Shown piece after piece: positions 1-64,000 of a stretch of DNA of 64,000 nt; within the stretch, counting starts at the first letter, position 1, and the number at the start of each line of letters is the position of its first letter. The notes beneath the pieces are model-generated. The model was not told where the DNA came from and did not search any database. It saw only the letters and a list, made by a program, of their open reading frames with translations. Origin of the DNA: Thermogemmatispora onikobensis. GTDB taxonomy: Bacteria > Chloroflexota > Ktedonobacteria > Ktedonobacterales > Ktedonobacteraceae. The translations under genes and the position numbers were made by a program. The stretch covers positions 1 to 64,000 of the forward strand of contig NZ_BDGT01000025.1 in NCBI RefSeq assembly GCF_001748285.1, read 5' to 3'.

Positions 1-240
1 GGCCTGCTCCTGCCCCGTGGCGGTGACATTGGTGGAGGTCTCGATCAGTACCTTAAACAGCTCTTCTTTGCTGGAGAAGTAGCGGTAAATCAGACCCTGG
101 CTAATGCCGCTGGCCTCCGCGATATCGCTGATGCGTGTTTCCGCCAGGCCGCGGCGGGCAAAGATCTCGGCGGCTACGTGTAAAATCTGCCGCCGGCGTT
201 CATCGCGGATCTGCTGGTTTGCTTGCTCACTGCGTGGCAT
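1..240 (-). CDS. TetR/AcrR-family transcriptional regulator, N-terminal part (cut by window edge)
   Basis: Reading leftward from an ATG at 240 gives a typical TetR DNA-binding domain. It begins MPRSEQANQQIRDERRRQIL, continues with the helix-turn-helix segment (ISDIAEASGISQGLIYRYF) and the family hallmark FSSKEELF near residue 65. Only about 80 residues are inside the window, so the ligand-binding domain and target are unknown. These proteins are usually ligand-released repressors acting on their own promoter or a neighbour. A near-perfect inverted repeat about 105 bp upstream of the start is the natural candidate operator. The family call is firm; the regulon is not. Confidence 0.9.
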   Translation of the reverse strand, partial: MPRSEQANQQIRDERRRQILHVAAEIFARRGLAETRISDIAEASGISQGLIYRYFSSKEELFKVLIETSTNVTATGQEQA

Positions 241-344
241 CGGCTCATCCTGATAAGGTGGCGTGGCGGGTAGGTAGATAACGTCCTCTACTCGGGGCCG
301 CCTTGATCTCAGCCCGCTCGAACTGGAACGAGCGGCTGGATTCT

Positions 345-368
345 TTGAATGAGTAATCACTCATTCAA
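345..368. promoter_or_regulatory. Inverted repeat, candidate TetR operator
   Basis: Two perfect 10-bp arms, TTGAATGAGT and ACTCATTCAA, are separated by AATC. The site lies upstream of the leftward TetR gene and downstream of the murA stop. TetR-family dimers bind short palindromes of this size, and TGAATGA-type half sites are common in the family. Autoregulation is inferred. Confidence 0.55.
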
Positions 369-503
369 CACATTGGAAAGTATAGCCTTCCTGCTGGCCT
401 CTGTCAAGAGGGTGGGCAAGGAGCTGGCAGAGAGCCTGGCAGGAGGGTGGCCGAGACTGGGGCGAGAGGGTGAGAGTGAGAGGTAAGCAGGAGTCTGACG
501 GAG

Positions 504-1871
504 CTAGGCGAGAGCATCCAGCGTATCGTCCTCTGCTGAAGGGCGGATCACCTCAAGCTGGGCCCCGAGGGTGCGTAGCTTCTCATCCAGACGCTCATAG
601 CCGCGCTCGATATGCTCCACGCCATGCACCTCAGAGGTTCCCTCGGCGCAGAGAGCGGCCAGAATATAGGAGCAGCCGGCGCGGATATCGGGGATATCCA
701 GACGAGCGGCGCTCAAAGGGGTGGGACCACGAACCACGCAGCTATGCAAATACTGTTTCTCGCGGAAGCGACAGGGTACCTCGCCCAGGCACTTCGTATA
801 GAGGCCGATATGGGCCCCCATTGTTTTCAGGGCGTGGGTATAGCCGAAGCGGTCTTCATAGATTGTCTCATGGACCACCGAAATGCCATCGGCCTGGGTC
901 AGCAGGATCGTGAAAGGCTGCTGCCAATCCGTCATAAAGCCTGGGTGGACATCCGTCTCCAGAGCGATGGGGGGGGGAGGGCGATCATCCCCAATAAAGC
1001 GAATGCCCTCATCTTCCACCTCGAAGCGCAGGCCCATCTTCGACAGCGTATTCAAGAAAGTCAGCAGCGTATCCTGCTGGGCCCCGCGCAGATAAATATC
1101 GCCTTTCGTCAGATAGGCTGCGATGGCCAGAGACACCGCCTCATTGCGGTCGCTCAAGAGCGTATGGCGGGCGCCGCGCAGGCGTTGGACCCCTTCGACA
1201 ACGATGCGGCGATCCACCTTCTGCTCGATAATGGCTCCCATTTTCTGCAAGAACTTGATCAGATCGATGATCTCCGGTTCGAGGGCGGCGTTCTCAATGA
1301 TCGTCACGCCGCGGGCCAGCGAAGCCGTAATCAAAAAGTTCTCGGTGGCCATCACGCTGGGAAAAGGCAAGCGGATCGTAGCCCCGTGCAGGCCACGGGG
1401 AGCGCTCATATAGTAGCGTCCGCCCAGCTCCACGATTGTCGCGCCCATCTGTTGCAGGCCGTTGAGATGGAAATCGATCGGGCGGGCTCCGATCCGATCG
1501 CCGCCAGGGAGGGGGATATCGGCCTCGCCGCAGCGATGCAGCAGGGGGCCGACTGCCAGGATCGCCATTCGATTCAAGCCGCCGATGGTTGCCGAGACCG
1601 AAGTAGAGTGAATGGCTGGCGTCCTGATCGTGAGCATATGCTCTGCTTCATTGAGCGTCACCTCTGAACCCATATCCTGGCAGAGACTGAGGGTCAGATA
1701 GAGATCACCGATGAGAGGCACATTGCGCAGCGTGCAGGGTTCCTCGCTCAGCAGCGAAGCGATGGTCATCTTGGTGACAGCATTCTTGGCTCCGCTGACC
1801 GTAACCTCGCCGTGGAGGGGGGTGCCGCCGCGGATCAAATAATAGGGAGCAGCCTTTGCAACGTCCGTCAT
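504..1871 (-). CDS. murA: UDP-N-acetylglucosamine 1-carboxyvinyltransferase (MurA), Asp active-site variant
   Basis: Catalyses the first committed step of peptidoglycan synthesis, transfer of enolpyruvate from PEP to UDP-GlcNAc in the cytoplasm. The protein has 455 residues, somewhat longer than the usual ~420. The KN pair (29-30, in SGAKNA), the HPGFMTDWQ segment with the catalytic Asp, the late DIRAG arginine and the HIERGYERLDEKL motif all match MurA. The active-site loop reads PLPGGDRIGARP, so the usual Cys (Cys115 in E. coli) is Asp125. The same change is known in naturally fosfomycin-insensitive MurA enzymes. Its start overlaps the stop of the upstream oxidoreductase by 4 nt (ATGA), implying translational coupling. 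Substitutions elsewhere leave room for it being a second MurA-like paralogue. Confidence 0.9.
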   Translation of the reverse strand: MTDVAKAAPYYLIRGGTPLHGEVTVSGAKNAVTKMTIASLLSEEPCTLRNVPLIGDLYLTLSLCQDMGSEVTLNEAEHMLTIRTPAIHSTSVSATIGGLNRMAILAVGPLLHRCGEADIPLPGGDRIGARPIDFHLNGLQQMGATIVELGGRYYMSAPRGLHGATIRLPFPSVMATENFLITASLARGVTIIENAALEPEIIDLIKFLQKMGAIIEQKVDRRIVVEGVQRLRGARHTLLSDRNEAVSLAIAAYLTKGDIYLRGAQQDTLLTFLNTLSKMGLRFEVEDEGIRFIGDDRPPPPIALETDVHPGFMTDWQQPFTILLTQADGISVVHETIYEDRFGYTHALKTMGAHIGLYTKCLGEVPCRFREKQYLHSCVVRGPTPLSAARLDIPDIRAGCSYILAALCAEGTSEVHGVEHIERGYERLDEKLRTLGAQLEVIRPSAEDDTLDALA

Positions 1872-3442
1872 GGATAGAGAGGTCTCCTTACCTGTTTACG
1901 AGCATTGCCCGGGGCCGTCCATAACCAGCGCAAGGCGTTGAGGCGGGAAGGAGGGTGCTTCACATAGCCTGCGCGCGCTCGTCTCCGTCCTCGTCCAAAT
2001 GGTAACCAGCCTGGCCGGCGCTGGCGTTCGCCGTCGGTGGCTCTTGAGACTGGCAGGTGAGGGCTGCCTAGAGGGCCGACAATCTCGCCGCGCTCGATAG
2101 CATCGAGGAGGTCGAGCACATAATTGACACTCTGTGCCACCCCCTCGACCATCAGATAGCCGCTGGGCTTGACAGCATCGCCCACCAGAAAGAGGCCCTG
2201 TAAAGGTGTGACCGGCGAGAGATCCGTCCCCTGAGCCAGGCGATTCACCGGCCACTCGCCCCGATAGACGCTCATCGTCAAAATGCGGCAGTGGCGTTCA
2301 AAGGTTTCGCCGAAAAGTTGGCGCAGATCGGCGATGGCCAGGGCTTTCTCCTCCTCGATATTCTCGCTCTGGATTACCTGATGCGTGATGAGCAAGTGCT
2401 TGCCGGGGGGAGCCAGGCGGGGGTCGCAGTTTGTTGGCTGGACAATACCAGCGATGCGCTGCGTGTCGAGACAATACATGATCCCTCGATGTGGGATCAA
2501 AGAAACATCGCTGAGCACATGGACCTTCAGGCCCACTGCTTCGCGGTAAGCCTGATCCGCCTCGGTAGCTGTTGCCGCGCTCTGGGCCGCCTGTCGCTGC
2601 TGCTTGAGCAGCTCGGCCTGACGCACCTGGCGATTTTCGATCAGAGCGGTGGTCGCGCGCGGGCCGATATCGCTGACCAGCAGGGGAGCGTAGAGCAGCA
2701 GCTCGTCACCGCTAGTCTTGTCGCGGGCGCGCACACCTGTCACTCGCCCATCGGTGTGCAGAATCTGCTGCACCTCATGGCTGAGCAACACAGTGGCTCC
2801 CCGCTCGCGCAGGCGGCGCTCTAGCTCGGCTGCCAGCGCTCCGCAGCCACCCTCGACAATCCCAGGCGCACCATAGCGGAACATATTTTTGGTCGTGGCG
2901 ACGACCTCAGCCGTTGAGACCTGATCCAGCTCCAGGCTGAGGGCGAAGCGCGCGATGCGCTCGAAGAAGGCCACCAACTCGCGATTGCGCTCGACCTTGA
3001 TATGGCGCGCCAGCCAGGCGCTGAATGGTAAAGTGCTCTCGCTGGCGGGCAGCGGGCGGAAAAACATCAGATAGCCCAGGCGTAGGAACCAGAAGAACTG
3101 GCGCGGGCCCAGAAAGCGATAGACGCCGAGGAGGCCACGAGCACGCACCTGGCGCCCATGCACATGGAAGGAGCCGAAGACATCGGCGTCCAAAAGGCGG
3201 TGAGGGATCTGCAGGCGCCGCAAGGTGTGGGCCAGCACTCCGCTGCTGCCAAAAGGCACCATGTGGACAGCCCCGGTGCTGACCTGCACACCTTTGAAGG
3301 TCTTGGCGGTAAAGCGTCCACCGCAGTGATCAAGTCGCTCTAGCAGAGCCACCCGCTTGCCGCGCTGCAGCAGTTGAGCGGCGCTGAGCAATCCCCCCAG
3401 GCCAGCGCCAATGACGATGGCGTCGTAGTGAGCTTCCTGCAT
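1868..3442 (-). CDS. FAD-dependent oxidoreductase of the phytoene desaturase (CrtI)-like family
   Basis: 524 residues. The N-terminus carries the dinucleotide-binding motif GAGLGG (12-17) followed by a basic strand and the LLERLDHCGGRF segment. The C-terminal FAD-binding motif GDAVKPSGYLMVEG is characteristic of CrtI/carotenoid isomerase-like flavoproteins. The last ~60 residues are an Arg/Pro-rich tail without recognisable domain. It sits between an FHA protein (40-bp gap upstream) and murA (4-nt overlap downstream), so all three probably share a transcript. No other carotenoid gene is in the window, so the substrate cannot be told; a lipid or isoprenoid linked to the envelope would fit the murA neighbour. 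Confidence 0.8.
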   Translation of the reverse strand: MQEAHYDAIVIGAGLGGLLSAAQLLQRGKRVALLERLDHCGGRFTAKTFKGVQVSTGAVHMVPFGSSGVLAHTLRRLQIPHRLLDADVFGSFHVHGRQVRARGLLGVYRFLGPRQFFWFLRLGYLMFFRPLPASESTLPFSAWLARHIKVERNRELVAFFERIARFALSLELDQVSTAEVVATTKNMFRYGAPGIVEGGCGALAAELERRLRERGATVLLSHEVQQILHTDGRVTGVRARDKTSGDELLLYAPLLVSDIGPRATTALIENRQVRQAELLKQQRQAAQSAATATEADQAYREAVGLKVHVLSDVSLIPHRGIMYCLDTQRIAGIVQPTNCDPRLAPPGKHLLITHQVIQSENIEEEKALAIADLRQLFGETFERHCRILTMSVYRGEWPVNRLAQGTDLSPVTPLQGLFLVGDAVKPSGYLMVEGVAQSVNYVLDLLDAIERGEIVGPLGSPHLPVSRATDGERQRRPGWLPFGRGRRRARAGYVKHPPSRLNALRWLWTAPGNARKQVRRPLYP

Positions 3443-3482
3443 CTTTCTCAGAAAGAACCTGGTTTACTAGAGTTGAAAGCTG

Positions 3483-4871
3483 TCAGCGCTCTTCCCCGAT
3501 TAGCGCTCTGAGTAGGGTATTGCACTCAGCAAGCGTGTTGAGCACGCTCTGGTGGATCTGGAAGACCTTATTCAGCTCGCGCGCTTTGCGAGCAAGGCGT
3601 GTCACATACTCGATATCGCGTGGATTGTTCGTGACGTCTTCCATCAGCTGGATCAGCTCGGACCAGGCCAGGGCCTCGCGGCTGCGGGCCACGTCGGCGA
3701 TCGTTTGATCCATGCGTTCGGCCACGCGGCGGACGCCGGCGCGCAACTGATTAGCCGTCTGGGCGATTTCGGCCTCATGGTTGCGCAGGGCCTCCTGGGT
3801 TGCGTTCAGCTGTTCTTGAAGAGCGGAGACCTGTCCATCGAGCGTGGCCAGGGCTGCCATGAGAGAAGACATATCCGGCAACGCTGGCAGAGGCAGGCTG
3901 GTCAGGCGATTGAAGGTCACGCCATCGGCAGTGCTAGAAGCAAGGGGCTGAGCGACCTCTGCAGCGGCAGAAGCGGGCGCCATCGGCTCTGGCTCGCGTA
4001 CTGGGCTGATGGCGACCGGCTCGGCTGCAGTGGCGCTGCTGCTGGAGCCGCTCTCGCTGCTGGGGGTGACCGGCGGAGTGGACGAGATTGATCCGCTGCT
4101 GGCCACTACCGAAGGAGGCAACTCGCTCTCTGTGTGCGTTGCAAACTGGTCAATGGAACTGGCCGTCAGACTGCTATCCTCGCGTGTCCGATAGGTCATC
4201 TCGTTCGGTTGAATGCTGATGGTTGGCAGCTCATCGACGCCGACAGCGGGAGCCTGGAAGATCAGCTCATGCTCACCGATACCAATGTGGTCGCCATCCT
4301 TCAGTGTATAAGGGACCAGTTCTTCAAGCTGTTGGCCGTTGACGAATGTTCCGTTAGCGCTCCGCTCGTCGCGCAGGATATACTGGCCATTTTCGTAGCG
4401 TACAGTTGCATGGCGGCGTGAAGTAAGCTTATCCTTGGAGAGGAGAATATCGCTGGTTGGCGCGCGTCCAATCGTAATTTCCTCTTTATCAAGGGTATAT
4501 TCCTGGATCACCTCACCGCTCTCTGATTTCAGGATAAAGCGGGCGGGGTTTTTAATTTTTGGCTCCGCTGTGGCAACTGCCGCTTCATGGCTAGCGGCTG
4601 GCTGAGCGGGAGAGGGTGACAGCTCCGTTGGTGCAGATGGAGAAGCGGGAATGGTGGCATTTGGCCAGCTACCACCGGACGAAGGCGGCGACTGAGGACC
4701 AGGAGCCGCAGCTCCCCACTCATCCTGAGCTGGCACGGTTGCGTCGCCCCCGGAGAGCGGGGTCTGGGCCGGCTCATAGGCGGGAGCGGATGGAAGCAGC
4801 GGCTGACCACAACTCAAGCAGAAGCGATCGCCGGGCCGCGTCTCTGCACCACAACGGGGGCACTTGTCCAT
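3483..4871 (-). CDS. Zinc-ribbon / FHA-domain protein with C-terminal coiled coil
   Basis: 462 residues. It opens with a double CxxC zinc ribbon (CPRCGAETRPGDRFCLSCG), followed by a Pro/Ser/Ala-rich linker. An FHA domain spans about residues 110-205, with the phosphothreonine-binding signature GRAPTSDI, SRRHA and NGTFVNG. After a second low-complexity linker, residues ~330-460 form a predicted coiled coil. FHA domains bind phosphothreonine, so this is likely a docking target for the Ser/Thr kinases found elsewhere in the window. There are no membrane segments. The start follows a GGAGGAG ribosome site at 8 nt. It heads the FHA-CrtI-murA set. Confidence 0.85.
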   Translation of the reverse strand: MDKCPRCGAETRPGDRFCLSCGQPLLPSAPAYEPAQTPLSGGDATVPAQDEWGAAAPGPQSPPSSGGSWPNATIPASPSAPTELSPSPAQPAASHEAAVATAEPKIKNPARFILKSESGEVIQEYTLDKEEITIGRAPTSDILLSKDKLTSRRHATVRYENGQYILRDERSANGTFVNGQQLEELVPYTLKDGDHIGIGEHELIFQAPAVGVDELPTISIQPNEMTYRTREDSSLTASSIDQFATHTESELPPSVVASSGSISSTPPVTPSSESGSSSSATAAEPVAISPVREPEPMAPASAAAEVAQPLASSTADGVTFNRLTSLPLPALPDMSSLMAALATLDGQVSALQEQLNATQEALRNHEAEIAQTANQLRAGVRRVAERMDQTIADVARSREALAWSELIQLMEDVTNNPRDIEYVTRLARKARELNKVFQIHQSVLNTLAECNTLLRALIGEER

Positions 4872-4965
4872 AATAGATCTCCTCCCTTTGCTAGCACGTA
4901 GGCTTTGCTTTTGTGCTCCTCGTATACCTCACAGGAGTATTTAGCGCACTCGCAAAACTGTTGCC

Positions 4966-4995
4966 ATTATACCAGAAGTGGTCACCGGGCGTCGA
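4966..4995 (-). promoter_or_regulatory. Candidate promoter for the FHA-CrtI-murA set
   Basis: On the minus strand a -10 TATAAT (4966-4971) with upstream TGG makes an extended -10. A weak -35 TCGACG (4990-4995) stands 18 bp away. The predicted transcript starts about 90 nt before the FHA gene start codon at 4871. Confidence 0.5.
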
Positions 4996-5070
4996 GCGGG
5001 TACACAAGCGAGGGTAGGAGAGCAATCGCTCACCTGCTGTGTCACTCATTCACTCGCTGGGCAGCCCATG

Positions 5071-5505
5071 TTACCAGAACAGACGCCTGAACACCTCACG
5101 GATGAGATGACGCACAAAGAGGTAGGTCAAGAAAAGCGTGAGGGCGATCAGACCGACGAAGCACCAGAAGAAGCCGCGCAGTCCGGGGATGTACCAGGCC
5201 AGCAGGCCCAAAGCCACCAGAGCGGCCAGGGTGCCCCCAACGATGGCCAACAGAATCAGCCCCGCTTGCTTGAGGGGCTGATTCTGCTGGCCTGGCAAGG
5301 CATTTGCCAGCTGGAACGCTGAATCCGGCATGGGCTGGATTGGCGAAGCTCCTGACGGATCTCCCCAACCGGGGCCAGGGGATCTGTTCCTCTGGCTGCT
5401 GGCTATTCCAACCGAAGGGGACAGCTGGGCGCCGCAATTGGTGCAAAAGCGCATCTGCGAGTCATAAGGCTGGCCGCAGTAAGAGCAAATGCCTGCCCTT
5501 TGCAT
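5071..5505 (-). CDS. Small zinc-ribbon membrane protein
   Basis: 144 residues when started at the ATG at 5505, chosen because AAGGAG lies 8 nt upstream; an in-frame TTG nine codons earlier has no such site. The N-terminus is a zinc ribbon (CSYCGQPYDSQMRFCTNCG), then a polar Pro/Gln linker. Two hydrophobic helices (about residues 85-105 and 110-135) precede a basic C-terminus. No enzymatic motif is visible. It belongs to the group of zinc-ribbon plus membrane-anchor proteins that recur in this window; the function is unknown. Confidence 0.7.
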   Translation of the reverse strand: MQRAGICSYCGQPYDSQMRFCTNCGAQLSPSVGIASSQRNRSPGPGWGDPSGASPIQPMPDSAFQLANALPGQQNQPLKQAGLILLAIVGGTLAALVALGLLAWYIPGLRGFFWCFVGLIALTLFLTYLFVRHLIREVFRRLFW

Positions 5506-5751
5506 CTTCCTGACTCCTTTCCTATCTCCCAAGAGAACGTGCTTGAAACTGTGCCACCCCTGGGACCTGCTTTCTTCGCCCAGCGGAGTCGGAGATCCCC
5601 TTGATGGTTGCTTCTGAGCTCGTACTCTTACAGAAATTCAGCGAACACTCTGTTCTACAGCCCCTGAGTTACCTCTTCTTCTTCTTCTTCGCCGTCGCCT
5701 CCCCTCCTCTCGCGCTGCCCTGTCGCTCACCCCGGCAGCAATCAAGAGGCA

Positions 5752-6555
5752 TCAAGAGAGAGGCACCCAGGCTACATCAGGTTGCAGCGTGTCGAAAAAC
5801 TGTTTCAGTGTCTTCTCGTCGCCGGGTGCCGAAAACACAATGCTCGTCTCGCCGCGCACCCCGGAACAAATCTGGCTCGGCGTACGTGTTGGTGTTGGAC
5901 TCACCCGGGCGGTTGGGCTAGCCTTGGCCTGGGGGCGGGCCGTGGCCGTGGGTGTCACCAGCGAGGCTGTGCACTGGAAGACTGACTTCTGATTGCGGTG
6001 TGGTGCCTCAGAGAGGCTAATGGCGCTCCCGTCGGGGAGGAGATAGGAGATAGAGAAGTTCCCTCCAAAAATAGGGTCGTGCACCGTACCGAGGGCGCTC
6101 ACCAGACAGGCACGCGCTGGCAAGCGTGATGGTAGGTAGATAGTGAAGCCGAGCAAAGCCTGAACCTGCTTCCAATCGGTAAGGGTCCGCGGGCCACTGC
6201 TGGCAGCTGTGGCCGGAGCAGTAGCAGTAGCAGTAGCAGTAGCAGTAGCAGTCGCAGTCGCAGTGCCGGGAGTGGTCGTCGCGGTAGCGGTGGAGGCTAC
6301 TGGTGAGACGGTGGCTCCCTCGTCGCGGAACAGCATTGAGGGTTTGCCGCACCAGTGGAGCTGATTCAGCGCTACAGTAGCTGCGGTAGGTGTCGCGCTT
6401 CCAGATTGATTCGGGTTGCCACCCAGCAGACCGGAGCAGGCGGCAGTCAGTGATCCCGTCAAGATCACCAGGGTCAGGAGTAGAAGCCAGCCATGTCGAT
6501 GCTGTGGCGAATGGGCAGCCCGTGCCGAGCGCAGTAATGCTTTCATGGGCATCAT
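5752..6555 (-). CDS. Secreted lipoprotein with Thr-Ala repeat linker
   Basis: About 267 residues from the ATG at 6555, which has GGAG 11 nt upstream; longer in-frame starts exist but would precede the signal peptide by a poor N-terminal stretch. A basic N-region, a hydrophobic core (GWLLLLTLVILTGSL) and the lipobox LTAAC (Cys40) predict a lipid-anchored exported protein. A Thr-Ala repeat linker and a Thr/Pro-rich later segment look like cell-wall-spanning stalks. The central domain (TDWKQVQALLGFTIYLPSRL...) belongs to no family I recognise. It stands between a zinc-ribbon membrane gene and the dnaA upstream region. Confidence 0.7.
   Translation of the reverse strand: MMPMKALLRSARAAHSPQHRHGWLLLLTLVILTGSLTAACSGLLGGNPNQSGSATPTAATVALNQLHWCGKPSMLFRDEGATVSPVASTATATTTPGTATATATATATATATAPATAASSGPRTLTDWKQVQALLGFTIYLPSRLPARACLVSALGTVHDPIFGGNFSISYLLPDGSAISLSEAPHRNQKSVFQCTASLVTPTATARPQAKASPTARVSPTPTRTPSQICSGVRGETSIVFSAPGDEKTLKQFFDTLQPDVAWVPLS
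6218..6263. repeat. Hexanucleotide repeat inside the lipoprotein gene
   Basis: About seven tandem copies of GCAGTA, the last two degenerating to GCAGTC. On the coding (minus) strand they encode alternating Thr-Ala. Because the unit is 6 bp, gain or loss of copies would lengthen or shorten the linker without changing frame. Confidence 0.85.
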
Positions 6556-7370
6556 TGAGCAGCCTACTCCTCTCCCTGGTGACCTGCGAGCCAGGGGCAA
6601 GGTGTGGGGTGGCTGCTCCTCCTTTCTATCCTCTCTCAAGGGATTGCAGCGCGGCAACGAGCAGAACTTGAGAAAGAGCGTCGTGCTTTGTCCTGGTTGC
6701 TCTTCTCCTCACCCTCTCAAGAACGAACGAGAAGAGGGAGAGAGTCAGGATCGCTCGTCGCCGTTTTGCTGCTCTATCGTGCGAGCCAGTTAATTATGCC
6801 ATCCAGGCCATGCGCAAGGAGCGAGGGAGGTGCGCAGCCAGATAAGAGCAGGGGTGTCTCAGCGGCGTGTGAGTAGGGGGAAGAAGGCTGCCATCCCCCG
6901 GCTCTGGCGGCGGCTGGGTGAGCGAGATGGAGCAGGAGAGGGCGGGCGAAGTGCACTCCCTGTCCCGCCTGGAGGAGAGGCGCCTCGCCTGGTGGCTCTC
7001 TCCTCCCAGCGACAACAGTACTTTTTTCCACGCTCGCAAGAGCACCCTGCGCGCTTTGAACCCAGTATATATTACTGGTAAAGGAATTCCTATGGTCTGC
7101 TTCTCATCTGGTACCAAAAGAGGGCTTTACAGCCTTTTGGTTTAGTGCTACCATTACCCTCTGCTATTCAGGAATACGTTCATCCGGGTGTTTTTTGTCC
7201 TACTCATCCGACCCTTGTACTACCAGCGTAGGGCTGGGCACCCCTCTAGCTGCCGAGTTGTTCTGATAATCCAGGCCTGTAACCTGACATTTCTATGCCC
7301 GAAGGAACTCAATCAGAGCGAACTGACGCAGCCTGAAGGCAGAGACGAACTGCGTATGAGGTGAGAGCCG
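6556..7370. other. Non-coding region upstream of dnaA
   Basis: 815 bp without a convincing gene. It contains the perfect inverted repeat CCAGTA-TATAT-TACTGG (7062-7078) and a larger imperfect hairpin at about 7111-7141 with arms ACCAAAA / TTTTGGT and an inner GGCT / AGCC. I see no cluster of DnaA boxes (TTATCCACA-like) and no strong -35/-10 pair. The stretch just before dnaA offers a GAGGTGAG ribosome site. Confidence 0.5.
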
Positions 7371-8969
7371 GTGAATGCAAGACAGATCTGGAAAGCGACA
7401 CTGGAGCAGATACAGACCCGGGTCCAGCCGTCCGTCTACGATACCTGGTTCAGCGGCACGGTGGGTCTCTCGTTCGACGAGAACGTCTTTATGGTAGGGG
7501 TGCCCTCGGCCTTTGCCAAGGCTCAAATGGAAGTACGCTTTATCGAGATGATCCGCTCGCTCCTCTCGGAGGCGACCGGCTGTCAGCCCGAGGTGCGCTT
7601 TGTGGTCACTAAGGGTTCGACTGTCAACGAGGAGCTGCAAGCGTTGGAACAAGAGGCCGCTGTGAGTGAGAGTCCTGCCCAGCGCTTAAAGCGTGCCTAT
7701 CGCGCTCCCAGGCATCGCCCGGCCTTGCGGGCAAAACTCGATGCGTCTTCACCGGCGATTGCAATGACGTCTCATGCCCCTTCTAGCGCTCGCCCGGTTC
7801 CCCATCGCGCTGAGGCCCGTGAGGAGGAACACGAGCAGGCTGCTATCTTTCTTGGATATGAACGCCCTGCCGAGGAGAAGGCTGGCGGCGGTGGCGTGCA
7901 GGAGCACCTCTTTACTCCCATTGAAGGCGGTAGCATGCTAAATCCTCGCTATACCTTTGATACTTTCATTGTCGGCAAGTCGAACCGCCTGGCTCATGCC
8001 GCCTCGAAGGCAGTCGCCGAGCGCCCCGGCTATGTCTACAATCCGCTCTTCCTCTACGGTGGGGTGGGCCTGGGTAAGACCCACCTGCTTCACGCTATCG
8101 GGCATCATGGTGAGGCTGCCGGCCTGAGCGTCCTCTATACAACCTCCGAAAAGTTCACGAATGAAATTATCAACGCCATTCGCTTTCAGAAGACGGAGGA
8201 GTTTCGCGCGAAGTATCGCCAGATCGATATTCTGCTGGTCGACGATATTCAGTTCATCGCGGGCAAGGAATCGACAGAAGAGGAGTTCTTTCATACCTTT
8301 AACGCGCTCTACGATTCCAACAAGCAGATCGTGGTGACCAGCGATCGCCCCCCAAAGGCCATTGTGAGCTTGCAGGATCGCCTGCGCTCGCGCTTTGAGT
8401 GGGGATTGCTGGCCGATATTCAGCCGCCTGATTATGAGCATCGCCAGGCAATCCTGCGCTCGAAGGCCGAGTCGATGCGTTTCCAGGTTCCCCCGGCAGT
8501 CATTGATTATATTGCTCGCCCGGAATGCCGCAGCGTGCGCGAACTGGAGGGGGCGTTGAAGCGGGTGATCGCCTATGCCACCTTACATCAGGAGCCTCTC
8601 ACGGTGAACCTGGCTGCCAAAGCTCTAGAGCATATCTATAACAGTAAGCCGCCAGCAACGTTAACGGTGCGTGAGGTCTTGGAAGGGGTCTGTCGCTACT
8701 ATAATGTCGATCCCGAGCAGCTGCGTGGCAAAGCTCGCGATCGAGAGATCGTCTGGCCGCGCCAGGTAGCGATGTATGTGATGCGCGAGCAGACCGATGC
8801 TTCGTTGCTCCAGATCGGCGCTGAGCTGGGCGGACGCGACCATACGACGATCATGCATGGCTGGGAAAAGGTGCAGGCGGAGATGGCGACCAATGACCGT
8901 GTGCGCCGTGAGATCGCGGCGGTCATTGAGACGATCGAGCAATCTAGAATGGATCTGCGGCGGCTCTGA
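7371..8969 (+). CDS. dnaA: Chromosomal replication initiator protein DnaA
   Basis: The AAA+ initiator that binds DnaA boxes and melts the origin. 532 residues. Domain I is at about 1-85 (QIWKATLEQIQ...YDTWFSG), a long variable linker at 86-188, and the AAA+ domain III follows (NPRYTFDTFIVGKSN, Walker A GGVGLGKT at 230-237, Walker B LLVDDIQFI). Domain IV carries the DNA-binding signature GGRDHTTIMHG. The start is GTG with GAGGTGAG upstream. The linker is longer and more charged than in E. coli DnaA. Unlike the common arrangement there is no dnaN, recF or rpmH nearby; the next gene is an SDR oxidoreductase. Confidence 0.97.
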   Translation: MNARQIWKATLEQIQTRVQPSVYDTWFSGTVGLSFDENVFMVGVPSAFAKAQMEVRFIEMIRSLLSEATGCQPEVRFVVTKGSTVNEELQALEQEAAVSESPAQRLKRAYRAPRHRPALRAKLDASSPAIAMTSHAPSSARPVPHRAEAREEEHEQAAIFLGYERPAEEKAGGGGVQEHLFTPIEGGSMLNPRYTFDTFIVGKSNRLAHAASKAVAERPGYVYNPLFLYGGVGLGKTHLLHAIGHHGEAAGLSVLYTTSEKFTNEIINAIRFQKTEEFRAKYRQIDILLVDDIQFIAGKESTEEEFFHTFNALYDSNKQIVVTSDRPPKAIVSLQDRLRSRFEWGLLADIQPPDYEHRQAILRSKAESMRFQVPPAVIDYIARPECRSVRELEGALKRVIAYATLHQEPLTVNLAAKALEHIYNSKPPATLTVREVLEGVCRYYNVDPEQLRGKARDREIVWPRQVAMYVMREQTDASLLQIGAELGGRDHTTIMHGWEKVQAEMATNDRVRREIAAVIETIEQSRMDLRRL

Positions 8970-9349
8970 TTGGCCGCTGCGCTCTCCTGCTGATCTGACT
9001 GAGTAAGGCGGGCTAAAGCCCTTCCATTCAGGATCGGTTGGCGCTCAGGTGGCGCAGCAGAGCCATAACGAGAGCAATCGCCAGACTGGCAATAGCGTGC
9101 GTCAGAGAGGTTGGCGCAGCGCCGGTCTGGCTATATTTTTGGCCCTGGCCCTGTGCGGGCTTATCAGGGATCTCGGGGAGAAGCTGCCTGACTGTCAGCC
9201 AGGGCGCTTCTGGCTCTGAGGGGAGCTGACCTGTCCACAGGAACAGGGAGCAATCTGTCCGCTTGCCCGGTGTCTGCTCTGTGGGTCTCGCCCCATAATG
9301 GTCCTTGCTTGTGGTTGAGTGCTTCAACAAGCAAGGAGGTCCATTAGCT
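8970..9349. other. Gap between dnaA and the SDR gene
   Basis: 380 bp. It holds one isolated DnaA-box-like CTGTCCACA at 9230-9238 and a hairpin at 9303-9336 in front of the SDR start. On the minus strand an open frame ending at 9028 resembles a cell-wall sorting tail, but it has no credible start. No tRNA or other RNA gene was recognised. Confidence 0.4.
9303..9339 (+). promoter_or_regulatory. Hairpin overlapping the SDR ribosome-binding site
   Basis: Arms CCTTGCTTG (9303-9311) and CAAGCAAGG (9328-9336) can pair, with an inner TTGA / TCAA stem. The 3' arm shares AAGG with the Shine-Dalgarno AAGGAGG (9333-9339), which stands 10 nt before the ATG at 9350. Pairing would partly bury the ribosome site, a layout seen in translational switches and RNA thermometers. 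A switch is inferred, not shown. Confidence 0.4.
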
Positions 9350-10057
9350 ATGACGTCTGCTTCTCTGAGGGCTGAGCGTACCGGGTTAATCACCGGAGCC
9401 TCTCGTGGTTTGGGGCTGGCTCTGGCTCGTGAGCTGGCTCGTGCGGGCTGGCGGCTCATTATCGATGCGCGCACTCCTGGCGAGCTGGAGGAGGCACGCG
9501 CCGAGCTGGCTCGCTGGAGCGAGATAGTGGCTCTGGCTGGCGATGTCGGCGATGCTGAGCACCAGCAGGCTTTGACCAGTGCTGCGGCGCGCTGGGGGAG
9601 GCTCGACCTGCTGGTCAATAACGCCAGTATTCTTGGCCCCAGTCCTCAGCCGTTTCTGCTGGATTATCCCCTGACGGAGCTGGAGCGAGTCTATCGCGTC
9701 AATACCTTTGCGCCTCTTGCGCTTATCCAGCTATTGCATCGCTATCTATCTTCTGGTGCCTGTATCATCAATGTTACCAGCGATGCGGCCCGTGAACCGT
9801 ATCCTGGCTGGGGTGGCTATGGCTCAAGCAAAGCGGCGCTGGAGCAGCTGACCCTCATTCTGGCGGCAGAGCAGCCGCAGTGGCGGGTCTACCTGGTTGA
9901 CCCTGGTGATATGAGGACGCGCCTGCATCAGGAGGCTTTCCCCGGTGAGGATATCAGTGATCGGCCTCCTCCAGAGGTGAGTGTGCCGGGCTTGTTAGCC
10001 TTGATTGAGGGAAGCTATGCCTCTGGGCGCTATCTGGCCCGTGAGGTGAAAGCTTGA
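9350..10057 (+). CDS. Short-chain dehydrogenase/reductase (SDR)
   Basis: NAD(P)-dependent oxidoreductase with a Rossmann fold. 235 residues from the ATG at 9350, chosen for its AAGGAGG site. The cofactor motif TGASRGLG stands at the N-terminus, the structural motif NNAS in the middle, the catalytic Ser in NVTSDA, and the YxxxK pair in YGSSK. The length is normal for classical SDRs. A 57-bp gap separates it from the downstream QueA-like gene, so they may be cotranscribed. The substrate cannot be told from the sequence. Confidence 0.9.
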   Translation: MTSASLRAERTGLITGASRGLGLALARELARAGWRLIIDARTPGELEEARAELARWSEIVALAGDVGDAEHQQALTSAAARWGRLDLLVNNASILGPSPQPFLLDYPLTELERVYRVNTFAPLALIQLLHRYLSSGACIINVTSDAAREPYPGWGGYGSSKAALEQLTLILAAEQPQWRVYLVDPGDMRTRLHQEAFPGEDISDRPPPEVSVPGLLALIEGSYASGRYLAREVKA

Positions 10058-10114
10058 TGCCGGCAATGGATGCAGATGGGAGCCTTCTGGCTGTCAGAAG
10101 AATGGTAGGTACCT

Positions 10115-11287
10115 ATGAGGACGTTCGAGCGATCTTGGCTTGAGCAAGAGTCGGGGGACGGAGGGCGTGAGGGGGGTGCTGATCCGGGAACTGATTCCAA
10201 GGGAGAGCGATCGACGGTTGGGCTGGAGCTGACCACTTTCTCCTTTGAGCTACCGCCTCAGCTGGAGGCAGGGGAGCCGCCCGAGGCGCGTGGTCTAGCC
10301 CGCGATGAGATACGTTTGCTGGTCTCGTATCGCCGTGACCATCGCCTGGTGCATGCCCGCTTTCGAGAGCTGCCAACCTTTCTCAAGCGAGGCGATGTGC
10401 TGGTGATCAATACCAGCGGCACCATGAAAGCTGCGCTGCCCGCTGAGCGAGCTGGCGGAGAGCCAATAGAGCTACATCTCTCGACGTGTCTGCCGGCTGG
10501 TCTCTGGGTAGTTGAGTTGCGCCTACCTCTTTCTGAAGGCTCGCAGCCTTTTTTCGGAGGCCGGCCTGGCGAAGTACTGACTTTGCCGCAAGGGGGGCGG
10601 GTGATGCTGCATGCTCCCTACGTGTCTCGTGCGCGCTCTGAAGCTGCTGGTCGGCAACGGCTCTGGGTGGCAACCTTTGAACTGCCGGAGCCTCTGGAGG
10701 CCTATCTGGAGCGCTATGGTTTCCCGATTCGTTACGGCTACGTCCAGCGCAAGTGGCCAATCGACTATTATCGCTCGGTCTTTGTCACAGAGGTCGGCAG
10801 TGCGGAGATGCCTTCGGCCAGTCGTCCATTTACGGCTGAGCTGGTGACGCGGCTGGTGGTAGAAGGGGTCCAGTTCGCGCCTCTGCTGTTGCATACGGGA
10901 GTAGCCAGTCTGGAAGCGCATGAGCCGCCCTACGAGGAGTACTATCGTGTGCCTGCTGAGAGTGCCGAGCTGGTCAATGCAGCTCGCCGGCATGGGCGGC
11001 GAGTCATCGCCATAGGGACAACACCAATGCGAGCGCTAGAGACGGTTGCTGATGAGTATGGAGAGGTGCATCCTGGTGAGGGCTGGACCGATCTGGTGAT
11101 TACTCCGCAGCGGGGGCTGCGTGTCGTCAACGGGTTGCTGACGGGCTTCCATGAGCCGCAGGCGTCGCATCTGGCCCTCTTAGAGGCCCTGGCTGGACGC
11201 GAGCATGTAGAGCAAGCCTATGCGGCGGCGCTTCAGGAAGGCTATCTCTGGCATGAGTTTGGCGACATCCATCTGATTTTACCCTGA
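10115..11287 (+). CDS. S-adenosylmethionine:tRNA ribosyltransferase-isomerase (QueA)-like protein
   Basis: QueA transfers the ribosyl part of SAM to 7-aminomethyl-7-deazaguanine in tRNA during queuosine synthesis. Here 390 residues carry the QueA signatures: RDEIRLLV near residue 65, GDVLVINTSGT, and a C-terminal half with LLLHTGVAS, EYYRVPAESAELVNAA, VIAIGTTPMRALE, GWTDLVI and VNGLLTGFHEP. The first ~40 residues are a polar extension and several QueA positions differ (for example TGVAS where QueA has VGAGTF). It looks like a divergent subfamily, so the tRNA role is probable rather than certain. No other queuosine gene is in the window. Confidence 0.75.
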   Translation: MRTFERSWLEQESGDGGREGGADPGTDSKGERSTVGLELTTFSFELPPQLEAGEPPEARGLARDEIRLLVSYRRDHRLVHARFRELPTFLKRGDVLVINTSGTMKAALPAERAGGEPIELHLSTCLPAGLWVVELRLPLSEGSQPFFGGRPGEVLTLPQGGRVMLHAPYVSRARSEAAGRQRLWVATFELPEPLEAYLERYGFPIRYGYVQRKWPIDYYRSVFVTEVGSAEMPSASRPFTAELVTRLVVEGVQFAPLLLHTGVASLEAHEPPYEEYYRVPAESAELVNAARRHGRRVIAIGTTPMRALETVADEYGEVHPGEGWTDLVITPQRGLRVVNGLLTGFHEPQASHLALLEALAGREHVEQAYAAALQEGYLWHEFGDIHLILP

Positions 11288-11467
11288 GCGATAGGTGGTT
11301 GTCAGGACCGGCAGGCGCAGAGACGATCAGGCAAGTACTGGCGCGTGGATGTCATCCCTCGGTTCGGGGTGAGATCTTGCCTCCGGGTCAGCGCCGACTG
11401 TGGCCCGGCGGCCTCTTGCCTGGTCGGACCGCGCCCGCTGGTCAGCTCTCTTGTAGCGGCGCCTGAC

Positions 11468-12343
11468 TTACCCCTGCTGGACGACCTGGCTCTGGCGTAC
11501 TGCTGTAACTAGCCAGTGATACAGCTTTTCCGTTTCGGGGGTGAGCTGGTCGCTCGAGATGAAAGGGTAGACGGGACGGTTGTACTCGTAGCCCTTGCGG
11601 GCAGTGGAGGTCACGGTGGCCTGCCAGCCCAGGGACGCCAGGAGAGAGACGGGGTCATCGATGGTTCCGATCCAGGGAACGCCGAGCCGCGAGACGCGCT
11701 CCATACGCTGGCGTGTTAAGGGAGAGCTGGTCATGGCGCTATGGATCGCGTCGAAGGCCAGCCAGCTCTGAGGAGCGCTCAGCTTGCTGATCAGCCCGAG
11801 CAATTGATGGATAGCCTCATTGGGCAAGTAGAAGAGCAGGCCCTCAACGAGCCAGATTGCAGGGAGTGCTGGATCGTAGCCAGCCTCCAGTAGGTGGGTG
11901 GGCCAGGAAGTCTCGGTCAAATCGGCGGGGATAAGATGCCGTCGGCAGCCCGGGCGGGCTTGCTGGGCCTGCAGGATGCCCTCTTTGTAGTGGAGTACGT
12001 CGGGCTGATCCAACTCGAAGACAGTCATGGCTGGCGGCCATTCCAGTCGGAAAGCACGTGTATCGAGGCCGCAGGCAGGCATGACAAGCTGACGAATGCC
12101 TTGCTCATTGACGATGCGCTGCACGAAATCATCGAAAAAGCGTGTGCGTACAATGATACTACCACCTGCATCTTCGAGCTGGCGAAAACGCCGTTCACCC
12201 TCGGCTCCGGCCAGAGCGGCGGCCCAGGGATCGGTGAAGAGGCGGTCCTCGCGCAGGCTCTCATGAGCGCGCACTGCGGCTGTCATATAAGCAGTGTAGC
12301 CTATCGAGGCTTTCTGGGCTGAGGTAGAGCTGTGCTCTGACAT
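11468..12343 (-). CDS. SAM-dependent methyltransferase, LCM/PPM family (paralogue 1)
   Basis: 291 residues from the ATG at 12343, which has GGAAAGG 9 nt upstream; the longer frame starts with TTG. The family signature is clear: RTRFFDDF, the SAM-binding GLDTRAFRLEWP, the acidic loop FELDQP, and WLVEGLLFYL. The family (PF04072) includes leucine carboxyl methyltransferase and secondary-metabolite O-methyltransferases, usually acting on carboxyl or hydroxyl groups. It is the last gene of a leftward cluster of ABC importer parts and has two paralogues there (16597-17463 and 20889-21785), roughly half identical by eye. The substrate is unknown; the company suggests a molecule handled by the importer. 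Confidence 0.85.
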   Translation of the reverse strand: MSEHSSTSAQKASIGYTAYMTAAVRAHESLREDRLFTDPWAAALAGAEGERRFRQLEDAGGSIIVRTRFFDDFVQRIVNEQGIRQLVMPACGLDTRAFRLEWPPAMTVFELDQPDVLHYKEGILQAQQARPGCRRHLIPADLTETSWPTHLLEAGYDPALPAIWLVEGLLFYLPNEAIHQLLGLISKLSAPQSWLAFDAIHSAMTSSPLTRQRMERVSRLGVPWIGTIDDPVSLLASLGWQATVTSTARKGYEYNRPVYPFISSDQLTPETEKLYHWLVTAVRQSQVVQQG

Positions 12344-12458
12344 CGTGTTCATCCTTTCCAGGGCAGGCTTGTTTGCCTGGAGCAAGAGCTAACCAGGGGT
12401 AGCAGTGCTGTGGCCAGGCGTGGCCTGGCCTCTTGCTCAGGGCAATGCTGGGCTTGAG

Positions 12459-13565
12459 CTACACCTGTGGAGTGAAGCCTTGAAGAGCCTGAGCAGCGGT
12501 TTGGGTATCAACCAAGGTAGAGAAGGGAGGAATCTTCTTCACCGCCCCTGTTTGAAGGGCAAAGGAAGCGGTCACGTTATAGCCCCGCTCGTTGACGATG
12601 GGCGTGGTTGCGTAGGAAGAACGCAGGTCCTGGGCAGCGGCGGCAGCGGTCTTGTCGTCGATGTGAGTATACTTCTGCAAGATCTTGATGGCCTGGTCGG
12701 GATACTTCTGGATGAAGGCTAAAGCCATAGCCATAGCGCGCACGAGGGCCTTGAAGGTGTTGGGCTTGGCTCGAATCAGGCTGGCCTTGGCGTAGAAGAC
12801 CGAGTTGAGCTGGCCCTGCATTTGAGGGACATCGCCGCGCAGGGGACTGATGAAGATGCGTCCCAGGCCCTGAGTTTGGACGGCCTCGCCGACAGGTTTG
12901 TAGAAGCTGAGGGCGTCGACACGGCCTGCTTTCAGGGCTGCCACCGCGGCGGAAACGTTGTTGCCGACAGCCACGAGGGTGGCGGACTTGTTGACGTCCA
13001 GACCAAAGAGGTGGAAGAGGTAGCTGACAAAGCCGCCGGTTTGGCCAGTAGCGGAAATGACGCCGATCTTTTTGCCGACGAGGGCTTTGACCTTGGCCTC
13101 CAGGGGGCTGCTTGCGGAGAGGCCAGTCTGCTGCAGGAACTTGTTACTGACGGTGATATCGTTGGGGAAGGCCACCTGGAGCTGGCCGATGACCTTGACG
13201 TCAGCGTCGACCTGCGAAACCAGGAAGGCTTCGGTGAGGAGGCCGCCGACGGCCACCTCAACAGCACCGGAATGGATGGCCTCAGCCATTTGGGGACTGG
13301 TGGGTTCAAGCTGGAAGGGGGTAGGGTAGATGGTGAGGCCCTGAGCCTGGAAGTAGCCCTTGTCAAGGGCTACCAGATCTGGCAGGAAGGGAGCTGAAAG
13401 ACTGTCAACTGCTACCTTCAATCTCATGTTATCCTGGCTCTGGCTGCTCGATGGAGGGGGAGCGCTGGCGCCACAGGCGCTGGTAGCGGACAGCAGCAAG
13501 ACCAGGATGAGAGCAAGCAGCAAGGAATTGGAATGTCTGAGGAGCCAACGCTGTTGCCTGAGCAT
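12459..13565 (-). CDS. ABC transporter substrate-binding lipoprotein, NMT1/SsuA-like (paralogue 1)
   Basis: Periplasmic-type binding protein for a nitrate/sulfonate/taurine/thiamine-precursor class importer. 368 residues from the ATG at 13565, where AAGGAG lies 9 nt upstream. The signal peptide ends in a lipobox (ATSAC, Cys31), so it is membrane-tethered. The mature part shows MRLKVAVDSLSAPFL, GYFQAQGL, SPQMAEAIHSGAVEVAVGG and KAGRVDALSF. The tail reads FALQTGAVKKIPPFSTLVDT, the same class as paralogue 2. It has no permease of its own and must share the one at 18869-19759. Confidence 0.88.
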   Translation of the reverse strand: MLRQQRWLLRHSNSLLLALILVLLLSATSACGASAPPPSSSQSQDNMRLKVAVDSLSAPFLPDLVALDKGYFQAQGLTIYPTPFQLEPTSPQMAEAIHSGAVEVAVGGLLTEAFLVSQVDADVKVIGQLQVAFPNDITVSNKFLQQTGLSASSPLEAKVKALVGKKIGVISATGQTGGFVSYLFHLFGLDVNKSATLVAVGNNVSAAVAALKAGRVDALSFYKPVGEAVQTQGLGRIFISPLRGDVPQMQGQLNSVFYAKASLIRAKPNTFKALVRAMAMALAFIQKYPDQAIKILQKYTHIDDKTAAAAAQDLRSSYATTPIVNERGYNVTASFALQTGAVKKIPPFSTLVDTQTAAQALQGFTPQV

Positions 13566-13975
13566 TAGTGGGCTCTCCTTAAGTGGCTTGCCGAGCAAAC
13601 TGTCCATTGAACGATGAACGAACGGGTTTCAGGTATCCTCGGAGCTAGCAGAGGATAGTCAGCAGGCCAGGCTGGTGCTGGCTGTGCTGATGGTGCTAAG
13701 GGCGATTTGGCGATAGGAGCGATGCTGATAATGCAAAAGCTAGTGCTATGCGCGACACTCCTCCTGTAGCAGGCTGGTTGGGCAGTCATTTCCCACGAGC
13801 TGGCAGCTTAGGCTACCTGCTCCTCTCACTCTTAAATGTGGGCAGAAGGCCCAGTCCATAGTGGCCTCCTCTCTCAGCAGTAAGCGGCGCCCACCAGGGT
13901 CATGAAGATCACTGAGTGGGCGCCGCTTACAAGCTTCAAACGTGACAGCTTGGTTGTCTGGACGAACCGGATGCA
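13566..13975. other. Intercistronic gap with long perfect hairpin
   Basis: 410 bp between binding proteins 2 and 1. The only strong feature is the 15-bp perfect hairpin at 13880-13930, just below the stop of paralogue 2. No clear promoter for paralogue 1 was recognised. Confidence 0.5.
13880..13930 (-). terminator. Hairpin after binding protein 2
   Basis: Perfect 15-bp arms GTAAGCGGCGCCCAC (13880-13894) and GTGGGCGCCGCTTAC (13916-13930) around a 21-nt loop, 46 nt after the stop codon. There is no U-tract on the minus strand, so it may stabilise a 3' end or give only partial termination. Confidence 0.5.
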
Positions 13976-15073
13976 TTACACCTTCGGTGTAAAGCTCTGC
14001 AGAGCCTGGGTTGCCGTCTGGGTGTCAACCAGGGAAGAGAAAGAAGGGATCTTCTTGGCAATACCAGTTTGCAGAGCGAAAGCAGCGGTGACATTGTAGG
14101 CTTGTTGGTCAACCACAGGAGAAGAAGGGTAGGAAGTACGTAGATCCTGCATGACCGCGGTAGCGGCCTGGTCGCTGATATGGGTGTATTTCTGCAAGAT
14201 CTTGGCGGCCTGGTCGGGATACTTTTGAATGAAGGCCAGAGCCATCGCGATGGCGCGCACCAAGGCTTTGAAGGTGTTGGGCTTAGCGCTGATGAGACTG
14301 GCCTTGGCATAGAAGACCGAGTTGAGATGGCCCGTCAGCTGAGGGACATCGCCGCGCAGGGGGCTGATCAGCATGCGGCCCACTTTCTGAAGCTGGACGG
14401 CCTCGCCGGTGGGCTTGAAGAAGCTGAGGGCATCGACGCGGCCCGCCTTGAGAGCGGCGATGGCGGAAGAGACGTTGTTGCCGACCGAGACAAGGGTTGC
14501 GTCCTTACTGGCATTGAGACCGAAGAGGTAGAAGAGATAGCTGACAAAGGCGCCAGTCTGGCCGGTGGTAGAGACGACACCGATCTTTTTGCCGACGAGA
14601 GCTTTGACCTTGGCCTCCAGGGGGCTGGTCTCGGAAAGGCCAGTTTGCTGCAGGAACTTGTTGCTGACGATGATATCGTTAGGGAAAGCCACCTGGAGCT
14701 GACCGATGACCTGGACATTCGAGTCGATCTGTGAGACCAGGAAGGCTTCGGTAGCCAGACCGCCGATGGCGACGTCGATGGCGCCGGAATGGATGGCCTC
14801 GGCCATCTGGGGGCTGGTAGGCTCAGTCTGGAAGGGGGTAGGATAGACGGTGAGGCCCTGGGCCTGGAAGTAGCCTTTGTCGAGGGCGACGAAATCGGGC
14901 AGGAAGGAGCTGGAGAAGGCGTCAATGGCCACCTTCAGCTTCATATCATCCTGGCTCTTGGTGGTGGTGGTGGTGGTAGAGCTGGAGCCACATGCTGTCA
15001 CACCCAGTAGAAACAGCGTGAGAAACAGCATGGACAGTGCATTTCTCAGCAGCATCTGCGAGCTGGATCGCAT
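13976..15073 (-). CDS. ABC transporter substrate-binding lipoprotein, NMT1/SsuA-like (paralogue 2)
   Basis: 365 residues; ATG preceded by GGAGG at 6 nt. The signal peptide ends in GVTAC (Cys28), followed by a Thr-rich run and the mature start DDMKLKVAIDAF. From there to NVTAAF the protein is almost identical to paralogue 3 (15275-16357); the main difference is a short patch, VSQIDSNVQ here against VSRVDADLK there. The last ~33 residues (ALQTGIAKKIPSFSSLVDT...) are instead like paralogue 1. This mosaic points to recombination between the tandem copies. The ligand is unknown. Confidence 0.88.
   Translation of the reverse strand: MRSSSQMLLRNALSMLFLTLFLLGVTACGSSSTTTTTTKSQDDMKLKVAIDAFSSSFLPDFVALDKGYFQAQGLTVYPTPFQTEPTSPQMAEAIHSGAIDVAIGGLATEAFLVSQIDSNVQVIGQLQVAFPNDIIVSNKFLQQTGLSETSPLEAKVKALVGKKIGVVSTTGQTGAFVSYLFYLFGLNASKDATLVSVGNNVSSAIAALKAGRVDALSFFKPTGEAVQLQKVGRMLISPLRGDVPQLTGHLNSVFYAKASLISAKPNTFKALVRAIAMALAFIQKYPDQAAKILQKYTHISDQAATAVMQDLRTSYPSSPVVDQQAYNVTAAFALQTGIAKKIPSFSSLVDTQTATQALQSFTPKV
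14080..14950. repeat. Copy A of a ~870-bp near-identical direct repeat
   Basis: The core of paralogue 2 matches the core of paralogue 3 (copy B, about 15378-16249) nearly base for base in the same orientation, offset about 1.3 kb. Only scattered third-position changes and one ~35-bp divergent patch near 14715-14755 were seen. The match ends abruptly at both sides. Confidence 0.85.
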
Positions 15074-15274
15074 TATGTTCCTCCCAAACTGTATTGAGAG
15101 CGAAATGCCAGGTAATCAATTTATGCGGAGCGCTACCGCTCCAACCAGAGAGTGCGGTCGTTGCCGGCCTGGTCTTGGAGCGGCAGCCTCCCGAGAAATA
15201 GCTTCTCTAGCGTTACACTACCAACTGCCACTACAAATAGCGTTCGCTCATTGAATCATCCCAGGTCTATAAGG

Positions 15275-16357
15275 CTAGACGACAGGTGAAAAACCTTGTA
15301 TCGCCTGAGTAGCCGTATTTGTATCAACGATCGCCTGGAAAGGCGGAACAGCTGATAGCAGACCTGCCTTGATATCAAAAGCAGCGGTGACATTGTAGGC
15401 TTGTTGGTCAACCACAGGAGAAGAAGGGTAGGAAGTACGTAGATCCTGCATGACCGCGGTAGCGGCCTGGTCGCTGATGTGGGTGTACTTCTGCAGGATC
15501 TTGGCGGCCTGGTCGGGATACTTTTGAATGAAGGCCAGAGCCATCGCGATAGCGCGCACCAAGGCTTTGAAGGTGTTGGGCTTAGCGCTGATGAGACTGG
15601 CCTTGGCATAGAAGACCGAGTTGAGATGGCCCGTCAGCTGAGGGACATCGCCGCGCAGGGGGCTGATCAGCATGCGGCCCACTTTCTGAAGCTGGACGGC
15701 CTCGCCGGTGGGCTTGAAGAAGCTGAGGGCATCGACGCGGCCCGCCTTGAGAGCGGCGATGGCGGAAGAGACGTTGTTGCCGACCGAGACAAGGGTTGCG
15801 TCCTTACTGGCATTGAGACCGAAGAGGTAGAAGAGATAGCTGACAAAGGCGCCAGTCTGGCCGGTGGTAGAGACGACACCGATCTTTTTGCCGACGAGAG
15901 CTTTGACCTTGGCCTCCAGGGGGCTGGTCTCGGAAAGGCCAGTTTGCTGCAGGAACTTGTTGCTGACGATGATATCGTTAGGGAAAGCCACCTGGAGCTG
16001 GCCAATGACCTTGAGGTCGGCATCGACGCGGGAGACCAGGAAGGCTTCGGTAACCAGACCGCCGATGGCGACGTCGATGGCGCCGGAATGGATGGCCTCG
16101 GCCATCTGGGGGCTGGTAGGCTCAGTCTGGAAGGGGGTAGGATAGACGGTGAGGCCCTGGGCCTGGAAGTAGCCTTTGTCGAGGGCGACGAAATCGGGCA
16201 GGAAGGAGCTGGAGAAGGCGTCAATGGCCACCTTCAGCTTCATATCATCGCGGGCGCTGCTTGATCCGAAACTCAGATTGCAGCTACTGAAGGTGACACT
16301 CATCAAAATAAGCAGACTCAAGACTGACCAGAAAGATCTGGCTCCAAGGGATCGCAT
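15275..16357 (-). CDS. ABC transporter substrate-binding lipoprotein, NMT1/SsuA-like (paralogue 3)
   Basis: 360 residues. The signal peptide differs from that of paralogue 2 and ends in TFSSC (Cys26). The core from DDMKLKVAIDAF to NVTAAF is nearly identical to paralogue 2, but the C-terminal tail (DIKAGLLSAVPPFQAIVDTN) is of the paralogue 4 type (DSKTGLISSAPPYQQLVDTQ). The patch VSRVDADLKVIGQ resembles VSQVDADVKVIGQ of paralogue 1. The gene therefore looks assembled from pieces of its neighbours. It shares the single permease/ATPase pair upstream. Confidence 0.88.
   Translation of the reverse strand: MRSLGARSFWSVLSLLILMSVTFSSCNLSFGSSSARDDMKLKVAIDAFSSSFLPDFVALDKGYFQAQGLTVYPTPFQTEPTSPQMAEAIHSGAIDVAIGGLVTEAFLVSRVDADLKVIGQLQVAFPNDIIVSNKFLQQTGLSETSPLEAKVKALVGKKIGVVSTTGQTGAFVSYLFYLFGLNASKDATLVSVGNNVSSAIAALKAGRVDALSFFKPTGEAVQLQKVGRMLISPLRGDVPQLTGHLNSVFYAKASLISAKPNTFKALVRAIAMALAFIQKYPDQAAKILQKYTHISDQAATAVMQDLRTSYPSSPVVDQQAYNVTAAFDIKAGLLSAVPPFQAIVDTNTATQAIQGFSPVV
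15378..16249. repeat. Copy B of the ~870-bp near-identical direct repeat
   Basis: Partner of copy A (about 14080-14950). Both copies lie in the same reading frame and orientation, so recombination between them would delete or add one binding-protein gene without breaking the frame. Confidence 0.85.
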
Positions 16358-16509
16358 GATATTCTCTATCCTCCAATATCAGGATTCCCGAGATCGACCT
16401 CGGTGATCGGACGCACTGAAGCAAGCAAAACCAGATGCAGACTCTTCCCCAGCTCTTCAGCGTGAGGGACTGGCCTGTCCAGACCTGGTTTGCTGATTCA
16501 TGTTGGGAA

Positions 16510-16535
16510 GAGCAGACAGTTCTGGCTGTCTGCTC
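16510..16535 (-). terminator. Hairpin after methyltransferase 2
   Basis: Perfect 10-bp arms GAGCAGACAG (16510-16519) and CTGTCTGCTC (16526-16535) around TTCTGG, 62 nt after the methyltransferase stop. No U-tract follows on the minus strand. Confidence 0.45.
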
Positions 16536-16596
16536 CCACCTGTACCAAAGGAGAAGCCTGCCCCTAAAGAGAACCTGCTTCTAAAGCAGTATTGCA

Positions 16597-17463
16597 TTAT
16601 TTTGATGCATCTATCTTTATTGCCGCTACAAAGTGATGGTAGAGGTTCAGCAAGTCAGGGGTTAGCTCTTCTTTGGAAACGAAGGGAAAAACTGGGCGAT
16701 TGTACTCCAGAGACTTATGAATACTATAAATAACTGTAGCTCTCCAGCCGTAAGAGCGGAGCAAAGAGACAGGATCGTCGATAGCGCCGATCCAGGGAGA
16801 GCCAAGGCTGGCAACGAGCTTTGTGCGTACTTCCAACAGAGGGGAGTTGAGCATAGCGCTGTGGACGGAATCGAAGCCGAGCCAGCTGCCAGGTGCTGCC
16901 AGGCTGCTGATCTGCTCAAGGAGCCTTCTGATTTGCTCCTCTGACAGATAGAACAGCAGCCCTTCCACCAGCCAGACTGCCGGGAGGTGAGGATCGTAGC
17001 CGGCCTGCAAGAGAGCATCTGGCCACTCAGGAGCGGTCAGGTCGACTGCCAGACTATGGCGTTCACACCGGGGATGGGCGCCCTGCTTTTGCAAGACCTC
17101 CTCTTTGTATTCAAGAACCATTGGCTGATCCAGTTCGAAAAAGCGTGTGTCCTCGGGCCAGTCCATACGGAAAGCGCGGGTATCCAGGCCGGCGGCAGGA
17201 AGCACAATCTGCCTGATTCCTTTCTCAAATGATAATTGATGCAAGCACTCATCGAAGAAGCGTGTGCGTACAACAATGGGAGCTCCTTGATCCTTGATCA
17301 GGAGCCGACGTCTTTCTCCCTCCTCGGTTGCCAGGGCGGCGGCCCAGGGATCATCAAAGAGGCGGTCGGGCCTTTGGCTCTCGAAAGCGCGGACGGCAGC
17401 CGTCATAAAAGCGCTAGGGCCGATCAGCTCCTTGGGAGTTGAGGGATAAGCTGTTTCTGACAT
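16597..17463 (-). CDS. SAM-dependent methyltransferase, LCM/PPM family (paralogue 2)
   Basis: 288 residues from the ATG at 17463 (AAGGAG upstream); the in-frame TTG two codons earlier is less likely. It carries VVRTRFFDEC, GLDTRAFRMDWP, FFELDQP, WLVEGLLFYL and the conserved SPWIGAIDDPVSLL. It lies between binding protein 4 (upstream) and binding protein 3 (downstream) in the importer cluster. The SAM site is intact. Which molecule it methylates is unknown. Confidence 0.85.
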   Translation of the reverse strand: MSETAYPSTPKELIGPSAFMTAAVRAFESQRPDRLFDDPWAAALATEEGERRRLLIKDQGAPIVVRTRFFDECLHQLSFEKGIRQIVLPAAGLDTRAFRMDWPEDTRFFELDQPMVLEYKEEVLQKQGAHPRCERHSLAVDLTAPEWPDALLQAGYDPHLPAVWLVEGLLFYLSEEQIRRLLEQISSLAAPGSWLGFDSVHSAMLNSPLLEVRTKLVASLGSPWIGAIDDPVSLLRSYGWRATVIYSIHKSLEYNRPVFPFVSKEELTPDLLNLYHHFVAAIKIDASK

Positions 17464-17572
17464 CGACAAGGTCTCCTTCCTTTGCTCCTCAAAGAAATTC
17501 CAAGCATTAGACGCCAGGCGGGCATCAACGACCCGCCTACCGTCCGATCAACCGCTCAGCCGGACATAAGTT

Positions 17573-17631
17573 GGCCAGAGAGAAGCAACCGTCCCACGTG
17601 GCTGCTTCATGAGCACCGGGCCTCTCTGGCC
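17573..17631 (-). terminator. Branched hairpin after binding protein 4
   Basis: Outer arms GGCCAGAGA / TCTCTGGCC (17573-17581 and 17623-17631) with an inner GAAGCA / TGCTTC stem, about 70 nt after the binding-protein stop. A second small hairpin, GGCGGG / CCCGCC, follows at 17517-17537. There is no U-tract. Confidence 0.4.
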
Positions 17632-17701
17632 AGGAGGTGGGGCAGAAGACGCACCTCCGACAGTGTCACAGCCATGAATTGGCGACATTAGCCAGGCTCT
17701 G

Positions 17702-18784
17702 CTACACAGTGGGACGAAAGCCCTTCAGAGCCTGGCTGGCGGTCTGAGTGTCCACCAGCTGCTGATAAGGTGGAGCACTGCTAATCAGACCGGTTTTGCT
17801 ATCGAAAGCGATAGCGACGTTGTAAGCCTGTTGATCGACAACCGGCGTCGATGGATAAGACTGGAGCAGGACCTGCCTTGCTGCGGCGATTGTCCTGTCG
17901 TCAACCTGCGTATACTTTTGCAGGATTCCCATTGCTCGATCTGGATACTTTTGAATGAAAGCCAGAGCCATAGCAATGGCGCGCACCAGGGCCTGAATCG
18001 TCTTAGGCTTGGAGCGAATGAGGCTGACTTTGGCATAGAAGACAGCATTGAGCTGGCGGGCCAACTCAGGAACATCTCCCTTCAAGGGGCTGATCCAGAT
18101 ATGGCCCAGGCCCTGAGACTCAATCGTCTCTCCCACCGGCTCAAAGAAACTCAGTGCATCAACGCGCCCAGCCTTCATCGCAGCTACCGCACTGGCCACT
18201 GTTGGGCCGAGCGTCACCAGGCTAGCTACCTTCTTGGGATCGAGGCCAAAGCGACGGAAAAGGTAAGAAACAAACGCCCCAGTGAGTCCCGTTGTCGAGA
18301 CGACACCGATCTTCTTGCCGGCGAGCGCTTTCACCTTAGCCTCCAGAGGGCTACTCTCGGTCAAGCCAGTCTCCTGCTGGAGCTTGTTGCTGACAGTAAT
18401 CGCCCCGGCCAGGCCGACCTGGAGCTGGCCGATCACCCTGATCTCAGGGTCGACCTGAGAGAGCAGAATCGCCTCGGTCAGCAGGCCCCCGAGAGCCACC
18501 TCGATGGCCCCTGAGCGCACAGCCTCAGCCATCTGAGGGCTAGATGGCTCTGTCTGGAATGGCAGCGGATAGACTGTCAGTCCCTGAGCCTTGAAATAGC
18601 CCTGATCGGCGGCTACAAGATCGGCCAGATAGCCACTTGAAAGGCTATTAATGGCCACCTTCAACCTCATATCGTCGGCAGAAGCCGTATTTTGGGCTGG
18701 GCCACAACTTGAGAAACCCAGCGCAATCAGTATGCATACCAGGGCTAAACAAAGCCCCCGATCCATCAGAGAAGATTGCCTCAT
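17702..18784 (-). CDS. ABC transporter substrate-binding lipoprotein, NMT1/SsuA-like (paralogue 4)
   Basis: 360 residues with signal peptide and lipobox GFSSC (Cys27). It has the same architecture as the other three but is the most divergent (DDMRLKVAINSLSSGYLADL, QVGLAGAITVSNKL, FRRFGLDPKKVASL). It is the copy directly downstream of the permease (84-bp gap), so it is probably the original partner from which the tandem copies arose. Its tail class (DSKTGLISSAPPYQQLVDTQ) is shared with paralogue 3. The ligand is unknown. Confidence 0.88.
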   Translation of the reverse strand: MRQSSLMDRGLCLALVCILIALGFSSCGPAQNTASADDMRLKVAINSLSSGYLADLVAADQGYFKAQGLTVYPLPFQTEPSSPQMAEAVRSGAIEVALGGLLTEAILLSQVDPEIRVIGQLQVGLAGAITVSNKLQQETGLTESSPLEAKVKALAGKKIGVVSTTGLTGAFVSYLFRRFGLDPKKVASLVTLGPTVASAVAAMKAGRVDALSFFEPVGETIESQGLGHIWISPLKGDVPELARQLNAVFYAKVSLIRSKPKTIQALVRAIAMALAFIQKYPDRAMGILQKYTQVDDRTIAAARQVLLQSYPSTPVVDQQAYNVAIAFDSKTGLISSAPPYQQLVDTQTASQALKGFRPTV

Positions 18785-18868
18785 TGCCTCTTTTCAATCG
18801 CCAGGAAAGCCTGCTCAGTGGCTCCCGAGATAGTGGAGGCATTGTCTGCTCTCGCAATGCCGATCCTC

Positions 18869-19759
18869 TCAGGACTGATCAGCGCTGCTGAGCTTGAGGC
18901 CGGCTTTCCAATGGGAAGTCTTCCGGTCGATAAGATTCACCACTGCATTGAGCAGTCCTGCGATCAGCGTCAGGACCAGCAACGCAGCGAAGATACCGGC
19001 AGCGTTAAACGATTCGCCGGACGACTGAATCAGATAGCCAATGCCGCGGTTGGCCCCGATCTGCTCCGCCACAATGGCCCCAATCAGGGCATACGGGATA
19101 GCAACGTGCAGGCCGGTCAACACCGAGCCAGTGGCCGAAGGAAGAATCACCTTAAAGACCACGTCGCGCTGGCGCCCTCCCATCAGGCGCACCGCATCGA
19201 CCAGGTGCTGATCGACATTGCGCACCCCGTTGAGCGTATTCAAGAAAATCAGGAAAAAGACCGTCACAGCGGCCAGCACCACCTTCATCGGGATCTCGAT
19301 CCCCAACCAGAGAATGAAGAGCGGTGCCAGGGCAATCTTCGGAATGCTGTTCAAAGCAATGATGAACGGGTTGAAGATCCGCTCCAGGGTTGGCTGCAGA
19401 CCAAAAAGGAAGCCTAAGAGCAACCCACTCACGACGCCGAAGAACAAGCCAAGCAGCGTTTCCTCCAGAGTCACCGCCGTATTAATGATGAGCGTACTTT
19501 CATACCAGGGATCTCCGTCGCTGAGCCAGGCGATGGTCTGGCGAAAGATGGCCAGCGGGTTGCTCAGAAAGGAAGAATCGAGAATCGTCCCTGACGCCAA
19601 TTGCCAGAAGAGCAGCACGCCTACCACCAGTAGCAAGCGGGCCCCATAGATCAGCCACTGCTGACGCTGCTTGCGCTGCTGGGCCTGTCTGACCAAAGTC
19701 GAAGGCCCCACAAGGACAGACCTCGACTGCTCCGAGCTGAACTGGTTCACCAGACTCAT
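18869..19759 (-). CDS. ABC transporter permease, SsuC/TauC/NrtB-like
   Basis: Membrane subunit of the importer. 296 residues with a ~35-residue cytoplasmic N-terminus and about six hydrophobic helices. The ATPase-contact (EAA) loop is recognisable as DAVRLMGGRQRDVVFKVILPSATG near residue 200. This permease class transports sulfonates, nitrate, taurine or thiamine precursors. Its start overlaps the ATPase stop by 4 nt, showing coupling. It is the only permease in the cluster and must serve all four binding proteins. Confidence 0.92.
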   Translation of the reverse strand: MSLVNQFSSEQSRSVLVGPSTLVRQAQQRKQRQQWLIYGARLLLVVGVLLFWQLASGTILDSSFLSNPLAIFRQTIAWLSDGDPWYESTLIINTAVTLEETLLGLFFGVVSGLLLGFLFGLQPTLERIFNPFIIALNSIPKIALAPLFILWLGIEIPMKVVLAAVTVFFLIFLNTLNGVRNVDQHLVDAVRLMGGRQRDVVFKVILPSATGSVLTGLHVAIPYALIGAIVAEQIGANRGIGYLIQSSGESFNAAGIFAALLVLTLIAGLLNAVVNLIDRKTSHWKAGLKLSSADQS

Positions 19760-20547
19760 AGCCTTACCTCCTGCCTCTGCACTTGCAGACGGGACTCCAT
19801 GAGAGCATCCCAGAGACGTCGATGTAGATTGGTAAACTCCGGGCGAAAGCGAATATGGATGGCATCGCGTGGGCGAGGCAAGGTGACTGGCTCATCAGCG
19901 ATAATGTGACCTCCTGTACCCAGCACCACCACGCGGTCGCCCAAGATAATGGCCTCCTCCAGGTCATGAGTCACAAAAAGCACGCTAGAGCGTTGCCTGG
20001 ACCATAGTGAGAGCAGCTCATTTTGCAGCTCTAGACGCAACTGCGCATCGAGCGCACCGAATGGCTCATCCATCAGAAGCGTTTCTGGCAGAGGTACCAG
20101 CATGCGAGCCAGGCTGGCCCGCCGTAGCATACCGCCCGAAAGCTCGTGGGGATAAAGCTTCTCAAAGCCTTGCAGACCAACCAGACGAATGAGCTCGGCA
20201 GCACGTCGCCGCCGCTCTGCTGGTGGAACCCCTCTGATCTCCAAGGGCATTTCGACGTTGCGCTCGACCGTTCGCCAGGGCATCAGCGTGTCCTTCTGGG
20301 TCAGGTAACCCACTTCCAGCCGTGGCCCACTGATAGGAGCCCCTTTGTAGTAGACCGCCCCCGAGCCAGGGGGAAGCAGGCCGGCGACGATATTGAGCAA
20401 CGTTGTCTTGCCGCAGCCGCTCGGACCGGCGAGGACCACGAAGCTTCCGCTTTCAATATCGAGATTCACGTTGTGCAAAACTGCAATTTCACGATCATTG
20501 CGAACGAATGACTTGCTGAGCTGTTCTATATGTATGACGATACTCAT
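19756..20547 (-). CDS. ABC transporter ATP-binding protein, SsuB/TauB-like
   Basis: Energises the importer by ATP hydrolysis at the cytoplasmic face. 263 residues with Walker A GPSGCGKTT, Q-loop TQKDTLMPW, signature LSGGM, Walker B TLLMDEPFGALDA and switch His in THDLEEA. TQKD and MPWRTV are typical of the nitrate/sulfonate class. It lies 341 bp below methyltransferase 3 and overlaps the permease by 4 nt. Confidence 0.94.
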   Translation of the reverse strand: MSIVIHIEQLSKSFVRNDREIAVLHNVNLDIESGSFVVLAGPSGCGKTTLLNIVAGLLPPGSGAVYYKGAPISGPRLEVGYLTQKDTLMPWRTVERNVEMPLEIRGVPPAERRRRAAELIRLVGLQGFEKLYPHELSGGMLRRASLARMLVPLPETLLMDEPFGALDAQLRLELQNELLSLWSRQRSSVLFVTHDLEEAIILGDRVVVLGTGGHIIADEPVTLPRPRDAIHIRFRPEFTNLHRRLWDALMESRLQVQRQEVRL

Positions 20548-20888
20548 GAAGCTGCTCCTTATGGGACCTGGAAGAGTGACAAGGGTGGCGAGGGCTCGCC
20601 TTCCAGGCCAGGCACAGGTGTCTCCTTGTCCTCGCGTTGTTGCTGGCAGCGACCTCGACGACCAGCGCCAGCGGGCGGCTCGGTCGCCCGCTCAAGTCTG
20701 GTTGCAGCTGATACGAGCTGACCTGATCACATCTGGTCTGCTCTGGCCAGTGACGAAGGAAGCGGCTGGGCGGGCCAGTCCTGAAGGGGGCCAGCCCAGT
20801 CTGCTGCTGGATTTGCTCTCTCGCGCCGCGCAGCGAGGCTCAGGTTGGCGAACGAACTTGTTACTCCTTCCTTACCCTGCAGATTTCG
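20548..20888. other. Gap between methyltransferase 3 and the ABC ATPase
   Basis: 341 bp. It contains a perfect 8-bp hairpin AGCGGGCG / CGCCCGCT (20670-20692) around GCTCGGT. No open frame, clear promoter or known RNA was seen. Confidence 0.45.
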
Positions 20889-21785
20889 TCATTCTTGCTT
20901 CTCTGGAGACCAGCGCCTGGCGGTGACGAGCATGTGATAGAGCTTCTCGGTCTCGGCGTTGAGAGCCTCGGGAGCGATAAACGGGAAGATCGCTCGGCCA
21001 TACTCGTACCCCTTACGCGCATTAGGCACAAAGCTAGCCTGCCAGCCAAAGGAGGCTAGCAACGAGACCGGATCATCGATAGCGCCGATCCAGGGGGCCC
21101 CGTTTTTCTTAGTGAGCTGGATGCGTGAGCGTGTCAGCGGCGAAGAGAGCATGGCGCTATGGATCGCATCGAAGCCGAGGCAGCTCCCTGGGGCAGCCAG
21201 GCGACTCAGACGAGCCAGCAGCTGGCAGGTCTGCGTGAGGGGAAGGTAGAAGGAGAGGCCTTCTACGAGCCAGATCGAAGGAAGAGCTGGCTCAAAGCCG
21301 GCCTGCAGTAGCTGGCTTTCCCAGGGAGAGGAGGTCAGATCGGTGGCCACAATAGCGCGTTGGCAGCGGGGCTGAGCCTGATGGGCCTGAAGCCGGGCCT
21401 CCTTGTATGCGACAACGGCGGGTAGGTCAAGCTCGAAGAAGTGGGTAGCCGGAGGCCAATCGAGGCGAAAAGCCCGCGTATCGAGACCGGCAGCGAGCAG
21501 CACGATCTGACGTAATCCCTCCTCAAACGTCAAATGCTGCAGCCACTCATCAAAATAACGGGTGCGCACAATGATCGAAGCGCCCCTGTCCTCGCCCTTT
21601 TCAAGGATAGCGAATCCCTCGCTGCTGGCCAGCAAAGCGGCCCAGGGATCATCGAAGAGCCGATCTGGTCGCTGGCTCTCGACGGCGCGCGCCGCCGCTG
21701 TCAGGAAAGCGGTCACGCTGATGCGCTGTTTCGCCGAATCACGCATATCTGTCACAGGGGTCTCCCAGTGTATCGTTTCTGCCAT
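20889..21785 (-). CDS. SAM-dependent methyltransferase, LCM/PPM family (paralogue 3)
   Basis: 298 residues from the ATG at 21785; no clear Shine-Dalgarno precedes it and Met14 is an alternative. It has IIVRTRYFDEW, GLDTRAFRLDWP, FFELDLP, WLVEGLSFYL and APWIGAIDDPVSLLASFGW. It is the first gene of the leftward cluster and sits next to an AT-rich divergent promoter region. The SAM-binding residues look intact. Its place before the ATPase, with paralogues after binding proteins 4 and 1, shows the methyltransferases are integral to the locus. Confidence 0.85.
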   Translation of the reverse strand: MAETIHWETPVTDMRDSAKQRISVTAFLTAAARAVESQRPDRLFDDPWAALLASSEGFAILEKGEDRGASIIVRTRYFDEWLQHLTFEEGLRQIVLLAAGLDTRAFRLDWPPATHFFELDLPAVVAYKEARLQAHQAQPRCQRAIVATDLTSSPWESQLLQAGFEPALPSIWLVEGLSFYLPLTQTCQLLARLSRLAAPGSCLGFDAIHSAMLSSPLTRSRIQLTKKNGAPWIGAIDDPVSLLASFGWQASFVPNARKGYEYGRAIFPFIAPEALNAETEKLYHMLVTARRWSPEKQE

Positions 21786-21825
21786 AATCTAGAGCTAGCC
21801 ATCACTATTGCAAGAAAACAGGCAA

Positions 21826-21831
21826 ATTATA
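21826..21831 (-). promoter_or_regulatory. Candidate -10 for the methyltransferase/ABC cluster
   Basis: TATAAT on the minus strand, 41 bp before the methyltransferase 3 ATG. It would give a ~34-nt leader. No good -35 stands at the expected distance. Confidence 0.4.
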
Positions 21832-21923
21832 TGGTTACAAAGACTTAGTAAGCGCCATCGCATACTTAGTCGCCAGCATCACCGGGAGCCCCTCAATTGA
21901 AGAGCTTATTCTGACTGAAGAGC

Positions 21924-21953
21924 TTGACTTATTTCTTTCTCTGGATCTATGAT
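21924..21953 (+). promoter_or_regulatory. Rightward sigma-70-like promoter
   Basis: -35 TTGACT (21924-21929), an 18-bp spacer and -10 TATGAT (21948-21953). The start would be near 21960, some 310 nt before the next rightward gene, so the transcript has a long leader or is a separate small RNA. Confidence 0.6.
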
Positions 21954-21959
21954 ATAAAG

Positions 21960-22066
21960 CCTTGTCAATACCTCACTGGGTAGAAGACCCTAAAGAACCG
22001 GGCATTTCTATCTATGAAAGGATAGTACCTTCTGCGGATTTATGCAATATTTGCCCGGCATTTTTA
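21960..22066 (+). ncRNA. Candidate structured leader or small RNA
   Basis: Downstream of the promoter a compact set of stems can form. These are GGGT / ACCC (21978-21990), and a closing stem CCGGGCA (21998-22004) / TGCCCGG (22052-22058). The closing stem encloses CTATC / GATAG (22008-22025) and a short TGC / GCA (22033-22046), a three-way-junction shape. A run of five T follows at 22061-22065, so transcription could end there. It matches no riboswitch class I know. Evidence is base pairing by eye only. Confidence 0.35.
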
Positions 22067-22209
22067 TATAATCTTAATATTTGAGAATGCCATCATCTGT
22101 TAAAATAACTAAGCGAGGAGTCGGCTCTGTGGGAATAACCCTATAAGCAGCACCAGAAAGCGGTTACCGTCTTTCCCCGAATTGTGGAGCTCTATGAATC
22201 GAAGAAGGT

Positions 22210-22236
22210 CAGGAGCCTGATGGTACCAGGCTCCTG
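22210..22236 (+). promoter_or_regulatory. Strong hairpin in front of the winged-helix gene
   Basis: Perfect arms CAGGAGCCTG (22210-22219) and CAGGCTCCTG (22227-22236) around a 7-nt loop. It lies 15 nt before the AGGAAGAG ribosome site and 33 nt before the start. It could be an attenuator or a barrier isolating the ribosome site from the upstream folded element. Confidence 0.45.
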
Positions 22237-22269
22237 GCTCCTTGTTTAGAACAGGAAGAGCCTTGATCG

Positions 22270-22776
22270 ATGTATCGCCTGGACTTTGAAACAATGAAGC
22301 AGGTCATGCGCGAACATCGCAAAACCGGACTCCTCTATGCCGACCTTCCCTGGGGAGTCCCGGGGATGCCGGAGCCATGCCGTGTTGAGATCATTCTGCG
22401 TGCAGGACAGATTGTCTCCTGCTTCTTCGTTGGCAAGAGCGGGCGGCGTCTGAAAGAAGAAGACGCTTCGTCAAAGCTCGCGCGCCTGGGAAAGCTCGAC
22501 TGGACTTTTGTTCCTCAAGAGGAAGTGCCCACCGAGTTGCCCTCTGCGCCCGGGCAGGCGAGAAATGTCACCACAGGGCCCTCAGTTTTCCCGCAGCGCC
22601 TGCTGCATCTGGAACAGTGGCAGATGGTCGGCTGGTCGCGCATGCATCGCATGGTTTTTGCTCTGGCTGACGGAACCCGTTCTGTCGAGAAAATCGCCGA
22701 GATTCTCTCGACCTCTCCCGATGCGGTGCGTGCTATTCTGCGCGATCTCCAATCGATCGGCGTGATCCGTCTGTAG
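22270..22776 (+). CDS. Hypothetical protein with C-terminal winged-helix-like domain
   Basis: 168 residues. The N-terminal ~75 residues alternate strands and turns (GLLYADLPWG, VEIILRAGQIVSCFFVG), reminiscent of DUF4388/PatA-type N-domains that feed signals into regulators. The C-terminal ~60 residues (MHRMVFALADGTRSVEKIAEIL, SPDAVRAILRDLQSIGVIRL) look like the small winged helix often found with such domains. There are no membrane segments. It precedes a HAMP membrane protein by ~200 bp in the same direction, which suggests a common signalling role. I cannot name a target. Confidence 0.65.
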   Translation: MYRLDFETMKQVMREHRKTGLLYADLPWGVPGMPEPCRVEIILRAGQIVSCFFVGKSGRRLKEEDASSKLARLGKLDWTFVPQEEVPTELPSAPGQARNVTTGPSVFPQRLLHLEQWQMVGWSRMHRMVFALADGTRSVEKIAEILSTSPDAVRAILRDLQSIGVIRL

Positions 22777-22972
22777 CACCGTGGCGAAGGGGGGACTCGC
22801 GATCAGCCGGGCTGGTACTGTCGGGCACAAAGGAGCAGGTTCCTAAGCAGAGGTGGCTCTCTGGGAGAAAGGTGTCTGGTGCGCTTTTCTTTCCCGATGC
22901 ATATTTCCTTGCTGGTTTCCCAGCTATTCACTTTTACCTGTCTTGTGAGAACAAGGAAGGAAAGGCTTCCCG

Positions 22973-24088
22973 ATGAAAAGGATCACCGTTGCTGATCTCG
23001 ATACGCAGAGTACCGATGCGCAAGTGCCCAGTTATCTGGCTTCTGACCACCGTGAGAACCCCTGGCTGCGCTGGTGGTACCGGCTGGCCTCCCCTCTGAT
23101 GCCACCGGCCTCGGCCTCCTTCCAGCGTCGCGAGCTCTTCCGGCGTGGGCGAACCGGCAGCCAGATTCTTCCTGCCCTCTACCTCCTGCTCATCGTGGCT
23201 CTGCCTGCCGGTTTCCTTGGCACCAATTTCTACCTGGTGCCGATTGTCATCGTCTGCTTCTTCATGTTGGTGATTGCCACGGTGCTGAACCGTCTGGGCT
23301 TTGTCAATGCTGCCGGCTTCATCGTGGTCTTGACCTTTATGTTCTTCCCCATCGCCGATATTGTGACCACCCCTGGCGGTATCAATATGATGGATCTGCC
23401 GGTTTTCGGCATGCTGATCCTCCCGCTGGTCTGTGCTGTCTCCTTCCTGGCGCCCTGGTGGGTCTTCGTAGTGGCTCTCATCAACTGTCTCTTTACCTTC
23501 TTTGCGCTGACGCAGCTCCCCCAGACGCCCGAGCTGATGGGTATGCTCGAAATCAACTTCACTGGCATCATTAGTCCTATCCTCATCAGCCAGATCATCA
23601 TCTCGGTCGTGGCCTATGTCTGGGTCAGCAGCACGGTGCATGCTCTGGCGCGTGCTGACCGCGCTGAGGAGATCGCCCGTCTGGAGCATGATCTGGCCCT
23701 GCAGGCTGAGGCCGCGGCCCGGCAGAAGGAGCAGTTGGAAAACAGCATTCAGAAGATCGTGGAGACCCATACCCGGGTGGCCAACGGCGACTACAGCGCT
23801 CGCGTGCCGCTGACGAGAGACAATGTCCTCTGGCAGATCTCTGGCTCACTCAATAACTTGCTGGCTCGCATGCAGCGCTTGTCTCAAGACTCTGGCGAGC
23901 TACAAAAGATGAAACAGGGCTTCTATCAGCTGCGGGAAGAGAACAGGCGTTTGCGTGAGGCCGTCCTGGCCCTTCAGCAACTGCGCGAGGAAGAGGGCCG
24001 CTCGCGGGGAACCTCGCCCAATCTCTCGCAGTTTTCGCCCGATGATCCCAGAAAGCTGATGTGGCAGACCGGCGAAGAGCGCTTTTGA
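22973..24088 (+). CDS. Six-helix membrane protein with HAMP domain and no output domain
   Basis: 371 residues. A ~55-residue cytoplasmic N-terminus precedes about six hydrophobic helices (residues ~60-225). A charged coiled coil follows, then a HAMP-like segment (VETHTRVANGDYSARVPLTRDN... near 265-315) and a second coiled coil. Such proteins normally end in a kinase, cyclase or methyl-accepting domain; here the chain simply ends in a polar tail. It may transmit a signal to a separate partner, perhaps the winged-helix protein just upstream. The start follows AAGGAAAGG at 7 nt. Confidence 0.75.
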   Translation: MKRITVADLDTQSTDAQVPSYLASDHRENPWLRWWYRLASPLMPPASASFQRRELFRRGRTGSQILPALYLLLIVALPAGFLGTNFYLVPIVIVCFFMLVIATVLNRLGFVNAAGFIVVLTFMFFPIADIVTTPGGINMMDLPVFGMLILPLVCAVSFLAPWWVFVVALINCLFTFFALTQLPQTPELMGMLEINFTGIISPILISQIIISVVAYVWVSSTVHALARADRAEEIARLEHDLALQAEAAARQKEQLENSIQKIVETHTRVANGDYSARVPLTRDNVLWQISGSLNNLLARMQRLSQDSGELQKMKQGFYQLREENRRLREAVLALQQLREEEGRSRGTSPNLSQFSPDDPRKLMWQTGEERF

Positions 24089-24408
24089 GGGGAGTCCCTC
24101 TGGCTGGCCAGCGCTGGAGCTGGATGCTCATTCGGGCGTGCGGCCTCGATCTCTGGCCATGCTGTGTCCAGCACTCCCTTGGAGGCAGAGCTGCTATCGA
24201 AGACTGAGCAGACGGCAGTCTATCTAGGTCGACTGAGACTCGTCAAACTCAGCTGTCCTCAGATTCTTTTTGGTCTGGGCCCCGGCCAGCCTGCTGGAAC
24301 TGAAACAAAGACGTGGCTCAGGCGTATTTTCTCTGTGGTATCATACGTACTGGTTAACAAGAAACCGGGCGGCATGCTCCACGAGCTGGATGCTGAGATG
24401 GGCACTCG
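24089..24408. other. Gap before the J-domain gene
   Basis: 320 bp with no gene recognised. A possible rightward extended -10 (TGGTATCAT, about 24335-24345) lies 65 nt before the J-domain gene, without a clear -35. Confidence 0.3.
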
Positions 24409-25338
24409 ATGAGTCCTTTTGTCGACTATTATGCTGTGTTAGGGATAGAGGCCAGTGCCTCCCCTGCCGAGATCAAGGCTGCTTTCAAGAAGTTGGCGCT
24501 TCGCTATCATCCCGATGTCTATAAAGGCGAGGATGCTGAGGAGCGCATGCGTCTGATTCTGGAAGCGTATCAGACGCTCAGTGATGCTGAATTGAGACGT
24601 GCCTACGATGAGCGTCGCCGGCAACAGCCTGGCCTGGCAGGGGCGGCTCGCTCAACACTGACGGAGAGAGAAGGTAGCAGCTCTGCTACAGCGGCTAAGA
24701 CTGAGGTCTCGCCGCAGGCTCGTCGCGATCGCCAACGCCATTATGATTTTCCGACGCTGGATGGCTCAGCGACCATCTATCTAGGCGAGATCATCTACAG
24801 TCTGGACGCCGAGCAGGCCGCTACCTTGAGGGAGCAGGGACTGCTGCGCGGTAGCGCTGGCAGTGGCCGGGCCCGCAAAGATGGAACGGTCCATGTGCCG
24901 CTCTCGCCGGCTGCGGGATCGTCAGGGGGCGATATGCGCTATTGCCATCGCTGTCGCCATCGTTGGTCTGCTCCCGAGGGGACAGTATCGGCCTCAGTTC
25001 AAAGAGTTGCCTGTCCGCGCTGTCAGGCCTACGACTGGGCGGAATATCTGCTGTTGCGCTGTGTTCACTGTCGAGCTGTCTTCGAAAGTGAGCAGATTCG
25101 CTATGAGGTCGGCGTCTATCGCTACAGCGGAGGCCGGCTCTGTCCCCCCTACGAGCTTTTTCCGCTCTGCCCTTATTGCGCCCGTTCTCACTGGTGTCCT
25201 GCTGAGGAGGCACGTCTTGAGCGAGAGCGGGCAGCAGCGGCGCGACGGCGTGGCCTCTCTTTTCTCCTGGCACTGGTCTTCCTGCTCGCAGTGGTTGCTG
25301 CGCTGAGCTTCATGGCCCTGACCACTCTCATCCATTGA
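24409..25338 (+). CDS. J-domain (DnaJ-like) membrane protein with Cys-rich segment
   Basis: 309 residues. The N-terminal J domain is complete (DYYAVLGIEASASPAEIKAA, catalytic HPD in YHPDVY, AYQTLSDAELRRAYDERR), so it can stimulate an Hsp70 (DnaK) ATPase. After a linker come six CxxC pairs or half-pairs (CHRC, CPRC, CVHC, CPYC and others, residues ~170-270), a likely zinc-binding part unlike the classical DnaJ repeat. A basic stretch and one hydrophobic helix (~283-305) anchor the C-terminus. A DnaK recruited to the membrane is the implied role. No dnaK or grpE is nearby. Confidence 0.85.
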   Translation: MSPFVDYYAVLGIEASASPAEIKAAFKKLALRYHPDVYKGEDAEERMRLILEAYQTLSDAELRRAYDERRRQQPGLAGAARSTLTEREGSSSATAAKTEVSPQARRDRQRHYDFPTLDGSATIYLGEIIYSLDAEQAATLREQGLLRGSAGSGRARKDGTVHVPLSPAAGSSGGDMRYCHRCRHRWSAPEGTVSASVQRVACPRCQAYDWAEYLLLRCVHCRAVFESEQIRYEVGVYRYSGGRLCPPYELFPLCPYCARSHWCPAEEARLERERAAAARRRGLSFLLALVFLLAVVAALSFMALTTLIH

Positions 25339-25445
25339 GGAGGAGAGGCCAACCTGGTGCTGGCTGAGGCGAGATCTGTTCTTCTCCTTCCCGCCGTCCA
25401 CAGGATTCTGCCGGTAGTATGGCCTACCAGGGGGAAAGAAGAGAC

Positions 25446-26387
25446 ATGTCAGCCTTGCTGTTAGAAGGGATCTATCCGCCGGTCCCAACGTTTTTCTCGC
25501 CTGACGAGGAGCTTGACCTGACAACACTGGAGAGCCATCTCCGCTGGCTGGCGGCGAGCGGTATCGCCGGCTATGTGGTCCTTGGCTCTAACGGCGAAGC
25601 GCCCCATTTGACCGCTGAGGAGCGAGTGCTGGTCATTCGCACTGCGCGTCAAGTCATCGACCAGCTAGCCTATCCCAAGGAAGCGGCGCGTCCCCGGCTC
25701 CACCTGCTTGCCGGTTGTGGCGAACAGTCAACACGGGCCACTGTCGCTGGCTGCGAGCGGGCGGCCCAGGCAGGAGCTGACGCTGTCCTGGTACTGCCTC
25801 CTTTCTATTTCCGCGGACGGATGAACGGAGCGGCCCTGCTGGCTCATTATCGGGCAGTCGCTGACGATTCTCCGGTGCCCGTCGTTATTTACAACATGCC
25901 AGCCAACACAGCAGGTCTAGACCTGGAGGCATCGCTGATTTGCCGGCTGGCCGAGGAGCATCCCAACATTATTGGCCTCAAAGATAGCGCTGGTAACATT
26001 GCCAAACTGGCCCAGATCAGCGGCGAGCTACAGGCCAGCCGTCCCGATTTCTCCGTGCTGGCTGGCAGTGCTGGTTTCCTGCTGCCAGCCCTGGCGGTCG
26101 GCGCACGGGGAGGTGTGCCAGCCCTGGCCAACGTCCTGCCACAGCAAGTTTGCCAGGTCCAGACGCTTTTCGCGTCCGGGCGACTGGAAGAGGCTCGCCG
26201 TCTACAAGCGCGTCTGGTGGCCCTCAATACCTTGCTGACCGCAACCTATAGCGTGGCCGGACTTAAGGCTGCTCTGCAGCTGCTCAAGGGCTATGGGGGC
26301 CGGCCTCGCTCGCCAGTCTTGCCACTGGATGAGCAAGAGCTTGCTCGGCTCAGGGCCGCCCTGGTCCCTTTCATCGACGAGGGCTAA
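25446..26387 (+). CDS. Dihydrodipicolinate synthase (DapA)-family aldolase/lyase
   Basis: 313 residues from the ATG at 25446 (GGGGGAAAGAAGAG just upstream). This is a TIM-barrel Schiff-base aldolase. The N-terminal PPVPTFF and GSNGEAPHLTAEER, the Tyr of VIYNMPANT and the Schiff-base Lys of GLKDSAGN are all present. The family covers DHDPS, N-acetylneuraminate lyase and 4-hydroxy-2-oxoglutarate aldolase. The GSNGE motif and lack of lysine-pathway neighbours favour the aldolase branch over true DapA. It stands alone between the J-domain gene and a convergent zinc-ribbon gene. Confidence 0.85.
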   Translation: MSALLLEGIYPPVPTFFSPDEELDLTTLESHLRWLAASGIAGYVVLGSNGEAPHLTAEERVLVIRTARQVIDQLAYPKEAARPRLHLLAGCGEQSTRATVAGCERAAQAGADAVLVLPPFYFRGRMNGAALLAHYRAVADDSPVPVVIYNMPANTAGLDLEASLICRLAEEHPNIIGLKDSAGNIAKLAQISGELQASRPDFSVLAGSAGFLLPALAVGARGGVPALANVLPQQVCQVQTLFASGRLEEARRLQARLVALNTLLTATYSVAGLKAALQLLKGYGGRPRSPVLPLDEQELARLRAALVPFIDEG

Positions 26388-26507
26388 GCTGACAACATGC
26401 CGGCCTCTGGCCCAGACTGGACAGGACTGCCAGGCCCACGAGCATGAGGGGCGCTGCTCGCTCGAACAATCGAACGCCGTAGCGGCCCTCGCTCGTCTGA
26501 GTCAGGG

Positions 26508-27416
26508 TTAGCTACTCTCCTGAACTGTGAAGGTGGCCACCTGGGCAAGTTGAGCGTCGCTGCAGTCGGAGGTGGTGCACCAGTAAATCTCGACCGCCCC
26601 CTGGCCGGCCAGATTGTAGTAACCGGCAAAGTAGCCGGCGTCGTAGTCTGGTTTCACCTGCAAAATTTTGTTATCAAAAGCGTGTAAATTATTAAGATAC
26701 CACTTGGCTACCATGTAGCCGCTACTACCGCTCTTTATTTCAAAGGTGGCATAGATAGTTTGGTGCGTCTTAAAGGTCGAGGTCAGGTGAGTTGGCGCCA
26801 CATCTTTCACCTGATCGGCCATCTGCACCTTAGTGACAATGGCGCTGGCCGAGGTAACGATGGGCGAGCCAGAGGGTGAGGGACCCTGCTGGTTAGAAGA
26901 GGCTGGGGTAGTTGGAGCCTCGGTCGCTGTAGGCGTCAGCAGGCTGTTGGCGGTGCCTTCCTCTGCCGCAGCTGTAGCAGCGACAGCGGTGGCAGTTGCA
27001 TTGATGCTGCTGACCACCGTATTGGAAGCATTGCGAGCCAGAAGGAAGAGACCACCGCAGCAGGCAGCGACGATGACCAGCAGAACGACGCCGGTGATGA
27101 GCAAGACCTTGCCAAGGTTGCTCTTACGCGGTGGGGTAGGGGGTGGGCCATAGGGACCTGGGCCGCCGGGTGCATACGGTCCGACTGGGGGAGGGCTATA
27201 GGGATCGGTGGGCATATTCGGCGTGCCATAAGGAAACCCTCCCTGGGGACCGTAGTTAGTAGCCGGCGGCGGGGGAGGGGTCTCCTGCTGGGGAGTGGCT
27301 GCCACAGTAGGGTCGTAGGGGGTCTGGCCAGCAAGATTATAGGGTGTAGGATTGCCGCAGACCGGGCACGAGGCGGCTCCTGTAGGGAGCGCTGCCCCGC
27401 AACGATTGCATTGCAT
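26508..27416 (-). CDS. Zinc-ribbon membrane protein with exported C-terminal domain (paralogue A)
   Basis: 302 residues from the ATG at 27416 (GGAGG 9 nt upstream). The order is zinc ribbon (CNRCGAALPTGAASCPVCG), Pro/Gly/Tyr-rich linker, one membrane helix (KVLLITGVVLLVIVAACCGG, ~120-145), a Thr/Ala-rich stalk and an outer domain. The outer domain (TSTFKTHQTIYATFEI, VAKWYLN, GAVEIYWC, VATFTV) is shared with the neighbouring gene 27876-28916. The topology implies a cytoplasmic metal ribbon and an extracellular beta-rich domain. The function is unknown. A long CTGT repeat stands 110 bp upstream. Confidence 0.75.
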   Translation of the reverse strand: MQCNRCGAALPTGAASCPVCGNPTPYNLAGQTPYDPTVAATPQQETPPPPPATNYGPQGGFPYGTPNMPTDPYSPPPVGPYAPGGPGPYGPPPTPPRKSNLGKVLLITGVVLLVIVAACCGGLFLLARNASNTVVSSINATATAVAATAAAEEGTANSLLTPTATEAPTTPASSNQQGPSPSGSPIVTSASAIVTKVQMADQVKDVAPTHLTSTFKTHQTIYATFEIKSGSSGYMVAKWYLNNLHAFDNKILQVKPDYDAGYFAGYYNLAGQGAVEIYWCTTSDCSDAQLAQVATFTVQESS

Positions 27417-27875
<459 letters not shown>

Positions 27876-28916
27876 TCACCCGGTCACAACCGTAAAGGTG
27901 ACGTGCTGGGCCAGGACGCGGTCCGTGCATTGCGTGGTGCTGGCCCAGTAGAGATCAACGCTTCCTGTCCCGGGCTGGCCGTAGATAGCGTAGGAATAGC
28001 CAGTTTGGCTGTAGGGCCTGACAGGAAAAGCAAAGTTAGTCACACTATTGCCATTAAGATACCAGTAAACGCAGACGGCCCCGGCCTGGCCATGTGGATG
28101 GAGGCCAAACGTGACATAGATAGCTTGATTCGTCTTAAAAGTAGTCGTCACCTGAGTGGGCTGGCCGGTCTGCGCATTGACAGCGCTGGCCAGCTGAGGC
28201 TGATCAATATAGGACTGCCCGGGAAGCGCTGTCGCGGAAGGAGAGGCAGTAGCGCTGGTCTGCGGTGTTGCTAACCCGTTATGGCTTGCCGTGGCGGTCA
28301 CTGCGTTCTGCAAGCTGGCACTACTCCCGTTCGAGTTAACCACCATATTGGTGGCCATGAACCAGACAAAGAGCAAGATAATAGCTGCTGTTACCAGACA
28401 GGCGGCTGAAGCAAAGAAACCCAGGCGAACGTGGCCGGGACGATAAGCAGGAGCGGCGAAGGCGGCACCTGCTGTGGCTGGTGTAGCAGGAGAGAACTCC
28501 TGCGGGGGCGCAGCCTGCTGAGGGGGGGCTCCGGCAAGCCAGAGCGGCTGTTGTGCCTGGGGTGGTTGTTGTACCAGCTGAGGCTGGAAGACAGTGGTTG
28601 GGCTGGCGGGATCAACGTCGTTCCAGTCCCCCCCTCCTGGCGGCAGGGAAGTTGGCTGGGATGCCGGCCCAGACTGAGGCCAGCTCGGAAAAGGCATTTG
28701 CTCAACGGAAGTGGGGGCCATCCCCGCGCTGCCAGGTTGGATCTGGGGCATCGGGGTCGGAACCGCTCCCCATTGGTATTCAAACGGCGCTGCCCTATCA
28801 GGGGCCAGAGTCGGTGACGAGGGGGGGACCTGGCCCAGGACTGAGCCACAGCGGGGGCAACGGCTATCTGTCCAGCCTGGCGAGAGCGGCAGGCCGCAGT
28901 GTGAGCACCTTCTCAT
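27876..28916 (-). CDS. Zinc-ribbon membrane protein with exported C-terminal domain (paralogue B)
   Basis: 346 residues from the ATG at 28916 (GGGAG about 10 nt upstream; longer in-frame starts lack a site). It has a zinc ribbon (CSHCGLPLSPGWTDSRCPRCG), a long Pro/Gln/Ala linker and one membrane helix (FASAACLVTAAIILLFVWFM). A Thr/Ser stalk leads to the outer domain TTTFKTNQAIYVTFGL, CVYWYLNG, GSVDLYWA, HVTFTV. The outer domain pairs with that of paralogue A, so the two arose by duplication. The linkers are unrelated in sequence. The function is unknown. Confidence 0.75.
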   Translation of the reverse strand: MRRCSHCGLPLSPGWTDSRCPRCGSVLGQVPPSSPTLAPDRAAPFEYQWGAVPTPMPQIQPGSAGMAPTSVEQMPFPSWPQSGPASQPTSLPPGGGDWNDVDPASPTTVFQPQLVQQPPQAQQPLWLAGAPPQQAAPPQEFSPATPATAGAAFAAPAYRPGHVRLGFFASAACLVTAAIILLFVWFMATNMVVNSNGSSASLQNAVTATASHNGLATPQTSATASPSATALPGQSYIDQPQLASAVNAQTGQPTQVTTTFKTNQAIYVTFGLHPHGQAGAVCVYWYLNGNSVTNFAFPVRPYSQTGYSYAIYGQPGTGSVDLYWASTTQCTDRVLAQHVTFTVVTG

Positions 28917-29308
28917 CGGTCGTTTCTCCCATACATGCTTACGAGTGATCTCAGCGTTATTTCCCGTTACTTTTTTAGTAACGGTCAAAGGATGAACCAG
29001 CGGGCGGCTCTTCCCCTGAAAAGGCTATCACACATAGGCCGCAGTCAGGCCCGCTGGCGGGAAAAGCCTGGAGAAGGCCAGACAGCTATATACTGGCCGC
29101 TATCTATGATATAATGTGGTTCAAGTTCGTAGCGGTCGCTGCTGAACAACCACGGGCAGAGGATAGCACATCTCTCTGAAGCAGAAAGGTTGGATAAGAC
29201 ATCTGGCCTGGTTGACCTGAGAAGATCTGGCCCTTTCCTCTGAGGAAGAGGGCGCATCTTCCATCCGTGGCTGCAAGAAAGGCGGTGACCAGAACAGGGT
29301 GACAGGAC
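28917..29308. other. Divergent region between zinc-ribbon gene and histidine kinase
   Basis: 392 bp. A rightward extended -10 (TGATATAAT, -10 hexamer at 29110-29115) sits ~195 nt before the kinase start, without a convincing -35. Otherwise nothing was recognised. Confidence 0.45.
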
Positions 29309-31444
29309 GTGTCGCAACAGTGTGAAGTGGAGCAGGTGCTAGGCCAACACCTCTCACGGTTACAAATATGTTTACAACGTGCGTCCGGCGCAGGCTCTGG
29401 ACCCGAGGAAGGGAGCGATGCCTGGCTCTTCTTGCAGGCGCTGATAGGGGAAGATGAAGCCGGGCTGCGGAGTTGCTTTGAGCGCTCGGGGCGCTGGCTG
29501 GCGGAGCAAGGGGGAAGATTGGACGCCCGCCTGGAGGCCATGCAGGTCTATATCGATGCCCTCAGCGAGGAGCTACAGGCTATTTTTGCTGATCAGCCCC
29601 AGTTACTGGCTGCAGCGCTTGCGCGCCTTTATCGGCTTCAGTCGACCTGCTCGCTGGCCCTGACTCAAGGCTATCAGGAGGCGATGAGTCAGCTTGCAGA
29701 CCAACAGCGGCACTTGCTGGAACGCCATAGCCGGCATCTCCTGGCTCTGCAGCGCATCAATGGCATCAACAACTCCAGCATGGATCTTGACCAGACGCTG
29801 GAGATGACGGCCCGCATTGTGGCCGAGGAGCTGCAAGTCGCGCTGTGCGCAATCTTCTTTTACGATGAGCTGCAGCGCTTGTTGACCCTGCGGGCAACCA
29901 ATGGCCCAAGACCGCTTGGAGGCATGCATTTCACTCTGCGCCTGGGTGAAGGATACAGCGGCTGGGTGGCAGATAAAGGCCATCCCCTCTTGGTGCGCGA
30001 CGTGATGAGCGACCCGAACTTTGCAGCTGAGGCCACCACCTACGACACAGAGTATCACGGCCTGATGGCGCTCCCGATTATCTTCTTTGGCTCAGTCGAG
30101 CGCCTGATCGGCGTCATCAGCGTGCAGTCGGAGGAGCCGCGCGACTTCACGCCTGACGAGATCAACTTTCTAGAAGTGGTGGCGGGGATCATCGCCATCA
30201 ATGTCGAAAATGGGCGCCTCTACGAGCAAACCGATGAGCAGCTGCGGCGCAAGGTCCACGAGCTGGCAACTATTCACCGCGTGACCACTGTCATTGCACG
30301 CACCTTAAACCTCGACGAAGTGCTGCAGATGATCACGACTCAGGCGGTGCATCTCAGCGGCGCCGAGCGCTCGTGCATCTTCGAACTGGATGCGGAGATG
30401 CAGACCCTGCACATTCTGGCCCACTATGGCTTTGGCGGCAGTCAGATCCAGCAGGCGCGTGTCAAAGTAGGCGAGTGTTGCGCGGGGCGTGCTGTCCAGA
30501 CGGGGCGCCCGATCATGCTCGTCGACTGTTTCCAGCAAGATGAGAAATGTTTCCTGCGGGCTGATCCCTTCATTTCGTCAGAGATCCATTCAGTGCTTTG
30601 TGTGCCGCTAGAGGTAAAAAGGAAAGTTTTGGGCTGTATCTGTATCTATAGTAGTCACAGGCACTTGCTGAGTCCTGAGCAGATGCAGCTGGTGGTGACC
30701 TTTGCGAATGAAGCGGCCATCGCCATTGAGAATGCGCGTCTCTACGAGGAGACGCGGCGAGGTTTGGAGCTGAAGTCGATGCTGCTGCGCGAGCTGCATC
30801 ACCGGGTCAAGAATAACCTGGCCACGGTGGCCGGCATTCTCTCGCTGCAGCGCCGGCGGACGCGCTCGCCCGAGGTTGGCAATACCCTGGCGGAGAGCGT
30901 CAATCGGGTCCAGGGGTTGGCGGCCACCCATGATCTGCTGGCGCATGAGGACCTTAGCGAGGCGCGAGTTGATGATATTGCACGCAAGATTGTGGGCGTT
31001 GCCAGTGCTAATCTCAGTCCACCGGAGGCCCATATTACCTTTAAGGTTGAGCCATGTCCGATCGTCATTCCCTCGCGGGCGGTTACGATTCTGGCCCTGG
31101 TGCTCAATGAGATGGTCTCCAATGCCATTAAGCACGGCATGGCTGACCTGAGTGAAGGCACAGTCTTAGTGCGAGGACGTGAAGAGGAGGGCATGGTAGT
31201 GGTTGAGGTCATTGATACGGGAAGAGGGCCGAAGAAACCCTTGGAGGAAGAAGAGAGCGGTGAGGGGCTGGGCCTCTCATTGATTCGCAATTTGCTCGCT
31301 GATCTGCGTGGGCGCTTCAGTCTACGGCGTGTGAGCGAGCTTGAGCCGCCAGCTAACACGCCTGGCCTCAAACCAATCTGCGGGGGCTATACGGTGGCGG
31401 AGGTGCGCTTCCCCCTGACACGCACGCATGCTCTTGCCTCGTAA
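29309..31444 (+). CDS. Sensor histidine kinase with two GAF domains (HisKA_2/HWE type)
   Basis: 711 residues from a GTG start. A helical N-terminal region (1-150) is followed by GAF1 (~160-300) and GAF2 (~325-478). The dimerisation/phosphoacceptor box LLRELHHRVKNNL (His497) follows, then a HATPase domain with N-box LNEMVSNAIKHG and G-boxes DTGRG and GEGLGLSLI. The HHRVKNNL box is that of the HisKA_2 family. There are no membrane segments, so it senses a cytoplasmic ligand through GAF. A single-domain response regulator follows 146 bp downstream and is its probable partner. Confidence 0.93.
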   Translation: MSQQCEVEQVLGQHLSRLQICLQRASGAGSGPEEGSDAWLFLQALIGEDEAGLRSCFERSGRWLAEQGGRLDARLEAMQVYIDALSEELQAIFADQPQLLAAALARLYRLQSTCSLALTQGYQEAMSQLADQQRHLLERHSRHLLALQRINGINNSSMDLDQTLEMTARIVAEELQVALCAIFFYDELQRLLTLRATNGPRPLGGMHFTLRLGEGYSGWVADKGHPLLVRDVMSDPNFAAEATTYDTEYHGLMALPIIFFGSVERLIGVISVQSEEPRDFTPDEINFLEVVAGIIAINVENGRLYEQTDEQLRRKVHELATIHRVTTVIARTLNLDEVLQMITTQAVHLSGAERSCIFELDAEMQTLHILAHYGFGGSQIQQARVKVGECCAGRAVQTGRPIMLVDCFQQDEKCFLRADPFISSEIHSVLCVPLEVKRKVLGCICIYSSHRHLLSPEQMQLVVTFANEAAIAIENARLYEETRRGLELKSMLLRELHHRVKNNLATVAGILSLQRRRTRSPEVGNTLAESVNRVQGLAATHDLLAHEDLSEARVDDIARKIVGVASANLSPPEAHITFKVEPCPIVIPSRAVTILALVLNEMVSNAIKHGMADLSEGTVLVRGREEEGMVVVEVIDTGRGPKKPLEEEESGEGLGLSLIRNLLADLRGRFSLRRVSELEPPANTPGLKPICGGYTVAEVRFPLTRTHALAS

Positions 31445-31590
31445 ACTGCCTGAGTCGTACCGGTGAGCTGGCCAAGTGAGTGCTGCACTGCCCCAGAGGC
31501 TGGGGTAAAGCCTTACCGTGGAAAGGATAGAGGTCGTGGCCCCGTGTGGGCCTGTTCTGGCTGCTATTGCGGTTGGGAGAAGGTGATGAC

Positions 31591-32094
31591 ATGTCTGTTC
31601 AAGAGCACAAGCCGAAGATTCTCATTGTTGAGGATGACGAAGCCATTCTTAATGTCCTCAGTCTTTTTCTGTCCTATGCTCACTTTGAGGTACGTGGGGC
31701 ACGCAGCGGAAAAGAAGCAATGGAGCTTGTGCCCAGCTTTGGGCCGCAGCTCATTGTTCTCGATCTGAACATGCGGCCTATTTCTGGCTGGGAGGTGCTG
31801 CATTGGTTACGTGCCAGCAAGCTGAGTCCCCCCATCCGCGTCCTTGTCTTGACAGCCTCGACACGTTTGAGTGAGCAGGTGCGTGGTCTGGAGGAAGGGG
31901 CAGTTGACTACTTAACCAAGCCGACGCAGCCGAGTGTCCTGGTTGAGCGCATTCGGAGTATTCTGGCCATGAGCGACGAAGCGTTGCTTTCGCTGCTCCA
32001 GAAGCGCCTGCAGCAGCAGCGTCGCGTTCTGGAGCAGCTTGTTCAGGCTAGCAAGGATGAAAAGATGAATGTTTCTATTATCAAGACCTGTTAA
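31591..32094 (+). CDS. Response regulator with receiver domain and helical tail
   Basis: 167 residues from the ATG at 31591 (AAGGTGAT upstream). The receiver domain has the acidic pair EDD, the phospho-acceptor Asp in LIVLDLNM, the Thr in LTAST and the Lys in LTKPTQP. A ~45-residue basic helical tail (LQKRLQQQRRVLEQLVQ) follows in place of a DNA-binding domain, so the output is by protein contact. It stands downstream of the GAF histidine kinase. Its stop shares TTAA with the stop of the convergent Ser/Thr kinase. Confidence 0.9.
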   Translation: MSVQEHKPKILIVEDDEAILNVLSLFLSYAHFEVRGARSGKEAMELVPSFGPQLIVLDLNMRPISGWEVLHWLRASKLSPPIRVLVLTASTRLSEQVRGLEEGAVDYLTKPTQPSVLVERIRSILAMSDEALLSLLQKRLQQQRRVLEQLVQASKDEKMNVSIIKTC

Positions 32095-33257
32095 ACGGGG
32101 ACGGTGATAAGAGCGTGTCCACAGGCAGTACAGAAGCGAGTGCTGGCCAGGTGGATGCGTCCGCAGCCGGGGCACTGGTTGATTGGGCAGCCGCAGCGGG
32201 TGCAGTAGCGCATGTGGGGTTTATTCAGATGCTGGCAATTAGGGCAGAGGTAGCCAGTGGCATGTGGTTGAGCTGCTCCTCCGGGTGAGGCGGGTCTGGC
32301 TGGTAAAGCGGCTGGGGCTGCCTGGGCAGGCTGTGGGACTGGTGGGGAGGGCGGGACGAAGCGCTCCCCTGGATAGGCTGGTTGGTAGGCTGGCAGTCGA
32401 CCGGTAGCATGGATTGCCAGATCGAGCGCATCGGCCAGCTCGCTGGCGCGTTGGTAGCGCTGGGCGGGGTCCTTCATCAGGGCAGTCAAGATCACTCGCT
32501 CCACCGGTAGGGGCAGAGTGGGATTGAAGCGGCTTGGTGGTAGAGGTGGCTCGTAGAGGTGGCTGTGAGCCAGGGCCGGGTAATTGTCGCCGAGGAAGGG
32601 AGTGCGACCGGTCACGGCCTCGTAGAGCATGACGCCCAGGGCATAGATATCGGCCCGTCCATCGACCTGCCCGCCCATACACTGCTCAGGGGACATATAT
32701 TCAGGGGTGCCAACGCCGGCGCCCGGGCGTGTCAGCTGCTCGTGGCTGCTTGCCAGGACCTTAGCGATGCCAAAGTCCGAGAGAATAGGGCGGCCCGAGC
32801 GATCCATCAACACATTGACCGGTTTCACATCGCGGTGAATGATCCCCTGGTCGTGAGCATAGCTGAGGGCGTCGGCAATCTGACGAAAGACATGTGCGGC
32901 CTCTGTCAGATCCATCGTTTTCCCCTGGGCGCGGAGCTGGTCAAGCCGCTGCTTCAGTGTCCCCCCATCGACCAATTGCATAACGATATAGAGCAGCCCA
33001 TTATATTCGCTGGCGTCATGGACCGTGACGATATTGGGATGAGACAGGCGAGCGACCAGGCGGGCTTCGAGGTTAAAGCGCTCGACGAAGCTGCGGTCTG
33101 AGGCGTACCAGGGCGGGAGCACTTTAATTGCGACCTCGCGATCCAGATTTTCCTGGCGGGCGCGATAGACGCGGGCCATGCCGCCCTGGCCCAGCGGGGC
33201 CAGAATCCGATAGTTTCCGAGTGTTGCTCCGATCAGCTCATCGTGTTGTGGCTGCAC
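32091..33257 (-). CDS. Ser/Thr protein kinase with C-terminal zinc ribbons
   Basis: 388 residues. A complete Hanks-type kinase domain occupies ~1-275: glycine loop LGQGGMARVY, VAIK Lys45, IHRDVKPVNV (141-150), DFG (161-163), TPEYMSPEQ and ADIYALGVMLYE. A Pro/Ala linker leads to two zinc ribbons at the end (CPNCQHLNKPHMRYCTRCG and CPGCGRIHLASTRFCTACG). There is no transmembrane helix, unlike PknB. All catalytic residues are present, so it should be active. It is the last gene of a kinase/FHA operon and converges with the response regulator, overlapping it by 3-4 nt. Confidence 0.93.
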   Translation of the reverse strand: MQPQHDELIGATLGNYRILAPLGQGGMARVYRARQENLDREVAIKVLPPWYASDRSFVERFNLEARLVARLSHPNIVTVHDASEYNGLLYIVMQLVDGGTLKQRLDQLRAQGKTMDLTEAAHVFRQIADALSYAHDQGIIHRDVKPVNVLMDRSGRPILSDFGIAKVLASSHEQLTRPGAGVGTPEYMSPEQCMGGQVDGRADIYALGVMLYEAVTGRTPFLGDNYPALAHSHLYEPPLPPSRFNPTLPLPVERVILTALMKDPAQRYQRASELADALDLAIHATGRLPAYQPAYPGERFVPPSPPVPQPAQAAPAALPARPASPGGAAQPHATGYLCPNCQHLNKPHMRYCTRCGCPINQCPGCGRIHLASTRFCTACGHALITVPV

Positions 33258-33520
33258 AACTCACCCCATTGAAGAGGGCACCCTGTTGGAGGCTGCGGGC
33301 CAAGAGGCCAGCAACCAGCCGCGGCATCCAAAGTGATGCGACGCGGCGGGTGCCCGACCGATGTGACACACGTTCCGGGCCTGCCTGACCTGGCGAAGGG
33401 AGGCAAACCCGGGGCCGAAGAACCAAACCAACAAGCCAGACCCAAGGAAGAGTACCGTGCCAGGCTGCAGGAAGCCAGCCGGGCCGGATGCCAGTACGCT
33501 GAGCCACCACAGATCTGTCA

Positions 33521-34882
33521 TCAACGTTTGGCGAAGACAAGCACGGTTTGCCCGAGCTGGATCTTATCCCCCTCCTGGAGCGGATAGGGCTGGTACTTAG
33601 TGATCGTCTGGCCATTCAGCCGGGTTCCGTTGGCGCTCCCCTCATCTTTCAGGGCATAATTGCCATTGCCCATATTGATGATCGAAGCGTGCAAGCGAGA
33701 GACAGCCAGGTCCTCCAGGAAGATATCGCTTTCGCGGCTGCGCCCGATGCTGAGCGAGTCCTTGCGGATCTCGTAGACGCGACCGGCCTCCTTCCCTTCT
33801 TCGACGCGCAAGATCCCGATTCGACCCTGCGGTCCTGTTGCGCGCAGCATCGTCTTATCGGCCTCGGAGAAGGCGGAAGGAGTAAGCTCCTGGGGTTGAC
33901 CGAACTGGCCGGGCTGGCCAGCGGGGCCGGTGGGAGCGAAGCCGGGCAGAGAGACTGGCTGCTGAGCCTGCTGAGGCGGCTGCTGCCAGGGGCTGCCGGT
34001 GGGCGAAGGAGGCGCAGGTGTGGCGGGGACCTGCCCCATCAAGCCGGCACCCTGTGGAGGCTGGAGTCCCTGGCCCCAGGGCTGGGAGGGAGAAGCGCCC
34101 TGGGCCTGAGCCTGGGCCCAGGGGTCGGCAGATGCAGGCTGTCCTGTTTGTTGCCCGCTCTGACCCCAGGCAGGCATCCCTGTTGAGCCAGAAGGCGGCT
34201 GCTGGGTCTGCTGTGACAGGCTCCAAGGCGCAGTGTTGCCACTCTGCGGGGCGGGCTGGCCCCACGGGTTCTGAGCACCTGCCAGCGGCTGGCTCTCCCA
34301 AGGCGAAGCGGGGTTGCCGGCAGGCGCACTATCCCAGCTCGCGCCCGAGGGAGAAGGTGCTCCCTGGGCCTGCCCCGGGGGCATCCCCCACGGAGGGCTT
34401 TGCGGTTGCGCTTGAGCACCCCAGGGAGACATTTGCTGTGCTGGCTGCTGGGCCTGGGGCTGAGGCTGGGGAACGGACCAGGGAGCTGGCTGGGGCTGTG
34501 CTCCTGCGGCTCCTGCGCTGCTACCACTCCAGGCGCCCGGCTGCTGAGCCTGAGCTGGATTTTGGGCGCTCCAGGGCGAGAAAGGAGGCTGCTGCTGTGG
34601 TTGGGCCGCCATGCCTGGGCCGGGGCTGCCCCATGCGCCGGGCTGCTGTGCTTGGGGAGGCTGGCCCCAGAACTGGTCGGGGGCGTTCCCCATCGCTTGC
34701 TGGCCCCACCCTCCGGGGGCGGCCTGGCGCTGCCATTCTGGCACCTGAGCCTGCGCGGCGCTCGTCTCCTCATCGCGCTTCTTGCCGCTGCTGCGTATCA
34801 GCAAGATGGCCCCCACGATCAGGATGATAACGACGACCGCTGCAATGACGAGGATGAGCGGACTCGAGAGTAGATTATGCAT
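33521..34882 (-). CDS. Membrane-anchored FHA-domain protein with Gln/Pro-rich linker
   Basis: 453 residues. An N-terminal membrane helix (LILVIAAVVVIILIVGAILL, 8-27) is followed by ~310 residues very rich in Gln, Pro, Ala, Gly and Trp, with repeated PWGQ/AWG-like motifs. The C-terminal ~95 residues form an FHA domain (IGRSRESDI, SRLHASI, NGTRLNGQ). It likely recruits threonine-phosphorylated partners to the membrane, with the flanking kinases as the natural phosphorylators. It sits 107 bp below one kinase-FHA gene and 263 bp above another kinase. The linker is low-complexity and may be disordered. Confidence 0.88.
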   Translation of the reverse strand: MHNLLSSPLILVIAAVVVIILIVGAILLIRSSGKKRDEETSAAQAQVPEWQRQAAPGGWGQQAMGNAPDQFWGQPPQAQQPGAWGSPGPGMAAQPQQQPPFSPWSAQNPAQAQQPGAWSGSSAGAAGAQPQPAPWSVPQPQPQAQQPAQQMSPWGAQAQPQSPPWGMPPGQAQGAPSPSGASWDSAPAGNPASPWESQPLAGAQNPWGQPAPQSGNTAPWSLSQQTQQPPSGSTGMPAWGQSGQQTGQPASADPWAQAQAQGASPSQPWGQGLQPPQGAGLMGQVPATPAPPSPTGSPWQQPPQQAQQPVSLPGFAPTGPAGQPGQFGQPQELTPSAFSEADKTMLRATGPQGRIGILRVEEGKEAGRVYEIRKDSLSIGRSRESDIFLEDLAVSRLHASIINMGNGNYALKDEGSANGTRLNGQTITKYQPYPLQEGDKIQLGQTVLVFAKR

Positions 34883-34989
34883 ACTGGTTCACCCCTCCGA
34901 GTTGTAGGAGCTGCCTGGCCGATCCACATATCCTCGCGGAGAAAGCGACCGCGTGGGCCGTCCCTACAACTGCAAAATAGCGTAATAGC

Positions 34990-36204
34990 TCAGCGCAGTT
35001 CAAAGCGAACCTCGACGCTGCCGAAGCGGAGAATATCTCCATCCTTAAGTACATGCTCCTCATGCGGTGCAAGAACCACTCCATTTAAGCGGGTTTTATT
35101 CAGAGCGTTCAAGTCCTCAACGGTAAAAGTACCATGCTGATTGCGGATATAGGCATGCCGTCTGCCAACTGTCTTATCCATGAGATTAATCTCGGGGTAA
35201 ATCCCAAGAATGGGATCGTGGCGACCGACAACCATTTGCTCACCGGTAAGAGGAAAGACCTGGCCCGTAGCGATAACGACCAGGCGGGCCTGTTTTTGAG
35301 GAGGCATGCGGGGAGGAGCGGAGCGCTCTCCCTCGGGGGGCTCGGCACGCTCATCAGCGCCCACCTCGTGGACACGCTGCTGCAGCTGCTCCAAGGCGGC
35401 CAGGAACTCCTGGGGAGTCTGATAGCGCTCTGCAGGCGCCTTGGCCATCGCCGTCTGGAAAAACTGGTCCATCTCCGGCGGCAGCCCTGGCCGCTGCCGG
35501 CAGATCGAGGGCACTTTCTCGTTCATGTGCTTGATGACTATATCGACCGCTGTCTCACCCTCGAACGGCGGATGGCCGGTCAGCATTTCAAACAGGACGG
35601 TGGCGACCGAATAGAGATCCGAGCGGGTATCCGCCGAGCGCCCGCTCTCGGCCTGCTCGGGCGCAATATAGTAAGGAGTGCCCATGAACATGTTTGACCG
35701 GGTCAGGGTAACCGTCTCGCTGCTGCGTGCTAGCCCGAAGTCGGTGATTTTGACGACATCCTTCGTGTTGATCAGGATGTTCTGGGGCTTGATATCGCGA
35801 TGAACTACGCCATGCCGGTAGGCAACGTCCAGACCCTCGACGATCTGATGCGCATAGTTGAGCGCGCGCGAGGGCTTCAGTGGCCCATAGGTAATCGTAT
35901 GGTACTTGAGGTTCTGCCCATCGATGTAATCCATCACGATAAAGTGCATGTTGTGGTCTTCCCCATAGTCGATGATGCGCACAATATGGGGATCACTCAG
36001 GTGCAACAGGATGCGGGCCTCACGCTGAAAACGGGCCAGCAGCTCGCTGTCCCCCGCCAGCTCGACGTGCAAGACCTTGATGGCATAAATATGGTTGTTT
36101 TCGAGGTCACGAGCAACATAGACGGTGGCGAAGTTGCCCCGCCCTCTTTCGTCAATCAGTTTGTAGCGACCCTTGATGACACGCCCGATCATGTCACCGT
36201 CCAT
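34990..36204 (-). CDS. Ser/Thr protein kinase with C-terminal FHA domain (copy 1)
   Basis: 404 residues; ATG preceded by AGGAG at 8 nt. The kinase domain has RGNFATVYVARD, AIK Lys43, VHRDIKPQN (HRD 135-137), DFG (155-157), TPYYIAPEQ and SDLYSVATVLFEML. After a short charged linker, an FHA domain runs from ~310 to the end (VVGRHDPILGIYPEI, GRRHAYI, NKTRLNGV). There is no membrane helix. The same architecture and many identical stretches occur in 37480-38793. FHA binding to a phosphorylated self or partner is the usual way such kinases control docking. It heads the operon with the FHA membrane protein and the second kinase. Confidence 0.93.
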   Translation of the reverse strand: MDGDMIGRVIKGRYKLIDERGRGNFATVYVARDLENNHIYAIKVLHVELAGDSELLARFQREARILLHLSDPHIVRIIDYGEDHNMHFIVMDYIDGQNLKYHTITYGPLKPSRALNYAHQIVEGLDVAYRHGVVHRDIKPQNILINTKDVVKITDFGLARSSETVTLTRSNMFMGTPYYIAPEQAESGRSADTRSDLYSVATVLFEMLTGHPPFEGETAVDIVIKHMNEKVPSICRQRPGLPPEMDQFFQTAMAKAPAERYQTPQEFLAALEQLQQRVHEVGADERAEPPEGERSAPPRMPPQKQARLVVIATGQVFPLTGEQMVVGRHDPILGIYPEINLMDKTVGRRHAYIRNQHGTFTVEDLNALNKTRLNGVVLAPHEEHVLKDGDILRFGSVEVRFELR

Positions 36205-36586
36205 GGCGCAATCTCCTACTTAAAGGCTATTCCTCGCGGCTATTATAGCATCATTCCCTGTCTCATGTCATTGGTACGTGGCTTTTTTCATCGCTCCCAT
36301 CTCGGGAAACCGGTGCTGACAGACCGGGTAAGACATAGTAATAGGCTACTCTTCGAGCAAACTCCTCTGCACTTCTTGCTTCGCAGGCCAGGAACGCATA
36401 TAGTGATAACGAAGGCTCGCCGACCTTCCTCTGCCTTGCGTGAGGAGGATCTACTGCGAAAAGGCCCTTTTCCAGGATGATGGCGCCAGCATTCCCTACT
36501 GTAGAGTAGACTCTTTCTTGACCAGTAGTGATCTTCCTATATTGTCTAGCTTTGTTCGATAAATCTGGATGAGGAGGAGACAGCTG
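36205..36586. other. Divergent promoter region between kinase-FHA and HAD genes
   Basis: 382 bp. It holds the leftward promoter at 36242-36271. On the rightward side a possible TTGACC / TATTGT pair near 36515-36545 precedes the HAD gene; it is weak. Confidence 0.5.
36242..36271 (-). promoter_or_regulatory. Promoter of the kinase/FHA operon
   Basis: On the minus strand: -35 ATGACA (36266-36271), 18-bp spacer, -10 TATAAT (36242-36247) with TGC before it (extended -10). The start would lie ~30 nt before the ATG at 36204. Confidence 0.65.
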
Positions 36587-37396
36587 ATGGAGACTATTCG
36601 CGGCGTGCTGCTGGATATTGATGGGGTGCTGCATGTGAGTATGCAGCCCATTGAGGGCGCTGCCGAGGCGCTGCGCTGGTTAGAGCAGCAGGGGTATCGC
36701 TATGCCTTTGTAACCAATACCACGACTATGGCCCGTCCGACACTGGCGCAACGTCTCCAGGCGATCGGGCTGCCAGTCTCTGCTGAGCAGCTTATTACGG
36801 CTCCTGTAGCGACCGCCGCCTATTTGCGCCACGCCTATCCAGGCAAACGCTGCTGGCTGCTCAGTAAGGGGGATACGGCGGCGGATTTCGCTGGCGTTGA
36901 ACTGGTTGAGCCTGGCAGCTCGGGAGCGGAGCACGTCGATGTAGTGGTGATCGGAGGGGCCGAGGAACTGCTTTCCTATGAGAATATGAACCGGGCTTTT
37001 CGCCTGCTGATGGCTGGCGCCGATCTGGTCGCCATGCATAAAAACCTCTACTGGCGTGTGAGCGATGGGTTGCGCCTCGATAGCGGGCCGTTCGTCTCGG
37101 CTCTAGAGCTGGCCTCTGACAAGCAGGCCGTGATCATTGGAAAGCCCGAGCGGGCCTTCTTCGCGGAGGCTGTACGCTTGCTCGGAACGGAGCCGGAGGA
37201 GACGCTGATGGTAGGCGACGATCTTGTCAATGACGTTCAGGGGGCCAGGCGGGCCGGTCTGCGGGCCTTGCTTGTCTGCACTGGCAAGCACGGACCGGAT
37301 ACGCCTCTGCTCAGGGAGTGCCCGCCGGAGGAGCGGCCCGAGGCGTTGCTGCCTTCGGTAGCGGCTTTACCTGACTATCTTGCTGGCCAGAGCTGA
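36587..37396 (+). CDS. HAD-IIA family phosphatase, LHPP-like
   Basis: 269 residues from the ATG at 36587 (GGAGGAG 7 nt upstream). The HAD motifs are intact: DIDGVL at the N-terminus, FVTNTTTM for motif II, the late Lys in IGKPERAF and GDDLVNDVQGA for motifs III/IV. The order and the TTTMARPTLAQRLQ stretch match the NagD/LHPP group, which removes phosphate from sugar phosphates, phosphohistidine/phospholysine or pyrophosphate. A phospho-amino-acid phosphatase between two kinase genes would be apt, but the substrate is not proven. It converges with the kinase-FHA gene at 37480. Confidence 0.85.
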   Translation: METIRGVLLDIDGVLHVSMQPIEGAAEALRWLEQQGYRYAFVTNTTTMARPTLAQRLQAIGLPVSAEQLITAPVATAAYLRHAYPGKRCWLLSKGDTAADFAGVELVEPGSSGAEHVDVVVIGGAEELLSYENMNRAFRLLMAGADLVAMHKNLYWRVSDGLRLDSGPFVSALELASDKQAVIIGKPERAFFAEAVRLLGTEPEETLMVGDDLVNDVQGARRAGLRALLVCTGKHGPDTPLLRECPPEERPEALLPSVAALPDYLAGQS

Positions 37397-37479
37397 GGGG
37401 GGATGAAGCCGGTCCGGTCAGGCGGGCGACCTGGTGTGCTCTCGCCTTCCGCGGAAAAAGCGGCGAGCTAGAGAGCGAG

Positions 37480-38793
37480 CTAGCTTGTCGCCTCCTCCCC
37501 GTCCTTCGCCTCCGTTGGTGCCTGCTCATGGCCGTTGATCAGTTCGAAGCGCATTTCAATATTGCCGAAGCGGAGGATGTCGCCGTGCTTGAGCGCCCGC
37601 TCTTCGCCCGGTGGCAGGAAGCGACCATTGAGGCGAGTGCGGTTGCGTGAGTGGAGATCCTCAATGGTAAAAAAGGTGCCCTGCCGATTGCGGATGCAGG
37701 CATGGCGTCTGCCCACCATCTTGTCGGCCAGGCTGATATCGGGATAGAGGTTACGCATAGGATCACGTCGCCCAATGATTATCTCCTGATTGACCAGGAG
37801 AAAGACTTCCCCCGTGGCCAGGTGAACGAGTCGGGCTGCGGCTCGTGGAACTGGGGCCTTCTCTGTGGCGGCTGGGGCCTCGATCACGGTGCTTTGCTCA
37901 GGAAGGGCCAGCGGATCAGCCGGGACCCTGGGCTGGCTGGTCTGCTGAGGCAGGCTGACCGCGGCGCGGCGCAGGTTCTGCAGCGCATCGATAAATTCCT
38001 GGGGCGTTTGATAGCGCCGTTCGGGGCGCTTGGCCAGGCCTTTTTGGAAAAACTGGTCAACGATGGGGGGGAGATCGGGACGCAGCGGGTGCAGCGCTGG
38101 AATAGGCGTACTCTTATGCTTGACAATCAACTCCATCACATTGCTGCCCCGGTAGGGCGGTTGGCCAGCCAGCATCTCGAACAGGATGGCCGCCAGTGAG
38201 TAGAGGTCAGAGCGAATGTCTGCCGCATGGCCACTGTCGATCTGCTCAGGTGAAATGTAGTAGGCTGTGCCCATAAATTCATCGGTCTCGGTGATCGTCG
38301 GGGTATCCTTGGCCCGCGCCAGACCAAAATCAGTGATTTTTACCTCTCCCCGGTTATTGACCAGGATATTCTGCGGTTTCAGGTCGCGGTGCACAATGCC
38401 GCGACAGTTAGCCGCTTCTAAACCAAGAGCAACCTGCTCAGCATAATCCAGAGCAGTCTCCAGGGGGAAGGGACCGCGACGCTGCATGATGGTTCGCAGG
38501 TTATGGCCATCGACGTAATCCATGACGATGAAGTGGACTTGTCCATCCCAGCCGTAGTCGATGACATGGACGATGTGAGGATCATCAATGCCCAGTGGGA
38601 GCGAGGCCTCGCGCTGAAAACGCTGCAGAATCTCCGTATTGCGTAAAAATTTATCGTGCAGCAGTTTAACGGCATAGAGATAGTTGGTTTCCAAGTCGCG
38701 GGCAATGTAGACCGAGCCAAACGCTCCTTCTGCAATCTGGTCAATCAGTTTGTAGCGCCCTTTGACCAAATAGCCGAGAAAGGTGTCGTCCAT
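37480..38793 (-). CDS. Ser/Thr protein kinase with C-terminal FHA domain (copy 2)
   Basis: 437 residues from the ATG at 38793 (GGAGGAGGAG 8 nt upstream). The motifs mirror copy 1 (34990-36204) at the same positions: Lys43, VHRDLKPQN (135-143), DFG (155-157), TAYYISPEQ, SDLYSLAAILFEML. The linker is longer (Pro/Thr/Ala), then an FHA domain (IIGRRDPMRNLYPDI, GRRHACI, NRTRLNGR). All catalytic residues are present. It lies 72 bp after a GT87-like membrane gene in the same direction and may be read through from the glycan operon. Confidence 0.93.
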   Translation of the reverse strand: MDDTFLGYLVKGRYKLIDQIAEGAFGSVYIARDLETNYLYAVKLLHDKFLRNTEILQRFQREASLPLGIDDPHIVHVIDYGWDGQVHFIVMDYVDGHNLRTIMQRRGPFPLETALDYAEQVALGLEAANCRGIVHRDLKPQNILVNNRGEVKITDFGLARAKDTPTITETDEFMGTAYYISPEQIDSGHAADIRSDLYSLAAILFEMLAGQPPYRGSNVMELIVKHKSTPIPALHPLRPDLPPIVDQFFQKGLAKRPERRYQTPQEFIDALQNLRRAAVSLPQQTSQPRVPADPLALPEQSTVIEAPAATEKAPVPRAAARLVHLATGEVFLLVNQEIIIGRRDPMRNLYPDISLADKMVGRRHACIRNRQGTFFTIEDLHSRNRTRLNGRFLPPGEERALKHGDILRFGNIEMRFELINGHEQAPTEAKDGEEATS

Positions 38794-38865
38794 AGAAACA
38801 GCTCCTCCTCCTGACTTACCTGACCGTCTCGACTGACGCAACCGCGCTGTCTCCGTTTCACTATA

Positions 38866-40182
38866 TCATAACGACCGGAGGAGACCGAAACCAAACTGAC
38901 CAAGAGTGGCCGCGAGTACGAGGACGTTGCGCAGCAAAATAATCTCGAAGAAGCCGGGCAACGTTTGCGCGACCTGGGGCGCACTAGTCGGGTCAGCCAG
39001 ATGCGGGTAGTAGAAAACGTAGATTGAACTTGTCAGCAGGCAGATGACGATCCAGAGGAGCCGCCAGGAGCGAGCACGGGAGGAGGGAGTACGGTTCAGA
39101 GTGGCACCGACAACCACGGGAATGACCCAGAGGAGATATTGCGGGCTAAAGACCTTCCCAGTGGTGATGAGCAGCAGCAAGAGGGCGAGCATACTCTCCC
39201 AGAGGTCGAAGACACCTTTGTATTGCAGCCAGAGCGTCAGCAGGAGGCCAAGGCAGAGCAGGCAGGTCAGGAGCAGGCTCACGGTGGGCGCCAGAGGGCT
39301 GACGACGTTGAGGGAGCCGTAGCTAAAGAGAAGCTGAAGCGGCTGACCGAAGGCAGCCAGGTTGCTGAGCCAAAGCAGGCTCGCGGCCAACGATTCAATC
39401 TGAGGAGGCCGCTGGCTGAAGTAGCGCAGCGGTTCTAGCAGGGCGCCTGTAGGGTTGAGCAAGGCGAAGAAAGCGCTGACCAGCGCCACGGTGGCGCCAA
39501 AGAGCAGTAGGTGGCGCCAGCGCCAGGCTGCAATCCTGGGCAGCGGCTCCTGACCGGAGCTGAGAGACTGCTGTTCGGCCAGAAAGAGCGCCGGCAGCCC
39601 CACCAGGGGATAGAGCTTGAGAAGCGTACCGCCTGCCAGAGCGAGGTAGGCCAGGGCCCACCGTTCGCGTCGGGCTGCCACCAGGCAGGCCAGGACACAC
39701 AAGGACGGCAGCAGATCGTAGCGCACCTGAAGAAGGGGGCCACCTCCCACGATGAGCAGCAGCGTGCCACCCAGTGCGGCCTGGGGCGAAACGAAGCGGT
39801 ACAGCAGCCAGACCAGAGCAGCGGCCACACCGAGCATCAGCAGCGCAAAGGTTAGGGTATAGTACGGGAGCGGAACCAGCAGCGGCAGAGAGAAGGGAAC
39901 AAGTGTCAGCGGAGGATACTCTTGTGGTAGAACGTGAAAGGGAGGCTGGACTCCATGAAGCGGGAGAAAGGTGCACTGCTGCGCCGGCAGCCAGTGCAGG
40001 GCTGCGCTGCCGAACCAGAAAAGCAGAGCATAGCACTGGTAACGGAGCAGGTCAGTTGGTGCAAGGAAGACTTGCCAGGCACTCTCAAGGAAGAGCATTG
40101 TGCCGGGCAAGAAGAGCAGCCAGGGAGCTGGCCACCGGCGCAGGCCACGTGCCCAAAGGAGAGGGGAGCGTCGCATAGCCAT
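38866..40182 (-). CDS. Integral membrane glycosyltransferase, GT87-like (DUF2029)
   Basis: 438 residues with about ten to twelve hydrophobic helices. The pattern fits polyprenol-phosphate-sugar-dependent transferases: a loop with EYPPLTLVPF after the first helices, LLKLYPLVGLPALFL in the middle, and a late TGKVFSPQYLLWVIP. Such enzymes add mannose or similar sugars to envelope glycans on the outer face. It starts 7 bp after the last GT4 gene of the operon. The donor and acceptor are unknown. Confidence 0.8.
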   Translation of the reverse strand: MAMRRSPLLWARGLRRWPAPWLLFLPGTMLFLESAWQVFLAPTDLLRYQCYALLFWFGSAALHWLPAQQCTFLPLHGVQPPFHVLPQEYPPLTLVPFSLPLLVPLPYYTLTFALLMLGVAAALVWLLYRFVSPQAALGGTLLLIVGGGPLLQVRYDLLPSLCVLACLVAARRERWALAYLALAGGTLLKLYPLVGLPALFLAEQQSLSSGQEPLPRIAAWRWRHLLLFGATVALVSAFFALLNPTGALLEPLRYFSQRPPQIESLAASLLWLSNLAAFGQPLQLLFSYGSLNVVSPLAPTVSLLLTCLLCLGLLLTLWLQYKGVFDLWESMLALLLLLITTGKVFSPQYLLWVIPVVVGATLNRTPSSRARSWRLLWIVICLLTSSIYVFYYPHLADPTSAPQVAQTLPGFFEIILLRNVLVLAATLGQFGFGLLRSL

Positions 40183-40189
40183 CGCGCAC

Positions 40190-41341
40190 TCAAGAGGCGG
40201 AGGTAGGCGTCGAGGAAGCGGAGTCGCGTTCAGCCAGCATTTCCACGAAGACCTCGTACGTCTTGCGAGCGATCGCCTCCTGCGTATAGTTTTTCAAGAT
40301 ATGCTGACGGGCCTGGCGTGCCAGGCGCTGATAGAGGTCCTGGTCCTCAAGCAAGCGTCGCACGCACTCAGCCATTGCGCGGGCGTCGCCCTCGGGGAAG
40401 ATCAGGCCGCCATCGCCTACGGTCACCGGGATCTCACCCGAGCTAGAACCAACCACGGGCACCTCGCAACACATGGCCTCGGCCATTGAACGTCCAAACT
40501 GCTCCATCCAATTGGGGCGGGTCAGCGAAGGCTGCAGCAGCACATGCATCTTGCGCATCTCGTCAGGCACCTTATAGCTCGGCAAGCTGCCCAGGAAGGA
40601 GACACGTTCTGCCACGCCCAGGCGCTGGGCCATCCGCTCCAGCTCATCGCGCAACGGTCCGTAGCCGATAAAGACCACGCGGCAACACGCTGGCAGCATG
40701 GCCAGAGCCTCGATGATCAGCGGCACGCCCTTCTCCTCCTTCAGGCGACCCACGTAGCCCAGAATAAACGGCTCTCCTGGCTGGTAAGGCCGGCGTTGGG
40801 GATCGGGGTAGTGCAGGCTTGGCTCCGCCCCGAACTGTGCAATCAGATGGATCTTGCCCTTATAGCCCTTACGGCGCAGCACTTCGCCCGCCGCCTTATT
40901 GCAGGCTTGAGCGTGTCTGGCGTGTTGGTAGCAATACAGCTCAAACTGCCGGAAAGGAGGGGGATAGCGGCGATAAAGGTTTTGGAACGTCGAGAAAATC
41001 GGCAGTGCCCCATAGCGTCGGGCCAGGCGGATTGCCTGGTAGGTTGCGAAATTATACGGCTCCTCATCGACATGCACGATATCGGGGTGCACGCGACGCA
41101 TAATACTATTGAGCTGAGGATAGTAGTGGATATGGAAATGGCCATTGAGAGCCATCGGAGTCACGATTAGCTCATAGCCCTCCAGGTAGACCCGTTCCAG
41201 CTCCTGCTTACTGCCATCGTCGGCCAGCCAGTAGGGGGGGGTCACGGCGATCAGCTCGATGTCGGGGCACTTAGCCAGCTCCTCCAGTTTGCGGTGAGAA
41301 GTGCCGGCGACGTAGGCCTTAGAGATTGTCAGAACGCGCAT
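40190..41341 (-). CDS. Glycosyltransferase family 4
   Basis: 383 residues from the ATG at 41341 (GGAGAGAG 9 nt upstream; the longer frame is preceded by a poor 40-residue stretch). GT-B fold signs: N-terminal MRVLTISKAYV, mid FILGYVGRLKEEKGVPLIIEAL and the donor-binding EQFGRSMAEAMCCEVPVVGSSSGEIP with the E-x7-E pattern. It uses a nucleotide-sugar in the cytoplasm. There is a 4-bp gap from the upstream GT4 and a 7-bp gap to the GT87-like gene, so this is one operon for an exopolysaccharide or lipid-linked glycan. Confidence 0.88.
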   Translation of the reverse strand: MRVLTISKAYVAGTSHRKLEELAKCPDIELIAVTPPYWLADDGSKQELERVYLEGYELIVTPMALNGHFHIHYYPQLNSIMRRVHPDIVHVDEEPYNFATYQAIRLARRYGALPIFSTFQNLYRRYPPPFRQFELYCYQHARHAQACNKAAGEVLRRKGYKGKIHLIAQFGAEPSLHYPDPQRRPYQPGEPFILGYVGRLKEEKGVPLIIEALAMLPACCRVVFIGYGPLRDELERMAQRLGVAERVSFLGSLPSYKVPDEMRKMHVLLQPSLTRPNWMEQFGRSMAEAMCCEVPVVGSSSGEIPVTVGDGGLIFPEGDARAMAECVRRLLEDQDLYQRLARQARQHILKNYTQEAIARKTYEVFVEMLAERDSASSTPTSAS

Positions 41342-41345
41342 TGCA

Positions 41346-42512
41346 CTAAGCTCTCTCCAGCGATAAAGCTGCTTCATAGGCAGCCAGCGTCTCGCTTGCG
41401 GTCCGCTGCCAGCTGAACTGCGTAGCGCGGCGCAGCGAGCGGGCGCGCAGGTCTGCCTCAAGTCTCATGTCACTGAGAACAGCATACATTGCGTCGACGA
41501 GGGCGTCCAGATTGGTAGGATCAACGCATAGAGCGGCGTCGCCCACCACTTCAGGCAGCGAAGTCCGATTGGAGCAGACCACGGGGGCGCCGCAGGCCAT
41601 TGCTTCCAGCGGATCGAGGCCGAAGCCCTCGTAGAGCGAAGGAAAAACGAAGAGGCCGGCGCCGCTATAGAGAGCGGGTTTATCTTCATCGCGCACGAAG
41701 CGCACGATCACCTTATCGGCAATGCCCAGCTCAGCGGCCACCGGGCGTGGATCGGAGAAGCGGGGGCCACGCTGTCGGTCGGGATCGCCCGAGATCAAGA
41801 GGCGCAGATCTGGCTCGCCCAGGCGCTCGTAGACGCGCGCGAAAGCGCGCACCAACTGCGGAACATTCTTGCGTACGTCCAATCCCCCAAGATAGAAGAC
41901 ATAGCGCTGATGCTCGGCCAGGCCGTAACGTGCGCGCGCTCTGGCCAGTTGCTCGGGGTCATGCACGGGGCGATACTCCTCGCCGGCGGCCTCGTAGATC
42001 ACGCGGATGCGCTCAGGAGGCAGCTTCAGCGTTTCGACGATATCGCGCTTTGCGTGCTCGGAGACCGTAATGATCAGGGTTGCGCGCCGCACCGCATAGG
42101 CGATGAGCTGCATATAGGCCTCGATCTTGGCCCCGGCGCGATAAATAGGCAGATGCCAGGGAATCACATCATGCACCGTGACAACGACTGGCATAGAGGC
42201 CCGCAGCGGTGGTGCGAAATAGGGAATATGGAGCAGATCAACGCCGTGGTGCCGGGCTGCGCGCGGCGACGTCATCTGCTCCCAGAACAGTTTTTCAACG
42301 TTCTCGCTCCGGGCCAACAGAGAGGGAACAGGAGCCGCGACATAGCGCATATGGCCAGAAAGGGTGAGTGGTGGCGGCTCAGGGCGTGGTCCCAACAGGA
42401 CATACTCGTGGCTCTGATCAAGGGTAGCCAGGGCCTTGAGCAGGTGCAGCAGATACTGGCCGCTCCCGCTAGCGGGGTAGCGAAAGAAGAGGGCATTAAT
42501 GCCGATCCGCAT
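41346..42512 (-). CDS. Glycosyltransferase family 4
   Basis: 388 residues from the ATG at 42512 (GGAGG 6 nt upstream). It has the N-terminal glycine-rich [19 protein letters not shown]-type interior, [22 protein letters not shown] and the donor site [35 protein letters not shown]. The residues match mannosyl- or glucosyl-transferases of GT4. Its 5' end overlaps the upstream GT4 by 17 nt, so translation is coupled. Confidence 0.9.
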
Positions 42513-43686
42513 AGGAAGCCTCCAGCGTAGTGAAGTCCGTGAGGCCCTCATAGAGCTTCTGATAGACCAGGAGCATTTTACGGGCCGAGGCCTCCCAGGT
42601 ATAGCGTTTCACCTGCTCATAGCCCCTTTGGCGCAGCTCCTGGCAGAGCTGCTGATCATCGAGCAAGCGTGTGATCGCGGAAGCCAGGGCCTCGGCGTCA
42701 TAAGGGTCGACCTTGAGGGCGGCCTCGCCGACCACTTCGGGCAGCGAAGAGGTATTCGAGGTGACGACGGGGGCGCCGCAGGCCAGTGCCTCCAGGGCGG
42801 GCATACCGAAGCCTTCATAGAAGGAAGGATATGCGAAGACATCGGCCATACTATAGAGCATCACCAGATCGAGCGTGCTGACGTGCCCCAGAAAACGCAC
42901 CTTCTCCGTCAGACCCAGGCGGACCACTTCCTGCTCGGTCTCCTCATAAAGCCAGCCCGGGCCGCCGACAATGACCAACATTTTCGGGCGCGGCTTGCGG
43001 TTCAGGGCCTGATGGAAAGCGCGGATCAGACCCAGGTGGTTCTTGCGCGGCTCCTTTGTTCCCACCGTCAAGACGAAGGGGTGTTTCAGACCATACTTAT
43101 AGCGTGTGGCCTCCAGCAGCACGGGATCGGTCACGCGCCGGAAGGCGCGGCCCACTCCAGGAGAGATAATGACCATCTTCTCCGGGGGGATTGCCAGATA
43201 CTTGGTAAGCGTGCGAGCCGAAGCCTGAGAGACCGTGGCGACCACATCGGCGCTGCGAGCTGCCCGTGGAACCACCCCGCGCAGGTAGGCGGCCAAGGAA
43301 GGAACAGCGTACTGTGGATACTCCAGGAACGCCAGATCATGGATCGTCACCACGGTGCGCGGGTGGCGACCAAAGCGGCTGAAAGGCGGCAGAACAAAGT
43401 CCGGGCCGTGGTAGAGGTCGACAGGGCCGGTGAACCAATTCGCGTAGGGAGGGAGCTGCCAGCGATACCAGAGAATATTGAGGTAGCGCTCAGGAATAGG
43501 AATGCGCCGAATCGTCACATGCTCAGCTTGAGGGAAAGTGCGTCCCTCCTGGGGGGGCTGGCTGCTCAACAGGACATAACGATTCACCTGATCTTGAGCG
43601 AGCAGGGCCTCAACCAGGCAACGGATATAGGTCCCGATGCCTGCCCCCTGCCTGATAGCCGTCGTGTAGTCAATGGCAATGCGCAT
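42496..43686 (-). CDS. Glycosyltransferase family 4 (first gene of glycan operon)
   Basis: 396 residues from the ATG at 43686. Signatures: IDYTTAIRQGAGIGTYIRCL, GPDFVLPPF, PFVLTVGTKEPRKNHLGLIRAF, and VFAYPSFYEGFGMPALEALACGAPVVTSNTSSLPE. It is about half identical by eye to the next gene, a duplicated pair that probably adds successive sugars of one glycan. It heads the leftward set GT4-GT4-GT4-GT87. No clear promoter was found in the 517-bp gap upstream. Confidence 0.9.
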   Translation of the reverse strand: MRIAIDYTTAIRQGAGIGTYIRCLVEALLAQDQVNRYVLLSSQPPQEGRTFPQAEHVTIRRIPIPERYLNILWYRWQLPPYANWFTGPVDLYHGPDFVLPPFSRFGRHPRTVVTIHDLAFLEYPQYAVPSLAAYLRGVVPRAARSADVVATVSQASARTLTKYLAIPPEKMVIISPGVGRAFRRVTDPVLLEATRYKYGLKHPFVLTVGTKEPRKNHLGLIRAFHQALNRKPRPKMLVIVGGPGWLYEETEQEVVRLGLTEKVRFLGHVSTLDLVMLYSMADVFAYPSFYEGFGMPALEALACGAPVVTSNTSSLPEVVGEAALKVDPYDAEALASAITRLLDDQQLCQELRQRGYEQVKRYTWEASARKMLLVYQKLYEGLTDFTTLEASYADRH

Positions 43687-44203
43687 AAAGACATCCCTGG
43701 CCTTTGTAGAGATCTTACCGATGGATGATTGAGCGCTGCTCGACCAATGGCGCCAGGCCGGCCAGCCTCCGCTCATGATCGCCGGCCAGCCAGCCAGCGA
43801 ACAAGCAAGCAGGCAAGCTTGCTGGCCTGGTGCTTGCCCAGCCTGCGACCCTGCTCACCTTTTGTTTGTTCTGGCGATCAGAGCCTTTTCCTACCTGCCT
43901 GGTGGCGAATGGAAGAGGAGCAGAGGCAGGGCATGCGAGAAGAGGCCGGAGAGCAAGGCGGGCTTGCCTGCCAAAGGCCGACAATCCTGCCGCGGGCCAC
44001 AGAGACCCAACCCGAAGCAACCCAACCGTTTGAGTCAGCGCGCGGAACAGTAACGACTCGGATTGGTTCAGCCAAACCATGTCGAAATGACGAAAGAGGG
44101 GCGAGACGCCACGGTGATGTAGGGCCAGGCAAGCAAGCAAGCAAGCAAGGACAGTGCTGGCGACTCTCGCCCCAGAGTAAGCCGGGCGGACCGGCGTGCC
44201 AGG
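43687..44203. other. Gap with AAGC-type short repeats
   Basis: 517 bp between the HIT gene and the glycan operon. It has two clusters of GCAA/AAGC tetranucleotide-like repeats (about 43790-43830 and 44129-44150, the latter about five copies). No convincing gene or promoter was seen. Confidence 0.45.
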
Positions 44204-44548
44204 CTAGCCGGGCGGCCAGCCGAACGGGCGTCCGCCCAAGAGATGGAAATGCAGATGAAAGACCGATTGTCCGGCGTCGGGTCCGACATTAGTCACGAAG
44301 CGATACCCACGCTCGGAGAGGCCGAGGTCCTGAGCGAGCTTATTGGCGACGGTGAAGAGGTGGGCGAGCAAGGTCCCATCCTGCTCTGTCACCTCCTTCA
44401 TCGAAGCCAGGTGGCGCCGCGGAATCAACAGCACGTGATGGGGTGCCTGCGGATTGATATCCGCGAATGCGACGACCTCAGCATCCTGATAAAGGATCGT
44501 GCTCGGGATCTCGCCGTTAGCGATCTTGCAGAACAGACAGTCTTGCAT
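44204..44548 (-). CDS. HIT-family (HINT-like) nucleotide hydrolase
   Basis: 114 residues from the ATG at 44548 (AGGAAGG 5 nt upstream), the typical length of HINT proteins. Motifs: CLFCKIANGEIPS, DINPQAPHHVLLIPRRH and the histidine triad SVFHLHFHLLGG. Members hydrolyse nucleoside phosphoramidates and related mononucleotides. It follows a zinc-ribbon/HTH gene by 92 bp on the same strand and is probably cotranscribed. Confidence 0.95.
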   Translation of the reverse strand: MQDCLFCKIANGEIPSTILYQDAEVVAFADINPQAPHHVLLIPRRHLASMKEVTEQDGTLLAHLFTVANKLAQDLGLSERGYRFVTNVGPDAGQSVFHLHFHLLGGRPFGWPPG

Positions 44549-44640
44549 AGTTGCCTTCCTCAAGCCAAGAGCGGGCTGGGGCTGCTGGCTCACCCGCGCC
44601 AGCGGAAGAGCAGACGAGAGACCAACCCGACTCTTGCCGA

Positions 44641-45933
44641 TTACTCTTCCGAGACCGGCTGGCTCTCAGTGGCGTGAGGTGTGGCTTCGACGCTTCCAGA
44701 GCCAGTGCTCTCCCGAGAGAGAGAGACGATCTCGGGAGTGGGCGAGGTGACCATAGTACCAGCCGGCAAGACTGGTACCGCTTGCTTATTGTCCCCGGCC
44801 TGGACACCCGTTGTCAATTCCTGGGTATGCAAGCTAGGATCATTGTACTGCGGCAGCTTTAGCTCCTGGCGGATGAGGCGGATCGCCTGGTAAACCACAG
44901 CGGGCTTGAGCGAGAGCTGCTGCGCGATGGTACGATGGACGCCGATTGGAGGCACAGGGAGAAACGGCTCATACAGGGCTCGGATCTTCGCCAGTTCTTC
45001 GCTGTTCCCTCGGTAAGGCTGGACCTCCCACCAGCTTGGCAGCCCCTCGCGCTCGCGCAGGGCCTTCACGATCTTCTTCACTGCCGATTTAGGGATACTC
45101 AGCTCATGGGCAATCCGTGTACGGATGCCATCGAACTCAACAGGCTGGGCCAACTCCTTGTAGCGCGCTTCGACCAGGGCCACCTGCTCTGGAGTAGGCA
45201 CGAACGGAGCCGGCGGAGGAGTTTTTTCGTGCTTGGGCTTGACCGGCTGTGGGAGAGGCTTCGCTGCTTTTGCGGGCTCCTTTGCCTGCCGATGATGGGG
45301 ATGGGGATGGTGGTGGGAAGCCTGGCCCGATCCTGGCCGGGTGCTCCCTTTCCCGCTGGGGCCGAAGCCGAAGCCAGCAGCAGCGCCAGTAGATCTGGAG
45401 AAAGGGCCGCTCTGGCGGGGACCACGTGCAGGACCGCTCTCCACGGGAGAGCGTGGACGCTGGCCCAACGTAGAGTAACCGCCGCGGAAGAGAGGACCTC
45501 GGCGCTCCGCTTCCCAGTATTGAGCGGGGCCGCGTGGCCCTGGCCAGTCCCGTTCCCGTTCCCGCTCTCGCTCTGCACGCAGAGGGCGCTCCGCAGCTCG
45601 TGGCCGTGGGCCTTCTCGCCCTGGGGGGCGCGTCTCGGCAGGGAAGCGGGAGGCTGGTCCCTGCGGTGAGCGGAAACGCGCAGGTGGCTCTGGCTCACTG
45701 ACCTTGATATCCTGCAGATGATCAAGCCAGTGGTTCGTCCCTCCCGGAGAACTGGGGGGACGCGGGGGCGGCGGCACTGGACGGGGCGCGCTCACTGGTC
45801 TCTGCGGCCCTGTTTTAGTGACCTGCTTCTCTCTCCGCGATTTCTGATTACACTCAGGGCAAAGGGCATCTTTAGCATTAACCGACTGGAATCGCTTGCC
45901 GCAGTTGATGCAGCGCATCTTGACTTTACTCAT
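44641..45933 (-). CDS. Zinc-ribbon protein with two helix-turn-helix-like repeats
   Basis: 430 residues from the ATG at 45933 (GGGAG upstream). A zinc ribbon (CINCGKRFQSVNAKDALCPEC) is followed by a ~200-residue Arg/Pro/Gly-rich, positively charged region. Then come two similar ~45-residue units: EARYKELAQPVEFDGIRTRIAHELSIPKSAVKKIVKALRE and RALYEPFLPVPPIGVHRTIAQQLSLKPAVVYQAIRLIRQE. Each contains a predicted helix-turn-helix (I-AxxLSIPKSAVxxIV / IAQQLSLKPAVVYQAI). A basic linker plus HTH pair suggests nucleic-acid binding. No named family is recognised. The C-terminus is Thr/Ser/Glu-rich. Confidence 0.7.
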   Translation of the reverse strand: MSKVKMRCINCGKRFQSVNAKDALCPECNQKSRREKQVTKTGPQRPVSAPRPVPPPPRPPSSPGGTNHWLDHLQDIKVSEPEPPARFRSPQGPASRFPAETRPPGREGPRPRAAERPLRAERERERERDWPGPRGPAQYWEAERRGPLFRGGYSTLGQRPRSPVESGPARGPRQSGPFSRSTGAAAGFGFGPSGKGSTRPGSGQASHHHPHPHHRQAKEPAKAAKPLPQPVKPKHEKTPPPAPFVPTPEQVALVEARYKELAQPVEFDGIRTRIAHELSIPKSAVKKIVKALREREGLPSWWEVQPYRGNSEELAKIRALYEPFLPVPPIGVHRTIAQQLSLKPAVVYQAIRLIRQELKLPQYNDPSLHTQELTTGVQAGDNKQAVPVLPAGTMVTSPTPEIVSLSRESTGSGSVEATPHATESQPVSEE

Positions 45934-45995
45934 GCAGTTCTCCCTGTACCGCTGGATACAAGAACTTCTCTCACTCGCGTCGGAATGCACTTCCT

Positions 45996-46023
45996 AGTAT
46001 AGCAGCTTTACCCGGAGCGTCAA
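45996..46023 (-). promoter_or_regulatory. Promoter of the zinc-ribbon/HTH - HIT pair
   Basis: Minus strand: -35 TTGACG (46018-46023), 16-bp spacer, -10 TATACT (45996-46001) with TGC before it. The start would be ~55 nt before the ATG at 45933. Confidence 0.6.
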
Positions 46024-46097
46024 TTGTCTTAGAAAAAGATCCTGTTTCCCCATTGATATTGCCGAGTGCGCAATAATGCTTAGTACCGGAACATCTG

Positions 46098-49000
46098 TCA
46101 ATTGTCCGCTCCCGGGGAAGGCTGACGCCCGTTCTGGAAAAAGCGGTAAACCTCTTCCAGCCGATCAGTGCGACGCGCGGGGGGGAGGGCCTGCAAAATC
46201 AGCCGGCCATAGCTCTTCGTATAGATGCGGCTATCGAGAATGGCCATGACGCCGCGATCCTCGCGCGTGCGCAGCAAACGGCCCAAGCCCTGCTTGAGGC
46301 GCAGCACGGCCTGGGGGAGAACGTAGGAACCAAACCAATTCTCGCCAGCCGCTTTCATAAGCGCGATGCGGGCGGCGTGGACCGGGTCGTCGGGCGGGTC
46401 GAACGGCAGCTTGTCGATGACCACCAGCGAGAGGGCTTCCCCGGGGATATCGACCCCTTCCCAGAAGCTTTTGAGGCCGAAGAGGAGCGCGGGCTCCGCT
46501 CTGAACTGGCGCAGCAGCTCACTGCGCGGCCAATCGCCCTGGCGTAGCAAGCGGAAAGGCAGGGCGCTTCCCTGCAGCAGCTCGTAGACTGCATCCAGCA
46601 TACGCTGGCTGGAGAAGAGCAAGAAGGCGCGGCCTTGGGAAGCATTGACCAGGTGCAGCATTTCCGCGGCGATGGCCTCGATATAGCGTCGCACGGCCTC
46701 GCCCCCGCCGTAGGCTGGTTCGGGCAGATGGCGCGGCAGGTAAAGCAGGGCGTTCTGCTCGTAGTCAAAGGTCGGAGGAAGAATCTGTTCTTCTACCTCT
46801 GGCATCTCCTCATAGCTGAGGCCGATGCGCTGTCGAAAGTAAGCGAAGTGGGGACCTTTCTCCTCTGGCCGCAGCGGATGGGGTCCCGTGGTGGCCAGGG
46901 TGGCCGAGGTGAAGATGAGGACTGGGGTTTTCAACAGTTTCTCGCGCAGCCAGGAGGTCACATCGAGCGGAGCCGCTGAGACCTCGATATGGCTGCCGCG
47001 TTGCCCTGGTTGCATCACGCGCTCTAGGTAATAGACATAGCGCTCGGGATGATTGACGGCGAACACGGTGCGAATGTGCTCAGCCAGATTCTGCGTGCGC
47101 TTGAGCAGTCGATCGTAGAGGGTGCTCTCCTTTTCGGGCAGGTCGCGGGGGCGCTCCTGGCGTAGAGAATCGGCGAGCTGGGCGATGACTGTCGCTAGCT
47201 GCAATCCTTCCTCCAGTGGTTCTTGGAGGTTCAAGCGGGCACCAGGTCCGTAGGAACGAGCCAACTGCTCCAGGCGGCGCCAGGTTGTGAGCCAGGCGCG
47301 CTCGGCCTCGTCCTGGAGGCTCAAGCGGCTATGCTCCTTCAGCATGCGCTGGGCGAGCAGGGTGCGGATCTGGTTGGGGCTGATGGTGATAGTGAAGGCC
47401 CGGGTTGCCTCCTCTTCAAGATGGTGAGCTTCGTCCAGCACGATGATATCGCGCTCGGGGAGCAGGTGGCCCTCCAGGGCTGCATCGAGCAGCAGCAGCG
47501 TGTGATTCACCACGATGATCTGCGCCTGCTCGGCGCGCAGGCGCATCTGCCGGACGTAGCAGTCGAAGAAGAAAGGGCATTTGCTCCAGGCGCACTGGTC
47601 GCGCTCGGCCACAACCCGGCTACGCAGGTCGGCGGAGAGAGGGAAATCGAGGCTCTCAATATCGCCGTTGAAATCGGCGCCGGGGTCCTGGGTCAGCTCG
47701 TAGAGCCGGCGAAACTCGCGATTTTTGGCGTAGAGCTGCATGCCGAGGCGCTCGCTTTCGAGGCGATCCAGACAAAGATAGTTGCCCATACCTTTGACCA
47801 GGGCCGCCTCAAAAGGCTTGATGTGCTGCTGGACGAAAGGAATATCTTTGTAAAAGAGCTGCTCTTGAAGTGCTTTGTTGGCAGTGCTGATAATGGCTAC
47901 GCGGCCCGAGCGAACGATGGGAACAAGGTAGGCCAGCGATTTGCCGGTGCCGGTGGCCGCTTCGAGGATGGCGTGGTGCCTTTGCTCCAGCGCGCGGGCC
48001 ACAAGCTCGGCCATAGCGATTTGGGCGGGCCGCTCTTCGTAGCCTGGCAAACGGCGCGAGAGGATACCGCCCTGGCGCAGGTCAGCGCGTACGATGGTCA
48101 GCAGACCTTCCTCTTCTTCTACCTCTGCAGGCTTCTCATGTGTCGATGGGACTGGACTATCAGATCCAGGCTCCTGGGAAGGAGCTGCGGGAGCTGGGCG
48201 AGCAGGAATAGCGGTGGCCGGGATGGTTGAAGCCACATGGTGCGAGGCAGCGGGGCTGTTCTCGCTGGGCGAGGTCGTCCGTACTGGCGGTGGAGGTTGG
48301 ATGATTGGCGGTACCATTCCACGCTCGCGCTCTTGAGCCTGGTAGCGATGGGGCAGACCCTTGATGGCGGCCAGACAGGCGTCGGTAAAAGCGCGCACGT
48401 GGGGAAAGCGCTCCCCAGGATCAGAGGCCAGGGCCTGCAGTAGCACTGCTTCCAGCTCTGGTGAAAGCGTCGGGTTCAGGTTGCGCGGCCTGATCAGCTG
48501 CTGGCGTTCCTGCTGAGCGAGCAGTTCTGCGGCTGTCCGTCCCTCATAGGGAGGGCGCCCGCAGAGCCAGTGATAGACCAGGGCCGCCAGAGCATACTGA
48601 TCGCTGGCCGGCAGAGGAGAGCCGCGCAGATGCTCCGGGGCTTTATAGGGCAAAGCTGCAGGCTCGTCGTCGTAAGTCAGGTACCCGTCGCGGCAAGCCA
48701 GAGCAAAGTCGGTCAGCACTGCATGGATAGGCTCGCCAAGAATGCAGCCCGGGTGGAGATTGCCATGCACCACCTTGCGCTGATGTGCCATATGCAAGGC
48801 ATCGCCAATGGAGAGCAACACCGGCAGAATCTGCTCGGGGGATAGGCAGTCCTGTCCCTGAAAATAGTGTGCAATGTCCTCGCTGGGAAGATCGTGCAAC
48901 ACGAGATAACCGTAGCACCGATCGCTGCCGGGCTGGTTGAAGAAGCCGTAGTCTCTCACCGAAGCAATAGCGCGGTTGCCGGCAAGTCTTTTCAGGTGGC

Positions 49001-49184
49001 GTGCTCGTTCCTGAAAAAGCTGCTGGTCGGCCTCGGTAAGCAAGGGGAGAGCACTGACCTTGAGAAAGATCTCGGCGCGAGCGCGTTTCGCTGGCTGACA
49101 GCGGTAAAGGGTGCCACCGGCATTCTCCTTGATTTTCTCGGCGATGGTGTAGGAATCAATCTGGTGCAAGTCTAGACCTGCCAT
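46098..49184 (-). CDS. Pseudokinase - DinG/XPD-type iron-sulfur helicase fusion
   Basis: 1028 residues from the ATG at 49184 (GGGGGAG about 10 nt upstream). Residues ~5-280 have the Ser/Thr kinase fold order but degenerate catalysis. HRDLKPxN is replaced by HGNLHPGC (Asp to Asn, Lys to His, Asn to Cys, 140-147), DFG is DFA (159-161) and the glycine loop is poor, while APE and DQYALAALVYHWLCGRPPYEG are kept. After a ~95-residue Pro-rich linker comes a complete superfamily 2 helicase: Walker A ATGTGKS (410-416), four Cys for a 4Fe-4S cluster (471, 531, 536, 542), DEAH (584-587) and the C-terminal GLGRLLRTREDRGVMAILDSR. The helicase part matches DinG, a 5'-3' DNA helicase acting on R-loops and forks. 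The fusion suggests a helicase controlled through a pseudokinase. Confidence 0.9.
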   Translation of the reverse strand: MAGLDLHQIDSYTIAEKIKENAGGTLYRCQPAKRARAEIFLKVSALPLLTEADQQLFQERARHLKRLAGNRAIASVRDYGFFNQPGSDRCYGYLVLHDLPSEDIAHYFQGQDCLSPEQILPVLLSIGDALHMAHQRKVVHGNLHPGCILGEPIHAVLTDFALACRDGYLTYDDEPAALPYKAPEHLRGSPLPASDQYALAALVYHWLCGRPPYEGRTAAELLAQQERQQLIRPRNLNPTLSPELEAVLLQALASDPGERFPHVRAFTDACLAAIKGLPHRYQAQERERGMVPPIIQPPPPVRTTSPSENSPAASHHVASTIPATAIPARPAPAAPSQEPGSDSPVPSTHEKPAEVEEEEGLLTIVRADLRQGGILSRRLPGYEERPAQIAMAELVARALEQRHHAILEAATGTGKSLAYLVPIVRSGRVAIISTANKALQEQLFYKDIPFVQQHIKPFEAALVKGMGNYLCLDRLESERLGMQLYAKNREFRRLYELTQDPGADFNGDIESLDFPLSADLRSRVVAERDQCAWSKCPFFFDCYVRQMRLRAEQAQIIVVNHTLLLLDAALEGHLLPERDIIVLDEAHHLEEEATRAFTITISPNQIRTLLAQRMLKEHSRLSLQDEAERAWLTTWRRLEQLARSYGPGARLNLQEPLEEGLQLATVIAQLADSLRQERPRDLPEKESTLYDRLLKRTQNLAEHIRTVFAVNHPERYVYYLERVMQPGQRGSHIEVSAAPLDVTSWLREKLLKTPVLIFTSATLATTGPHPLRPEEKGPHFAYFRQRIGLSYEEMPEVEEQILPPTFDYEQNALLYLPRHLPEPAYGGGEAVRRYIEAIAAEMLHLVNASQGRAFLLFSSQRMLDAVYELLQGSALPFRLLRQGDWPRSELLRQFRAEPALLFGLKSFWEGVDIPGEALSLVVIDKLPFDPPDDPVHAARIALMKAAGENWFGSYVLPQAVLRLKQGLGRLLRTREDRGVMAILDSRIYTKSYGRLILQALPPARRTDRLEEVYRFFQNGRQPSPGADN

Positions 49185-49580
49185 CAATGGCTCTCCCCCA
49201 CAACTGAACAGATGTTTGTGCTGCTTGTGCCAGTATATCACAGCTGTCGTTGGGGGACAATGTCAGACTGGGCGGGCGGGGCGATGGCGAGACCTGGCGG
49301 TAGGTGGGGGCCTGCTGCTTTCCCTCCCAGCACGCCACTTGACAGAAGTGCCAGAGTCAGCTATTTTAGCGTCAACGAGACACGCATTGTGAGGAGCGTG
49401 GCACAACACGCAATGGATGAGCGAGCGGGCGCCAGGCCGGGGAAAGGTGCACGCTTCTCGCAGTGAGCCACCTGACCTGAAGACCGACGCAGCTTGCTCT
49501 CGCGACGCTCATCCTGAGTGTGGCCTCTTTTCACCGCTGAGCTGTCTCCTGGCTTTCTTACTTTATTCCAAACAACAACT
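49185..49580. other. Divergent region between kinase-helicase and Nudix genes
   Basis: 396 bp. It carries the leftward promoter at 49232-49260. A clear rightward promoter or ribosome site for the Nudix gene was not found. Confidence 0.5.
49232..49260 (-). promoter_or_regulatory. Promoter of the pseudokinase-helicase gene
   Basis: Minus strand: -35 TTGTCC (49255-49260), 17-bp spacer, -10 TATACT (49232-49237) with TGA before it. The start would be ~40 nt before the ATG at 49184. Confidence 0.55.
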
Positions 49581-50312
49581 ATGGGTGAGCAGAACGAGCA
49601 GATGAGCAGTGGGCAGAGCCAGACACCGAGTGCAGAGGCCCAGGCCCATCATTATGATCCCTCGAAGTATGAGCGGCCATCGGTGACCGTTGACGTGGTG
49701 ATGATGAGCATTCGCCAATCCGATCTGCAAGTGCTGCTGGTCAAGCGGCGCTCCTGGCCGTATGAGGGGATGTGGGCTATTCCGGGTGGCTTTGTACATA
49801 TTGATGAGTCGCTGGAGGATGCAGCCAAGCGTGAGCTGCATGAGGAGACAGGCGTCCAGGACGTCTATCTGGAGCAGCTCTATACCTTTGGCGATCCTGG
49901 ACGCGATCCGCGCATGCGGGTGATCACGGTCGTTTACTACGCACTTCTCGATTCGGAGCGCTTGCAGGTACGCGCAGCGGATGATGCCAGTGATGTCGGC
50001 TGGTTTTCCATGTACAATCTGCCGGAGCTGGCTTTTGATCACGCCAAGATTCTGGCCTACACGCTCCAGCGGATTCGGGGCAAGCTGGAGTATACGACCA
50101 TCGCCTTTAACTTGCTACCGGAGCAGTTCACGCTGCGCGAGCTGCAGCGCGTTTACGAAATCATTCTTCACCGCAAGTTGGACAAGCGTAATTTCCGCAA
50201 GAAGATTCTCTCCACCGGTATTCTGGAGGATACGGGGGCCAAGAAAATGGAAGGAACCCACCGACCCGCCCGCCTCTATCGTTTCAATCCGGCGGCAGTC
50301 GCGCGCCAGTAG
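49581..50312 (+). CDS. Nudix-domain protein with winged helix, NrtR-like
   Basis: 243 residues from the ATG at 49581; no good Shine-Dalgarno is visible and the start is uncertain. The Nudix domain (35-160) has an intact box: G70, E76, R84-E85-L86 and E88-E89-x-G91. The C-terminal ~65 residues (FTLRELQRVYEIIL, KRNFRKKILSTGILEDTG) form the winged helix of the NrtR family, which represses NAD-synthesis genes and is released by ADP-ribose. An intact box means it may still hydrolyse a nucleotide sugar. It is divergent from the pseudokinase-helicase. No NAD gene is in the window, so its target is elsewhere or is that neighbour. Confidence 0.85.
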   Translation: MGEQNEQMSSGQSQTPSAEAQAHHYDPSKYERPSVTVDVVMMSIRQSDLQVLLVKRRSWPYEGMWAIPGGFVHIDESLEDAAKRELHEETGVQDVYLEQLYTFGDPGRDPRMRVITVVYYALLDSERLQVRAADDASDVGWFSMYNLPELAFDHAKILAYTLQRIRGKLEYTTIAFNLLPEQFTLRELQRVYEIILHRKLDKRNFRKKILSTGILEDTGAKKMEGTHRPARLYRFNPAAVARQ

Positions 50313-50408
50313 GGCGGGGCGGCGGGAGCTGGGGAGGCGAGGGCGCCGCTCGCGTCTTGCCTGGTTGCTATAGCGCTTTCTTCCTCCCCGCTAGAGAAAA
50401 GGCGAGAT

Positions 50409-51257
50409 CTATCTCTGTCGAGACGATTTGTCAGGCGGCTGCTGGGCTCCATTCTGGTCACTCCTCGTGGACTGCAGGGCAGGCGTAGCCTCTTCGGCGC
50501 TGGGCCTTCCTTGGCGAGCGCCTGGCAGCTCGAGCAGCGTCAGCAGGTCTGTCAGCGAGTGTATGAGAAGGCAGTCGACATCACTGCTGCGCAGGCGATG
50601 GGAGCGATCGAGCAGCACAGGTGTAATGCCCGCAGAGCGAGCGCCGAGCACATCATGGATGTAGGAGTCGCCGATGTGCAACGTGTAATCAGCAATAGCA
50701 TTGGCCCGCTTTAGCGCCGTTTCATAGAGCAATGTCGATGGCTTGGCGTAGCGGGCAACAGCTGAGATGATCACGCAGTCGAAGAAGCGCGTCAGGCGGT
50801 GACGATGCAGGATGGAGCCGAGGCTGATGCCCCAGTCTGAGATCACGCCAAGCGTATAGTGATGGTGTTGCAGTACCTCCAGCGTGGGCACGACGTCGGG
50901 AAAGACTTCCCAGCTCGTATGTGCCGCAAACTCCTCCGTGATGGCTCGTGCCAGCTCGTAGAGGCGCTGCTCTCTGCGCTCATCGACGGCCTGGCGAAGC
51001 ATACTGACGTAGTAACCCAGCCACAGCTCATTGATGGCCTGCTCGCTGGCCCAGGTATGGCGATCCAGGCGGACCTGGCGGTAGAAGAAGTCTTCCGCCT
51101 CGATCAGGCCCTGCTTGAGGCGTGGCAGATCAACGTCCAGGCCAGCCCGCTGGCAGACCTGCTGGCAGATTTCGACAACAGAAGGGTAGGGTTGCAGGAG
51201 CGTCTGACCAGCATCAAAGAAAATCGTGCGGATTGCCTGGGGTTGCTCAAGACGCAT
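50409..51257 (-). CDS. HAD-like hydrolase, HDHD3-type
   Basis: 282 residues from the ATG at 51257 (GAGG 5 nt upstream). The nucleophile motif reads FFDAGQTLL: the first Asp is kept but the usual second Asp (DxD) is Gly. A helical cap follows, then motif II VISDWG, the Lys of ARYAKPSTLLYE and GDSYIHDVLGA. Loss of the second Asp is known in the HDHD3-like branch and in non-phosphatase HAD enzymes, so classic phosphatase activity is doubtful. The C-terminal ~50 residues are polar and low-complexity. It lies convergent to the Nudix gene. Confidence 0.8.
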   Translation of the reverse strand: MRLEQPQAIRTIFFDAGQTLLQPYPSVVEICQQVCQRAGLDVDLPRLKQGLIEAEDFFYRQVRLDRHTWASEQAINELWLGYYVSMLRQAVDERREQRLYELARAITEEFAAHTSWEVFPDVVPTLEVLQHHHYTLGVISDWGISLGSILHRHRLTRFFDCVIISAVARYAKPSTLLYETALKRANAIADYTLHIGDSYIHDVLGARSAGITPVLLDRSHRLRSSDVDCLLIHSLTDLLTLLELPGARQGRPSAEEATPALQSTRSDQNGAQQPPDKSSRQR

Positions 51258-51641
51258 AGTCACCTCTTTTCCAGTCTGCTCGTTCGTTCGAGAGCGAGCA
51301 AGCGAGTTGCGCCATTCTGCCGGCTTTCAGCCGCCAGCCTGAACAGACGAGAGCCTGTCACTTCCTCCTCATCATGACCGAGGGATTGATCGCCTTAGCT
51401 GCTGGATCGGCTCCTATGATGCTCCCGGTTCCCTGGTTTGCAGGGAGTGCCGCGTAGGGAAGGGGCTGGACGAGACAGCGGAGGCTGAGGCGACGCCGTC
51501 ATTGTGAACGTTCCGCGAGTGGCTTGGCCTCATGTTTTTCTGCCTCCAGCGCTGTGGCCTGGAGCAGCAGGCTCTCTCTCCTCAGGCAGGCCCACTGGTA
51601 GAGCGGCGGCCAGTGGGCCTGCCTGATCTATTTTCCCGCTC
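51258..51641. other. Gap with long terminator-like palindrome
   Basis: 384 bp between the class V aminotransferase and the HAD gene. The only strong feature is the 16-bp hairpin at 51583-51625. Confidence 0.5.
51583..51625 (-). terminator. Hairpin after the aminotransferase gene
   Basis: Perfect 16-bp arms CAGGCAGGCCCACTGG (51583-51598) and CCAGTGGGCCTGCCTG (51610-51625) with an 11-nt loop, 16 nt beyond the stop at 51642. There is no U-tract on the minus strand; on the plus strand ATCTATTTT follows, but no rightward gene ends there. Confidence 0.6.
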
Positions 51642-52880
51642 TCAGGCGTCCCCGGATGGTCGTTCTTCTTTGCTGTAGACCGCGGCGGCGGCGGTCAGAG
51701 CTGCCCCGGCCTGGACCGGCCAATCGTATGAGGGCAAGAGTTGCTCAAGGGCCGCCAGTACCGTCTCAACATTCTTACGGCAGGCGTTGTAGCCCATCAA
51801 TCCGATACGGAGCAGCTGCCCTTTCAGGGAGCCGAGGCCGCCGCCGACCTCGATACTGTACCCGGTCAGCAGTTGCTGGCGCAGCAGGCTCTCGGAGACC
51901 GAGGAAGGGAGGCGAACGGCGGTCAGCACGGGGAGCTCGTAGCCGGGGCGGGGTAGCAGGGTAAGGCCCAGGGCCTGTAAACCAGCGCGTAGCGCCTCCC
52001 CATGAAGGCGGTGACGCTGCCAGCGGGCCTCAAGCCCCTCTTCAAGCACAATACGTAAAGCCTCATGCATAGTGAAGAGTAGATTGCTGCAGGCCGTGTG
52101 ATGATAGGCATGATCGCCGTTCCAATAGCGCTGGAGAGCCAGCAGATCAAGATAATAGCTCTGTACCGGTTTGCGGCGCCGCTTGATTGCCTCAACAGCG
52201 CGCGCGTTCAGGGTCAGCGGGGCCAGGCCAGGGAGGGCGCCGAGGCATTTCTGGCTGCCCGCGTAGCAAGCGTCGATCTTCATCTGCTCGACATTGATGG
52301 GGATGCCCCCCAGACCCGAGACCGCGTCGACGACGAAGAGCGCCTCGTGGGCATGTGTGATGCGCTCCAGCTCTTCCAAAGGCTGGAGCAGGCCCGTGGA
52401 GGTCTCCGCAATGGCCGTGGCGAACAGCTTCGCCTCGGGATGCCTGGCAAACGCTGCGGCCACTTGCTGCGGATCGAGCGGCTGCCCCGGCTCGCTCTCC
52501 AGCAGAATCACCCGGGCCCCGATCCGCTGGGCGATTTCTGCAATCTTTCCACTGAAGAAGCCCAGGCTTCCAGCGATGAGCGTATCACCCTCCTCTAGCA
52601 GATTGCAGAGCACAGCCTCTGCGCCTGCAAAGCCTGAGCCAGAGACACAGAGCGTCAGCTCATTCTGTGTCTGAAAAACCTGGCGCAGCTGGTTGGCGAT
52701 GGCGCCGAGTGTGTCAAGCAGAAAAGGATCGAGATGCCCCAGCTGCGGAGCGGAGGCTGCGAGCAGGACGCGCGGATCAACGTTACAGGGTCCTGGCCCG
52801 AGCAACAGTCGATAGGGGGGATGAAGTTCCGAGAAAGTGCTCTGGATGAGAGACGTCTGACCCGGCAGTAGTGGAGTCAT
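51642..52880 (-). CDS. Class V aminotransferase (alanine-glyoxylate / serine-pyruvate type)
   Basis: PLP-dependent enzyme of 412 residues. The N-terminal LLLGPGPCNVDPRVL, the cofactor-holding VSGSGFAGAEA, AIAETSTGLLQPLEEL, the VVDAVSGLGG Asp and the Schiff-base Lys in GSQKCLG all match the alanine-glyoxylate / serine-glyoxylate group. It would remove glyoxylate or transfer amino groups in serine/glycine metabolism. No clear ribosome site precedes the ATG. It stands alone, ended by a long hairpin. Confidence 0.9.
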   Translation of the reverse strand: MTPLLPGQTSLIQSTFSELHPPYRLLLGPGPCNVDPRVLLAASAPQLGHLDPFLLDTLGAIANQLRQVFQTQNELTLCVSGSGFAGAEAVLCNLLEEGDTLIAGSLGFFSGKIAEIAQRIGARVILLESEPGQPLDPQQVAAAFARHPEAKLFATAIAETSTGLLQPLEELERITHAHEALFVVDAVSGLGGIPINVEQMKIDACYAGSQKCLGALPGLAPLTLNARAVEAIKRRRKPVQSYYLDLLALQRYWNGDHAYHHTACSNLLFTMHEALRIVLEEGLEARWQRHRLHGEALRAGLQALGLTLLPRPGYELPVLTAVRLPSSVSESLLRQQLLTGYSIEVGGGLGSLKGQLLRIGLMGYNACRKNVETVLAALEQLLPSYDWPVQAGAALTAAAAVYSKEERPSGDA

Positions 52881-53120
52881 CGAAGAAAAAGCCTACCTTT
52901 CGCTCAGAGAAATAGTGCAAACATACCCTCTCCATCGTTGTGGCCCTTCTCTCCTCACGGAAGTAGGATAGCACATCGCAGCCATCTTTGCCGGTATCAG
53001 AGGGCCGTCATGGTGCTCAGGCTGGGAGAGAGGGCTGAAGGAGGCGCCAGAGCCGGTGGAGCGGCTGGGGAGAGGTGCGGATATGTGTGCCTGAGACAAT
53101 CAGCCCCCTGCTTCCGTAGT

Positions 53121-54221
53121 TTACTGGACGGCGGCAGGCTCTTCAGCAAAGAGGCGCTGCAAGCGATCGGCCTGGTCGGCGGCGATCAAATTATCGATAA
53201 ACTCGTCCAGCTCGCCGTCGAGCACGCCTTGCAAATTATAGCGAGTCAGACCGATGCGGTGGTCGGTCACGCGGTCCTGGGGGAAATTATAGGTCCGGAT
53301 CTTCTCGCTGCGGTCGCCCATCTGCACCTGTGAGCGACGCGCTTTCCCCAGCTCTTCCTGGCGGCGGGCCTCCTCCAGGTCCCAGAGGCGAGCTTTCAAG
53401 ACTGAGAGTGCTCGCTCCTTATTCTTCAGCTGCGACTTCTCGTCCTGGCAGGTGACCACCAGGCCGGTGGGCAGGTGGGTAATGCGCACCGCCGAATCGG
53501 TTGTATTCACGCTCTGGCCGCCGTGGCCTGTCGAGCGGAAGACGTCGATACGGATATCGCTCTCCTTGATCTCGATGTTAATCTCCTCATCGGCCTCGGG
53601 CAGCACGATTACCTTCGCTGTAGAGGTATGGATGCGTCCATTGGCCTCTGTCACGGGAACGCGCTGGACGCGATGGGTGCCGCCCTCGTATTTCAAGCGG
53701 CGATAGGCCCCCTTGCCGCGCACCAGAAACGTGATATCTTTGATCCCGCCCTGATCGGTCTCGTTCAGATCGAGAATCTCGATCTTCCAGCGGCGCTGCT
53801 CAGCGTAGCGGCTATACATGCGGAAGAGATCGGCAGCGAAAAGGGCGGCCTCCTCACCGCCGGCGCCGCCCTGGATCGTCACGATGGCATTCTTCTCATC
53901 CATCGCATCTTTAGGCAGCAAGGCCAGCTTGACCTCCTCGGTCAGCAGCTCGCGGCGCTCTTTCAGGCGCGTGATCTCCTCGCGCGCCAGCTCGCGCAGG
54001 GCGGGGTCGTCGCTTTCGCGCTCCAGCTCCTCGGCCTCCTCCAGTTCTTTGAGCGTTGTGCGCAGCTGATAATATTTCTGAACGACTTCTTCTAACTCGG
54101 CCTGCTCACGCCCGTAGCGTTGGAGCAGAGGGATATTGCTCAGAACCTCGGGCTGGGCCATGAGCGTATTCAGTTCCTCGTAGCGATTGGCCAGACTTTC
54201 AAGCTTCTGCATTAAATCCAT
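53121..54221 (-). CDS. prfA: Peptide chain release factor 1
   Basis: Terminates translation at UAA and UAG on the ribosome. 366 residues with the peptidyl-hydrolysis motif GHGGQSVN (GGQ at 234-236) and the codon-reading PVT (189-191) that marks RF1 rather than RF2 (SPF). IQGGAGGEEAALFA and the C-terminal TYNFPQDRVTDHRIGLT are also typical. The length is normal. The start follows GAGGG at about 8 nt. It is usually followed by prmC; here the next leftward gene is the aminotransferase. Confidence 0.97.
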   Translation of the reverse strand: MDLMQKLESLANRYEELNTLMAQPEVLSNIPLLQRYGREQAELEEVVQKYYQLRTTLKELEEAEELERESDDPALRELAREEITRLKERRELLTEEVKLALLPKDAMDEKNAIVTIQGGAGGEEAALFAADLFRMYSRYAEQRRWKIEILDLNETDQGGIKDITFLVRGKGAYRRLKYEGGTHRVQRVPVTEANGRIHTSTAKVIVLPEADEEINIEIKESDIRIDVFRSTGHGGQSVNTTDSAVRITHLPTGLVVTCQDEKSQLKNKERALSVLKARLWDLEEARRQEELGKARRSQVQMGDRSEKIRTYNFPQDRVTDHRIGLTRYNLQGVLDGELDEFIDNLIAADQADRLQRLFAEEPAAVQ

Positions 54222-54715
54222 AGATGATCCCTCGCTGACTGGCTGGTACTAATCTCGCAGCAGGGCTGCCCTCTCTGGCGGGGCAGATGCTGGCAGCTCT
54301 GCCGCTCCGCGTCTCTGGGCCTCTTGCCGCTGCAGAGTGACCGGCCTGACCTGACCGGTGGTTGTGTGCCTGGCAGGTAGTAGCTGTGCGTGCTATCGTG
54401 CCGCAGTGCGCGCGCACCCGGTGTCGCGTTGCGAGGACCGACCCGGTATGCTGTGCAGAGGATCTCGGCAGGAGAGCAGTTCAAGCAGCTTATCACGCTG
54501 ACACATGCAGAGCAGGCATGGCCCTGTTCTGTTCTGAGCAGAGAAGGAAGTAGCTACCCGGCAGCGAGCAGGTAGCTCTCAGCGCCAGCAGGACTGGCGC
54601 GATGGGCAACGGATGATAGACGCGGAAGATCGCGCATGATGACAAACAGGAACAAACCCTTTCCATTGTATTATAACACAGCGGCGCCGATCTTGCTGAC
54701 ACAGCATCAGGGTGG

Positions 54716-54744
54716 TTGCTGTTCTTGGCAAGCATCTCTATACT
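54716..54744 (+). promoter_or_regulatory. Promoter-like pair before the inverted-repeat cluster
   Basis: -35 TTGCTG (54716-54721), 17-bp spacer and -10 TATACT (54739-54744). It points at the structured region that follows. Confidence 0.35.
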
Positions 54745-54749
54745 CAAAA

Positions 54750-54880
54750 GTGTAGAGCCTGGAGCGGGCCAGGGCCAGGCAATGGGGAACCGGGTTCCTG
54801 GTTGGACCAGGTCAGGCCCAGCGCGAGCCAGGAGAGGGGAGAGCGGCCCGTGGCTCTCGGTTGAGAGCAGCCTGACAGCC
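54750..54880 (+). other. Candidate structured RNA region
   Basis: Successive stems can form: GGAACC / GGTTCC (54786-54798), CCTGGT / ACCAGG (54797-54811), and GTCAGGC / GCCTGAC (54811-54876) enclosing GAGCCA / TGGCTC (54825-54856). A promoter-like pair precedes it. It resembles no RNA family I can name. Confidence 0.25.
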
Positions 54881-55212
54881 AACGGCGTGATGGCCCCCGA
54901 GCTAAGGAAGGAGAGAGGCTGAAACGCTGGCGAGACGGCTCACCCCAGAGAGAGGCATCTTTTGCCCGAAGGGGATGAAACTTGCCGTCCTATCGGATCG
55001 TGCCAGGAGCAGGTTCTCTATTTGTGCCTGTGAGGGCGCCGGGCGGGAAAGTGGGCAGCGTGGTTGGTCCTGCCAGCTCATTTGCGATGCAGGCAGCGCG
55101 GCGTCCGGTGAGGAACCACTTGCTTCCTGCCGATGACAGAGTAGGCATACGCAACGTGAAGAAAGACAGAACAGAAGAGCCTGTCCACAGCGAAAGGATG
55201 TGATGAATAGCG

Positions 55213-55893
55213 ATGGCGAAAGGTAATGGCTTTGCGCCGGTAACAGAAACGCTCAAAGAAGTCCGTGCGCGTACCGCAGAAGTGGCGCGCACCGGCCTCT
55301 CAACTGTCCAGGATAATGTGCAGACCGTGCTGGAGCCGCGCCGTCGGCGTCTGCTCCTGAAGCGCCTGCGCCGGGGGCTGCGCAGCACCTCAGAGCGTGC
55401 CGAGGACCAGCTTCAGCAAAAGCGTCAGGCTCTGCAGCGTGCCTGGCGCGACAGCCGCAAACCAGTTGAGCGCTCCCTGGAGGAAGCTCGGCGGGAAGGC
55501 AGTCATCTCAAGAACGTGCTGAGTGAGCAGTTTAGCCTCCTGCTGGGAGCCTTAGCGGCGGGGCTGGGTCTTCTCCAGGTAGCCGTCGAGCGCAGCATGC
55601 GCGATGCGCGTGGCAGGCTGGAGCGCGCCCGAGGCAACCTGGCAGAGGCGCGCGTCGCCTGGCAGCAAGAGCGAGAACGACGGGCACGGAGGCGGCAGCG
55701 AGCGCGCATGCTCTTCCGCTTCGGCCTGCTGGTTGGTATCGTTCTAGCCCTCCTCTTTGCCCCACGGCCAGGTCAGGAGACACGGCGTCGCCTGGGTGGC
55801 TATCTCCGCAACGTAATTGCCTTTTTCCAGTCGCGACCATTTGTGCGCTCCGAGTCGGAGACCGCCGAGCACGTGCCGCTCAACGTTCGTTAA
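55213..55893 (+). CDS. YtxH-domain protein with long coiled coil
   Basis: 226 residues. A long Arg/Glu/Gln-rich helical region (1-165) is interrupted by a hydrophobic stretch near 105-122. The YtxH motif follows: FGLLVGIVLALLFAPRPGQETRRRL, a membrane helix ending in the APxxGxETR signature. YtxH proteins are small general-stress membrane proteins of unknown mechanism. A hairpin follows 37 nt after the stop. It is transcribed alone. Confidence 0.8.
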   Translation: MAKGNGFAPVTETLKEVRARTAEVARTGLSTVQDNVQTVLEPRRRRLLLKRLRRGLRSTSERAEDQLQQKRQALQRAWRDSRKPVERSLEEARREGSHLKNVLSEQFSLLLGALAAGLGLLQVAVERSMRDARGRLERARGNLAEARVAWQQERERRARRRQRARMLFRFGLLVGIVLALLFAPRPGQETRRRLGGYLRNVIAFFQSRPFVRSESETAEHVPLNVR

Positions 55894-55929
55894 GGATCGG
55901 GCTGAATAAGATCATAATAGAATGAATAG

Positions 55930-55963
55930 AGTGGACAGAAGGTGTGAGCGCCCTCTGTCCACT
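55930..55963 (+). terminator. Hairpin after the YtxH gene
   Basis: Perfect 10-bp arms AGTGGACAGA (55930-55939) and TCTGTCCACT (55954-55963) with a 14-nt loop, followed by TTG only. It is probably a terminator, given its place just after the stop codon. Confidence 0.55.
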
Positions 55964-56009
55964 TTGCCTGTCTGAGGCGTATCGGCAGCGCCAGAGAGAG
56001 AGCCGCCGC

Positions 56010-56711
56010 TCAGCGCCTCTGCAGGTGGCAGATATCGTTTAGAGCGAAGAGCACGCGCTGAGAGCCGGCCACACGCACCACCGTAATTGAAGTATTGGCC
56101 GCCGGGAAAAAGAAATCCCGCTCCAAACCCAAGACCTCGGCCACGTAGGCATTGATTACGCCGCCGTGTACAAAGGCGATCACTCGTCTCCCGAGGTGGG
56201 CATGAGCGATGGCATCGAGCGCCGTGACCACACGGGCCCGGAAGACCTTGGACGGCTCGCTGCCCTCGATGGCATCCCAGCTGCCGGCGGCCCCGGCCAG
56301 GCGGATAATATCCATCTGGCGCTCTTGCAACGTGCGAGCCAGCAGCTCTAGATTATCGTGCTCAGCGGGTAGTGGACGGACCGTACCGAGCCGGATCTCT
56401 TGCAAGTCGGGGACCACAATGGGCGTTAAGCCCAGGCGCTCGGCCAGAGGAGCGGCAGTCTCCCGGCAGCGGCGCAGAGGGCTACTATAGATCGCGGCGA
56501 ACTCCAGGCTGGCCAGGCGCTCGGCCAGGGCCAGGGCCTGCTCCTGACCTTTGCGCGAGAGCGGCAGATCATCGTACATTCCGCCCGGGATCAGCTCATC
56601 GGCTGGGGGGAGCGCATCCCCATGTCGAACCAGGAACAGCTCCGCGGCGTGAGAGCGCCGCAAGAGAAAAGGATCATCCTGCAACAAAGCCATCTCCTCG
56701 CCAGCATTCAC
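56010..56711 (-). CDS. Histidine phosphatase (phosphoglycerate mutase-like) family protein
   Basis: 233 residues from the GTG at 56711, which has GGAGG 9 nt upstream inside the preceding gene. The catalytic RHG is in LFLVRHGDA, with the partner AIYSSPLRRCRETA and the second His in VIAFVHGGVINAY. The motif order is normal for broad-specificity phosphatases of this family. It begins 2 nt after the stop of the phosphotransferase gene, so the two are coupled. The substrate is unknown. Confidence 0.88.
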   Translation of the reverse strand: MNAGEEMALLQDDPFLLRRSHAAELFLVRHGDALPPADELIPGGMYDDLPLSRKGQEQALALAERLASLEFAAIYSSPLRRCRETAAPLAERLGLTPIVVPDLQEIRLGTVRPLPAEHDNLELLARTLQERQMDIIRLAGAAGSWDAIEGSEPSKVFRARVVTALDAIAHAHLGRRVIAFVHGGVINAYVAEVLGLERDFFFPAANTSITVVRVAGSQRVLFALNDICHLQRR

Positions 56712-56713
56712 TG

Positions 56714-57760
56714 TCAGCGTCCTCCGCTGCTGCTACGGTGGCAGACCTCCAGCGCTCGTCGGGCCAGGGCTGGAATACCGGCCTCCAACTGTTCAAAGAA
56801 AGGATCATCAGTAGTGCCGGCCCGATAGCGGGCGTAGCTGCCCTCCAGCAGGATGGCTAGCTTCCAGATCGCCAGCGCTTCATAGAAGTCCATCTCACGC
56901 ACAGAGCGCCCGCTGCGTTCAGCATAGTACTCCTTCAGCTCGGCGCGCGTCATGAAACCTGGTTGCTCCATGACGCGCCAGGTCTCGGTATCGAGGGCCG
57001 GCGGTGGGTCGCCAGGCTCGCGCCAGAAAGAGAGCAAGTAACCGAGATCGGCCAGCGGATCGCCGATCGTCGCCATCTCCCAATCGAAGATTGCCACCAC
57101 CCGCGGCTCGCGCTCGGCGTACATCACGTTATCGAGGCGATAGTCGCCGTGGACAATGGTCGATGGTCCAGAGACGGGCAGATGGGCCTTGAGCCACTCC
57201 GTCACCATGTCCAGCTCGGGCAGAGGGCGCTGGCGCGAGCGCTCTAGCTGACCGATCCAGCGGCGCAGCTGGCGCTCCAGATAGCCGCTCGGTCTGCCAA
57301 AGTCCCCGAGACCCACAGCCTGCCAGTCGACCGAGTGCAGCTCGACCAGCGCGTCGATCAACGCCCGGCTAATAGCGTGACGACCCGCCTCATCGGAGGC
57401 GTAGGGCGGGAGCGTGTCGCGGATGATATAGCCGTGGACCCGCTCCATGAGATAAAAAGGGGCCCCGATCACGCTCGTATCCTCGCACGCCAGAAGCACG
57501 CGCGGTGTTGGCACCGGGCTAGTGTTGAGCGCCTTCAGCACGCGGTATTCGCGCAACACATCATGGGCGGTTGGCAGCAAGGGACCGCGTGGTGGCCGGC
57601 GCAGTACCCATTGCTGGTTCCCACGGGTGATATAGAAGGTCTCGTTCGAGTGTCCCCCACGGATACGCTCGATCTGCAAGGGCAGGTCCTCGCCCGGCAG
57701 CTGCTCGGCCAGGTAACGGCGGAGTTTCTCCTCGTCTATGAGAGGGGGGAGTGTGGTCAT
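56714..57760 (-). CDS. APH-fold phosphotransferase family protein
   Basis: 348 residues from the ATG at 57760 (AAAGGAGG upstream). The aminoglycoside-phosphotransferase/choline-kinase fold is clear: IRGGHSNETFYI, WVLRRPP for the Lys strand, IVHGDYRLDNVMY for the catalytic loop and IFDWEMATIGDPLADLG for the metal-binding Asp. It is closest in style to the group linked to acyl-CoA dehydrogenase (ACAD10-like), which phosphorylates hydroxy-acyl or small hydroxylated compounds. The coupled downstream phosphatase suggests paired phosphate addition and removal. The substrate is unproven. Confidence 0.88.
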   Translation of the reverse strand: MTTLPPLIDEEKLRRYLAEQLPGEDLPLQIERIRGGHSNETFYITRGNQQWVLRRPPRGPLLPTAHDVLREYRVLKALNTSPVPTPRVLLACEDTSVIGAPFYLMERVHGYIIRDTLPPYASDEAGRHAISRALIDALVELHSVDWQAVGLGDFGRPSGYLERQLRRWIGQLERSRQRPLPELDMVTEWLKAHLPVSGPSTIVHGDYRLDNVMYAEREPRVVAIFDWEMATIGDPLADLGYLLSFWREPGDPPPALDTETWRVMEQPGFMTRAELKEYYAERSGRSVREMDFYEALAIWKLAILLEGSYARYRAGTTDDPFFEQLEAGIPALARRALEVCHRSSSGGR

Positions 57761-57818
57761 ACTTCCTCCTTTATCTACGAGCCTGGGATTCCCTGGAGGG
57801 AGCTGCATACAGGAACAT

Positions 57819-57835
57819 CGCTATATATGATAGCG
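57819..57835. promoter_or_regulatory. Palindrome upstream of the phosphotransferase
   Basis: Perfect inverted repeat CGCTAT / ATAGCG around ATATG, 59 bp before the leftward start codon at 57760. It is a candidate operator or AT-rich promoter core. Confidence 0.35.
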
Positions 57836-58044
57836 CGCACGCTCGCGCTTTGGCCAGGCGGACTTGATTCCGAGAGGATCAGGCAGGAGTGGGAATAATT
57901 GAGCCTGAAACCTCTGTTCCAGATGGTGACGAGGACGAGGCGAGAAGATTGCCAGCTCGTCTAGTCTCGCTCCGCTCATGGAGAGGCCCAGGGAGGGGAG
58001 GGGGTTGGGAATAAAAGGGGGAGGCCCGGTGTTATTCTGGGTAG

Positions 58045-58071
58045 TTAGCAGTCAAGATTAGCGAGTGCTAG
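58045..58071 (+). promoter_or_regulatory. CIRCE element (HrcA operator)
   Basis: TTAGCAGTC, nine bases, GAGTGCTAG. This matches the CIRCE consensus TTAGCACTC-N9-GAGTGCTAA at 16 of 18 positions, with one mismatch per half. Its right half overlaps the clpE -35. HrcA repression relieved by heat is the expected control. Confidence 0.85.
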
Positions 58072-58098
58072 ACAGCAGTGAAAAATCTGTGCTATAAT
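58069..58098 (+). promoter_or_regulatory. clpE promoter
   Basis: -35 TAGACA (58069-58074), 18-bp spacer, -10 TATAAT (58093-58098) with TGC before it (extended -10). The start near 58105 leaves a ~97-nt leader to the ATG at 58202. Confidence 0.75.
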
Positions 58099-58201
58099 GC
58101 TGGCAATCACCCGCGTAGATTGCTAAAATTCCCGGGGAGGAGAGAGAGCGGGGCGCCGGAAGTCGGAGCTGCCGCTCCCCCGGTTGAGTGAGGAGCCTGG
58201 A

Positions 58202-60433
58202 ATGAAGTGTGAGCGATGTCATAAAAACAATGCCAGCATCTCCGTCGATCTGCTCGTGGAAGGGCGCCATGAGCGGCATTATCTCTGCCAGCAGTGTGTC
58301 GATGAGTTGATGCGCTCATCGATGAACCAGGCGGGGAACTTCTTCGGGCAGGGTTTCCCCGCGGCGGCCTTTGGCTTCTTCAACGGCCATGAGGCGGCCA
58401 ACGGGCGCGGGACCAGGACCGCCGAGCGTCAGGCGAACGGCAACAGCAAGACGCCGACGCTGGACCAGTACGGTCGGGACATTACGGCGGAGGCGGCACA
58501 GGGGAAGCTTGATCCGGCGGTTGGACGTGAGCGCGAGCTGCGCCGTTTGATCACCGTCCTGGGTCGCCGGCAGAAGAATAACCCGGTGCTGATTGGCGAG
58601 CCAGGCGTGGGGAAAACGGCGATTGTCGAGGATCTGGCGCGGCGCATCCATGCGGGTAACGTTCCTGCCCCGTTGCGCAACAAGCGTATTGTGGCGCTCA
58701 ACATCGGCGGCATGATCGCCGGGGCGATGTTCCGCGGGCAGTTTGAGCAGCGCATGAAGGCGATCCTTGATGAGCTGCGGCAGGCGCCGGATGTGATCCT
58801 CTTCATCGATGAGCTACATACCGTTGTCGGAGCGGGTGCGGCGGAGGGCGCGGTCGGTGCCTCGGATATGCTGAAGCCGGCGCTGGCGCGCGGTGAGATC
58901 CGCTGTATCGGTGCGACGACACTTGATGAATATCGCAAATATATTGAGAAGGATGCGGCTCTGGAGCGCCGCTTCCAGCCGATCATGGTCGATGAGCCGT
59001 CGGTTGAGGAGGCCATCGCCATGCTGCGCGCCGTGCGGCCCAACTATGAGGCTCATCATGGCGTGACTATCCCGGATGAGTCAATCGAGACGGCGGTCAA
59101 GCTCTCCGATCGCTATATCAACGATCGCTTCCTGCCCGATAAGGCCATCGACGTCATGGATGAAGCTGCTTCGGCCCTGCGTCTGGAGGCCCTGGAGAAG
59201 GGCATCGTCAGCCCGGCGATGATTACGGAGCTGGAGCAGCAGTTGGCCGATATCCAGGCCAAGAAGGAGGCGGCGGCTAACGCCGAGGACTATGAGCGCG
59301 CAGCCCTCTTGCGCCAGCAGGAGCTACTGACGCTGCAGAAGCTGGAGAAGGCTCGTTCCGAGGCGGATGCCTCGTTCCAGCTGATCGTGACTCCGGAGCT
59401 TATCGCTCAGGTGGTCGAGAACTGGACGGGTGTACCGGTGACGCAGATGATGGAGAGCGAGCGCCAGAATCTGCGCGATCTGGAGGAGCGCCTGCGCAGA
59501 CACGTCATTGGCCAGGACGAGGCCATCAGCGCGGTGGCTCGGGCCATCCGTCGCTCACGGGCCGGATTGAAAGATCCGAAGAGACCAATTGGTTCCTTCC
59601 TCTTCCTTGGCCCGACGGGCGTTGGTAAGACCGAGCTGGCCCGTGCTCTGGCGCGTGAGCTGTTCGGTGGCGAGGAGAATATGATCCGCCTCGACATGTC
59701 GGAGTACATGGAGCCGCATACGGTCTCGCGCCTCTTCGGTAGCCCGCCTGGCTATGTGGGCTATGAGGAAGGCGGCCAGTTGACCGAGCAGGTGCGGCGT
59801 CGCCCCTACAGCGTGATCCTGCTGGACGAGGTGGAGAAGGCCCATCCCGAGGTCTTCAATGCCTTGCTGCAGATCCTGGACGATGGTCGCCTGACCGATG
59901 GTCAGGGGCGCACCGTGGACTTCAAGAATACGGTGCTGATCATGACCAGCAACGCTGGTACCAATGAGCTGAGGAAGGCGGCTCGCATCGGCTTCATGCC
60001 GATCACTGGCAGCGGTGAGCGCGCGGAGCAGTACGAGGCAATGCGCGAGAAGGCTCTTGAGGGCCTGAAGCAGATGTTCCGGCCCGAGTTCCTCAACCGT
60101 ATTGACCAGATCGTTGTCTTCCATTCGCTGGGCAAGGACGAGCTGTATCGCATCGTCGATCTGATGCTGGATCAGGTGCGAGAGCGCCTGCGCGAGCAGA
60201 AGATCGAGCTGGTGATCAGCGATGAGGTGCGCGAGTTCTTGCTGCGCGAAGGCTACGACGAGGAGTACGGTGCGCGTCCTCTGCGCCGCGCTATTCAGAC
60301 GCACATCGATGATACGCTGGCCGATGCCCTGTTGAACGGTGAGATCGCTGCGGGCCAGACGGTGCGCCTGGTGCTGCGCGATGGCCGCGTGGTGGCCGAG
60401 GCAGCGGTTCCTGAGTCTGAGCCCGCTGCCTGA
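58202..60433 (+). CDS. clpE: ATP-dependent Clp ATPase with N-terminal zinc finger, ClpE-like
   Basis: Hsp100 unfoldase that threads proteins into ClpP or resolves aggregates. 743 residues from the ATG at 58202 (GAGGAG 6 nt upstream). The N-terminus is a four-Cys zinc finger (C3-x2-C6 and C29-x2-C32) as in ClpE, not the usual Clp N-domain repeat. Two AAA+ modules follow: Walker A GEPGVGKT (132-139) and GPTGVGKT (470-477). A UVR-like segment ([18 protein letters not shown], ~361-378) lies between them, in place of the long ClpB arm. The C-terminal [12 protein letters not shown] is typical. No ClpP-contact tripeptide was identified with certainty. A CIRCE-controlled promoter and a strong terminator frame it as a single-gene heat-shock unit. 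Confidence 0.92.
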
Positions 60434-60455
60434 GAAAAGCCAGGCAGCGCTATTC

Positions 60456-60500
60456 AAGACGTCCATCGATCCCCTCACTGGGATCGATGGACGTCTTTTT
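60456..60500 (+). terminator. Intrinsic terminator of clpE
   Basis: Perfect 18-bp stem (60456-60473 with 60480-60497) around CTCACT, then five T (60496-60500), 23 nt after the clpE stop. It is the clearest rho-independent terminator in the window. Confidence 0.95.
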
Positions 60501-60554
60501 ATGCTTGTGCCTGAGCCGTTGGCCGGTCGTTTGGGGGGCGTTGCAGCAAGAAAA

Positions 60555-60713
60555 GCTCCCCTGGGGGAGTCGTGCCAGCAGCGGGAGCAGCATTGTAGTG
60601 TGTGTCTCGTCGAGGGTGCCCCAATCGCGATCATAATCGGGCGCCAGTTGATCGTAGCGCTCGGCGGTCAGGCGTCGCCGTTCCTGCAGCCAGACAGTGC
60701 GCTCTAAGGTCAC
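60555..60713 (-). pseudogene. Remnant of a class I methyltransferase (N-terminus only)
   Basis: From a GTG at 60713 the frame reads ERTVWLQERRRLTAERYDQL, then DWGTLDETHTTMLLPLLARLPQGS. This is the usual opening of small SAM methyltransferases just before the glycine-rich motif I. Right after residue ~53 the similarity stops; the frame runs into unrelated sequence and the clpE terminator. SAM-binding and catalytic parts are missing, so it is a broken fragment. Confidence 0.55.
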
Positions 60714-60747
60714 TGCCGTGCCTCCCTCTCTGTGCTCTGACAGGATG

Positions 60748-62151
60748 CTAAAGCAGGTTGGACCATGAAAAGTGTGCTAGCCGATCGAGTTGGCGAATGT
60801 GGCTGATGAGAGACTCGCGCCTGTCTGGCTCCTCAATGGCGGCGGCGGCCAGCTCATGGAAGCGGTCGGCCAGTTGTTCCTCGCTCAAGGGGTTTTCGGG
60901 ATCGCCGAGCGGATAGCGTACGCTGGCGCGGAAAACCTGGCCATCGTCCATCTCCACGCTGGCCGTGGCGCGCCACTCAGCAGGGTAGTAGCGGTCCAGT
61001 GCGGGATCGCTCTCGCAATCGACACGCTGCATCAGGTCGCGGATCTCAGGGCGCTGCAGCCAGGTTTCGCTGAAGACGCTCAGGCCGGCCTGGCCCGTGA
61101 TCAGGGCTACGGCGGCCCCGAAGGGCATGCTGAACTGGGCGTCGACAACGTTGCCTGGCCGCCGCTTGGCCTCGATGGGATCGGCGATCAGGCCACGCCC
61201 GGCGCTCAGCACGCCGCAGCGTACGCAGCGGATATGATGCGGGTCAGGAGCGTGTTGGCGGCGAATGGCCAGCAGACAATCGATGGGGCCATGCATATAG
61301 CGACAGCAGGCGTAAGGCTTGAGCGAGACGCGCAGAATAGCGAAGTCCTCTGCGCTGGCGGGTGGCCGCAGCTCCTCTGGCAAGCCGGCGTCAGAGTAGG
61401 CATGCAGGAAGCCATAGCGTCCACTGAAAATCTCCTGCGGCCCACGAAAACCAGCGGCGGCCAGGCGCGCAGCGGTGATGCCGGCGTGGGCGCTCCAGCC
61501 GGGGTGCAGGCGTTTGGTCCAGGCCCCGTCATCGAGGTAGGCTAACGAGCCAGCGGCCATGCTGCCGGCAATGCCCAGGGCTTGCGCTATCTGTTCTGCT
61601 GAGAGACCCAGCAAGCGGGCGCTGGCGGCGGCGGCGCCGAAGGTGCCGCAGAGAGCGGTTGGATGGAAGCCGCGGGAGTAGGCTGAGGCGGGATTGAGGG
61701 CGGCGCCGAGGCGCAGCGTGATCTCATAGCCGGCCACGACGGCGGCGTAGACATCGTTGATAGGGGCGGCCAGCTGTTCGGCCAGGGCCAGTGCCGCGGG
61801 AAAGATCGCCACACCCGGATGCAGCGACGAGCGGTTCTCGACGTCGTCCATCTCCAGGCCGTGGGCGGCCACACCGTTGACCAGGGCGGCCCAGGCAGCT
61901 TCGGCGCGCTCACCACGTCCTAGCAGGGTGGCCCCAGGTCTGTCAGGCGATAGGCCGGCCCGCGAGGCCTGCACGACTCCCATCGTCACCAGCAGTTGAT
62001 AGGCTGCCTCAGTGGATGGGAGCCGTGCGCCGCCTAGTGCGACAGCCAGATGGTCGAGCAAGAGATCGCGAACTCTGGCGCGCACTCGCTCGGGCAGGGC
62101 CGTTCCTTCCAGGGAGGCGCAGAAGCGTGCCAGCGCTTGCGTTGCGCTCAT
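60748..62151 (-). CDS. MmgE/PrpD family protein
   Basis: 467 residues; ATG preceded by GAGGTG at 6 nt. The family includes 2-methylcitrate dehydratase (PrpD) and related lyases of short-chain or itaconate-type acids. Recognisable parts are LLLDHLAVALGGARLPSTEAA, the conserved NGVAAHGLEMDDVENRSSLHPG, FHPTALCGTFGAAAASARLL, and KPYACCRYMHGPIDCLLAI. None of prpB, prpC or acnD is nearby, so methylcitrate dehydration is only one option. It is divergent from an ArsR regulator 126 bp away that may control it. Confidence 0.88.
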   Translation of the reverse strand: MSATQALARFCASLEGTALPERVRARVRDLLLDHLAVALGGARLPSTEAAYQLLVTMGVVQASRAGLSPDRPGATLLGRGERAEAAWAALVNGVAAHGLEMDDVENRSSLHPGVAIFPAALALAEQLAAPINDVYAAVVAGYEITLRLGAALNPASAYSRGFHPTALCGTFGAAAASARLLGLSAEQIAQALGIAGSMAAGSLAYLDDGAWTKRLHPGWSAHAGITAARLAAAGFRGPQEIFSGRYGFLHAYSDAGLPEELRPPASAEDFAILRVSLKPYACCRYMHGPIDCLLAIRRQHAPDPHHIRCVRCGVLSAGRGLIADPIEAKRRPGNVVDAQFSMPFGAAVALITGQAGLSVFSETWLQRPEIRDLMQRVDCESDPALDRYYPAEWRATASVEMDDGQVFRASVRYPLGDPENPLSEEQLADRFHELAAAAIEEPDRRESLISHIRQLDRLAHFSWSNLL

Positions 62152-62277
62152 AGAGCACCTCGTCTCTTTCTGTGGGAGGTTCCTCGTGTAATAGAAGAGG
62201 TGACCTGCACTCCCTCACCTGTATTCCAGATCAACACTCGATTCTGATCATATCTCATCTGAAGTAGAGGTGTATAG

Positions 62278-62691
62278 ATGTGTGCTCGTAAAGCCGAGGG
62301 GCCGTCGTCTGACGAACCTTTGGAGGAACTACCTGAAGACGTCGAAGCCTTCATTGATCACTTTCTCGGCACGATGTGTGACCCCAGTCGTCGGCAGATC
62401 CTGGCCTTGCTGGCCGCGCCCGCTGTTGAGCATGAGAGGCCGGTGGAGATGCGTTCGGGGGAGATCGCGCGGGCGCTGGGGTTAGCCCATGCCACCGTCT
62501 CTGGCCATCTCCGTCAGCTAGCGCGTACGGGACTGCTCGGCTCGCGGCGCAGTGGTAACGAGGTCTACTATAGCGTGCGCAATCACTTGCTAGTGCGGGC
62601 CTTTCACGATCTTGTTGAGGCTCTTTACAAAGAGCATCAGGAGCGCTTCAAAGGGAAGCAGGAGTCGCCTGAAAGCGATAGGAGTGCGTGA
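62278..62691 (+). CDS. ArsR-family transcriptional regulator
   Basis: 137 residues; ATG preceded by AGAGGTG. A winged helix is at ~25-105: MCDPSRRQILALLA, then SGEIARALGLAHATVSGHLRQLARTGLLGSRRSGNEVYYSVR. No clear metal-binding ELCVCDL box is present, so it may sense something other than arsenic or cadmium. It is divergent from the MmgE/PrpD gene, suggesting local control. Confidence 0.9.
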   Translation: MCARKAEGPSSDEPLEELPEDVEAFIDHFLGTMCDPSRRQILALLAAPAVEHERPVEMRSGEIARALGLAHATVSGHLRQLARTGLLGSRRSGNEVYYSVRNHLLVRAFHDLVEALYKEHQERFKGKQESPESDRSA

Positions 62692-62799
62692 GAGGGCCTG
62701 ATGGACGGCCCCCAGGCAGGCTTGTAGGGCGGACGAACGGACGGAAGGATCAGGCGCTCGCCTTCTCGATTGCTCTCTGAGGAGGCGAGCGTCTCTGCT

Positions 62800-62828
62800 T
62801 TGCTCAGGCTGTGAGAGAATGCTATACT
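62800..62828 (+). promoter_or_regulatory. Candidate promoter of the terminal sensor kinase
   Basis: -35 TTGCTC (62800-62805), 17-bp spacer, -10 TATACT (62823-62828) with TGC before it. Transcription would begin at about the first ATG (62834), predicting a leaderless message. Confidence 0.5.
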
Positions 62829-62833
62829 GCACA

Positions 62834-64000
62834 ATGAATGACACTGAACCTGGGCAGGAGAGACCAACGGTCATGCAAGCCACACGTGTCAAGGAAGGTC
62901 GCAGGCCACTGATTCTCATGCGTCTTCGCCAGAGCGCGGAAGTGCGCAAGCTCTACGCCGCGCGGGTGCCCTGGTGGCGGCGCGCTCCGATTGGGTATCT
63001 ACTGTGTATTCCGATCGTGGCCTGTGGGCTGGGGATCGTCTATCTAGAGCATTTCTTTGCCCTGCATATCTATGTGCCGGACCTGCCGCTGGTTTTGCCG
63101 GTACTGCTTGTCGCCTTGCTATGGGGAGTTGGGCCGGCCCTGTGCGCTGCACTGCTCTGCACCCTGGCGCTCATCTATATTTATGTTCCCCCACAAGGGG
63201 CCTTTATGGTGTTGCCGCGTGTCCAGTGGGCTGCGGACAACATCGACAAGCTCGCCGAGATCATGCCTTTCTTTCTGATCGAGGTGGGCATCGCCATTAT
63301 CGCCGGCCAGCGTGAGTCGGCGCGGCGCCGCGCCTTGCTGGCTGAGCTGGAGGCCCAGGCCCGGGCCCAGGATCTGGAGCAGCTCAACGAAGAATTGAAG
63401 CGTGTAGATATGCTCAAGGACCACTTTATCTCGGTGGCCTCACATGAGCTGAAGACCCCCATCACCACCATTCGTGGTCAGGCTCAGATCGCCCTGCGGC
63501 GTCTCACACGTGTGGCTGATCTACCACCCGAACTGGAGAATGTGCGCCTGGCCTTGCAGAAGATCGACGAGCAGACCTATCGGCTCAGCGCGCTCATCGA
63601 TGACATGCTGGCGCTGAGCAGCATTCAGGCCGGCAAGCTCAAGCTGCGGCCTCGTGCCTGTGACCTGGTAGAGATCTGCCGCGAGGCCGTTGAAGATCAA
63701 CAGCTCGTCTCAGGTCGCACGATTACCCTCTCCACCCCTGTGGAGAGCCTCACAATCAAGGCTGACTCCGACCGCCTCCATCAGGTATTGACCAATCTCC
63801 TCAGCAATGCCATCAAATACTCGCCCGAGCATACGCCTGTCGAAGTCGGCCTGGCCTGCCTGGATGGTCAGGTAGAGATCCGCGTACGTGATCATGGTCG
63901 AGGCATCCCTGAGGACCAGCGGGAGCAGATCTTTCAGGCTTTTTATCGGACGCCCGAGGCTCAGGCCTCGCCCAAAGATGGCTGGGGCTTGGGCCTGGCC
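62834..64000 (+). CDS. Membrane sensor histidine kinase (cut by window end)
   Basis: About 389 residues are visible and the frame stays open to the window edge. After a basic N-terminus, three or four hydrophobic helices (residues ~60-175) resemble the DUF4118 sensor region, with YVPPQGAF in the loop. A coiled coil leads to the HisKA box ISVASHELKTPITTIRGQ, then the N-box LTNLLSNAIKYS and the G-box DHGRGIPEDQ. It is a typical transmembrane kinase whose partner regulator is not in view. The start could also be Met14; the first ATG lies right at the predicted transcript start. Confidence 0.9.
   Translation, partial: MNDTEPGQERPTVMQATRVKEGRRPLILMRLRQSAEVRKLYAARVPWWRRAPIGYLLCIPIVACGLGIVYLEHFFALHIYVPDLPLVLPVLLVALLWGVGPALCAALLCTLALIYIYVPPQGAFMVLPRVQWAADNIDKLAEIMPFFLIEVGIAIIAGQRESARRRALLAELEAQARAQDLEQLNEELKRVDMLKDHFISVASHELKTPITTIRGQAQIALRRLTRVADLPPELENVRLALQKIDEQTYRLSALIDDMLALSSIQAGKLKLRPRACDLVEICREAVEDQQLVSGRTITLSTPVESLTIKADSDRLHQVLTNLLSNAIKYSPEHTPVEVGLACLDGQVEIRVRDHGRGIPEDQREQIFQAFYRTPEAQASPKDGWGLGLA

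Follow-up and report, generated by a model that had tools for sequence, protein, structure and literature searches.

In a stretch of 64,000 nucleotides of DNA from Thermogemmatispora sp., here called the window, one gene encodes a protein in which a disordered linker (aa 282-358) connects a kinase-fold domain (aa 1-281) to a DinG/XPD-type iron-sulfur helicase (aa 361-1018). The fusion is common to most genomes of the family surveyed, and its N-terminal domain, judged by its residues almost certainly inactive as a kinase, has been retained under purifying selection. The main role of this pseudokinase domain might be docking, a reading by analogy to which a probability of about one half is assigned.

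Architecture and motifs of the fused protein

The frame runs through 1028 codons without a break (Table 1), with Pfam matches to Pkinase (aa 63-260, E 5.6e-14) and Helicase_C_2 (PF13307; aa 843-1002, E 3e-41). The sequence-only reading, which had seen a kinase-like part joined in one frame to a helicase with Walker A, DEAH and four cluster cysteines, is upheld, the frame being intact and the motifs in place. It had named a sequencing error involving two genes as the danger to this view; both an error of this kind and the false joining of two separate genes are discarded, since the same fusion is found in one frame in six Thermogemmatispora genomes, with 84-92% identity in the five others and 56-58% in other genera. 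The closest named relative is Thermogemmatispora carboxidivorans PM5 with 92% identity over the protein. ATG 49184 is the likely start of the gene because the alternative GTG 49241 falls between the -35 and -10 elements of the conserved promoter and a purine-rich ribosome-binding site, GGGGGAGAG, is located just 5' of the ATG.

Table 1. Positions of the fused gene, its motifs and flanking elements in the window
Feature	Position	Strand	Evidence or remark
Promoter-like pair TTGTCC-17-TATACT	49232..49260	minus	conserved across genera
Candidate LexA box AAACATCTGTTC, directly after -10	49206..49217	minus	NAAC-N4-GTTN; matrix rank
Fused gene, 1028 aa	46098..49184	minus	ATG 49184, stop 46098; one frame in 22 genomes
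Pseudokinase domain, aa 1-281	48342..49184	minus	Pfam Pkinase; AlphaFold2 pLDDT 88; Foldseek best PknB/PknA
Beta-3 Lys K42	49059..49061	minus	kept here; Gln in 5/22 fused copies
Alpha-C position, Arg60 replaces Glu	49005..49007	minus	alignment with the genome's canonical kinases
Catalytic loop HGNLHPGC, aa 140-147, replaces HRDxKPxN	48744..48767	minus	alignment of fused copies
DFA, aa 159-161, replaces DFG	48702..48710	minus	alignment of fused copies
Disordered linker, aa 282-358	48111..48341	minus	pLDDT <50 over 282-358; dN/dS 0.40 for aa 286-360
DinG/XPD-type Fe-S helicase, aa 361-1018	46131..48104	minus	Pfam, NCBIfam, motif alignment; Foldseek 6fwr E 1.2e-37
Walker A GTGKS, aa 412-416	47937..47951	minus	conserved in 32 sequences
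Fe-S Cys471	47772..47774	minus	invariant
Fe-S Cys531, Cys536, Cys542	47559..47594	minus	invariant
DEAH box, aa 584-587	47424..47435	minus	invariant
Helicase C-terminal motor domain	46179..46658	minus	Pfam Helicase_C_2
Downstream zinc-ribbon protein	44641..45990	minus	adjoins the fused gene in 14 loci including the window

The AlphaFold2 model of the kinase-fold domain (pLDDT 88, pTM 0.88) is closest in Foldseek to M. tuberculosis PknB and PknA (TM-score about 0.71-0.81, 0.81 for PknA; 21-26% identity), which share the fold but are active kinases, whereas the fused protein has lost the catalytic residues. The replacement of the catalytic Asp, the loop Lys and the loop Asn along with the DFA motif, already recognized before, is confirmed, and Arg60 at the alpha-C Glu position is an extra change that had been overlooked. 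Among 22 aligned fused copies the HRD Asp is present in none (Asn in 21, Lys in one), the catalytic-loop Lys is replaced by His, Tyr or Gln and the DFG Gly by Ala, Ser or Thr throughout, and the alpha-C Glu, equally never present, by Arg in 20 copies and otherwise by Tyr or His; each copy has 4 to 7 of 7 catalytic residues changed, and the glycine loop is not kept. The HRD His, the DFG Phe, the Pro and Glu of APE, the alpha-F Asp and the alpha-H Arg, which hold the fold, are invariant in all 22. The pseudokinase alignment is considered sound, since 50 canonical kinases encoded in this genome hardly vary at the catalytic positions (45 of the 50 have the alpha-C Glu). In PMC12599244 a pseudokinase is defined by a kinase fold from which beta-3 Lys, HRD Asp or DFG Asp, or more than one of them, is missing; the domain belongs to this class, and the features examined for an active Ser/Thr kinase are missing, as the HRD Asp is absent and a salt bridge between beta-3 Lys and alpha-C Glu is impossible without the Glu. 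The original designation as a pseudokinase has gained strength from a loss common to the whole family.

The domain had been proposed to sense a ligand or to dock, and to gate the helicase in this way; docking survives as the likelier half, and ligand gating loses ground because a conserved ATP-type pocket is unlikely with no alpha-C Glu in any copy and with variable beta-3 Lys and DFG Asp. A gate that would turn helicase activity on or off upon binding of a nucleotide or other small molecule ranks second to docking and is regarded as rather unlikely: the beta-3 Lys is kept in 17 of 22 copies and the DFG Asp in 14, and some pseudokinases bind nucleotides (PMC4718504), but Gln in the remaining five copies and E, S or G in the remaining eight represent a drift that a conserved ligand site should not display, the alpha-C Glu and the glycine loop are gone, and one lineage keeps the helicase without the domain. 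The Thermogemmatispora copies, in which beta-3 Lys and DFG Asp are both kept, may bind nucleotides weakly. The altered HGNL(H/Y)P loop is itself nearly invariant among the fused copies, as might be expected if the kinase fold catalysed another transfer in the manner of SelO (AMPylation) or SidJ (glutamylation); such a non-canonical enzyme is nevertheless very improbable, as the copies differ freely from one another at the positions of the DFG Asp and the loop Asn, whereas SelO and SidJ retain their metal-binding residues.

The assignment of the second part to the DinG-type iron-sulfur helicases is corroborated by Pfam, NCBIfam, motif conservation and structure match alike. Walker A and DEAH motifs, four iron-sulfur cysteines and the overall DinG fold place it in the DinG/XPD-like class; the motifs, including those of the C-terminal motor, show little or no variation over an alignment of 32 sequences, the best structure is E. 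coli DinG (6fwr) and the best NCBIfam model is the YoaA helicase (aa 369-1017, 559 bits). The helicase part is very likely active. As the second DinG-like protein of the genome (L038, G000:C17:82859-83341), with DADL at the DEAH position by eye, looks like a degenerate and possibly inactive helicase, the cell's principal DinG-type helicase is probably the fused protein. As a separate observation, two DinG helicases of different families carry inteins with LAGLIDADG domains at Walker A, between GTGK and S (L087:9189-10499 and L098:8157-9464); these inteins are 69% identical to each other and more alike than their more diverged host helicases, which suggests horizontal transfer.

The genome is kinase-rich, as had been claimed, with 72 Pkinase matches. 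The catalytic Asp is kept in 56 of about 71 kinase-like domains; therefore, pseudokinases are not rare in this genome and the fusion is the standout feature. Three kinase genes are located at most 18 kb from the fused gene (window positions 32454-38754).

Distribution, selection and natural deletion

The family consists of soil and hot-spring bacteria. When the same fusion was sought in 29 genomes of this family (Ktedonobacteraceae in the broad sense), it was found in one frame in 22, including Ktedonobacter, Dictyobacter and Ktedonosporobacter. Two genomes (G022, Dictyobacter vulcani, and MAG G008) have both halves, separated by a break in the frame, one has a fragmented gene (G006), one a helicase without kinase domain (G019), and three, all incomplete MAGs, have no clear copy. 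In Dictyobacter vulcani (L082:8001-9300) the frame break in the linker results in two overlapping frames, pseudokinase and helicase, by a true split or a sequencing error. Ktedonobacterales of other families, Acidobacteriota and Desulfomonilaceae possess the helicase alone, and among the nearest helicases the fusion is limited to Ktedonobacteraceae in the broad sense. In a tree of 44 helicases, in which the root of the Ktedonobacteria part is not fixed, two label changes suffice, one gain and one loss; most simply, the kinase-fold domain would have been gained once, in the ancestor of the broad family including Thermogemmatispora and Dictyobacter.

Across the six Thermogemmatispora genomes the pseudokinase has a median dN/dS of 0.14, compared with 0.40 in the linker (aa 286-360) and 0.045 in the helicase, and by this measure the pseudokinase domain is under purifying selection. 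The natural deletion is found in the MAG G019 (locus L097), where 1014 nucleotides (338 codons) are gone in frame relative to L074; the gap opens directly behind the start codon and closes where the linker ends, covers exactly pseudokinase and linker, and is located at a GAG microhomology (L097:3030-3060 versus L074:8001-9021). The flanks are colinear on both sides with 86% nucleotide identity, and the helicase is 94% identical to that of L074, its nearest fused relative, with a dN/dS of 0.069. As the in-frame loss leaves a constrained helicase, the pseudokinase can be seen as a modular accessory, which is selected in most lineages and appears dispensable in one, represented by a single MAG with an assembly fault possible.

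This clean deletion, the two genomes with a broken frame and a dN/dS of the domain three times that of the helicase would agree with a passenger, that is, an incidental acquisition (the suggestion of Cheng 2025) which decays without a role. Such a fate is improbable, though, as a dN/dS of 0.14 represents clear purifying selection and 12 genera have kept copies, the most diverged with about 38% identity, and 36 columns of the pseudokinase alignment are invariant.

Relation to described helicases and pseudokinases

The statement of the sequence-only reading that DinG/XPD helicases are not normally fused to kinases is broadly true, except that one orthologue had already been reported. Section 3.10 of Cheng 2025 (PMC11981726) describes 'Ktedonobacterales bacterium SCAWS-G2' with two DinG-like proteins, one of them with a PknA-similar kinase-like domain, which is put at the C-terminus and deemed incidental. 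SCAWS-G2 is Ktedonosporobacter rubrisoli, and its genome has two DinG-like proteins in agreement with that section. In its orthologue (L092, 54% identity over the fusion) the kinase domain is, however, N-terminal in sequence (aa 3-274 of a 1059-aa frame), and the passage on SCAWS-G2 does not state that the domain is a pseudokinase, family-wide or selected. New with respect to that passage are the N-terminal position, the apparently dead state, the occurrence throughout the family and the selection on the domain, as well as the promoter conservation and a possible LexA box. A search of the literature on kinase-helicase fusions in Ktedonobacter gave nothing beyond Cheng 2025.

With E. coli YoaA and DinG the fused protein shares the iron-sulfur SF2 helicase core, 5'-3' by prediction, and differs by the extra N-domain and its tether. 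YoaA membership is excluded: the 559 bits lie below the curated NCBIfam cut-off of 680 bits, and HolC (PF04364), whose presence in the same genome delimits the YoaA subgroup in the relevant part of PMC11981726, is absent from the five genomes of the family searched, the E. coli control being positive. Recruitment of YoaA by HolC, as the same part describes for E. coli, is not available here because those five genomes have no HolC homologue. An extra C-terminal helix, alpha-7, is a marker of the YoaA subgroup; the fused-protein model has a short helix at aa 1009-1017. ExoDinG and pExoDinG likewise carry an accessory domain N-terminal to the DinG core, a pseudoenzyme as well in the case of pExoDinG, but theirs has a DnaQ-like exonuclease fold and that of the fused protein a kinase fold; this excludes pExoDinG membership, and the fused protein is in architecture the kinase-fold counterpart of pExoDinG. 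The DLHK proteins, soluble and mainly proteobacterial pseudokinases that are frequently linked to a DEAD-like or DNA2 helicase domain, keep the HRD Asp (O'Boyle 2025; PMC12599244); the fused protein, with a DinG/XPD-type helicase and the HRD Asp missing in all 22 copies, is not a member.

A part in anti-phage defence or in type IV CRISPR has to be considered, as PADLOC matches typeIV_DinG and several kinase defence models. These matches are generic, reflecting the general DinG and kinase families, and the reading is rejected as extremely improbable. CasDinG is characterized by the lack of the four iron-sulfur cysteines (in the portion of PMC11981726 on CasDinG) and by being encoded with csf genes, whereas here the cysteines are kept and the chromosomal gene belongs to the syntenic core, no cas-like gene having been recognised next to it in the compared loci; CasDinG membership is excluded.

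Promoter, neighbouring genes and proposed role

The genes neighbouring the fused gene encode Nudix, HAD, HIT-like and glycosyltransferase-like proteins. The zinc-ribbon protein downstream is proline-rich, matches no family above cut-off and is by synteny a candidate partner of the fused protein. Upstream, a divergent Nudix/NrtR-like gene is located at 49518-50312, and between the two genes a palindrome, TTAGTGTAnnnnATACACTA, is conserved in Ktedonobacter and Dictyobacter (seen in L075, L077, L078, L080, L082-L086 and L092), probably the operator of the NrtR-like regulator.

Intergenic alignment across genera shows that the promoter-like pair is kept, followed by AAACANNTGTTC right after the -10, and of 21 fused or split genes inspected, 18 are preceded by NAAC-N4-GTTN. 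With a matrix built from presumed LexA boxes of the GAATAnnCGTTC type in the lexA promoters of the family, the Thermogemmatispora and Ktedonobacter sites rank in the top 6e-5 of window positions, the Dictyobacter sites lower. The joint consensus RAAYANNYGTTC occurs a single time in the window, at the fused-gene promoter, and in the genome also precedes lexA, ruvC-ruvA (inside the end of the preceding gene) and mutL. Genome-wide, the LexA-box pattern is not enriched over the reversed control (27 versus 35), and recA upstream regions have no NAAC-N4-GTTN match. As the classical GAACNNNNGTTC with one mismatch is no commoner in the window than in shuffles, it is conservation and position that count for a LexA-type box. 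SOS control of the fused gene by LexA is plausible on these grounds.

Docking is the most economical role for the pseudokinase because the domain is attached to a disordered tether and is unlikely to transfer phosphate or to have a conserved nucleotide pocket; it rests on analogy because the model of the fused protein (pTM 0.62, linker disordered) gives no prediction for the placement of the domain relative to the helicase. The gene might be induced upon DNA damage via LexA, for which support is modest, and the pseudokinase would serve to bind proteins and so recruit the helicase to a partner or to a particular site, comparable to the recruitment of E. coli YoaA by HolC; possible targets are the replisome, SSB, or one of the many kinases of this genome or a substrate of theirs. 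The tether, some 75 residues long and disordered by prediction, would join the docking module to the helicase, which would perform ATP-driven 5'-3' unwinding at stalled forks or R-loops. More speculatively, and with a low probability, the pseudokinase could dock active kinases or phosphorylated partners at stalled forks and link the Ser/Thr phosphorylation network to the SOS response.

Bacterial pseudokinases are almost unexplored, and few of them reside on a host protein with an easy activity assay. The relative with the domain precisely removed (L097) serves as a natural control, and the combination of a dead kinase on a well-assayed helicase with a natural deletion makes the part of a pseudoenzyme in bacterial DNA repair directly testable.
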